From Chromera velia (lineage: Eukaryota > Sar > Chromeraceae): a stretch of DNA of 50,000 bases. Of the stretch, positions 1 through 50,000 are shown in pieces; positions within the stretch are counted from its first letter, which is position 1; each line of letters starts with the position of its first letter. The stretch spans positions 1 through 50,000 of the forward strand of contig JAHBMJ010005136.1 in NCBI GenBank assembly GCA_018398765.1, in the 5' to 3' direction. A program made the translations under genes and the position numbers. The notes beneath the pieces were generated by a model. That model did not search any database and had not been told where the DNA came from. It worked only from the letters and a program-made list of their open reading frames with translations.

Positions 1-2007
1 GGGTGGGAGGGCGGGTCGATTGAATTCGTTTTGCGTCTCTGTTTGACTTTTGTCTCCCAATCTTCGTGTCGGTCGATTTGTCATTCATACATATATCCAT
101 GATTTAGAATCAGTCAGTCTGTTTGTACATCTGTCTTTGGGCCTCTACCTGTGTAGGTGTCCATGTCTGTATCTGCCTTCTGTCTGTCAAAGCGCGAAAG
201 TGTATTGCTTCTCTGCTTAATCAAGCTGATTCTTTATTCTCTCACGATTTCTCTTTATGCATTTATCTTCCCTCCGCTACTCGTTTGCAGAAAAGGCAGG
301 AACTGCGACCACGCCCTACCCCAGAAAAGCTTCCGATGTGAAGGCGCAACCTGAGAAAAACACTCTGAAGCACTTCCTGCAGGCGCCGCAGGGAGGGTAG
401 AAACCGCGACGTCGACCGTTCCCTACCCCAGAAGAGCTTCCGATGCAAAGGCATAACCTGAGAGAAACACACTGAAACACTTGTCTGCAGGCACCGCAAA
501 GAGGGCAGGAACTGCAACATCGACCGCTCCCTACCTCAGAAAAGCTTCCGATGCGAAGGCGCAACCTGAGAGAAACACTTTGAAGCACTTGCCAGCAGGC
601 GCCGCAGGGAGGGCGAGCTCACTGCCAGGTGAGCCTAGTCACAGAGGCGTGGAGCAATAGGGGGATCAGCAAGCTACTCAAGCCTTTCCCCACGTGCTCT
701 TTTCTTTTTTTCTCTTTTTTCTTTTGCTTTCTTTTGACTGTTTCTTGATTTCTTCTCTTTAGGACGAGTACAGAACAAAAAGCAAGAGAGCGTGCTTGAA
801 GTTCGCAATAGAGAAAGATGAGACTTCAAATAATTCAGAGGAATGAGACTCAGCAAGCACAAAATCCATGACTCTAGTCTATGACTGCAGCTGCGTTGTC
901 TTCAATTTTTCTCATTTGACTGCTGCAGAGATTAATTCAGCAATTGGCTGCCTAGCTGCGTTGAGAACTTTCCCTTCTATCATGATGTAGCTCTGTTAGC
1001 TTTTCGTGACATTTTTGTTTTCAAGTTGTTGCCCTGATCCTCCTTCTCCTTGCAGGGGACCCGCCTTCAACTGGAAGTAGGTAGTCTTTTTTTTTTTTTT
1101 GAGGTAAGTAGTCTGAATGGGTCGGTGGAACGCGTACAGAAACGAGGGTTCGTGGATGCATAGCACATCCCAGCATACCGGTCGTTAGTTTGCACAGTGT
1201 TGGGTACACATGGACTTGTATGTAGATAAATGTGAATGTAGATGAATGAATTATCTATCTGCATAGTCCTGCAATCGTACATGCACTCAGAGAGAAAATT
1301 TAATTAAGCGTTTGGTCCCACTCCCAAGTATGCTGCATGCAATAAAATGAAAGGCGGTGCACCTTGTACACTGGCACAATTCTGACAGCTACACAGAAAA
1401 GTTGAAATAATGTGGTGAGCGTATGCATGGACAGGGCCGGGGGACTGGCGAACAGACCATGAGGACGGATCGATGTAATCTGGAAATGGTGAGAAAATAT
1501 TTGAAGGGAATGAGGAGCGACAATTGAAAAATGGACAACTAGGCTCGTAAGTATACGTCAGAGTGCCAGCTGTTTATTTTTGCGTATCACCTGCTCTACA
1601 GTTGTAATCTAATCTGTATGCCTTGTCCACGCTGCCTGCCTGCAGGTGTTAGGTTTAGAGAGTGATGCACGGGTGGCAAAGTACGTCAACGAGACGCTCC
1701 TCCAGCACATGGTCAGAAGTTGAAGAAGGGAATCAGATAGATAAGGAAAGAAATCAGTTAGAGTACCATAGAGACTCTGAGCGGCACATAAGAACGGACG
1801 GCAGGAAAGAGTGTGCAGCACTCCTGGCAAAATCTAAGATACGCACGTACAGATAAACAGGTATAAACATACATATTGACAGAGAGAGAAGGGGAGGAAG
1901 GAAATAGAGAAAGAAATTAAGAAACACGGCAAGAAATAAGGGATGACCAATAAACGGCAGAGAGACAGACTAGGAGACAAACAGACAGACAGAGTCTGAA
2001 AGACACA

Positions 2008-2047
<40 letters not shown>

Positions 2048-2583
2048 CATACATATACATACACACAGACATATATACACACAAAAAGACAGACCGACAG
2101 ACACACTATACATGTGTCTTCTGCTCTTTCATTACCTCTTCAAAAGTCACATTTTAAAGAGAACGGCAGAGAGACAGAAAAACGAGACAAGAACAGATAT
2201 GAATCCTTGCTTCCGATAGCTGACCAACAGATAGAAAGTAGGGAAAGACTAAGGGAAGGGAACGACTTTTCGGCACTTTTGGGCAAGCAGAAACTAGAGG
2301 ACAGAGGAAAGAAAAACATAGAGAGAGACAGAGAAAAGTGATAGTAGAAAGGGAGAATGAGATAGCAAGAGAGAAACTTAAGAGACATGTATGCAGAGAA
2401 AGGAAAAGATCATGCATGGATTCGCCAAAACAGCCATGTATGCACTTGCTCCATACATTGCCATGTATGCAATCATTCGATCATACATGCATGAAGCAGC
2501 TCTGTCCCGAGTTGAATCATCCAGAAGATGACATAACCAGAAAAACATTACTTCTTTTAGTTGAAGGCCGCCACGGTTTTTGT
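1..2583. other. No supported gene; repeat-rich flank
   Basis: I see no convincing exon here. The stretch holds a short three-copy tandem repeat (281-612, listed separately), pyrimidine-rich tracts, a poly-T near 1088-1100 and an AC-dinucleotide and (ACAG)n microsatellite at about 1974-2095. Open frames in this stretch are low-complexity and do not resemble a known protein. Confidence 0.5.
281..612. repeat. Three-copy tandem repeat, about 108 bp period
   Basis: The string CTTCCGATG recurs at about 330, 437 and 546, each time inside the same longer context: GCAGGAACTGC, then CCCTACC, AGCTTCCGATG, AACCTGAGAGAAACAC and GGCGCCGCAGGGAGGG. Copies differ by scattered substitutions, so the array is old rather than freshly expanded. 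Confidence 0.8.
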
Positions 2584-3392
2584 ATGACTCTCTTTATTGT
2601 TGCTATACTGCTGTTTCATGCGTGCCACCATTCATCTCTCTCTCTATTAATGAATACATACTTGCAAAACGAACTCCATGAGCTTCACTTGGAACGGAGG
2701 AGGGCGAGAGAAGAGATGTCGAGGGAATTTGTGCATGGGAGAAGTCCTAGCCTGTGGGAGGAGATGAAAACATATGGGGCAGCCGTCTCTCTGTTATCAC
2801 CGAGAGTCAAGGAAGACAACGCGGCGGCAGAGGGAAGCAGTCAGGGACAAGAGCCTGCTGAGTCTCTCCCAAAACAGTGAGTGTCTCTTTGTATCGCCCT
2901 GCAGTGCCCCTCCAGCTCATTTTCTCTGACAGTCAAAATGGTGTATACTGTAACCTTGAGAACCCTTCCTACTCTGGGGGAGGAGCCAAAGACGATGGTG
3001 ATCGGCAACTGGAGGGAGTTCGTTAGATGCACTGTACCCCACTCTACCTTTCTCCAGAGACGAAGTCGTCAGGGATGAGTCCCCTGGAGCTCCTCAAAAA
3101 AAGTTTTCCACCATCTTTGAGGTGGAAGAGGAAGGGGAAGAGACGGAGGAAGAGAAGAAAGAAGGAGAGGGAAAGACAGAGGGCGAGGGATAGTGAGGAA
3201 GAGGAAGAAGGAGAGGGGGGCATTCCGAGTTCCTCTGTATATCTGCCGTCTATCTCTCCAGGGCATGGACCCTCTGGGCACTCCAGTGTTGGATCGGAGG
3301 GAAACCCTTTCTGGTATTTGGGGTCGGGATGGGAACTCCACAGGAGGATGTACAGACTCCCTCTCATTGGCCAGCATCCCGCCTTGGAATGA
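2584..3392 (+). CDS. Possible plus-strand gene, unknown product
   Basis: This is a weak candidate. A start at 2584 opens a hydrophobic, signal-like stretch (MTLFIVAILLFHACHH) followed by a charged helix-prone segment (ELHELHLERRRAREEMSREF). The frame reaches a good donor, CCAAAACA|GTGAGT, at 2876. Phase-compatible continuations are 2933-3021 and 3058-3392. The last piece is very basic (RKRRKKERERQRARD), then acidic, then ends NPFWYLGSGWELHRR. The objection is that the implied introns are only 56 and 36 bp, shorter than others I can phase in this window (roughly 120-600 bp). The other frames and the minus strand here also look partly coding. I do not recognise a family. Confidence 0.28.
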
Positions 3393-3599
3393 AAAAGATT
3401 CGCAGGGCGGCATGTGGGGTCAGGGGGGGAACATTCTTTGGGTGGGGGAGAGAGGGGGAAGAACGGAGCTCTGGGTTATCCAAGGAATAACAGACATCTT
3501 TGCAGAGGTGTTTCAATCCTCTCAGTGGATGGCTGCACGCTTAGGCACTGGCAGACATAAAAAGAATGATGGACGGGCATGCACGTGTGATTTATATTA

Positions 3600-5040
3600 A
3601 ATTAGACCGGGTTTGCTTGTATGAACTTGTTCAGTGCCAGCTGTCTACTGACTTAGTCTAATCTACTGATAGATACTGATAAGTCACTGATCATAGATTA
3701 AGACAATGTAATAAATACTCTAGGCGACGCATAGACTGCGACACAGTGTTTAAAAAAACATATCTGGAAAGACCTAGATATTCTTTTTTTTTTAATTATT
3801 TTATTGAACTAGTTATTGAACTTAAAAATGATTGTTAAAACTGAAACAAACAAAAAACATGTGAGTTACTTATGTTTTATGCATTAGGATGGCCTTGGAG
3901 GAGGAACAATTCTAATGTCAATTAAAAAAAAAAAAAATAGAAAAATTGTCAACGTTTTAAATTTTTTTTTACCACTGTGCAGCCTGTGCTTCGCCTAGTA
4001 AATATTGCACCTCCCGGTAATTGATGTAGAACGCAAGGGTCTAACCAAAATCAGTGTGTTTGGATATGAATCATAGGATAGGTTTTATGTTCCAGGAATC
4101 GCAGCGGTCCACAGAGACTCTTAATTGACTTTAAGCTAGACTCTAAGCTTGCTACTCAGGCTCCCTATGCATACATAAAAAACTAAAAAAGATAATTAAT
4201 AATTACTTACTACTTACTCACTTAAGATTGGTTGAACCTAGGGTCTGCGACAATCAGAGACGGACAGCAACCCATGCATACAAAGCATGTCATGCAAAAA
4301 TTCGTTCACTTAACCTAGGATCCATGGGGTATTTGAAGGCTTGCAAGACTAGGCGGCCGAAAATCACCATTACTTTTTATTTATTTATTTATTTTTTTGA
4401 AGTAGGCACTTCAAGTTCAAAGCTTAAAGTTCAGCTGACGCACAAAAATAAAAAAATAAAAAAACTAATTCATGTTTTACCCTAAATTTATTTATTTATT
4501 TTTTTACGTATGGGGAGCCTAGTAAGCTTGACTACGCCGAATCTCAAAAAGGAAATATACACTTCAAAATTAAAGTTGAAATACATCGAATCTGCAAATG
4601 AAAATTCTGATTCTGAACCGTACATTCACATGAATTGGGAGACAGTGAACGATCAGCTCTGCGGCTTGACGTTTATTCCCACAGCCGCTCGGTGGAAGTC
4701 AAAGGTCGCAACCACGCGCCGCAAAAACACCTGCACGCACGCAACGACAATCCTCACTCATATGTTTCTGCCCGCCCCAGTTCTAATCAGAGAGTCCTCC
4801 AACGAAATCATTTTCAAAAGATGGAAAACAGAAGACAGCCGCAGATCGAAACTCATTGATGGATCCATCGATCCATCCAGCGACCAATCTCTCCAAATCG
4901 GGTACGTGTTGAAACAAAAAGGAGAAAGCACGTCAACCATGCACCAAATTGAGAACCACAGGCGACCACTAGAAGACCGCACCAAGAACAGAGGACGTTC
5001 AAGCATCTAACATTCTGAAGAAAGTCAACCAGCCGAGAAA
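3600..5040. other. AT-rich stretch, no supported gene
   Basis: 3600-4520 is sharply more AT-rich than its neighbours, with poly-T and poly-A tracts and (ATTT)n at 4376-4400 and 4490-4506. It resembles the AT-rich islands at 22.7, 25.4-26.4, 37.3-37.9 and 44.3-44.7 kb, one of which is a MITE. I found no clear terminal repeats here. The open frame at 4510-5010 is not recognisable as a protein family. Confidence 0.45.
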
Positions 5041-5407
5041 GTCAATCAGTCAGTCAGTCAGCCAGTCAACCAGTCAGTCAAAGTTGTCAGGCTTCTTTTG
5101 GGATGGAGGGACAAAGAGAGAAGGAGGAAGAGAGAAAGAGAGAGAGGGACACAGAAAGAAGAAGAAGCAGAGAGCAAGAAGGGAGACAAGAAAGGACAAA
5201 GTAAGGATAGTCCAGGGGGAAAAAAAGAGAGAAAGGGACAAGAGAAAAAGGGCAAAGAACAGCAATAGTGCAACCCCAGTGCTGCAAACACCTCGATCTT
5301 TTCTGTCAAACGCAGACAGAGAGAAAAGGAGACTCACATCGCCCAGAATGAAGGGAATACCAGGTGGTCCGCACGTAATCTGCATTGCATTCAAGCAAGA
5401 AGAAATG

Positions 5408-5589
5408 AAGCTGCCTCTTCGTTTGGAATCTTCCTATCGACCTGGGAGAGAACATTCATACATTTTCTTTCATACAGAATTCTTTTTACATTCATACATA
5501 CATACATACATACAAAGAATTCTGTATGAAAGAAAAAGCTGCCTTTTCGTTTGGAATCTTCCTGTCGACCTGGGAGAGACCATTCATAC
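5408..5589. repeat. Hairpin element locus A with 54-bp flanking direct repeats
   Basis: Two 54-bp copies of local sequence (5408-5461 and 5536-5589, three mismatches) flank a 74-bp AT-rich spacer at 5462-5535. The spacer is an inverted repeat: ATTTTCTTTCATACAGAATT on the left and AATTCTGTATGAAAGAAA on the right, around a (CATA)n loop. Read on the minus strand, the duplicated segment contains a good 3' splice site, TCTCTCCCAG|GTCGAC. The same hairpin core occurs at five other loci with unrelated flanking repeats. Confidence 0.85.
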
Positions 5590-5599
5590 AGGCAGATAA

Positions 5600-8320
5600 C
5601 ACACACAGTTCTGCAGGCGTGAGCCGAAAAACAGGGTACGATTCCCACACGCTCCCTCGGATTCATAGACGGACCTCCACGGCACAATGCATATGAAAGA
5701 AAATGCATGCGGATTCATAGACGGACCTCCACCGCACAATGCATGCATTTTCTTTCATACAGAATGCAAACGGATTCATAGACGGACCTCCACCGCACAA
5801 TGCATATGAAAGAAAATTCATGCGGATTCATAGACGGACCTCCACCGCACAATGCATGCATTTTCTTTCATACAGAATGCAAACGGATTCATAGACGGAC
5901 CTCCACCGCACAATGCATGCATTTTCTTTCATACAGAATGCAAACGGATTCATAGACGGACCTCCACCGCACAATGCATGCATTTTCTTTCATACAGAAT
6001 GCAAACGGATTCATAGACGGACCTCCACCGCACAATGCATGCATTTTCTTTCATACAGAATGCAAACGGATTCATAGACGGACCTCCACGGCACAATGCA
6101 TATGAAAGAAAATGCATGCGGATTCATAGACGGACCTCCACCGCACAAATATCCTCGCGAGGAGGGCTAGAAGACCCCAGCCCTCCAGCGTCTTCTCCCG
6201 TCCTCCCTCTAGCGTCCGATGCCAACGGCAAGGGGTGGGACAGATAGTCCTCAGGGGAAAGCGAGAAGGATCGCCCTCTTCCAACGTCAACGCGGGACAC
6301 ACGCAGCTTGTGCCCACCAGGCCCCCCTACAGAACTTCTGCTGGGATCCGAACCTTCAGACCCTTCCCCTCCTCCTTCAGGCTGCCTGACGATCCCTGCC
6401 TTGACCTGCTCCTCCACGCTCTCGTCTTCCTCCCCCCCTCCGGGAAGGAAGAAGGAGATGGAAGGTAGCTGTGCGTTCCCTTTTCCTTTGGAGCACTTGC
6501 AGAGGAGAACTCCCGCCAGGGGGTCGACCTGTTCGTCATTCATACATGTATGTGCATGCACATAGAAATCCATATGTGCTCAGATCTAAGCGTTTGTGTA
6601 TTTGAGTCATATATAAAGAAAAACACTACGAAGTGCCGCCAGAGAGTCGACCTTACACCTTTGAAGCAAACCATGGAAGGAAGGTATCTGTGCTGTATTC
6701 CGGGAACCGATGAAGGAACAATGTCTGTTCTGCTTCTTCACTCTTTGTCGAAAGAAAGCGGCATGGGCGGAGAGTGAACAGTGGGATTCGCAAAAGCTGG
6801 GAAGGCAGACAAACCGTCTCTTTATTCATTGGATAGTGAAGGCCTAGAGCCAAGCAGGCCCGCGGAGTGCAACAGAGAAAGGTGGACATACAGGCCGAAG
6901 GAATGGAGAAGGGAGAGAGAAAAAGCAACGGAAGAACAGAATACATACAGAGAGAGAAAGGCACACAGACAGACAGGAAGGCAGACGCCCACTCCGATCC
7001 CTGGAAGTGAGGCATTCCGTGTCCGTCGAAGAGAAGAAGAAAGCTGCAGTGAATGAACCATCCTCTCCCTGCCTGCCTGCCTGCAGACTGCAGACTGCCG
7101 ACTGACCCCGCAATCCCCGTGTGAGGTCCCACTCAGGAGGGCGTCCAGGAAGCTCTGCATGGATGGATGCATGGATGCATGATCAGGATGGATGCATGGA
7201 TGGATGCATGATCAGGATGGATGGATGGATGCATGATCAGGATGGATGGATGGATGCATGGGTGGATGGATGCGGGGGTGCAACAGAGAACAGAGGGTTG
7301 GGAAACACGGACAGGAACGTATCGTCAGGATTGTAGGAAGCTGGGGAGCGTGTCTTGAAGAACCACATCAGACAGGAAAATAGGGTCGGGAGGGAGCATG
7401 TGAAGTACGGAACTGGCAGGGTAAGAGCAGGATGGCTGGTTCATTCTTGCTGGCAATGAAGAAAATCAGAAACACGGAGAAACTCCGTCTGAGGAAAGGG
7501 AAAAAAAAAGAACACTTCCCGACAAAAAAAAGGGCAAGCCAAACAGACAAGAAAACATCGAGACAGATAGAAAGACAACATGCAATCACACCGACATCGC
7601 AGACAGGTTCAGGTACAGAAAGATAAGAGCTCCCGCTGTCGACGACCATCTCGAAGAACACCGGGCTGCTTGGAGGACCGCTGTGGGCCTCTTCTTCTTC
7701 TTCTACTCCGACCATCCTTGATGCCTGGTGCGCCAATTCGACAGGTTGAAACTCCCCCTGTCGTGGCTCCGGCACATCTCGAGTCGGGAGTGCCTCTTGA
7801 TTGGAAGAGAAGGGGGGCAAGCGAAATGGAGATCCCGGCACGGCCCCGTCCTGATCCCCCCCCGTCTCCGACGATTCCTGAAGGAAGTGAAGGAAGGAAC
7901 GAGGGCAAAGGTTTATGCAGTGGGCGCAGGGAAGCTGCAGGAGTTGAGGGAGAGATGCCCCTGGACGACCAAGAAACCCCAATTGGCGTGAAAGCCGGAA
8001 GGAAGATCTCTTGTTCCGCCCTCAACGGAAACAGACAGCATAAAGGAGGGGGGAGAGATTCCACACCATGCGATCCAAAACATCAATCAATGCGATTCTT
8101 TCTCCGACTGGTTCCTTCCATCTGCTGTTGTCACTTGAAGGAAACCGATGAGAAGAGAAGACACCTCATGCACATCAGATGCAAGGGCAAAATAAGTGAA
8201 CGACCTGTCAACGCTGCTGCATAAGAAAACGTCAGAACAATGTATTCTTTGGCACACACACGCACACATACACATACAGACTCACATACACATACACATA
8301 CACATACACAAACACAAACA

Positions 8321-8357
<37 letters not shown>

Positions 8358-8361
8358 ACAC

Positions 8362-8399
<38 letters not shown>

Positions 8400-8616
8400 G
8401 CACACGCACACGCACACGCACACGCACATTCACACGCACACGCACACGCACACGCACACGCACACGCACACGCACACGCACACGCACACGCACACGCACA
8501 GACACGCACAGACACGCACAGACACGCACAGACACGCACAGACACGCACAGACACGCACAGACACGCACAGACACGCACGCACACACACACACACACGCA
8601 CACGCACACGCACACA

Positions 8617-8652
<36 letters not shown>

Positions 8653-10092
8653 CCTGCATAGACATATGAGAGAGCGCCCACATTGACATACCTGCTGTGC
8701 TGATGTTGCGAGTGCCGCTTGGCTTGGGCTGAGGACGGGAGCAAAGGGCTTCACCCTCTCTCTTCCCCCCCTTTCGTGAAACACAAAGGAGATGGACCCG
8801 GCAACCGACCACCAACTCTTCCTGCACCATTAAGGCAAAAACAGTCCAAGACAGAGTTATCACGGAATCCAACAAAAAGTCCCCTAATTTAGTGACCGAC
8901 GATTGGACCTTGGACAATTTGCGAGACCCAGTGCTGCAGAAGAGACGTTGTACATGGACAGCTGTAGGCACAGGGCATGCATTTTCTTTCATACATTTTC
9001 TTTCTAGTACAGAATATTCTAATACAGAAAAAGAATTCTGTATGAAAGAAAATGCATACGTTGTGCATGGACAGCTGTAGGCACAGAGACGAAGCGCGGC
9101 AGGAAGGGAAGGCCATGCAGGAGGAACACTCCCTCCACACGAAAGGAATCTAAAGGCAATCAAGGAAGGAAGGAAGCCTCCCTCCAGGAAGATCACTTAC
9201 AAAGGAGAAGAAAGGGCCATCCATCCGACAGAAAAGAAAAGAAACAGCGAATGAATTCATTGGAGGAAACTGCCACGGGAATAGAAGTAGCTAGGCGGGT
9301 GCATGGGTCTCTGGTTGGATGGATGGATGAAAAACCGGCAGGCCACCTTTTTCTTTGTTTGTTTGTCTCTCATTGTCAAGTCTAGCTGTTGGCTTGCGAG
9401 GTCCCTGCAGTCTGACTTCCTCTGGTTTAACTTTGAACGAAAGGGCAAAATGTGTTTTTGATTTCTCGCCCCCCTCTTCGTTAGAACAGAAAGGCAGATT
9501 TTTCCTCTCTCTTCTTGTTTGTTGAGCGGCTGGTGGTCACGAAAGATCTTGCGGGCCCCATGCAGAACGAAAGGAAACGATGGTGGAAGAAACGGGGCAT
9601 GCGGAAGAAACCGGAGGGACTACGGGAGGCCGAGGGGGGGGCAAACAAAACCGAATAAATAATCAACATGCATGTTTCTCTCATCTTCCGGAAGTCTTGG
9701 TCAGCTCTGGTAATCTGTTTTTTCATGAATGAATGACAGACAGCCAGCCGGCTGACCTGACCACAGGTGTCCACGTGACTTCTCCTTCTCTCCCCCCTTT
9801 CCCAGTTGGTCCAAAAGAAAGGGAGGAGGGAAGCCCAGTAGCACGCAAGTCCATGCTAAATGAGGCTCTAGAGAGACTGCCGTCCTGGAAAAGACGCACC
9901 ACAGGCGGAGTGCCAACATGGGCAATGGAGGGCCACGCAAGCCCGAGGACACCGTCGAACCTTGTGCCTGCAGGCAAAATGTTGGGAGGTAAAGGAGAGA
10001 GAAGGGGTCGGGTGTGCCCATACTGTGTCTACATGCATGTCCTGTGCATGGGTGATGCTGTGTATGCACTTACTGTGGTTTCATCACTTCAC

Positions 10093-10140
<48 letters not shown>

Positions 10141-13100
10141 ATGTGTGTGTGTGTGTGTAAGTGAGGGAAGGAGGGAAGGAAGAAAAAAAGGTGATGGGGG
10201 ATGAGGTCCCGATGCGACTATCACTGGACTCTGATGGAGTCTACACACACAATGAGAGAGAGAGAAAAACAGAAAGAAAGCAGACGGACCCTCAAATTGC
10301 GTTTCCTCATCCACCAGAAGGAAGTCCTGTCTGCTTGCCCTCAGCGTTCCCTCCGTTTTCTTTTCCTTCCCTTCTACTTGGAGGGTCAGTCTGTCCTCAC
10401 ACACAGTCCCCTCCACCCGTCCCTTCCCATAGAAGAGCGCCTCCCTCCTTCCCCCCCCCCCNCCCCGATCCTCCCTCTCCTGAGGGAAAGAGATCTCTGA
10501 GCATCCAGTCCATCCCAGAGGAACTGGGGGGAGACCCTCCGTGGACCTCTTGGAATGAAGAGGACTGGCTGCAGGCAGGAAGGAAAAAAGAAAGAAACAC
10601 AGACAGAAGCCAGATAGCCCCCCTCAGCTGCGTTCTCGTTCTCTTCTCTTGTGCGCCTCCCCAGACAAACAAAAGAAAAGAAAAGAAACCTCTGCAGGGG
10701 CTGCAAAAGCGAAGACAGACAGATTGTTTGTCACGAGGAAACTCAGAGTCGAGAGAGCGTGCAACTACCAGCCTCACATCAGAGCGTTGGAAGGAAAGGA
10801 GACAAAGGGGAGACAACGATTGGAAGGAATACCTCCAAACGAATTTGCTGTGACAACTTAGTTGTCTCTGAGTGAGGCACACTCACGCGACACACCCTCA
10901 GGGACAGAACTTCAGAGACAGAGACAGAGACGGAGACAAAAAGACACCCATAAAAAAGAAGGCTAAGCACACAAACAAACAAATACGCAAACCAACCAAC
11001 CTGGAGTCAAACCGGTTGGGTGCGGGACACAAACAAATACGCAAACCAACCAACCTGGAGTCAAAACGGTTGGGTGCGGGACACAAACAAATACGCAAAC
11101 CAACCAACCTGGAGTCAAACCGGTTGGGTGCGGGACACAAACAAATACGCAAACCAACCAACCTGGAGTCAAAACGGTTGGGTGCGGGACATCCGAGGCA
11201 GTGAGGGGCAGGAACCCAGAGGTCCGAAGAACCTGCAGATTTGCGTGCATGTATGTTTATTCTTATGTATGTTTATTCTGCATGAAAGAATTCTGTATGA
11301 AAATAAATGCATAAAATAAACGAGGGGCAGGGACCCAGAGGTCCGAAGAACCTGCAGATTTGCGTGCATGTATGTTTATTCTTATGTATGTTTATTCTGT
11401 ATGAAAGAATTCTGTATGAAAATAAATGCATAAAATAAACGAGGGGCAGGGACCCAGAGGTCCGAAGAACCTGCAGATTTGCGTGCATGTATGTTTATTC
11501 TTATGTATGTTTATTCTGTATGAAAGAATTCTGTATGAAAATAAATGCATAAAATAAACGAGGGGCAGGGACCCAGAGGTCCGAAGAACCTGCAGATTTG
11601 CGTGCATGTATGTTTATTCTTATGTATGTTTATTCTGTATGAAAGAATTCTGTATGAAAATAAATGCATAAAATAAACGAGGGGCAGAGACCCAGAGGTC
11701 CGAAGAACCTGCAGATTTGCGTGCATGTATGTTTATTCTTATGTATGTTTATTCTGTATGAACGAATTCTGTATGAAAATAAATGCATAAAATAAACGAG
11801 GGGCAGGGACCCAGAGGTCCGAAGAACCTGCAGATTTGCGTGCATGTATGTTTATTCTTATGTATGTTTATTCTGTATGAAAGAATTCTGTATGAAAATA
11901 AATGCATAAAATAAACGAGGGGCAGGGACCCAGAGGTCCGAAGAACCTGCAGATTTGCGTGCATGTATGTTTATTCTTATGTATGTTTATTCTGTATGAA
12001 AGAATTCTGTATGAAAATAAATGCATAAAATAAACGAGGGGCAGGGACCCAGAGGTCCGAAGAACCTGCAGATTTGCGTGCATGTATGTTTATTCTTATG
12101 TATGTTTATTCTGTATGAAAGAATTCTGTATGAAAATAAATGCATAAAATAAACGAGGGGCAGGGACCCAGAGGTCCGAAGAACCTGCAGATTTGCGTGC
12201 ATGTATGTTTATTCTTATGTATGTTTATTCTGTATGAAAGAATTCTGTATGAAAATAAATGCATAAAATAAACGAGGGGCAGGGACCCAGAGGTCCGAAG
12301 AACCTGCAGATTTGCGTGCATGTATGTTTATTCTTATGTATGTTTATTCTGTATGAAAGAATTCTGTATGAAAATAAATGCATAAAATAAACGAGGGGCA
12401 GGGACCCAGAGGTCCGAAGAACCTGCAGATTTGCGTGCATGTATGTTTATTCTTATGTATGTTTATTCTGTATGAAAGAATTCTGTATGAAAATAAATGC
12501 ATAAAATAAACGAGGGGCAGGGACCCAGAGGTCCGAAGAACCTGCAGATTTGCGTGCATGTATGTTTATTCTTATGTATGTTTATTCTGTATGAAAGAAT
12601 TCTGTATGAAAATAAATGCATAAAATAAACGAGGGGCAGGGACCCAGAGGTCCGAAGAACCTGCAGATTTGCGTGCATGTATGTTTATTCTTATGTATGT
12701 TTATTCTGTATGAAAGAATTCTGTATGAAAATAAATGCATAAAATAAACGAGGGGCAGGGACCCAGAGGTCCGAAGAACCTGCAGATTTGCGTGCATGTA
12801 TGTTTATTCTTATGTATGTTTATTCTGTATGAAAGAATTCTGTATGAAAATAAATGCATAAAATAAACGAGGGGCAGGGACCCAGAGGTCCGAAGAACCT
12901 GCAGATTTGCGTGCATGTATGTTTATTCTTATGTATGTTTATTCTGTATGAAAGAATTCTGTATGAAAATAAATGCATAAAATAAACGAGGGGCAGGGAC
13001 CCAGAGGTCCGAAGAACCTGCAGNCCTGGAGTCAAACCGGTTGGGTGCGGGACACAAACAAATACGCAAACCAACCAACCTGGAGTCAAACCGGTTGGGT

Positions 13101-16004
13101 GCGGGACACAAACAAATACGCAAACCAACCAACCTGGAGTCAAACCGGTTGGGTGCGGGACACAAACAAATACGCAAACCAACCAACCTGGAGTCAAACC
13201 GGTTGGGTGCGGGACACAAACAAATACGCAAACCAACCAACCTGGAGTCAAACCGGTTGGGTGCGGGACACAAACAAATACGCAAACCAACCAACCTGGA
13301 GTCAAACCGGTTGGGTGCGGGACACAAACAAATACGCAAACCAACCAACCTGGAGTCAAACCGGTTGGGTGCGGGACACAAACAAATACGCAAACCAACC
13401 AACCTGGAGTCAAACCGGTTGGGTGCGGGACACAAACAAATACGCAAACCAACCAACCTGGAGTCAAACCGGTTGGGTGCGGGACACAAACAAATACGCA
13501 AACCAACCAACCTGGAGTCAAAACGGTTGGGTGCGGGACATCCGAGGCAGTGAGGGGCAGGAACCCAGAGGTCCGAAGAACCTGCAGATTTGCGTGCATG
13601 TATGTTTATTCTTATGTATGTTTATTCTGTATGAAAGAATTCTGTATGAAAATAAATGCATAAAATAAACGAGGGGCAGGGACCCAGAGGTCCGAAGAAC
13701 CTGCAGATTTGCGTGCATGTATGTTTATTCTTATGTATGTTTATTCTGTATGAAAGAATTCTGTATGAAAATAAATGCATAAAATAAACGAGGGGCAGGG
13801 ACCCAGAGGTCCGAAGAACCTGCAGATTTGCGTGCATGTATGTTTATTCTTATGTATGTTTATTCTGTATGAAAGAATTCTGTATGAAAATAAATGCATA
13901 AAATAAACGAGGGGCAGGGACCCAGAGGTCCGAAGAACCTGCAGATTTGCGTGCATGTATGTTTATTCTTGTGTATGTTTATTCTGTATGAAAGAATTCT
14001 GTATGAAAATAAATGCATAAAATAAACGAGGGACAGAGACCCAGAGGTCCGAAGAACCTGCAGATTTGCGTGCATGTATGTTTATTCTTATGTATGTTTA
14101 TTCTGCATGAAAGAATTCTGTATGAAAATAAATGCATAAAATAAACGAGGGGCAGGGACCCAGAGGTCCGAAGAACCTGCAGATTTGCGTGCATGTATGT
14201 TTATTCTTATGTATGTTTATTCTGTATGAAAGAATTCTGTATGAAAATAAATGCATAAAATAAACGAGGGGCAGGGACCCAGAGGTCCGAAGAACCTGCA
14301 GATTTGCGTGCATGTATGTTTATTCTTATGTATGTTTATTCTGTATGAACGAATTCTGTATGAAAATAAATGCATAAAATAAACGAGGGGCAGAGACCCA
14401 GAGGTCCGAAGAACCTGCAGATTTGCGTGCATGTATGTTTATTCTTATGTATGTTTATTCTGTATGAAAGAATTCTGTATGAAAATAAATGCATAAAATA
14501 AACGAGGGGCAGGGACCCAGAGGTCCGAAGAATCTGCAGATTTGCGTGCATGTATGTTTATTCTTATGTATGTTTATTCTGTATGAAAGAATTCTGTATG
14601 AAAATAAATGCATAAAATAAACGAGGGGCAGGGACCCAGAGGTCCGAAGAACCTGCAGAGAGAAAAAAGCGCAGTGCAGTGCAAAGAGAACAGCAGTGAT
14701 TGGATCCTTCAATCTGTACGTAGAGGTTCTCCCTCCGTACTCTTTCATCTCACTTGTTTCCCCCCGTCCTTCGTCCTCACCTCAGGCTGTCATGTCCGTC
14801 AGCATTTTCTGTATTAATATGTATTTTTTCTGTATGTATTGTATGTAATGTGTATTAATAAGAATTCTGTATGAAAGAAAATGCACGTCCTCACCTCAGG
14901 CTGTCATGTCCGTCAGGCATGCACGCACTTAATTCCCTTAATTCTTCATTCCACCCCCATGCCCTCCTCTCCCGACTCTTCTCATGCAGGGATCAGTGCA
15001 TGCATTTTCTTTCATACAGAATTCTTATTAATACATATTACATACAATACATACAGAATTAATACATATTAATACAGAAAAAGAAAATGCCCTCCTCTCC
15101 CGACTCCTCCCATGCAGGGATCAGATGGGTCGGGAGGGCAAAACGCACAGGCTGGGAGGCAAGCACGCAACAAAGGAAGGCGAAAAAGAAAATATATGGG
15201 TAGGTAGGTAGGGAGGCAGACAAGCAGGCGAACAGACAGGCAGATAGGCAGATATATACGCAGGTAGACAAGCAGGCAAACAGGCAGGTAGGCAGTCAGC
15301 TAGGCAGACACAAAAAAGCAGGCAAGAAACCAAGCAAGGACGCAATCACGAAGGAAGGGCGAGCAGGTAGGTATTGACGACATGTATCATTCTCCGACTG
15401 CTTCTGTGTCTGTGCTGGTGTAAGGCAGGTAGGCAGACAAGCGTCCAGCAGGCATGATGGTCTCTTACACAGTTGAAAGAATGTATGAATAAGAAGGACC
15501 AGGTCCCCTCACCTCACCTGTGTCAAAGACGACGTTCAGGTTTTGGGGAGGGGCTCCCAATCCGATTCTTCCGTACTGCAGACAAATTTCCCGTGTGGAG
15601 TTTCTCTATCTATGTGTGTGGATATACCAAGCTGCACATTCCGTACTGCAAGCACCAGCGCGAGTCAGAGTGAGACACAGTGGAGGAGACGGGAAGAACA
15701 GATGGTGCATAAACAAATTTCTTTCTTGTGCTTGAAATTTTTGATTGCTCGACCAAAAGAGAGACCCACGTACGTATTGCACATTGTCCCTGTCCACAAG
15801 CGCAACAACAGATCCCCCTCTGGAACTCAGAGACAAGGCAGAGGCAGGCAGAATGTCGCCCTGTCTTCGAAGCTGTTTCTGCACCCGCTGCAAATTCACA
15901 AGCATGCCGTCTCCTCCGCTTTGTGCGTTGCCAGCAGGCGTGCCTCTGGTTGGACGCAAAGCAGAAGAGGCAGCCACTACCCATACAACTCTAGCAATGT
16001 GCAT
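5600..16004 (-). CDS. Pepsin-family (A1) aspartic protease, multi-exon
   Basis: Endopeptidase with two catalytic aspartates, probably secretory. Exons recovered in order: 16004-15774 (MHIARVVWVVAA signal-like start, ends DNVQY); 15575-15518 (YGRIGLGAPPQ, NVVFDT+G); 11232-11163 (SSDLWVPAPHC, NRFDS); 10568-10290 (SQSSSFQEV, an N gap, then FYGKGRVEGT, QDFLLVDEET); 9967 to about 9850 (FDGVLGLAWPS, GTPPVV); about 9149-8897 (LSCGG, HWVSQIV); 7877 to about 7600 (VVDSGSS, second Asp); 6528 to about 6200 (LPSISFFL, SPEDYL). Phases match at the first four joins (0, 1, 2, 1). The family normally has about 330-400 mature residues, and this fits. The C-terminal end (near 6140 and 5650, RWRSVYES, RERVGIVPC) changes frame and is unresolved. 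Introns are long and repeat-filled. The family is certain; exact borders of the later exons are not. Confidence 0.85.
5657..6147. repeat. Hairpin element locus B: nine copies of an exon piece
   Basis: The segment CGGATTCATAGACGGACC and the following TCCACCGCACAATGCAT occur nine times at about 5657, 5710, 5771, 5823, 5884, 5945, 6006, 6067 and 6119. Copies are separated by short spacers in either orientation of the same core: TGCATTTTCTTTCATACAGA or ATATGAAAGAAAATGCATG. On the minus strand the repeated host piece reads RWRSVYES, which fits the position of the last strand of a pepsin C-lobe. The first and last copies connect to unique sequence on either side, so the units look inserted into or beside a protease exon. 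Confidence 0.8.
6638..6664 (-). pseudogene. Degenerate copy of a protease exon start
   Basis: On the minus strand AAGGTCGACTCTCTGGCGG here mirrors the true exon start CAG|GTCGACCCCCTGGCGGG at 6530-6514. It lies about 120 bp upstream in gene sense. It has lost the CAG acceptor (AAG) and decays quickly on both sides. It is best read as a remnant of an earlier exon-edge duplication. Confidence 0.45.
7146..7272. repeat. GGAT/GCAT minisatellite
   Basis: Repeats of GATGGATGCATGATCAGGAT in about four imperfect units, with internal GGAT and GCAT runs. It falls inside the protease gene, in an intron by my exon model. Confidence 0.85.
8238..8650. repeat. Compound CA/CACACG/GACACGCACA microsatellite in a protease intron
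   Basis: CA runs, then (CACACG)n with one CACATTCACACG interruption near 8425, then about nine GACACGCACA units at 8500-8580, then CA again. Because the host gene is on the minus strand, the transcript reads TG-rich. A repeat of the same design lies at 30515-30866 in another gene's intron. Long frames through it (poly CV, HT or RT) are not genes. Confidence 0.95.
8945..9086. repeat. Hairpin element locus C inside or beside a protease exon
   Basis: A 29-bp direct repeat (8945-8973 and 9058-9086, one mismatch) flanks an 84-bp hairpin spacer, with GCATGCATTTTCTTTCATAC on the left and GTATGAAAGAAAATGCAT on the right. In gene sense the duplicated part reads CTGTGCCTACAG|CTGTCCATG, a plausible acceptor with exon start. 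Ignoring the spacer, the frame runs on from LSCGGSVPPAW to QHWVSQIV, as a pepsin would require. Confidence 0.85.
10097..10158. repeat. (CT)n(GT)n microsatellite
   Basis: About 13 CT units followed by GT units with ATG interruptions, in the protease intron between the FYGKG and FDGVLGL exons. Confidence 0.9.
10971..11162. repeat. 54-bp array I: repeated donor half of the catalytic exon
   Basis: A 54-bp unit whose CCTGGAGTC anchor recurs at about 10999, 11053 and 11107, with the full exon's own copy at 11161. On the minus strand each unit carries TGTCCCGCACCCAACCG, then TTTGACTCCAG|GTTGG. That is the last 29 nt of the DTGSSDLWVP exon plus its donor and the first 25 nt of intron. Units alternate AACCGGTTT and AACCGTTTT. 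Confidence 0.95.
11163..11232 (-). CDS. Catalytic exon of the aspartic protease, full copy 1
   Basis: This 70-nt exon begins after CTGCAG at 11233 and ends at CTCCAG|GTTGGT. It enters in phase 1, so the G left by the previous exon makes DT-GSSDLWVP, the first active site. It then reads APHCLGCPAPNRFDS and leaves in phase 2, which the next exon completes as S-QSSSF. This matches the pepsin run from the catalytic DTGSS through two cysteines to the RF motif. The local acceptor lacks a pyrimidine tract (GCACGCAAATCTGCAG), because the sequence before it is the hairpin unit. A second full copy is at 13512-13581. Confidence 0.85.
11203..13023. repeat. 119-bp array I: repeated acceptor half of the catalytic exon plus hairpin
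   Basis: Fifteen units of exactly 119 bp, then a partial one stopping at the N at 13024. Each has about 36 bp of exon edge (minus strand CTGCAG|GTTCTTCGGACC, then TCTGGGTCCCTGCCCCTCG) and about 83 bp of AT-rich hairpin with TTCTGTATGAAAGAATTC and GTATGTTTATTC. Units are nearly identical. Rare variants (GCATGAAAG, GAACGAATT, CAGAGACC) recur in array II, so the arrays share history. 119 is not a multiple of three; the many 71-codon frames are repeat artefacts. Confidence 0.97.
13024..13024. other. Assembly gap joining two repeat arrays
   Basis: A single N fuses a truncated 119-bp unit (ending CTGCAG) directly to a truncated 54-bp unit. Because it sits exactly between two high-identity arrays, true copy number and true order cannot be trusted here. 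Confidence 0.9.
13025..13511. repeat. 54-bp array II: repeated donor half of the catalytic exon
   Basis: Ten evenly spaced 54-bp anchors (13025 to 13511, the last in the full exon copy 2). The first is cut by the N at 13024. All units except the exon itself carry the AACCGG variant, so this array is more homogeneous than array I. The 18-residue periodic frames through it on both strands are not genes. Confidence 0.95.
13512..13581 (-). CDS. Catalytic exon of the aspartic protease, full copy 2
   Basis: Same 70-nt sequence, phases and splice ends as the copy at 11163-11232, again lying between a 54-bp array (lower coordinates) and a 119-bp array (higher coordinates). Only one copy can be used in a single transcript, since joining both would break the phase (phase-2 exit into a phase-1 entry). 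It could be a mutually exclusive duplicate or an assembly duplicate. Confidence 0.7.
13552..14658. repeat. 119-bp array II: repeated acceptor half of the catalytic exon plus hairpin
   Basis: Nine full 119-bp units and a final 36-bp exon edge at 14623-14658. The outermost acceptor on the minus strand, GCGCTTTTTTCTCTCTGCAG|GTT, is the only one with a strong pyrimidine tract, so it is probably the ancestral splice site. Reading in from it gives GSSDLWVPAP, then hairpin sequence and a stop. Unit variants include CTTGTGTATG, GCATGAAAG, GAACGAATT and AATCTGCAG. Confidence 0.97.
14772..14916. repeat. Hairpin element locus D
   Basis: A perfect 31-bp direct repeat (14772-14802 and 14886-14916, CGTCCTCACCTCAGGCTGTC and on) flanks an 83-bp AT-rich spacer. 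The spacer ends AGAATTCTGTATGAAAGAAA, the shared core. Location is the long protease intron 2. Confidence 0.85.
14959..15124. repeat. Hairpin element locus E
   Basis: A 38-bp direct repeat (14959-14996 and 15087-15124, two mismatches, ATGCCCTCCTCTCCCGACTC and on) flanks a 90-bp spacer. The spacer begins TGCATGCATTTTCTTTCATA, opposite in orientation to locus D only 40 bp away. Confidence 0.85.
15190..15360. repeat. GGCA/GGTA/GACA degenerate tetranucleotide repeat
   Basis: Irregular run of AGGTAGGT, GCAGACAAGCAGGC and related words, in protease intron 2. Confidence 0.7.
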
Positions 16005-16261
16005 ATTGAACGTCGCTCTTCGGTCTCTCTCTGCAGGTAAGACACGCTATCGCGCTGGAGGCCCCCACGCAATGATCGAGCCCAGCTGGATGGATCCACG
16101 TAGACGGGTCAAGTTCAGTTGAATCCAATGTGACTTGTGACAGGAAGAAGTACGGTGCCTACGGAGCGCTTTTCAGGAGCTTGGACGGATTTATCCCAGA
16201 GATGATGTGCCCTGCCATATGCATCTATATTTACCGCTGATTACCTCGCGTACCTCGCTGA

Positions 16262-16288
16262 TATTGCCGTGGCCCCGAGCCACGGTAT
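16262..16288. other. Small inverted repeat upstream of the protease
   Basis: GCCGTGGC and GCCACGGT pair around CCCGA, about 260 bp upstream of the protease start. It could be a transcription or RNA structure signal; function unknown. Confidence 0.35.
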
Positions 16289-16860
16289 CTGTGCCGAAAG
16301 GAAAAAAGTAAAGGTGAGCCCCGCCCCCTACACCGAATTTCGCACGCGCGCGCCACTTACTTACTTCCCCACATTTCGGGTCGCAAACGCCTTACAGGAC
16401 CGCGCAGTAAAAATTTTTCGATGATTGAATTCGACCGCCTAGCTCTGAGGTCTGAATTCTTGTTGATTGAGGTTTTTGTTATGCATGCCGCGTCCCCGTG
16501 TATGAAGGGCGGATCTAGCCTAGTCTGTCAAAAGGTTCCGGTTCGTCCCGTCTGTTCTAAATCTAGGAACACTGCTCATTGATCACTTTTACTGCGGCTT
16601 ATTTCTCATGCGGCGGTAGAGTAGGACTCGGAGAACAATGAAAAGAGGGGAGAGACAGGGCAAAAACTTTCTAAAAGTTTGTCCCCTTGGCAAAGGCTAC
16701 CCTTTGACGGCGGAGAATAACTTCAAAGAGACCCTCCCCATTAATTTGCCCCTTATTTTCTCAACCTTCTTTTCTTCTTTTCTTTTCATACGTTTACTCC
16801 CTTTTCTTTTTTTTTTTTCTTTCTTGTTTATATATAAAGAATCAATCATAAAAAGATCGC

Positions 16861-19800
16861 TTAGTTTGCGCCCTCCGAGTCGAATGACCTGAAGAACGCT
16901 ATAACCTCCCTACCGAGAAGGCACTCAGGCTGGAAAGGCCTTCTGGTTCCCCTCCTGCTGTGAATTGAACAGAGAAGATTTGCAGCAACGAAACGCTGTA
17001 GCGTGTAGGAAAGAACTTTACAATACCAGTCCATCAGCCTTATCTGCACTGCCTCGTCTCTCTCTCCTCCTCTCACTCTTCCGGCCCCCAACTTTGTCAT
17101 CTCTTTCAAAAAACGAATTGTCCCCTCTCTTGGTCTCCCATATGTCTCAAACACAAGAGGAACAAACCGAAATCCGATTTCATGACAGATCTTACAGTAC
17201 CTGTTATTTTTGACCTTCTCCATCGCCTTTGCTGCCGACCCTGTTGTTTTTGCAAATCTTTGCAAGCGGTTGGCATCAATTGAGAATGGATGGGTCACTG
17301 CGACATCTCCTAGTATGGTGTCTCCTGATGGGAGACCTGCAAGGAAATCGGGACGTTTCTGTCTCTCATTGACGAGACGGGTGGGAGTGGATAAGCCTAG
17401 CTGTCCGAAGGTTGGCTCCCTTGTTACATAGCAATGACGGAGCCTCTACAAAAGAGAGCAGAATACATCTTTCATCTGTTCATGTCTCTATCACACACCC
17501 CCCTCCGTGCCATAAGTTTGTGCATGCTGGCCCTCATGGTCCAGCGTGGTCCCATAAGCACAGATCGGGTTCCGTTTGATTTCTGGGATAGGAAGACCAA
17601 GACGGAGACGAACGGCGATGGTGAAGAGCGTGGGAGAAATTTTTGTCCATCCAGAGGACGGCATCGCAGTAAGCCAAGCTAAGGCCCCTGTGCCCGAACA
17701 GGACTTCAAACGTGCCTTCCCTGAAGGGGACAGCGCATTGAGAAGTTGTTCTCTGCGAACAAGGTAGAGGGCTTCAATCATCAAGTGCTGCATCTCCTCC
17801 CTCTTATGAATTAGGAAATCATTAATTCTCTCCCCCCACTCATTTTGCAACACTCGGGGAATGTGGTTTTATCCGAGTTCCCTCTGTACCCCCCCTCTGC
17901 AGTCCGTGTATGCTTGTGCCACTCTTTTTACCTAATGCAGGCCGGCAAAATCCGATCGTGTTGGTGTTGCAAAACCTTGATCGGTAAGCCTGCCTCTGAC
18001 TGCGGTGAGAGTTTGCATACCGTAGTCTACTAGCGCTGCCGGTGCGATATGACGGAAGAAAGGGATTCCTAACCCCTCCTGGTACAACGGGAGATAGATC
18101 TGCTCCTTCTTTTGGGTCTATTCTTCTAGGGTCAGACGCACACTGCGGGTAAAAAAGTCCCCCAACTCCTTATCTGCACGCTCCCAGACATCAGTATGCA
18201 GTCTGTCTGCCATCACTCGGGCTAAGTAGACGAGTTTAGGGAAGATGCAGTACCTGAAGAGCAGACTGCAGCCCTGGGGGTCCCTGTACACTTCCGCCAG
18301 CTTTCTAAGCTTGGTGGCCTCCCCCAACTTCTTTTCAAACAGTCTGTTGACAAACGTGTCCCCCCCCCCTGCTGCCCCCATCAGTTTGTAGCCCTCTGTC
18401 AATACCTTAAGTCCTGGGGGACATTGTTGCGGAATCTCCCTCTCCGTTTTCCCCCTCCAACTGGGAGAGAAGGCTGCGCTCTTATCTTTGCCCAGATTAA
18501 GCATCAGGCCGTATTCCCCCAAAATTTTGATACAATCTGACTAGGCAGGGGTTAGACAATCAGCAGAGCTGGAAGGAAAAATGAGGGAGAAGTCATCCAT
18601 ATATGTACCTATAAAGCATCCCGCCCTCCTGTGCTTCTCGTGCAGCCTCTTTTACAACTTTTCTAGTGCCGGTTTCAAGCTAAGACAAAAAAGAAGCGGT
18701 CTTGCCACATCTCCTTGCTATACCCCCTCTTGACTCAAGAATTTGTGCAGTATGCCTTTCTGATTGCGAAAGAAAATGGAGACAGAGGTGCCATACCAGA
18801 GGGAAAAGAAACGATAGAGCTCAGGGAAATGCTCCCGCAATTGATCTATCACTTTCTGTCTATCACACGTATTGAATGCATTGTTTGCATCTATTTGAAG
18901 GAAGATGGAGTTGGGACAGAGCTGCAAGGAGGTTTAGACGGCTCAGAAAATTTTATCTGCCCCTGCGCTAGTTCTGACCGCATACTGAAGAGCGCCGAGG
19001 TGCTCCTCGAACGTCTCTCCGTACTCAATCAAGATAGCCTTGGTCACCCATCTTCAGAGCACGTCCCCAATGGTGATCGGTCTCACTTTATCCCCTTTTG
19101 TATCCTTATTAAGGGCAAAAGACCTCCTGCTTGCTAGCAAGTGGAGGAAGGACGGAGGAGCATTGCCCGCTGCAAGGCACTGCACCACCGTGAGAAGGGT
19201 ATACGATCCCGCCCCCCCCCCTGACCCGTTATCAGGGAGAAAGAAGCAGATGTGTTCGTAGCGCCACCCTGAGATGCCCTGTGCAGAGCCACGGGTGGCT
19301 GAGTGAGCTGCTTGGAGGAGGGAGTCTAGTGTGAGCTCTAGCCAGGGGGGGTCTACGGGAAGGGGCTTGGTCTCATATCGGGTCCTGCGAGGGGGGTGAA
19401 GTTCTTTCAGCTTGCGGTATGTTTTCATGGTTGGCGTTGCGATGCCCAGAGAGCCTAGGCAGGAGACAGCTTTCGAGAGTGCCCCATCTTTGATGTCCAG
19501 AGGGACTCAACATGGCGGCACATGCTGTCTTTTGTGGCTTGCTTTGACGGCTTCCTTCCCTTCCTTTTCTCTAGTTGCTTCTCTCTTATTCAAACAATAT
19601 CCGATCTCAGTGATGAGACCAGAACTTCAAAATCTCCCCTCCAGAAGGCTAAGATTCGGCATCTGCTTGCTGCAAAAGATACGTTCCCCCCTCTTCTATC
19701 GACTCTGAGGAAGAGGGACAGAAAATAGAAGAGCACTTTCCACCCCCGCTCCACAACTGCAAGGTCATTACTCTGGATTCTCTGGGTGTACTCTTCTAAG

Positions 19801-20558
19801 ATGGCGAGCAGTGCAGGGTGGAAGGTCGCACTGATGTGTTTGTTGGTTGGGATGTCAAAGTCGTCGGGAGCTTCTGCTTCTAGGTCTATGGAGTCCCAAA
19901 ACTTCCATTTTTCTTCCCACTCTTCGATGGTTACGTCTGGTTCTTCTTCTTCTCCGTTTGCCCTGTCTCCGTCTCTTTCTCCTCCTCCCTCCCCTTCTTC
20001 CTTTCCCTCTCTGGCTCCCTCTACAGACAGAGCAACCCTCACTGCGGGCTGTGAGCCTGCACCTCTGCCTGCCCTGCGTCTGACACCTTGCTGCCCCTCC
20101 GGCGGCTCCTCCCCCCATTCCCGTCGCTCCAACAAATCTGTGAGGTCATCGATATCTGACCCTCCATCTGACGGCTCTCCTTCCCTTTCTTCTCTTCTCT
20201 CTCTTTCTTCTTCCTCTTCTGCTTCTATGTCGGCCCTCCCTTTCCCTTCATCTTCCGTCTCTTCCTCAGCATCATGGTCGGTCTGCATCCTGTCTCCCCT
20301 TTCTCACCTTCTCCAATTCCCTCCATAGAGCATTTGGAAGATCTGTGAGAGCGGCCTCCCTTGGGGCCTTCCAAGCAGAGGCACTTGACCATAGTTTGCT
20401 GCTGTTGCGGCTACAGCTACGGCAGGGTTGCTGCTGCTGCTACTACTACTACTGCTGCTGCTTGAGCTGGAGCCTCCCCCCTGCCCCCCCCCCGCTGCAC
20501 TCCTTCCATCTGGTCGGGCCTTGGGCCTCCCCTTCGCCTTCCCTTCATTGGATGGCAC
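16861..20558 (-). pseudogene. Decayed reverse-transcriptase retroelement
   Basis: Coding pieces follow in order on the minus strand with frame breaks between them. 20558-20304 is a low-complexity N-terminus. 20288-19590 is acidic and E-rich. 19428-19054 has LNKDTKGDKVRPITIGDVL, an RT finger motif. 18927-18718 has LQIDANNAFNTCDR. The YMDD catalytic box is at 18603-18592 and an in-frame TAG at 18543-18541. 18522-18118 is the thumb-like GLMLNLGKDKS region. 17853-17491 has GTGALAWLTA and RLGLPIPEIK. 17298-16861 has YCKICHEIGF. There are no flanking long terminal repeats, so a non-LTR class is likely, though I saw no endonuclease domain. At least three frame changes and the stop make it inactive. 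Confidence 0.8.
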
Positions 20559-20828
20559 GTTTGCTGAGAGGATTAAATTCTGCTAGCAGTCCTCAGCATG
20601 CCGTCTGGTTGGTCTCTTTCTTTTTCCCTGTAGCTCCTGCGTGCTGAAGTCTGAGTTTTCTGAGGTGAGTCCTCCTGTCGCCCTGTTAGAGGGTGGTGCT
20701 TTGCTCCTGGCTGCCGGTAGTGCTTATCTCTCTGACTCTTCTCTATCAACAGACTCTATTTCTGATATGAGACACCTTCCATTTGCGTCAAAACCTAGGA
20801 ATTGGGTGGGGTGTGGTCTTTGGGGCGG

Positions 20829-22553
20829 CTATCTGTCTGTTGCTGCTATCCCTCCATCTGTTTCCGTCGTTCGTCGGTCTCTTTCAGCGCTTTTGCCCAT
20901 TACAACATCCTCCTGTTCTCCATGCTGGCTGTCCTGTCCTGTCGGTCTGGGGGGCGGGTCGGGGAGGGGGTCGGGTATGTTTCCATTGGTGATGTGGGCC
21001 GCAAGGTTGTTGCCCTCCTGTCCTCCTAGGGGGAACCATGCTCCTGCATGCACCTGTTGGCCTGGCTGTGGGGGGACAAGCTGCGTGGGGTGGAGTGACA
21101 TCGCAAAAACAGCAAGAAACAAAAGGAGAGAGAAGGGGCGGATTGGTTTGGCTCTGGCCAGGCGCTGGCTCCAGCGGTAACTCTTCTTGAAGTTGAGTTG
21201 AAGCAGTCCACCCATAAAGAAGGCTGCTTGCTGCGGGCGGATGTTGGGGCGTGCATAAGGTGGGGAGGAGGCTGGGGGTACAGAAGAGGGGGTTCGGGCA
21301 TGACCAGTCACTACTTAGCCCAGCTGTCTGTCTGCTCTTTGTGCTGAAAAGCATGGTACTACTCTGCATCTTCTCTTTACAGCTTCTTCCTTTCTGTCTG
21401 CTTTTGTGGGTGGGGGGCGGAAGAACCCTGCGTACTTACGTTCGTTGACAAACCCTGCCAGAAGATAAACATCCCAGGGGGAAAGTGGCTGGAGATCTAG
21501 ACGACGGATGTCTTGTGAGGTCAGGAGGGGGACGTTGGTGGGACGGAGCCAGCGGTAGCGAAAGCGGTAGATCAGCTTTGCAGGGGGATCTATGCGGTGG
21601 GCCGTGCTGGCTGCCCAAAGCTCGGATGCAAAGGTGGGGGAGGCTGAGTGCCCGGAGCATCCCACTCTCTGGATATGTGCGTAGAGGAAGGTAGGGGGAG
21701 GGACACTCCAAAGGATTCCCTTCACCATCTGCGCATACAGGGCCGTAGGGGGCGAATGGGCGACAAGCGCCGGAGATGCAACGAGAATGAGGAAGGCAGT
21801 GCAAGCGATGATACGAGCGACTGACCTTTTTTCTCGAGGTCTCCGCCTGGGGAAAAGTGTAGTGATTCAACTTGTCTGGGCCTGCTGATGCCTGGTTACT
21901 GCCTCAAGACATAGTTGGAAGCCCTCCTCAATGGTCATGGACATTCGTGCGAGGACGACCCATCCGAGTGCGGTGGTGTGGGCGCAGGCTTCCCACCCCA
22001 TTGCTAAAACGACGGCACACAGAGGAATGATAAGGATGGAAAAGAGGAGTTGCAAGAAAAGAAATGCTAGGAAAAAAGGAGAGACGAGGTAGTAACAAAT
22101 TAATTGATTGAGGGTTGTCAGGTAGTGACAAATGATCTCTTCCGTTCTCCGTTCTCCCAGCTCCAGAAGTCAAATCAATTCATCTTTGTCTGTGAGGAGA
22201 CGGAAGGCTGGTTTTGCGAATTCCAGCACCCAATCTCTTCATCTTTCATAAACTGAGAAAACCTTCAGCTCAACCGTATCCTTTATCCCGTGTCGGTGTG
22301 GACAGAGAACTCATTGCATGGAGCAGACAGCTTTGCACGTGAGGAGGTGCAGCCATCTCTGTAAGAAAATCTCTACAGGTTGCCTCCTTGGCCACAAAAG
22401 ATATTTACACAGCAGGAGGCAGGAGACGGCCAGGTGGTTGATGGACAGGAATAGGGATAAGACCGTTACCCAATCTGGTAATGTGAGAGCCCGCAACCAG
22501 GCGGCGAGAAGGATAAACCATACAGTGGCCGGTAGTTCGCTCCTTCCTGCCAT
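20829..22553 (-). CDS. Multi-exon membrane protein, unknown function
   Basis: The start ATG at 22553 opens MAGRSELPATVWFILLAAWL with several hydrophobic segments (VTVLSLFLSINHLAVSCLLL). A second exon, about 22160-21880, reads YYLVSPFFLAFLFLQLLFSI and LIIPLCAVVLAMGWEACAHT. A third, 21668-21440, starts after CATATCCAG and ends GTCAACGAAC|GTAAGT in phase 1 (RYRWLRPTNVPLL, LSPWDVYLLAGF). The fourth starts at 21271 after TGTACCCCCAG in matching phase: FFMGGLLQLNFKKSYRW, then a membrane stretch PFSLLLFLAVFAMSL, with a stop at 20829 if no further intron is used. Splice joins between the first two exons are unresolved. A possible 21-nt exon (AETSRKK) lies near 21845-21825. I do not recognise the family. 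Confidence 0.6.
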
Positions 22554-22760
22554 CTCGCTTAGGAATTGGACTATCTCACAGAGTCGTCTCCTTTTGGCAG
22601 TTGACAATCTGAGAAGTCAGCCATTTCTGGGCCGTTTTTTCTCAAACTTGTACGTACCAGCTGATCAACGGATTCAAGCTGGTTGAAAATAAGAAAGTTG
22701 TTATCAATCTTATTTTTTTTTCCAATAGTTCAGTTTTCTCCGGATGTTTTGGTTTGAATT

Positions 22761-23197
22761 CAGATGCGCTATACTAAGACCAACTTAATTTGGCACGATT
22801 ACGATTGCAATTACAAATGTGAACAATATTTTTATCACGTAAACAGTCTTTTGAGACTCGCAACATGTTTTTGATAATATTCGTGAAGTTTATGCAAATT
22901 TTTAAGTTCGTACGCGCGACCGATTATGTTTGCCAAAAATATGAAAATTTAAAGCTGGGCGGCCCCGGAAACCCAAAAAATTGAGTCTCGATTTTAAATT
23001 TTCATATTTTTTGCAAACGTAATCGGTCACGCGTGCAAACTTGAAAATTTGTACAGACTTCACAAATATTATCAAAAACATATTGCAAGTCTCAAAAGAC
23101 TGTTTGCGCGATAAAAATATTTTTTATATTTGCAATCATAATCGTAATTGGCTATATGGGTTTGCCAAATTAAGTTAGTCTTGGTATATCAGATGCG
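22761..23197. mobile_element. Foldback MITE with 8-9 bp target-site duplication
   Basis: The element spans about 22769-23189 (about 420 bp). Its ends are inverted: TATACTAAGACCAACTTAAT on the left; the reverse complement of the right end is TATACCAAGACTAACTTAAT. The arms continue almost to the centre (AACAGTCTTTTGAGACT; GACCGATTATGTTTGC), leaving only a 30-40 bp GC-rich loop around 22960-22995. CAGATGCG (possibly TCAGATGCG) flanks both sides at 22761-22768 and 23190-23197. An 8-bp duplication fits hAT-type cut-and-paste transposases, which would have to act in trans since no open frame is present. Confidence 0.85.
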
Positions 23198-23199
23198 TT

Positions 23200-24278
23200 G
23201 TTCGACAGCTTTGTCAGACTTTGTAATGTGGGTGAGCAGATGAGGGAAATCTTCAACTTAATGACGGACGTGGACGTGAGAGTGAGTGAGAGCTGGGTGA
23301 AAACACTACTCTTCGATCAAACGCCATCTCCGCGCATCTCAATCTGTCAGTTGCGAGTTTCATATTGTTTCCGGACTGAGCAGATCTGCCCTTTGGTCAG
23401 GTCCCCACCTGTCCTGCTCCAAAGAAAGGTGAGTGGTCAATCTGGTCTTGTCTTTGTATTCTTCCTGTTTATTTGACTCCATAAATGAAAGGGAGACAGT
23501 CAGAGACAATCTGCTAGCAAGTGCATACGACTCTCTGCCGTGAGCAAGCTGCTGAACCCGGGTGTCTATGGCTTTCCTCTAGCTCTATTCACCCTGTTTG
23601 AGCCTGCCATGTAATATATATGATTTCCTGTCTGTACTGACTTTGGGCTATGAATCCTTATATCTTTGAGTAAATAGGTGAATGAGTAGGCATGTTGGGT
23701 TTCCATGTCCGTCTACATATCTGTCTTAAAGTAATACTATCCCCCTGTTGCTGTCTACAATACTGATTTTGATGAACGGTGCCCCTGTAGACAAATTTTT
23801 CCAGTATTTATGTATGTGGATGCCAGTCTGTGACGTAGTTTTGTCTTCATGTGCTCTGTCCGGCTTTCTCCGTTCTATATTTTTCTATATCCCTTAGGCT
23901 ATGTATGTATTGAAATTATTCGTCTCCTTTGAGTGACCAGGTGCACGTTGATTGAGTGCAGGAGTGCTGAGACTCTGAGGAGAAGCGCAAAGGCGAAAGA
24001 CTGACTGACTGACTGACTAACCTACTGATCGACTGACAGTGATAGACAGTCACAGTGACTAACTATTTGTCTGTCTTCTAGGTCTGTCTTGCTGTCTGTA
24101 AAAAAATCCCCTCCCCTGGAATGAAAATATGGCCTGTCTGCCTGCCTGCTCACCTGCTCGCCTGCCTACCTATCTGTCTGCTTCTCCGTATGTTTATCTG
24201 TATGACATTGTATGTAGGTGTATGCGTATGTGTATGAGGCTAGGAGGCAGAGAGAGAGAGAGAAAGAGAAAGAGAGAC

Positions 24279-24314
<36 letters not shown>

Positions 24315-24876
24315 TGTGGGCAGCTTGTGCTTCAAGGCTTTAGCAGGACTACATCTATGATGAATTTCATTGTGTCGGCCTTTCTGCCTCATGTGTTTTT
24401 ATACATACGTGAGAGCTTCCTCTGAAAGGCTCTGTGACATTCCCGCTCCACTCTACTGCAAGGCCTGTGTATGCTAGTGTATATGCTTGTCTCTCGGTGT
24501 GTGTTCGCCTGCATATTCCTTTGTACGACCACCAGGCGGTGCACCGAGGTCTGCTTGCTTGAAATCATACTCAAAACTCTCTGGATTGTTTTCCTGCTTT
24601 AGGGTCACTGCCCAGGGCCACTACCTCTTTTTGCACTGCATAATTTTGAATGTTCTGCGTATCAGTCTGTGAATAAAATGAAACCCTTAGAAACTTTGAA
24701 GGAAAGGGAACATTCCTTAGCATGTCCCTATCTTATCTTCCGTTCTCTCTCTCTCTTTCTCTCTGTCTCTCTGTGTGTCTCCATCCATGCATATGCGATC
24801 TGTATCTGTGCAAGCTTGTCAATCTGAGTAATGTGCATGCTTATGTATGTGTGTGATGTAGCGATGAGAGTGTGAA

Positions 24877-24912
<36 letters not shown>

Positions 24913-27060
24913 GTGTATGTGTGTGTATGTATGTATATATGTGTATGTGTATGTGTGTGTGTGTGTGTGTGTATGTATATGTGTGTGCACATGCGCACGT
25001 TAGCAGACAGGTGACAGACGAAGACTCATGATTAGGGAGAGATAGAGAGCGAGAGAGGGAAAGAGCCAGATGGATGTACGGTTCTGTATAGGAGAAAGAG
25101 ATCGAGGCCGATGCATCCAGACTAAAGTAGAGAAATTGACAGTGTCTCAGACAGACAGCAAGAGAGACAAAGGCTAGGACAAAGGATGAAACATGATGAA
25201 AGAGTAGCTATTGTGTAAGTGATGCAAACATATATGCAGACACTGTAATACACTGTCAAAGACTAGGTCAAATACTGTTGGCTCACTCCTCCCCAGTCCT
25301 CGGACCATCCTTTGTGTCTGGAGCTTTTTCACAGATACCTTTACTGTGTTTTCGTATCGAACCTAATTGAGTTATTAGTGTATTGAGAGATCACGTTAAC
25401 TAGAAAACGAGTCAATCATTCTCTAGATAGTCATTTTTTCCTTTTTTAAAATGTTAGAAAAAATATGGCAAATTAGCTTTATAAACTCAGGTAAAGAATA
25501 TATATTGTAGACAGTTTGCAGATCGATTTGCTATAAGTATGAGTGAGAATTTCAGACTAATTTTTAGTTGTATTTAGGCCTTCATGCACAATAATGCGCG
25601 ACCCTCGGTTTTCCCCTTTCACCGGGGCTATGGTATGCTCCAGAGGAGCATCAAAATCGCTGATGCAGGTCACGAATTGCATGCTGATCTGCTTACAATG
25701 CATGGCTTGGAGCTGTTTCGCACGGAGCTCTGGCACTTCCTCAGAGTGGAGGGGCCCCGGCCTTCTATATACACTCACCTGCGTTGGCGGGCTGACCGCG
25801 TTGGCGGGGTCCATGCTAGGCCCATGCACCCAATTAATTGCAAAGGCTGCATGCCCCAAAGCTCATGCAAATCGATCGATCTAGATTTCAGGTCGGCATT
25901 TAGCCTAATTCTGTAAGTTTTAATACCTAAAAAAATTATTGTTAATGCACAAATAACATTAAAACTAAACAGTTTAAATACATAATATACGTACATTTAA
26001 ATGCACATTTAACATCGAAGATTTAGAGTTAAATGTTAAAGCTTACATCCCGATGCCGAGCCTGACCGGGTTAATTTACCTGGTTTTGTTTCACATCGTC
26101 TCATGATGGGCGTGTGAAGTGTGGTGTGTCCGTTGCATGAAACTCATCTTTTATACTCATACAAGCACAATATACTTAACAAAACAAGTAAAAACAAGCA
26201 GTAAACAGTAACAAATATACGCTAAAGATTTTTAGCACTAGTTAGCACTAACATTGGCTAACCCAAAAAATAATCTTTGGGTACTAGCTAATTAAACCAA
26301 TGGCTACGTGACCCATTAAACAACTCTGGCAATGTGAAGGGACGTGTAGTTATCACTATGTAATGATGGGGACTGACTGTCCCAGGTCTGAGCAGAAGAG
26401 CCGAAGAGATACTCTGCTCATTTTTGCAGTACACCGTTCACTAGGGTTTGAGAATGTGTAATGAACACCAAGCAGTCATGTGAAAAGTGCACCGGCCTCG
26501 CTCCGGCTGCATGTCAACCAGCTCTTCTCATGCACACTTCCCTTAGCTCCCTTAATTCAAAGGCATCGATCTCTTCTCCTCCACACCCCCGCCTCCACCA
26601 GGTCAGTACAAGCAGTCAAAGCAGCCCTCAATCATCCCTGCTATCAAACACTCACAGTGACTCTCAGGTCTTCTCTTCTCTGCCCCCTCCTCCCCTTGTC
26701 TGCACCACCCCCACTCTCGCTCTGACGTGCAGACAGTCTGTCGACGATCATTCAGTCTGAGAGGGGAGACGCCGACTGCATGTGATCCGATCGGTGCGTT
26801 CATTCAATCAGCAACCGCCCTCACCTGTCTCCCTATCTCCCGCCCAATTCATTCATTGAATTAAATCAATGCCTCCACAACCTTCACATTCATTCACATA
26901 ATCATGCACGCATTAATTAATTTGCACTTCTGCAAGGGCCTGTTCACGTACCGACCCCCTCCCCATGCATCCAGCCGGACCCTCAAAATCTCCTCCCCAA
27001 CAATGAACGAGCCCGCACTCTCGTAGGGGAGGGGAGGGGAGGGGGGGGCGCCCACCTTCT
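23200..27060. other. Mostly non-coding; one possible plus-strand exon
   Basis: A frame from 23198 to a good donor, CCAAAGAAAG|GTGAGTGG at about 23428, reads GEQMREIFNLMTDVDVRVSE and could be an exon, but I could not join it to another. The rest holds GA and CT/GT microsatellites (24248-24312, 24875-24985), (GACT)n at 24000-24020, and an AT-rich island at 25360-26460. That island surrounds a GC-richer block at 25600-25870 of unknown nature. Confidence 0.4.
26082..26126. repeat. Dispersed repeat, copy 1
   Basis: CCTGGTTTTGTTTCACATCG and TGATGGGCGTGTGAAGTGTG match, with a few substitutions, the sequence at 44194-44241. Both copies lie beside AT-rich islands. Confidence 0.7.
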
Positions 27061-27129
27061 CTCACATAATCACGCATTTGCAACAATGGGCCTTCCCAAG
27101 ATTTTCCACTTCTTTCCCCTCCCCCTTCC

Positions 27130-29264
27130 CACCGCCCCCCTCGGACCTCTCCCCATCCTCACCCAGCTGGACCTGAAGAACTTCCCATTTAGAACTCCTG
27201 TTGTAGAACATCAGCTGACAACCAGGCAGGGCTCTCTGGAGGTCCTTCAGCTCATCGCTCCCCTTGAGGTGTGCAGCAATGGGGTCGTAGTGATATGCGA
27301 GTTCCAATGTCTGCATGCAGGAGGGGTACTTCTTATCATCTCTTCTACAATGTCATGCGTGGACTGATTGAGACCTCATTTGTAGTTTTGATCAATGCGT
27401 GCAACCTGTCTGATCTGGGTTTGATCAAGAGTACGCGTTTCAACAACCTGTCTGTCTGATCTACTGGCTCGTATCCTTCTTCTCCCCCCTCCTTTCAAGA
27501 AACAAATTCCTCCCTCTCCCCTCCTTTCAAAAAACAAATTCCTCCCTCTCCCCCCCGCTTTCAAAAAACAAATTGCTCCCTCTCCCCCCTCCTTTCAAAA
27601 AACAAATTCCTCCCTCTCCCTCCTCCTTTCAAAAACCAAATTCCTCCCTCTCCCCCCCCCTTTCAAAAAACAAATTCCTCGCTCTGCCTTTCTGCTCACT
27701 CACCTTCAGTTGGCGCAGGCACGACAGTGCAGACAGGGAGGAGAGCCCAAATTTGTTGCCCCTCATCCCCAACACCCGCAGTGAAGAGAGGGCGCGGAGA
27801 CCGGCAGCGACAGGGGGAAGAGACTCGTCGTTCAAATCACAGCTGCTCAGACTCAGCGTCTCAACCTGACACTCAGGCTGCTCCCCCATCGACGCAAAGT
27901 ACTCCCCCAGCATCTCCCCCAATCATGAGGATTGTCTTCTGTCCCCTCACTTGCGTGTCGAGCACGAAAGCTCTGTAGAGATTCGCGACCAACGGACGGT
28001 CCTCCTTCCCGTTGGTGAACCTGACTACAAACCCCTCTCTGTTGTCGTCTGATCTCTCTTCCGGCCTCTTCTCCTCCATCAGCCGCTCTAACGCGGGAGG
28101 GGTGAGGGGTATCAACTCGAGAGCCCCTATCAAGGGGGCCAGATGGATTGTGTATGATTTGTCTTTCACTGCGGCGACTCGGGACTCGAAGTTCGTCCAG
28201 CCGCGCTTGTGGTAGGGGGTCTTGTTTGTCACCCCCTCCAGCTCCGCCGGCACATCTGTGCATCGGAGAAAATAGACTTTTTCCGACGTGTTGCCGTAAT
28301 TGCAGGACAGCAGTCCCAGGCCCTGCTTGAAGAGGGCGTCCTCTTCCGGTGTTCTGCCTTTGACGGGCAGCCACTGGTGGAGACTGGTGAAGTCTTGGAA
28401 GTAGACGGGAAAGCTTTCTGTGTTTTTTGGAAGGGTGTTGTTGCTTGTTCTTTGGAAGTCCTTCTCCATCCAGAACTCCTCGTCCTCCTCTCCCTCTCTC
28501 TTCCCCCGCTTGCCTCCCCTCTCCTTCGAGAACAGCCTCTCACCCTCCTCCCTTCCCGCACGAACGAACGATCTCGAATCCAATCTCCCTTTTTCCTCCA
28601 ACCCCTTCATGACGGTTTTGGCAGTGCTGCCTGTGGGGTCTGGGTGCTCTGCGGAGTGCCAAGAGTAGGACAGAGCGTAGATACGGGCCCTCTTAAGGGG
28701 CTCGATACGGTCCCTCCTATCCCCTTCCGTCATCAATTGCAGCACCTCCTCGACGGACAGGTAAAGGCCGGGAAAACGTCTCTCCATCTCCTGTCGAGGC
28801 TTCACCGTCGCTCCCATCGCCACATACTTGGCAACCTCAGGCCCCTTCATGAGGGCGAAAATTCCGACAACGTGAGCCCAGTAGACGGTCAACTCTGTGT
28901 GGTGCTTTGCACGGGAGGTCTCCAGCAAAACATCCATCGCACACCCAAACCCCGCCTCCATCACCTCCATCCCTTTGACTTTTCTTTTAAACCGTCCGTC
29001 CCAGCCAAAATCAAAATAATGTTTGATGACGTCAGAGTTCATCTTCAGCAAACCCCTCCCATCTGCGATTGCAGGCCCGCACCGACTGACCGCAACAGCG
29101 GCAGTCTGGGCACTCCTCTCCTTCTCCTGGAAGCTCGTGGAACTGTCGGTATGCGTCGTTCAAATCGAATACACGCATGTTTTCCCAGTACTCGCGTACT
29201 CGGGCACGCCCCCCAGCGTGTGCTTGCCTGTCTTTCTCCAGAGTACTGAGCATCCTGCTTTTCT
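27130..29264 (-). CDS. HET/TIR-like signalling protein with leucine-rich repeats
   Basis: Exons I can phase: 29264-29175 (LEKDRQAHAGGRARVREYWE), donor ATGC|GTGTAT; from 29062 after AATCGCAG, a long exon with HGRGLLKMNSDVIKHYF, ALSYSWHSAEHPDPTG and TPYHKRGWTNFESRVAAVKD; an LRR part ending TTGAAG|GTGAGT at 27704 (VETLSLSSCDLNDESLPPVA, LSSLRVLGMRGNKF); and 27310 onward after TGCATGCAG (TLELAYHYDPIAAHL, LQRALPGCQLMFY). The 'Y-S-W..HPDP' and 'RGW..FE' pair is typical of HET-like proteins in algae and fungi that sense or gate cell responses; substrates are unknown. The frame changes near 27930-27900, so a short intron or a one-base error lies there. Upstream exons probably exist. Confidence 0.7.
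27480..27690. repeat. 34-bp intronic tandem repeat, six copies
   Basis: Units of CTCCTTTCAAAAAACAAATT plus CCTCCCTCTCCCCC, between the two LRR exons of the minus-strand gene. In transcript sense the tract is purine-rich (GGGGGGAGAGGGAGGAATTT). Confidence 0.95.
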
Positions 29265-29663
29265 CTGTTGTAGGGATACAGAGAGCCTGCCAGAAAATTG
29301 AAGGTCGCAAAATGGATCTGAGAAGACTAGACAGAGCTTGCAGGGCTTTCACTTCCTCTTGCACCCCCGTCTTAATTGTCAGGCCCTGAGGACACTTCCA
29401 AAGGATTCGGACCTGCACAAGCCACAGCTAGAAGCTATTTGGTCTGTGTCAGAGAGCTTGTAGACCTTTCACTTGCTCCCGTGGCTTCCTCTTGTCGGGC
29501 CGTTCACCGAGGACCCTTCTGGTTTTTGCTTCTGACTTTTGTCTTGTCCAAACGTCTCTTTTCGCAGAGAGGGCATTCTTGGATGCGGTGCAATGGTGCA
29601 TGAGGCTCGTTTTTGAAACGGTTCTTCGTCGATTCATTCAATGACTGACCTTAATTGTCTCAG

Positions 29664-29697
29664 ACCCCGGCGACCTTGCCGGCAAGGTCGCCGGGGT
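29664..29697. other. 34-bp perfect palindrome
   Basis: ACCCCGGCGACCTTGCC is followed directly by its exact reverse complement, with no loop. It lies between the divergent HET/LRR and coiled-coil genes, just before a GC-rich GCATGC-containing block. Confidence 0.95.
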
Positions 29698-29699
29698 TC

Positions 29700-29875
29700 A
29701 CCATGCAGGCCGGCCGGGTCCCGCGCATGCACCCGCATGCCGTGGCTCCCGCGCGCGCGCGGCGGCGCGGGGTCCATGCTGCATGGGCCGCGGCTCATGC
29801 ATGCATGCATGCCAGGCTCAAAGCTTGCGCACTGATACAGAAGTTCAGTATCAGAAAACAGCTATATATATAGGA
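29700..29875 (+). promoter_or_regulatory. Likely promoter of the coiled-coil gene
   Basis: A GC-rich stretch (CGCGCGCGCGGCGGCGCGGGG at its core) is followed by CATGCATGCATGC at 29800-29812. Next come an inverted pair CTGATAC/GTATCAG (29832-29854) and a TATA-like TATATATATA at 29863-29872. The first in-frame ATG of the gene is at 30069, so transcription would start near 29900. TGCATGCA is a known ApiAP2 binding word in apicomplexans; its use here is inferred. Confidence 0.5.
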
Positions 29876-30068
29876 CTGACCACGTTCACATCTTCTGCAC
29901 GCACAAAGCCCTGTTTGGTACCGCAAAACCAACGATCCGTGAAGAAAAAGACTGCACGTTTGCGCAGTTTCAAAGAATGCACGTTTGTGCGCAAGAAACC
30001 CCATCCCACGAACCTTCGATTTCGGCCGTGCAGCTAGGTCAGTCAATTCAGAGTTCCTGAAGAGAGAG

Positions 30069-30583
30069 ATGGCGGCCAGGTGCTACGGAGTGCATGCACG
30101 AGTACCTGGTGTAGCTCAGAGGCCCAACGAGGAGGAGGAGAAGAGCACGCCGATCACCAGTAAGGTGAATTTCTGTCCGTCTACCTCTCAAAGCAAGGAA
30201 GGAATCACCGTTGTTTCATCTTCGTTCGTTCTGTGTTTGTACGGCAGATAACTTTTCGCGACACGTCGGAAGAGTCTCATTGCTTTTGGCTTTCGGTTAC
30301 GTCATCTTTTATCCTTTCTGTGTCTGTGTGGATGCACTTTTTGCGCAGGCAGACCAAGCAGCGGAGCCTTGCAAGCACCCTGTTTTGGCCCTCCCGGAAA
30401 AGAGTCGGGACGCCAGAAACCCGCTTCAGCTGCAGGTAAAGAAATTCGTTCTCTCCCTCCAGACTCCCATCTTCTAGCTCTCTCCGCCTCTGTCCCCCTC
30501 CCGCCCCCACCCTCTGTGTGTGTGTGTGTGTGGGTCGGTGTGCGAGTGTGTGTGTGTGTGTGTGTGTGTGTCTGCGTGTGCGT

Positions 30584-30625
<42 letters not shown>

Positions 30626-30676
30626 TGTGCGTGTGCGTGTGTGTGTGCGTGTGCGTGTGCGTGTGTGTGTGCGTGC

Positions 30677-30719
<43 letters not shown>

Positions 30720-30814
30720 CGTGTCTGTGCGTGTCTGTGCGTGTCTGTGCGTGCCTGTGCGTGTCTGTGCGTGTGCGTGTGCGTGTGCGTGTGAATGTGC
30801 GTGTGCGTGTGCGT

Positions 30815-30866
<52 letters not shown>

Positions 30867-32829
30867 ACATGCATGGGTTGAGGCCTTCTCTTTGTTTCGT
30901 CTGTGCCGTTATCTTTACTTGCTCCGGATGCGCCTCCTCTCCTCCTCTGCCTTTCATTCCCGTGCACACCGCATTCGATCGTCTCGGTTGTTCACCTGAC
31001 TCACCCGCTCATTTATCCCGCATCCCTCTTTCATTCATTTTGTCCCTTAATTCCTGCTGGACCGAATGACTGCATGCAGAGCTCAAGCCCGACGACCGAG
31101 TTCGCAGAGAGTGACGCCTCATTCATGTCTACCAAGCCGAGTCCTGTTTCAAAGCCCTCGCAGTCACCTGAGGGAAAGAGAAAGACCGCATTCAACCTCT
31201 CTGAGCTCGGAAAGTCTTTCGTCGAGAACGGACCGGCGACGAGCGATGCAGTCAAGCCGCGAATCAAGAAGTCACTCACTCAAGCCGTGGGGGCAGTAGA
31301 CGATGACAGCCGAACACCGAAAGGCTCCTCCCCCCCCAGAAGTCCCTCAAAGGGGCATATCGGCCTCGGGTCTGCTGGGTCGGCCCGCGACTCTCCTCTC
31401 AGCGTCAGCAGTGGTCTCAACGTGGTGGCAAACCTCGAGGAAGAGAGAGCAGTTGCTTTGAACCAGGAATTTCAGAACAGGTGGATATCCTACTACAAAA
31501 AGGTCAGGCGATACTCTGTCGGTCTGTGACAGTCTTCCTCCCTGTCTGTCGTTCCCCTTCCCCCTCTCCCTGTTTCTTCCCCCCTGTTTCTGTGTCAGCG
31601 ACTTTTCATGTTTTCCTTCGAAAACCTGTTGCCTCGGAGGAACGTTAGAGAGATCATCTCCCCCTCTTCTTCTGTCTCGTTTTCTGAATCATTTTTCCGG
31701 CACACGAGGCGTCTGCCTGTCACAGCCGATGTTGCATGGTTTGTGCATTTACGCACAAGTGCTTCGATCATCGAATGGGCACTCTATGTCTATGTCAGCC
31801 TTCCTTATGCGCGCTACCTACACACACATGTCAGAATTAAGTGAAAGCCACAATTAGTGACAAACTAGGTGACGCACCATCAAGCTGCATGTCGGAGATC
31901 TTCCCTTCCGTCTCTTCTTTGCTGTTGACAGCGCTCCTCTGTTTGACTCTTTCCTTTCTGCTCGACTACTTATGTATGAACGCATGCAGTGGCAAAAGTA
32001 CCAACAATTGGAGCTGAGATTCTTGGAACTCAAGATGAAGGAGACAGTCCAGCGGCAAAGACGGCAGCTGCATCGGGCCCTCCAGGGGGGAGGCGGGGAG
32101 GAACGTGATTCTACTTCTCGTCAGAACTACGAGGAAAGAATCAAGGAGATGCACAGAAGGCAGCGGGAGGAACTTGAGGTGTTTTTGCGAAGTCTCGACC
32201 GGAAATCTTTCTCTCTGCCAGCCCCCCCTCCGTTCCCCCCGCCCTTGCGATCTGTGTGTCCCCCTCCTCTTCCCCCCCCAGTACGGGAGGAAGCCCAGAA
32301 GTGCACAATCCACATGGACAACTTTGAGCACTTCATCTCTGACATGGAAAAGATGAAGGTCTTCCGGTACAAGGGCACTCAGATGTCTGAGTACATTCGG
32401 TTGCAGGGGGAGGTGAGCGCTGCCCTACACAGTCTCAAACGTCTTGTGGGTGCAGAGAACTCGACAGGGGGAAGGCGTCGCATCGCCTCCCTCCTTATCC
32501 GGTCTCTCGTAAACCGCTTCAAGGACCTCATGGCGCGGTCCCAGCGCCACTGGGACAGCCCCACCTGCCGCCTCTACTCTTCCATGATCAGGCAGGAGAC
32601 AGGGAGCCATGGGGCGACACACACAGGGGAAGGTGTTGGGAGGAAAGAGGAAACCGACACTGGAGGAAACAGCCGTGACGGTCCGCAAGCGCCCCCTCCA
32701 CCCACGCCTCCGGCTACCGCCCGCAAGTTCCACTTCCTCGACCTCTTCCACAGATGGCCACGTCAGCCTGAGGTCTCTCTCCCCAACCCTCAGCCCCACT
32801 TTTTGGACCTCTTCCACAAATGGCGATGA
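30069..32829 (+). CDS. Coiled-coil protein of about 480 residues, unknown function
   Basis: Four exons join in phase 0: 30069-30164 (MAARCYGVHARVPGVAQRPN), 30349-30435 after TTTTTGCGCAG (ADQAAEPCKHPVLALPEKSR, donor CTGCAG|GTAAAG), 31080-31502 after CTGCATGCAG, donor AAAAAG|GTCAGG, and 31990-32829 after CGCATGCAG. Residues about 62-180 are serine/proline-rich and likely disordered (SPLSVSSGLNVVANLEEER). The exon 3/4 junction encodes one continuous coiled coil (NQEFQNRWISYYKK joined to WQKYQQLELRFLELK). A proline-rich linker and a helical basic region follow (RRRIASLLIRSLVNRFKDLM). Near the C-terminus the motif HFLDLFHRW / HFLDLFHKW occurs twice. Cytoskeletal or scaffold use is possible, but no family is recognised. 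Confidence 0.75.
30515..30866. repeat. Compound TG/TGTGCG/GTGTCTGTGC microsatellite in intron 2
   Basis: TG runs, then GTGTCTGTGC units (30721-30770), then (GTGTGC)n with one GTGTGAATGTGC interruption near 30795, then TG. It is the reverse-complement design of 8238-8650, so both host introns carry it in the same sense relative to transcription. Confidence 0.95.
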
Positions 32830-33539
32830 GATGAAGAAGAAGGGGCGGGGGGGGGATGAGCGGTCCTTCATTGCTCTCCCGCGCACATTCAGGGCGTTGA
32901 GAAGGGGACGGAAGGGCGGGCGGTCTCCTCTCCTCTATCGTTTGCAAGAAGTTTCTCTTTTTTTCGCTTCAGACTTCTGTGCACTTCACCCATTCTCTGT
33001 TTGCCTCTCTTGCTCTCTCTCACACGCACACACTCACACACGTGAGCTAAGCATCAAATCAATTCATGGGGAGGCATTGCCAACTCGGCCCTGTCGGTGT
33101 GCTTCAGAGAGATTGACTGCGAGGAGAGAAGAGAGAATGGAAGGGAAGGGAAGGGAAAGGAAGGGCGAAGGGCATATGGGACGGGGGAGGGAGAGGGAGA
33201 GGGAACAAAGAACGCACCAATCTGACTCCTTCCACGGATTTCTGGCTCGTCTGCTCTGTTCTTTCTTTTATCCGTTGGAAGGAATTAGATTTAAAAACAA
33301 ACATGGTTCGTTCACTCGATGCATGCATACCGTCTTGCATGGCTTTTTTTGCATGCCTGTCTTTCTCGCTTTAATTGTGGGGGTGGGTGGGGCGGGTTGT
33401 GTGACCGGTAGTGTCATCATGCTTTCAGAGAACGCAAAGGAAGGACGAAGGAAAGAAGCCTTCCACATCAGTAGGCCATACCGACGTGGGCCAGTGGAAG
33501 GAGGGAAAAGAATGCGGTCCGGTCCAATTCGCCATCTTG

Positions 33540-33873
33540 CAAGGCTCTGTTCAAGGTGAGGAACAGAGAGCGAGAAACCGCGAGAAACAGGGAAAATGAG
33601 AGGCAAAGTGCACTATGCACAAAAAAAAAAGGAAGAAAGAATGAATGAATGAATGCAAGGCTCTGTTCAAGGGGAGGAACAGAGAGCGAGAAACCGCGAG
33701 AAACAGGGAAAATGAGAGGCAGAGTGCACTATGCACAAAAAAAAAAGAAAGAAAGAATGAATGAATGAATGCAAGGCTCTGTTCAAGGGGAGGAACAGAG
33801 AGCGAGAAACCGCGAGAAACAGGGAAAATGAGAGGCAGAGTGCACTATGCAAAAAAAAAAAGAAGAAGAAAAA

Positions 33874-33905
<32 letters not shown>

Positions 33906-34025
33906 ATGAATGAATGAATGAATGCAAGGCTCTGTTCAAGGGGAGGAACAGAGAGCGAGAAACATCTAGGGAAAAAAAAAGGCAGAGCGCACTATGGAAA
34001 GAAAATTTAAAAAGAAAGAAAGAAA
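33540..34025. repeat. About 115-bp tandem repeat, four copies
   Basis: Each unit holds CAAGGCTCTGTTCAAGGGGA, GGAACAGAGAGCGAGAAACC, then AGGCAGAGTGCACTATGCA, poly-A, (GAAA)n and (AATG)n. Units start near 33539, 33656, 33770 and 33924; the third is lengthened by its (AAAG)n and the fourth is diverged and cut short. Confidence 0.95.
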
Positions 34026-34112
34026 GCAGAGAGGAGGAGTTTATGATGATGAAGACTTAAACCAATGAATTGGTATTGAAGATCGAGGGAAAATTAATTA
34101 AGGGAACAGATT

Positions 34113-34136
34113 GGGGGGGGGGGGGGGGGGGGGGGC
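34113..34136. repeat. Poly-G tract
   Basis: About two dozen consecutive G, then CGGGGGG. Likely a quadruplex former and a sequencing weak spot. Confidence 0.9.
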
Positions 34137-34785
34137 GGGGGGAGTTGGGATTTTGGCATGCAGATCGAAATTAAAGGAATTCATCTGACCTGCATGCAGT
34201 GACTGTCCACCGGGGGCATGCAGAAGCGAGAGAGCAAATTTTCGTTTCTTCGAGTGACCATACGAACATGCGTAGAGTGCATCCGAATTCAAGCTTCTGC
34301 TGGCTGTTCTGCATGCATTGAAGGTGGATCAGAAACCGAAGGGTTTGCGAGGGACGTCTGACGGATCGAGTGATCCCTCTGTCTGTCAGCACCGGCCCGA
34401 GTTTTCGATGTCTTTCATCCTGGTTCTTCTCTTCTCCTGCATGCATGCTTTGAAGTTCAGACAGAAAAAAGCGATCCTGCTCTACAAGCTCAGAGGGCAG
34501 CTGCGGGAGAGGGGCGAGGGAGGGAGGATGTCTGGGAAGAATGCCATGAGCAGAGCTGAGGGCACCCACCCACATGCAACACTGCGCATTGAGTCACTAT
34601 TTTTTCCTGCCCGTGTGTCTCTCTCTCTTTCTTCTCCTTTGAGCCTCCCACACCTACCACCAGTGCAAGAGAGAGCAGTGGAAAACGAGAGGGAGAAAGT
34701 ACGCAGGGAGGATGCAGAGGGAGATTCGGAGACGGAGACGGAGATTCAGAGGGAAAAAAAGACATGAGAGGCAGGAGAGAGGGGC

Positions 34786-34820
34786 AAGAATGGACAGAGA
34801 GAGAGAAGGAGGGAGGGAGG

Positions 34821-34859
<39 letters not shown>

Positions 34860-34892
34860 AGGGAGGGAGGGAGGGAGGGAGGGAGAGGAAAA
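34786..34892. repeat. (GA)n/(GGGA)n microsatellite
   Basis: AGAG and GGGA runs with no coding character. Confidence 0.9.
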
Positions 34893-35916
34893 CGCGGACA
34901 GAGAGAGACGCAAAGAGAGAGAAGCACGGCACACAAGAACGCCACTTTTTTTTTGTAAGACATCACTGCCCTTGTCTGTTTGCAGCTTTGTTTGTGTGTC
35001 CGATGAGAATCATTCAGAGTGAAAAACATGAAATGAAAAAGTGTGAATTTGGTCATTGGCAATCCTGGTCATGCATCACTCGCTTAATTATTGAATTTCC
35101 TTTCGAGGTGCGACTTTCTTTTCGTGCTCATTTTTTGATGTCATTATTCACGACGAACGGTGTCACAAAACAAAGAGGGAGGCATGCCGATGCATGGCGT
35201 TTTCTTTGTGTCCATCCACTTAAGTAGTGATGCACAATCGCCGTGAATGCAAGCTAGCAACGGAATTCAGGAGAAGAAAGGCTGAGTTGAGTATTCACAT
35301 AGGAAGAGATAACCGACTGTTTCCCTATTCCTTCCAGAGTTCCCTGCAGGTCACCTCCAATGTGTCCCTGCCCTTCATGGTTAAATGGGGACTCTGGGTA
35401 TGCTCAGCTCTACTTCCCACTTGGCAATTGACTCCTCTGCTGATGAAAGTCTGTTCATGAGCGAATGAAAGTTTCATGCATGCGTGTCAGCAGTCACTCG
35501 GTCTTAACAGCTTGAGAAGCGCGCGCTGTCCGCAGATTTCGGTGTCGGACTCCTGATGATTCCACAAGACCTGGGGGGGGCTGGTGGGGCCTTCTTTGGC
35601 TGCTTGGGTAGTCAGGGCTGCTAGCCAGTCGCACTTCTCATTCAAGCTTTCATGCACGTTTTACTTCAAATGCACCATCCAACCTTTTTGCGTGTCCGAT
35701 CGATGCTCGCTCTGTGTGTTGTTGCACAGTCTGAGAGGGAAAAAGACGAATCAGGGGAGCCTCTCTGCATGAGAAGTCACATTGAAAGAGAGAGAGAGAG
35801 ATGCAGCCTTTAAACTTTGCCTCTTCCTTCCAAAGTCGTCCGCGGTGTTTTCTCATGCAAGTTGATGTACACGCATGGGACGGGAAGAAGCTAGAATGAT
35901 CTTGCGTGGACCGTTT

Positions 35917-35918
35917 TC

Positions 35919-35961
<43 letters not shown>

Positions 35962-36040
35962 GTCTGTCTGTCTAGCTCTCTGTCTGTCTGTCTGTCTGTC
36001 TGTCTGTGTGTCTCTGTGTGTGTGTGTGTGTGTGTGTGTG
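35917..36040. repeat. (TGTC)n then (TG)n microsatellite
   Basis: More than 20 TGTC units with CTC and AGC interruptions, followed by about 12 TG units. Confidence 0.95.
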
Positions 36041-37329
36041 TTGGTTGAGTCGAGAGGATCGCGAACCTGTTTTCTTTTCTCTTTTCACAAAACCTCAAAC
36101 GATCGATCCAACATTGAACGAGTCTGTTTCTTTGTTTTTGGCTCCAGAATCAATGCCTCGATTGACTGCGTGCATGGATGGATCGTGCCATTCATTCATG
36201 CCTCCTGCAACGGTTTGTTGATCGATTTGCGTTTTCTGTGCATGTGCTGGTGGCTCTGTTGAACAGAACAACAAAGTATCATGCAAAAAAAGACGATCAA
36301 CTTGAAGAAGCTGCGCTGCACAACATGAAGGACGGCAAGCAAATGTCCTAAGAGGGATCGAACAGCGATGGTTGCAGTGCGACTCACAAAGTCACATGGT
36401 GTATGAAGTTTTGTTTGGTGCCTTTGATTTCTTTTCGTTTCTTTTGTCTCCTGTCATTCCATTGAGAAGTTCTTGGCAAATGAAAGGAAGGGCCTTTCAG
36501 ATCCAGGAAAGAGAGTCTCACGCATTGTTTTGCTTTTCTGGGAGGGGCTGCAGAGCTTTCATGTTTATTTCATTTTGTCGTACGTTTCACTTCTTTTGTA
36601 CTTTCTTTGTATTATGAAAGGAATTAACAGTTTCCTTTCTTTTTGGCATTATCCTCTCTCTCTTTCTATCAGTGTCTGCGTTTGTGTGGTTGTGGGTGAG
36701 TGTCAGTCTGTGTGTCCAATCACTCCCTCAAATTCTCTCGATCGCTTTCTTTGTCAAAAGTCATCTCTCTCTCTCTCTCATGATTCGGGATGCAAAGCAG
36801 GATGATTCTCTCGATCTTGCTTAAAGTTTCTCTCTCTCTGTCTCTGACTCCCCATCCCAATGCGCCTCCAGGTCCCTCTGGCACGGACCAGAGAAGGGGA
36901 AGGGGGATAAAGGGTTTTTCCAGGAGTTAGAATTTTGAGAAGTCAAAAAGGCTGCTGGTGGGGCTGTGGGGAAGGAGAACAGATGGAAGCAGAAGCCGGG
37001 GGTGGCGACGAACAGACGTTCCCCGCATTTCTACGGTGATCTGCTTGCCCTGCTTGAAGTTCTCTCTTCCTTTCTCTCTGCCTCCTCTCCCTCTGCCTCC
37101 TAAGCTTCACCCCTTCCATCACTCTTCTCCTCCATCCTTTCCTGTCCTTTGTAGGTCTCTGCTTGATGCGCACAGCTGCGAAGTCTGCAAGCACACAGTT
37201 AAACCATCGAAGGAAAGGCCTCCCAACAGGCCTCTTCCCCTCAATGTGGCCTCAATGTTACGTACTATGGGAGTTTGTGTATGCAGCAAATGGGATAAGT
37301 CACTTATCTTAGTTAAAAATTTTTGAAAC

Positions 37330-37980
37330 TCCACCTAGGGTTTGGCATCAATTAATCAATTAATCGATAAACCAATCAACCGTTAAAATTCCACATCTAT
37401 AGTATACTTTAAATTGTACTAAAATTAAATTTGTATAATCAAAGTACTATATGATTTACTGGCAGACTCATCATCATCATCATACGCCATCGCTATCGGC
37501 CCATAATAGGCGTCTAGCGTTCGGCAAGTCACGACACGTAAGGTAGATTGTTACTAAGATTGTTAAATGATAGACCTAGTGAAGCACCCTTATTTGGCAA
37601 CATTTGGTAACATTTAACACCTGCTAGCTTAACAAACTAGTTAACAAAGCATTTTTTCTGGCACACTACTGCCTTCATAATTTAACTAGCTATGCCATTA
37701 TAATATTAGATATGACTTAAAAAAACTTATTGTCAGTATGCAATTTGTTACTACTAGTAAGTCTTACGTTACTAGGAATAGTTGTAAAAATTTAGGTGAG
37801 TGTTAAGTATTAATCAATCAATCAATCAACTATATGATATTGTATGTACAGTGAGCAAAAAGACTTATAGGAATGCTTTTATAATCTGTTGATCAGTCGG
37901 CCTCCCAATGCACACTAGAATGCACACAGTATGAAAGCAAAGCACGCAGATGGCTTAATTAGCTGATTTCAGAAAAAAAC
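37330..37980. other. AT-rich island, no gene seen
   Basis: Contains (CATCAT)n at 37466, ATTAATCAATTAATCG at 37351 and (AATC)n at 37812. It may be a decayed transposable element; I found no convincing terminal repeats. Confidence 0.4.
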
Positions 37981-39094
37981 AGCAGCGGCTTCTTTACTAA
38001 GCCTGAGCAGGTAGAATACATTGTCTTTCAGACCCGTTTTCTAAATTCAATAACGACAGAAGAGATTGTGTCGCAGATCGACTCCCAGCGGGAGGGCAAA
38101 AGAGTGAAGGAGCAGTGCGGGGAAGTAGTTCTCGATCCTTCATCGGATAGCAGAAGGGTGGCTGGACAAAGGTCAGGGGGGATCGAGCGTAAAGGCTCTT
38201 TTTCTCGCTTTTTCTCCTTTCCGTCTCCCAGTGGACAGAAAGAAGGAAACGTGATTGAGGAAAGAACGGCTGAGGGGCCCCGGCGGAGTTCCAGAGTCAT
38301 GCATGTCGCTTCTTTTTTGCCATTAATTCCTGTTTCCCGTTGGAAGGAAGACAAAAGGGAAACCTGGGGACCTGCAGCCTGTGGGTGTGTGTTGTGTGTT
38401 GTACTCTAAAATCTGTCTGTCTACCCCCCCCCTTCCGTTCTCTTTTGTTTCCATTCGTACAGCATTAGTACGATGCTTGTGCCTGTCATTTCTTATTTGT
38501 GCAAAAGGTCGGCAAGTGAAAAGCCTTCGACCCCTGCACCCTGACAGCATGCGAACCCGTACGGAGCCGGAGCCCCTGGGTGGGGAGACGGTGACTACTC
38601 TCCCACTCTGCGGCACCCCTCAGTCCCTCCCCTCTATCTATTTTTTTTTTTTTGGCTTTTCTGCTTTGTTTCTTCCTTCTGTCCGACAAGTTTGACCTTG
38701 CTTAAACCCGAGAGCTCGGGCCGACCGTCATTGACGGCCGCCAGCACAGCATGCGAACCCGTTTCCAGGCGAGGGACAAGCCTCGTTTCCGAGGGTTGTG
38801 GTCACTCCCTTCTCTGCACTTGTCGGTCAGGTGTCCGTTGCATCTCGCCTTTCTGTGGAGCTTTCTACTTCCCTTTTGCCTCTTTTTTTTTTTCTGTCTA
38901 TTTCAAAGTAAGCGTGTGTGTGTGTGTGTGTGTGCGTGTGCGTGATTGCCTCCCTCGAGGCTCTACCCCTGAACGTCCAAACGTGTTTGGCGCCCGGGTG
39001 TCTGGCGCCCGTTCTGCAGGCCTGCTATGACTGAGACCTGGCTGGTTACATGATTGTGGTCGTGGATCTCTCGGTTGATCAGTCTCCGTCCCTC

Positions 39095-39184
39095 ATCGCT
39101 CCTTCCTTCCTTCCTTCCTCCCTTCCTTCCTCCCTTCCTTCCCTCCTTCCTTCCTTCCTTCCTTCCTTCCCTCCTTCCTTCCTG
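39095..39184. repeat. (CCTT)n microsatellite
   Basis: About 22 CCTT/CCCT units ending at CTGCAG. Confidence 0.95.
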
Positions 39185-40199
39185 CAGCATCGAAGGAACA
39201 GAAGACACAAAGAAAAGAAAATACCATTGAGACCCCTCAACACATGTTCAGTCGACCGTTGGTCCTGGGATTCACCTCAGCCTTTTGTCACCTGTTGTCA
39301 AAATAGAACGGAGTCAGCCACGCACATTTGAGCGCAGCCAGATTTATCGATTGCTACAGAACAACCAGCCAGACAGCCAAACGGAAGGAAATGCGAAGAC
39401 AGGAGTCCCCAAAGCAGAGTATCCAAAGTTTGCAATCACAAAACCCTTCATTCATTCTTGGATCACACTTACTTGGGCCTCAGTGTACTTGCTTTCGACA
39501 GACGATACGAGCATGCAAGATAGGCAGGAAGCTTCGAATGCATAAAGCAGGCAGGGGAGGGAAAAACAACGCCCTTTCATTCCGTTCTGACAGCTGACTG
39601 ACCATTGCCAAGCAAGGGCCCCCATACCACTAAAGAAGGAAACCTTCGAGAGGCGTGCGTCTACAGTCAGACCCTTGTGGCATGTCCTGTCGCCTTGTGA
39701 GTGTCTCTTTGCCTCTGGCTGCCTTCGCCTTCTTCTCTTCTCTTGTGCCTCGTCCATGGCAGCAGTTGATCCTTTCCACCTTTCACCACTTCAGCATTCA
39801 GGCGGGAGGTGTCCTGATCGCTCCTGCACGTATCAAAAGAAAGCGGGGCAGGAAGGTAAAAGAGGCCCGAGACAGCATCCAGGCTATTCAAGAAGGAATC
39901 CAGACACCAAGAAAGAGACGGATTGGAAGACTCAATGGAAGTGCATAATTGCTTTGCATCTGAAAAGCCGACCGACTCAGTTTAATCGCATGCATTACAT
40001 TCAATTGGCGCAGAGAGAAGCAAGAACAATTCAGCGAAATACATACGTATCGATAGAGTGAGAGCGGATCACAGTCCGACGGACCGTTGACAAGATCGGT
40101 GAAAACAGAGAAAAATGCACAAAACCGTATCCTGGCCGAGTGCGAGAACTCTAAGCATTCCGAGAGCACAAACGTCAAATGACCCACCAGAAATTTGCT

Positions 40200-40660
40200 C
40201 TCCAAATTCTAATGAGCCACTGATAACCTCGCAAACGACCTCAAACCGCTTCCCCCCCCGAAGGCACACAAAGAGGTCGCATTTCCTCGGCAATCTCCAA
40301 CCACGCCTCCTTGAACCGAACGAAAATGGACATGCGCCCACACCTACATCCCCCCATCGTTGCATGCTCTCTGGACACGTGGATGGATCGACAGGAAGTA
40401 CCCACCAACCGCCATACGCATACACGTACTCTCAGTTCGATCATTCAGTCTCCCGATGATTCTATCTGGTCCAGTGCTTCAATCACCCCTGCAGGCTGCC
40501 CCCCCTTTTTCAAACACCCCCCGGCACTTTTTTCTTTTGAACGGGAAGAAGGTTGAGTGTCAACTTCCCCTGCTTCTGCGACCAGCCCCCTCCCTGACAG
40601 ACATTTAAATATTCTTTCACATTCTCGAATCGATTCAGCACGCCACAGTGACTGCAACAC
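40200..40660 (-). other. Possible minus-strand exons, unknown product
   Basis: Minus-strand readings such as MSIFVRFKEAWLEIAEEMRP (near 40335-40275) and VIEALDQI after GCAGCCTGCAG (near 40485) look protein-like, but in-frame stops and missing joins leave them unproved. Confidence 0.2.
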
Positions 40661-41022
40661 CTCTACGCTTCCCTAGCCACCTTCAGACGGCTCCAGCTCG
40701 TCTTCATACGAACAAGGCAGGCAGAGCCACCCCCTGTACCAATATTCATACTGAAGCCGTCATTTCATTCGACGGTCGACCACGCCGACGCTGACAAGAC
40801 CGTCAGATAGAAGCACTCCAACGCGTTCCCCCCCCCGCTGCCCACCACAAATACTGTGCGGAATGCTCACTAGACAAGACAGAAAAGACAGACGACCGTG
40901 CCGCTAATATTTAAAGAGAAAATCTGCCTCCCCCCTAGTACCCTCACTCTGACGAAAGAGAGCGAACCAACCCAGGAAGGCTCCCTTCTCCCTCCCTCTC
41001 TCCCTCCCACATGCTCCCTCCC

Positions 41023-43792
41023 TCAGTGCCCAATTGCCCAGAGAAGATATCTCTGCGCACTAACGACGGTGTCTGCCACTACCTGTCGAGCCTCCTCAAC
41101 CCTCCTCACGGCCGTCACACACCATGAGCCTGCCGTCTCCTCTGCCTCCTCTTCTGTCTCTGTCTCTGTCTGTGTGTTTCCGACTGTCTGTGTGGTCAAC
41201 ACCACGGCCTCCACGCTGGAGTTTGGAGGAGGCTCGAGCCCCCAGGGTCTCAACATGTTTGCCTTCCTCACTGCCGCATTCGTCTGCCTTCTGAGGTCAG
41301 TGGCGTCCTCGTTGTTGCCCTCCCTTGCTGCCCTCTCTTCTCTCTTTCGAGCCTCCTGTGCCTCCCTCTGGGCTGCATCATATTCCCTCCCTCTGGAGAC
41401 TTTCCTCTTCAATCCTCTCCTCAAGGAGACAGGATGCGGGCTTTGCGTCGCCTTGGACAGAGTGGGAGAAGGTGGGGACGAAACAGAGGTCATAGACCCC
41501 CCCTGCAGCCTCCTGCCGGTGCTCTGCCGCGACTGTCCATTGACGTCGGACTGTGTCTGTCTGAGGCTCGGCCTAGGGCTCGGCGTTCAAAGGAAGGGGG
41601 GGGGCGAGGGAAATGGTGAGGGGGGGATCAATCGGGAGAAAGTTCAACCAGAGGGGGGAACTGGGGGGGGGGGAGAATTTCCCGGAGAAATGGTCTTCTT
41701 CATCTTCTCTCAATCTGTCCATCTCAACTTCTGTTTCGTCCTCTTCCTCTTCCTCCTCTTGCGGCTCCTGTCCTTCGTCTCCAACCAAAACAGGAAGGGG
41801 AGGACAAAGGGAAGGGAGCGGGCAGAGCTGGCAGAGCTGGCAGAGCTGGATAGAGGTTGGAGGAACGGTAGGACGGGGTGATCTTGTCTTCTGCCTTCTT
41901 TTCCGCAAACGCACGAGGCACCACAGTACTCCTACCATCACCCACAGGGACGCCAGCACCACAAAGAGAAACAGAAGGGCAGAGGGAACATTGTCAGGGG
42001 AGGGGGGGGGCGAGGGGGAGGAGGGCCTCTGAAGATCTATGTCAGAGACGCTCTTCATCCCCTCGAGGAACCGTCTCTTTCTCGCTCCGTTACCCCTGTG
42101 CAGCAGTGCATGACGTCTCAGACTGGGATGTCCGATGGGAGCTAGGGTCGACAGATACAGAACGGAGGGAGACGAATGCCAAGGTCAGGTCATACCGCAG
42201 ATATTCCTCAAGGTGTCCCCTGAGGGGGGAGGGGACTGAGACTGCCCAACAGATCAGCAGAAGGGCGCAGAGAAAGAATGGGACCGCACACACCCAGACT
42301 CGTCTCTCCCACGCTGGAAGAAGTTGGAGCTCTTTCACCCCCTGCTGCCACCATTCCATTTCCTCTCTCACGCCCAACCCCTTTTCTAAGTCTCTCACGA
42401 ACTCGCCCCCTTTGCTTTTTCTTCCTCTCCACAGTGCTGCCCAGAGACACACGGAGACAAGAAGGTAGACTGACAAGAGAGAGAGGAACAAAGCGAAGGG
42501 GGGCACAGGAATGATCTGTACGAACCCGAAACCTGCAGATGCTAACACTGGTGCTGCAAGACCACCGAAAACCAACAAGTCCCTCCGTCGTCCTTCTCTC
42601 ATCAAAAACTCAAACTCTCTGCGACTCTTGGCTGTTGCCTCTTCGTCGTCTCCTGCCCCTTCTGACTGAGGCACTGCGAGGGGAGACAATGACAACCCAC
42701 ACGACTCTACTGGAGTCTTCTCTATCTCCGGGGTCTCCTCAGGCTCTGAATGGGGCGGCACTGCCAGGGGGGATTCCGAAGTCTTGCAAGGAAGGGGGGA
42801 GGATGAGGGTCGATCAGTATGACTGTCACGCACCGCTGCTGTCTCCGTCTCCGTCGCATCAAATTTCACCGATTCGAAAGACGACGAGACAGAAAGATCA
42901 AAACAGAAAACTGTCTCCATTCTCTCTGGTGAGCGAATTGGAGGTCCAACTCCCAGATCTGTCTCTCTTCTCTCCTCCCACACAACTGGAAGGGAGGCTT
43001 CACAAGACGAGGGATCAACAGTGTGGTCAGACGGGCAGGGTGCCCTTTCGGAGACAGTGCGGGGAGTCTCTGCCTCTCTCTTCCATTCTTCCTCTCTCAA
43101 GTGGTTTCCAAGGAAGTCTTCCAGGGTTCTGCAGGGTCAAAGGAGGCAAAGAAAGGAAGAATTAACAGGAAGAACATCACTAATATCGGTAAAGGGGGGT
43201 CAGGGAGAAGCATTTGGTTAGGGTGAGAACCGACGTTGGTTTTCGGATATTTGTTCTTTGTTCTGCATCTCCCTAGCTTCAGGAACCTTCTGCTTCCTTC
43301 CTTTCCTCCGCATCCGTCTTTCCCCGGCTTCCCTCCCTTATCTCTCTGTGCTCCCTTGCTCCTACCCTCCCTTGGTCCCCTTCCTCCGCCCTAGCTGGAC
43401 CACCGCAACAGTCAGACAAGCAGACTAACATGAACATGTATACACGTACACACCAGGTAGACGGACAAACGGACGTGCAAACAGACAAAGGAATTCCCGA
43501 CTGACAGACTGTCAGGAATCCGACACCTCAAGCTGAAGAAAGAAGGCATCTCTCCAGAAGCGCTGCCCCTCCCCCTTCCCTTCTTTCACAGACTCAGAAA
43601 CATGCAAACGCCTCAAGTGCAACACATACGTATAGATGCAACACACACCAGAAAACAGACACTGACAAACGACAAACGCGCACCAAAGAAGGAAGATGGA
43701 TTGAATTTTACTCACGTTTTCCAAAAGAGAATGTTTTGGAGAGGGGTTCCCCTGCTGCACCCTCCGTAGTGTGGTTGAGGCTCAAAGAACAT
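41023..43792 (-). CDS. Multi-pass membrane protein, unknown family
   Basis: Exon 1 is 43792-43716: MFFEPQPHYGGCSRGTPLQN, then ILFWKT, donor AAAAC|GTGAGT, phase 2. Exon 2 starts at 43128 after a strong pyrimidine tract and CCTGCAG and completes the split codon as T-LEDFLGNHLREEEW. It runs to 42090, with an acidic linker and then three membrane segments (LLVFGGLAAPVLASAG, FALFLSLLSVYLLVSVCLW, VWVCAVPFFLCALLLICW). Coding continues in another frame from 42187 (HALLHRGNGARKRRFLEGMK, fourth segment ALLFLFVVLASLWVMVGVLW) to 41573. It then goes on in the third frame from 41587 to 41023 (REYDAAQREAQEARKREER, helical and charged). The two frame changes lie near G/C homopolymers, so base-call errors or tiny introns are likely. 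Function unknown. Confidence 0.6.
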
Positions 43793-44115
43793 TTCGGTTC
43801 CGCTGTACGAGACAACTGTTGCACAGCAACAAACAAAGATTCAGACTGCTACTAAGCTTCAATGAGGGAGTTGGGTCAGAGACTCTTCAGAGCATCAAGG
43901 AGTTTTGAAGTTCAAAGAGTGCTAGGGGCATTCTTCAGCAATACGATGTGTGCAGAGGGTCCTTTCCCAATCAGACTCTCCCAATTAAGTGAGATTCGCC
44001 AAACTGAAAATCACTGCATGCATGTCAGACCACATCATGCAGGCGCGGGATACATGAGCGCGCCTCGCGAGCGGGCCGGCGCGCCCGGCGCCGGCGCGGC
44101 GGGCCGTGGCCCGTG
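43793..44115 (-). promoter_or_regulatory. Likely promoter of the membrane-protein gene
   Basis: Upstream of the ATG at 43792 lies TGCATGCATG (44014-44023). A very GC-rich block follows at about 44041-44110 (GGCCGGCGCGCCCGGCGCCG). Spacing from the start codon, about 220-320 bp, is like that at the coiled-coil gene. Confidence 0.35.
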
Positions 44116-44193
44116 GGACACAAGCTGAAGGGCGGCTAAATAGTTTCTCGTCTGTTTCTATACGTATTGCTCTTTCTATACGTATTGCTCTCA

Positions 44194-44241
44194 CCTGGTC
44201 TTGTTTTCGCGTCGTCTCGTGATGGGTGCATGAAGTGTGGT
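44194..44241. repeat. Dispersed repeat, copy 2
   Basis: CCTGGTCTTGTTTTCGCGTC and TGATGGGTGCATGAAGTGTG match 26082-26126 at most positions; the match fades on both sides. Confidence 0.7.
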
Positions 44242-44259
44242 GTATGACATTCGGCGTTG

Positions 44260-44700
44260 GGGTGGGAGGCGAATCCTCCGGACATAAATGGTGGTTAACT
44301 GGCTACTCATAGCGCTAAACGAAGCCACCGACGATAGAAGCCTTTTCTAGGCAGAAAACCACGGGCGGCGCGGGGAGCATACGGAATATAAATCCTACAT
44401 CCTATCCCATCACATAAATCGGTTATTAATATCCCATCGCATACTATAACCTTAGAGGTCTGCCCACTAGCTTTGACTACCTTTAACCACTTCACTTCAA
44501 TTAACTAAAAAAAAAAACCAATAAGTTCTTTTTCCTTTTACATCACATAAAAAAAATGATTCGCATAGCATGACTGCAATTTCTACGGATAAAAGTCAAT
44601 CAATCAATCAATCAAAGTATTTTTAAAAAAGAGGGGCAAAGAGAGAAAAAATGTTTGAATTGTTAAAATTTGGAGAGAGGGTACCGTTAGCTTGTTTTAG
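44260..44700. other. AT-rich island, no gene seen
   Basis: Poly-A runs and (TCAA)n at 44597-44616; composition like the other AT-rich islands in this window. Confidence 0.4.
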
Positions 44701-45003
44701 TAGTAACTAGCGTAGCATGGCGTAGCAGCAGGAATGAAGTAGACCGAAGAGAGCCTGGAGAGTAAAGAAGGAAAAAAGGAGCAAAAAGAATGAAAGACAG
44801 AGGATACAATCACGCAGAAAAAACGAGGGCTCACAGATGTCATAAAATCATTCAAACCGACCATATGACTTCTTCTTTTCTTTTTTCTTTCTTTTTCCTT
44901 TTGAAACAAAAATAAAACGACACAGAAAACAGTTTGACAGTCAAAGAGAGCACCGACAATCAGACAGGCGGAAGGGCGGCCAAAGGAGACAGACTTAAGC
45001 GCC

Positions 45004-45130
45004 CCTTGAGACAGACTATATGTTTCTTCTTCTTCTCCCTCCTTTTCTTCATGAAAACAATAGACAGAAAGAAAGAAAGAAAGAAAGAACAGACAGACTA
45101 TATGTTTCTTCTTCTTCTCCCTCCTTTTCT

Positions 45131-45163
<33 letters not shown>

Positions 45164-45260
45164 TATATGTTTCTTCTTCTTCTCCCTCCTTTTCTTCATG
45201 AACACAACGATAGACATACAGACAGACTATATGTTTCTTCTTCTTCTCCCTCCTTTTCTT

Positions 45261-45293
<33 letters not shown>

Positions 45294-45330
45294 TACATGT
45301 TTCTTCTTCTCCCTCCTTTTCTTCATCTAC
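45004..45330. repeat. Tandem/interspersed repeat of AGACAGACTATATGTTTCTT units
   Basis: The module AGACTATATGTTTCTTCTTC + TTCTCCCTCCTTTTCTT recurs at about 45011, 45095, 45160, 45225 and 45291, and again in degraded form at about 45698-45755. Spacers are (GACA)n or (GAAA)n. Confidence 0.9.
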
Positions 45331-45759
45331 ACAGACAGAAAGAAAGAAAAAACAAAGACAAGAAAACAAAAAAAAATCAAACAAGGTGGACAGGGGGCCC
45401 GAAAGGTGAGAGTTAAGCGCCCCTTGCCTCTCCACCTCTCGACAGACTTTCACGTGATCACTGGGTTCACACGTCAATCCCCCGCTGCTTCCACTTAAGA
45501 CAAAAGGAAGAGAAAAAAGAAAGAATGAAAGAAAAAAGAAAAGGTACTGCACTTTAAACAAAACCAGGCACCGTCATGTTCTTTAGATAGGGGGTGGGGG
45601 GGCGCCCCTACGGAGGGGGATTCTTCTGATGCTGTGTCTTCGTCTGTCGCGGAAGGACTCTTTCGGCGGTAACAAAACTCCCCAAAGTCAGACAGACAGA
45701 CTATATGCTTCTTCAGACAGACTATATGTTTCTTCTTCTCCCTTCTTTTCTTCATGTTG

Positions 45760-46730
45760 AGACTATATCGTCTTTTTTCTATTCCTTCCTTTTCTTTTCC
45801 TGTACAGAGAGACTACATCGTCTCTTCTTTCCTTTTCTCTTCCTTTCTTACAGACAGGACAGACAGATCGGCAGGCACAGCATTACACAGCGGCTGAGGA
45901 GACCGATTTAGAGATAAACAGACAGACCACGCAAAAAAACAAACAGACAGGCAGACCGGCACACAGACAGAAGAATGGCATGAGGGAAGGCAAGGGAGAA
46001 CAACCACAGAAGACTGAAAGAAAAAACAACGGCCGGGTGCTGGGAAAGCGCAACGAAGAGTGGAAAAAATGGACTGACACATCACTTTGGCAGCACAGCC
46101 TCACTTTTGCCTGTCTGCAGCTGTGTCTGACTCACTCTGTGCTTTGAGGGAGGAGGCAGGTCGGGGGACAGGAGGGGAGCAAGGGAAAAGCTAGGAAGGA
46201 ACGAGAACCAGAAGAGAATTAATTAAGCGAACAAATACAGTCAGACCAAGAACATCTCGGTGGGAGGGAGGGACATATGTGCATGTTCATAAGTGTGTGC
46301 ACAGACAGGATGCGGGCAGAGCAGAAGGGAGACTCTGAAGAGACGGCAATGAAAAGGAGACGGAGTACAAAAGCGCGTTACTAGGGGAAAGAAGGGAACG
46401 TGTCAGAGGATTTGAGGTCGATCCAGAGGGGGGAAAACAGGAACACCAGGCATGCACAACTTAATTCTATTCAGCAACTGTACGTCTTGAAGCATTTGTC
46501 TTACATGAGTGGCCTTGAAGCACGAAATTACTGTTGTCGTTTAATCGTGCTGGATTGAACCAAAGATTGCTTCCTTCTGTCCACCCTCAAACAAACAAAC
46601 AGACACTGGTTGGTGGGACGGTCCCCTTCATCGCAACTAACTTCACACCTGCACATCTTGGGTATCTGTCTGTTTCGTTGCACACCTCCCAGATGCGCCG
46701 GCTCCTTCATTCCTCTGCGTCACTGCAGGC
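45760..46730. other. No supported gene
   Basis: Pyrimidine-rich then purine-rich sequence with (GACA)n near 45850-45975. Nothing recognisable. Confidence 0.4.
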
Positions 46731-46731
46731 A

Positions 46732-47292
46732 TCACTGTGGCCTCGCGTCCCCTCCCCCTGCCCCTGCGGGTGACGTCTCGTCCACACCAGACTGAGCCAT
46801 GAGGTCACTGATGGACTTCTCCAAGTCGTTGATGCGGGAGCCCATATCGTCAATTCGGGTGATGATGGAGTCCGACATGGTCTGGAACCGACTTTGCTGC
46901 ACCAACAGTCACAAGCAAGGATCAATCAAGGCACACAAATGAATGAATGACCCAGGAATGATACGCAACCTGGAGCGATGCGCTGGTTTGTCGTTCGTTA
47001 CGACAGATGAAGGCGTGGCACAGACAATCTCCTGTTCTCGAAAGAAGCCTAAAGATGCAGAGAGCCATGCAGCAAGCTGACCATTTCTTTCAGGAGATTT
47101 TGTACCTGCAGATGCACAATCAAACAACACAAGAGGGAAGGGAGGAGGGGTCAATAAAACATCCGGAACAGGCACCAAATCTGACGCGGTAGCACAGTCA
47201 GAAAGGCAGGCTGACCAACTGACAAAGGCAGAAACATCTTGAACGTTCGGGTCTGTCCCGTTGGATGCCGCTGGGTTGGGATTCGTGGCCAT
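46732..47292 (-). CDS. HSBP1: Heat shock factor binding protein 1
   Basis: Small trimeric coiled-coil protein that in other eukaryotes binds heat shock factor and damps its activity, and that is also linked to the WASH complex. Three phase-0 exons: 47292-47236 ([19 protein letters not shown]), 47105-47082 (VQNLLKEM, only 24 nt, between CTGCAG and GTCAGC), and 46896-46732 ([40 protein letters not shown], then a Gly-rich tail to TGA). The total is 81 residues against about 76 in animals. The core FQTMSD, RIDDM, RI.DLEKSI.DLM and SGV matches the family closely. The gene runs divergently from the secreted-protein gene at 47890, sharing an intergenic region of about 600 bp. Family assignment is firm. 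Confidence 0.93.
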
Positions 47293-47499
47293 GATTGTCG
47301 TCCTCTCTGGATTGCAAGGGTCAATCAAGGTCAGGGTTCAGGTGCAACTCAAATGATTCCACGATCGTGAAGGAAGTTCGAGAATCAGGATGACACACAA
47401 GACTCGTGAGGTGGGTCTGAATGAGGCGTTCTTTACAATTCTCTGTCAGAGTCTATAGCTGTCCACAACTGTCCACACATTGTCCACACAAGCTATATG

Positions 47500-47700
47500 C
47501 GCGTGTCTGCATGATTCTGTCTCCCATGCATGCATGCATGCATGATACTGCGCGCATTTGGAGCGCACTCGGTCCTTTTTTTCTGGCTGTTTTATTTAAG
47601 AACCGTTTGCATGATTATTGTCGAATCGATCAGCCTGTGTCATGTGCATGTGTACACGCGCGTCCCGGTAGAGTGACGATACCGCATGTTCTGTCCATGG
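47500..47700. promoter_or_regulatory. Shared divergent promoter with GCATGCAT array
   Basis: CATGCATGCATGCATGCATG at 47526-47545 holds overlapping TGCATGCA sites. It lies about 235-255 bp upstream of the HSBP1 ATG and about 345-365 bp upstream of the secreted-protein ATG. CGCGCATTTGGAGCGCACTC follows at 47550-47569 and TTTATTTAAG at 47590. Regulation is inferred from position only. Confidence 0.45.
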
Positions 47701-47889
47701 AAATCGTCCGCAGAAGTGCCTGCAAGACTGCAACGCATAAAGCCGCAAGGGTCGGAAGTTCATTCCGTTTGAATGACCCTGTGAGGAAGGAGACGGATTG
47801 AATCAAGTGCATGCACATGCATATTCGAATATATTTGACTTGAAGATTCAAAGACTCTGCGCGACTGCTTTTGACCGGAGGAAGACAGG

Positions 47890-49377
47890 ATGAAGGGCTC
47901 CAGATCGTCTCTCATCTTTCTTCTGGCTGCAACTTTACTCGGCAGATGCGAAGGCCGTCGGACTGCGGACAAATGGGCCCACCAAGATTCCACTTTGCTC
48001 CCTACTGCCAACCACTCCCTTCCTGAACTTCATCCCGTCTCGCTGTACCAGAAACCCCCGACTCTCAGAAGTGCCGCCGAATTCCTCGGCTACCCGTCTA
48101 TTGCGGGACTGAGCCCGGAATTCGCAATGGTAGCGTTGATCACAACTAGCGCTGCCGTTCGAGTGGGTCTACCCAGGATGCTGGAATCTTTCCGCTTCTA
48201 CCTGGCAAAGAAGAATGTCGCCACCAGAAGAGAGGTCAGCAAGCCTTCCTTTCTCTTCTTCGTTTAGACGAGTCGTCACCTTCATTTGCGTTCACTGCCT
48301 CGCAGAAGTAGTTGCTTTTTATATAAGCATGCATTGAAGGGTGACACGACTGAGCGAAGTGGGTTAATTGACAGGAGAGGAAAAGATAGACCCGCATGCA
48401 GGGGTCCTGGAAAGGAGTTCCAGAATTACAAGCCCCAAGGTGCAGTTAGAAATTATGAAGGTTCCAGCAGAGCTTCGAAATGAGGAGAGACAGAAAACGA
48501 AGTGGAGTGTCAGAATTCTTTCAGGCATGCAGGAGACCTTCGATCGATCGATCGAGGCATTGGGGGGTGAGGGCAGTGCCGAATTGAGGCAATCAGCGAT
48601 CACTAATCAACAAAGAGGCGTCCCTTTCATTTTTCAAAAAGCGTGACAAGGGAGGGACGGAAGCAATTCATGTTACTCGAGGCACCCTTGCCAACTTAGC
48701 GGTGAGGCCGTGAGAGGGGAGGAGCGGGGTCCACGTCATACATGCACAGCAGCAGCTGCAAGTGTATATATCAGAAGGGGTCGATCCTTCTTCAGGGCTT
48801 CACCTTGCTTCTCCTTCTTTGCTTTCTTGTGTTCTTGCAGATCTGTGACGTTTACGCCAACTTCCAGCGACTCTGTGTGCCTCCATCCACTGCGACAGGA
48901 GACGCGAACAGCCGACAGATACTGGAGGGCATCGCCACCCTTCCGGAGAAGGACACCGCAGGAAGGAGGGCCATCGAGGAGGCCGAGCTAACGAGCGGGT
49001 GTCGCTGTGCCGAGAGTCCGTTTGGCTCTAAGGACAGCGGCCTCTTCGACTTCTACAACCTCTTCGCAGAGACCCCCCTGACCCTCGAGCAGGCATCGGA
49101 GGCCTGTCGCAGGGAGCACGGAGAGAAGGGAGGAGGCAAGGTCTTCACCTCTGCTTACCTCCACAGACCCCAGTCCTGCGTCCTCAAGCGCCTACCTCCC
49201 CGATTCTGTTGCAAAAAGGTGGCGTCTGCCCCCCGTCCTCCCGTGCAGCACCTGCTCGCAGACCCCAAACGCAGGACTACCAACATGCTCAGCGAGAGGC
49301 AGATAGAGGCGTTGGCGTGGACTCTTCACAAAGTGGGGGAGGAATGCAGCGACCTACAAATTCCTGACACATGCGGG
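47890..49377 (+). CDS. Secreted cysteine-containing protein, 3' end outside window
   Basis: Exon 1 (47890-48234, donor AGAGAG|GTCAGC) begins MKGSRSSLIFLLAATLLGRC, a clear signal peptide, and includes AAEFLGYPSIAGLSPEFAMV. Exon 2 (48841-49377) follows a long pyrimidine tract with GTTCTTGCAG and joins in phase 0: ICDVYANFQRLCVPPSTATG, SGCRCAESPFGSKDSGLFDF, CVLKRLPPRFCCKK, ending PDTCG at GCGGG|TGAGT, in fact GGG|GTGAGT, again phase 0. At least nine cysteines after the signal suggest disulphides. The intervening 606 bp also contains a long frame (48368-48646) that could be an alternative exon. So far 294 residues; the next exon should lie beyond the window or its last 600 bp. No family recognised. 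Confidence 0.7.
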
Positions 49378-49380
49378 GTG

Positions 49381-49854
49381 AGTGAGTGGGTGGGTGGATG
49401 TCCAGGCACGAGAGAACGGACCTAGAAGCTGCGTCTGTTCTTTTCGCTTGACTCCTGCTTGTTTTTTTTTTTTTTTTTTTCCTTGACTCCTGCTTGTTCT
49501 TAATTGTCGGTCCCGCTGGGTGGCGGAGGCCCCAAAAGAAATTTGGTTAGGATGGGCTGGGCGATCATTGCCTGCTCCCCTCCCCTTCCCCTTTCCTGCC
49601 TCTTCCGTTGCCCGATATCCCCTCAAGTTCGCATGAGAGAAAAATAAAATCCGAGAAATCAGTTGCTTGCTTGCTTGCTTGCAAAGCCGGCACATGTTTG
49701 TGGTTGAGGACGGGAATTCCAGCGCTGGCTCTTTTTTCGTTCCTTCCGTCAGACTGATCAGATAGGCCATTGCCACACACGGTCAGAAGTCGCTCTTGCG
49801 TGTGTGTGTGTGTGTGTGAGTGTGGGTGGGTGGGTGTGTGGGTGTATGCGGGCG

Positions 49855-49886
<32 letters not shown>

Positions 49887-49887
49887 N

Positions 49888-49919
<32 letters not shown>

Positions 49920-50000
49920 TCCTTCCTCCCCTCCTTCTTTCCTTCCTTGTTTCCCTTCCTGCTTCCCTCTTTGTCTCCTTTGACTCTTTCTGGGTGCATC
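49381..50000. other. Intron or flank with TG microsatellite and N
   Basis: Poly-T at 49460-49480, then (TG)n at about 49799-49918 with an N at 49887, then CCTT-rich DNA. No exon seen. Confidence 0.6.

Follow-up and report, generated by a model that had tools for sequence, protein, structure and literature searches.

Arrays at both splice sites of a protease exon in Chromera velia: a probable origin in two separate duplications, one linked to a dispersed hairpin element

The window, a 50,000-nt stretch of Chromera velia DNA (GC 48.9%), carries on its minus strand a gene that is, as judged from its predicted protein, a pepsin-like aspartic protease of the A1 family. Specifically, the catalytic D-T/S-G motif stands in conserved context, a match to PF00026 lies at 9735-9965 (E 1.2e-5), and a second catalytic motif, VVDSGSSYLSVP, can be read by eye near 7640. 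The upstream exon (15518-15575, minus strand) encodes YGRIGLGAPPQNLNVVFDT(G), ends in DT(G) and has the donor CACAG-GTGAGG (hyphens within motifs mark splice junctions). The downstream exon starts at 10568 with (S)QSSSFQEVHGGSP behind the acceptor CTGCCTGCAG-C; it is followed here to 10526 on the minus strand. Between them, a 70-nt exon (GTTCTTCGG...GACTCCAG, minus strand) encodes the catalytic peptide SSDLWVPAPHCLGCPAPNRFDS. When the exon ending at 15518, the 70-nt exon and the exon starting at 10568 are joined, the resulting peptide aligns with cardosin B, cathepsin E and pepsin (best E 6.5e-13), and because this alignment crosses both junctions, both are well placed. An Rfam scan of 9000-16500 returned nothing at the gathering threshold. 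Elsewhere in the window, a 108-bp tandem repeat of 2.9 copies (306-614) contains the acceptor-like site TTTCTCTCAG-GTTGCG, and open reading frames on the minus strand between 17000 and 19500 appear reverse-transcriptase-like by eye. Genome-wide counts in this study refer to 178 Mb of assembly, in which the light-harvesting family PF00504 has 58 matches.

Around each full copy of the 70-nt exon, an array of 54-bp units lies at the low-coordinate side and an array of 119-bp units at the high-coordinate side. On the minus strand between 10975 and 14659, the layout comprises four 54-bp units (10975-11191), in frame and stop-free; a full exon (11163-11232); 15.3 units of 119 bp (11203-13023), which carry the element subfamily end GCATTTATTTTCATACAGAATTC; a single N at 13024, an assembly gap that separates two blocks; 9.6 units of 54 bp (13025-13540) with the donor CCAG-GTTGG; a second full exon (13512-13581); and 9.3 units of 119 bp (13552-14659), of which the outermost copy has a strong acceptor tract, TTTTTTCTCTCTGCAG, and the inner acceptors are weak. 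Each 54-bp unit takes in the last 28 nt of the exon and the first 26 nt of the intron, and each 119-bp unit consists of 36 bp of host sequence (the 6 intron nucleotides CTGCAG and the first 30 nt of the exon) followed by 83 bp of non-exon element sequence. With those of the full exons included, donor halves number 14 and acceptor halves 26. Both arrays are built head to tail from copies of a stretch that spans a splice junction, as expected of tandem genomic duplication, and a chance origin is not an issue, with the left 119-bp array alone reaching a TRF score of 3614. The earlier proposal, made from the sequence alone, that the two junctions of the catalytic exon were amplified separately and outward of an intact exon is borne out.

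That sequence-only reading had placed one exon between the arrays. The arrays are real, but the assembly shows two complete and identical 70-nt exons with the N between them, and this N makes copy number and the second block unreadable from the assembly. The doubling is probably an assembly artefact, in which one true block, a 54-bp array, exon and 119-bp array, was extended from both ends of the gap by short-read gap-filling; the exon would therefore be seen twice and the unit numbers would be arbitrary. In favor of this account, the N separates the blocks, the 185-bp stretches around the two full exons differ by a single base, and certain unit variants are common to both 119-bp arrays, in different order. 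The published assembly of Chromera velia CCMP2878 (193.66 Mb in 5953 scaffolds) is described as built with velvet at k-mer 71, plus GapFiller and IMAGE (PMC4501334), and if the strain sequenced here is CCMP2878, the k-mer used exceeds the 54-bp period. The artefact would, however, cover the doubling and not the arrays, which also occur at other loci of the element family, and the blocks do differ in variant order and in one base. A real second-order duplication of the whole block, with one exon usable per transcript, is a more doubtful account: in its favor, neighboring unit variants differ between the two exon contexts, but the gap sits exactly between the blocks, and both exons together (140 nt) would break the frame. 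Either account of the doubling is compatible with the explanation of the arrays preferred below.

The consequences for splicing differ between the two arrays. Translated without further splicing, all 24 acceptors that stand apart from the full exons lead to a stop after 48-50 residues of joined chain, so that the 119-bp array can yield a working protein only through use of an exon-attached acceptor. The polypyrimidine tract of the outermost acceptor has 16 pyrimidines in 18 positions and that of the exon-attached acceptors 9 in 18; with so weak a tract, correct splicing cannot be taken for granted, and the protease gene could be impaired. The 54-bp unit, in turn, amounts to 18 codons in an open frame, so that any donor within its array would preserve the frame, and since the array is stop-free as well, its exact removal is unnecessary. 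The claim that the gene can function only if splicing selects the one full exon thus holds for the 119-bp array and need not hold for the 54-bp array. The same features would be compatible with arrays that serve as functional alternative splice sites, the donors adding 18 in-frame residues per unit and the choice of acceptor acting as a switch via premature stops: the 54-bp array keeps the frame and is free of stops, and all 24 unattached acceptors do run to a stop. This role is nonetheless very unlikely, given that unit numbers are unreliable and that there is no sign of selection for it.

The arrays also differ in origin: part of the 119-bp unit is a copy of a dispersed hairpin element, and the 54-bp unit is confined to this locus. 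The intron part of the 54-bp unit has 13 exact matches in the genome search, all of them at this locus, and 4 near matches elsewhere, as compared to 10 for a reversed control. On these matches, the 54-bp unit is most simply a plain tandem duplication, specific to this locus, that covers the 5' splice site. The 119-bp unit, by contrast, combines a host repeat with the dispersed element, and the suggestion of a single process that amplified both borders in opposite directions is accordingly abandoned.

The dispersed element is roughly 30-110 bp long, and TGCATTTTCTTTCATACAGAATTC and TGCATTTACTTTCATACAGAATTC, sister sequences of GCATTTATTTTCATACAGAATTC, are its ends. TGCATTTTCTTTCATACAGAATTC has 663 genome-wide matches at no more than two mismatches, TGCATTTACTTTCATACAGAATTC included, against 0 for the reversed control; the sister end TGCATTTACTTTCATACAGAATTC has 98 exact matches in the genome, and the subfamily end GCATTTATTTTCATACAGAATTC of the 119-bp unit has 92, of which 24 are the window's own units. 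An exact 24-mer of the element end had no match in viral or prokaryotic contigs. Strong hairpins were found in three of the five copies folded (z -7.0, -9.3 and -11.6). Within the 119-bp unit, the 83-bp copy has degenerated and folds barely better than its shuffles (z -1.73), and one of the copies in intron 1 is degenerate as well. The family resembles MITEs in being short and without obvious coding capacity, in having terminal inverted repeats that form a hairpin (one not found in the copy of the 119-bp unit), in its many dispersed copies and in its flanking duplications. Known MITE superfamilies leave duplications of fixed length, about 2-11 bp. The flanking duplications here are instead variable, at 18-58 bp (n=81). 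A pair of element ends 2.9 kb apart on C1386 was considered as a candidate autonomous element and rejected, because the two ends, which were the parts read, belong to two separate small insertions.

Further copies of the element lie within the window. Intron 1 of the protease gene holds one copy at 14772-14916 with a 31-bp direct repeat (14772-14802 and 14886-14916) and a second at 14959-15124 with a 38-bp direct repeat that is 95% identical; neither is at an exon edge. The element sequences of these two copies, 14805-14885 and 15001-15081, are inverted relative to each other, with 96% complementarity across 81 nt, and each is bounded by a direct repeat of its own. Two minus-strand copies, at 5408-5590 and 8945-9086, have direct repeats of 55 bp and 29 bp, respectively, each with a putative acceptor-like site. 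A further minus-strand array in the same gene (5658-6101; TRF periods 61 and 113) joins the host piece GTGCGGTGGAG-GTCCGTC, in which a donor-like site was placed by eye, to the hairpin element end.

Direct repeats of host DNA around the element are usual in the family. Among the loci fetched, 82 of 98 separate element loci had such a flanking repeat at a score of at least 18, as opposed to 19 of 500 element-free points; 8 of the 16 loci missed hold at least two same-strand units, a configuration for which the test was not built. The repeats measure 18-58 bp with a median of 35 bp (81 sites), and their two copies have a mean identity of 97.9%, 40 of the 81 pairs being perfect. Four of the 85 sites, at which the repeat call entered element sequence, were left out of this set and kept in the splice-motif scoring. 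The base composition of the duplications, 51.6% GC, did not differ significantly from the 49.8% of their flanks (p 0.053). The two copies would have been made when the element inserted. One candidate for the origin of such duplications is offered by the small tandem duplications described at staggered breaks in the human genome (PMC8355091), which are likewise short and tandem; they differ, as far as described, in having no inserted element.

Arrays recur across the family. At least 12 loci among the matches listed hold three or more tandem units, 11 of them at constant spacing with units of 73, 81, 85, 85, 89, 97, 97, 99, 107, 119 and 120 bp and one further array with a unit of about 106-113 bp; certain array loci (L090, L093 and L094), none of them simple, were not scored as sites. 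Since at least 12 element loci are arrays, the 119-bp array is one case of a recurrent outcome. Related structures were seen in passing. A 102-bp array of 6.4 units at L047 (2320-2974) includes a diverged element copy, and at L091 (217-367) the element sits inside a 43-bp minisatellite, its flanking repeat corresponding approximately to one minisatellite unit. Tandem duplications without an element occur at L040 (888-1068, 96 bp) and L042 (1080-1285, 90 bp); their units contain an EGF-like acceptor-like site, and the two are junction duplications of another type, comparable to the 54-bp array.

The position of the repeats relative to exons was judged at sites anchored by Pfam, for which 70 open reading frames near sites were searched and 15 matched at E <= 0.01; L042, L031, L067 and L070, where the match was weak or far from the site, were left out of the judged set. 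At 10 of the 12 sites judged, three of these being less sure, the repeat lies across or at an exon edge, a fraction that may be lower in truth because the anchored sample favors sites near recognizable exons. The joined peptide runs unbroken over the junction at a dynein gene (L034, E 2.8e-24) and a superoxide dismutase gene (L061, E 2.9e-36), as it does at a PurM gene (L104, E 8.5e-12), which came from outside the Pfam route and has its repeat at the exon start. At L061, the repeat copy unattached to the exon is degenerate, as expected if the exon-attached copy is spliced. The domain match extends up to the repeat, with the edge given by a splice motif, at two EGF sites of L040, at L051 (FAD_binding_2), at L081 (ankyrin) and at L079 (Exo_endo_phos, a match below the Pfam curated cut-off). 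The less sure cases are a kinase (L058), frame-consistent with a joined peptide of 20 bits, below the Pfam cut-off; an ABC1 gene (L087), whose donor was placed by eye; and a WD40-like gene (L041, below the Pfam curated cut-off), in which sequence upstream of the repeat may be coding. The remaining two are not at an exon edge: the repeat of L033 lies within an intron, and no exon was recognized at that of L030. Edge cases judged by eye include L093, L095, L097, L098 and L100; for L098, the top PDB matches by E-value are repeat proteins, and the tRNA-synthetase matches are weak (E 0.0004-0.018).

The splice-motif statistics cover all scored sites. Repeats scored higher than 3400 control windows for both acceptors (p 2.8e-4) and donors (p 2.1e-4), and at the loosest threshold 41 of 85 sites were splice-like, as compared to 26% of control windows. 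AG-GT was enriched near the 3' end of the repeat, being present on 18 of 162 strands as compared to 5.4 (sd 2.3, maximum 13) over 68 shifts. CAG near the 5' start was not significantly enriched (37 against 29.5, sd 4.5), and ORF length across the rejoined empty site, taken as a possible sign of insertion into coding sequence, did not discriminate (490.5 against a control median of 486).

Among known systems, the element is close to introners, which are repeated elements, some with inverted repeats, whose splice sites can come from duplication, as outlined by Gozashti 2022 (PMC9860276). The families described earlier have, according to the same source, duplications of 3-9 bp, and for the introner elements of Amoebophrya, the direct repeats reported at exon-intron borders measure 3-5 nt (PMC7789003). 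Repeated elements and direct repeats at exon-intron borders are thus common to both, as far as these accounts go. If the present elements were introners, they would create new introns in continuous coding sequence via an AGGT within the duplication. Consistent with this, AGGT or ACCT occurs in 26 of 74 duplications as compared to 17.7% of 14800 control windows, AG-GT is contained in both the 119-bp and the 54-bp duplications, and L041 may be coding at both sides. At the protease exon, however, the outermost copy is preceded by a polypyrimidine tract and, before it, by the intron and the previous exon, and at L034 and L061 a distinct exon, ending in a donor of its own, lies upstream. The joined peptides indicate that the exon boundary already existed at all three. 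This is a further difference from introners as described in those sources: where the junction is confirmed, the duplication spans an existing junction, so that the element enlarges an intron and makes none. As an explanation, the introner reading is improbable, and new introns may still have arisen elsewhere in the element family.

For the 54-bp array, a close precedent exists in tandem duplications with AGGT that yield repeated splice sites, such as an intron in fission yeast that extends over four copies of a 24-bp segment with AGGT; the same paper describes duplicated intron-exon structure in potato. In those cases, as far as described there, a new intron arises, whereas here both junctions of an existing exon lie in arrays and one unit contains a mobile element. 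As to the earlier remark that no described mechanism is known to amplify the two borders of one exon in opposite directions, most of the locus is covered by described mechanisms, namely a target-site duplication or a tandem duplication that includes a splice junction, followed by repeat expansion. The parts thus have precedents, and such long and variable duplications around a hairpin element are what is unusual: a literature search that included Chromera recognized no described element with duplications of this length, and the main text of PMC4501334 makes no mention of MITE, TIR, DNA transposon or inverted repeat.

Taken together, the available data are best explained by a model, to which a probability of about 0.7 is assigned, in which the arrays are two separate small duplications over the splice sites of one exon, one of them left by the dispersed hairpin element, that subsequently expanded. 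Specifically, a MITE-like hairpin element would have inserted at the 3' splice site and left a 36-bp host duplication spanning the 3' junction. The two 36-bp copies, acting as direct repeats, would then have allowed slippage or unequal exchange to generate a series of units, each with 36 bp of host and 83 bp of element sequence. Expansion of the same kind would have acted on a plain tandem duplication of 54 bp at the 5' splice site. The element and all but one copy would become part of the intron, and the exon-attached copy would be the one spliced. The border of the outermost 119-bp copy, which stops exactly at the host piece and gives way to the strong polypyrimidine tract, fits this expectation, because the predicted order is left flank, X, element, X. 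It is further proposed that insertions at exon edges are tolerated because the long duplication carries the splice site along, and that the paired repeats would then seed arrays.

How the element integrates is a more speculative matter, for which staggered breaks with fill-in are one candidate route (PMC8355091). Tentatively, integration may follow a route not yet described, in which members of the family enter long staggered breaks at exon edges and leave duplications of variable length (18-58 bp) that copy the splice site. If this is true, insertion at an exon edge would be nearly harmless, and splice junctions would act as seeds of tandem arrays genome-wide.

If confirmed, the proposed origin of the arrays would provide a simple way for mobile elements to land on exon edges without destroying the gene, and it would illustrate both intron growth and the origin of arrays of competing splice sites. 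Insertions are found in genes of conserved families, namely superoxide dismutase, PurM, dynein heavy chain and an ABC1 kinase-like protein, and because such genes carry them, how the spliceosome chooses the right copy would become directly testable.
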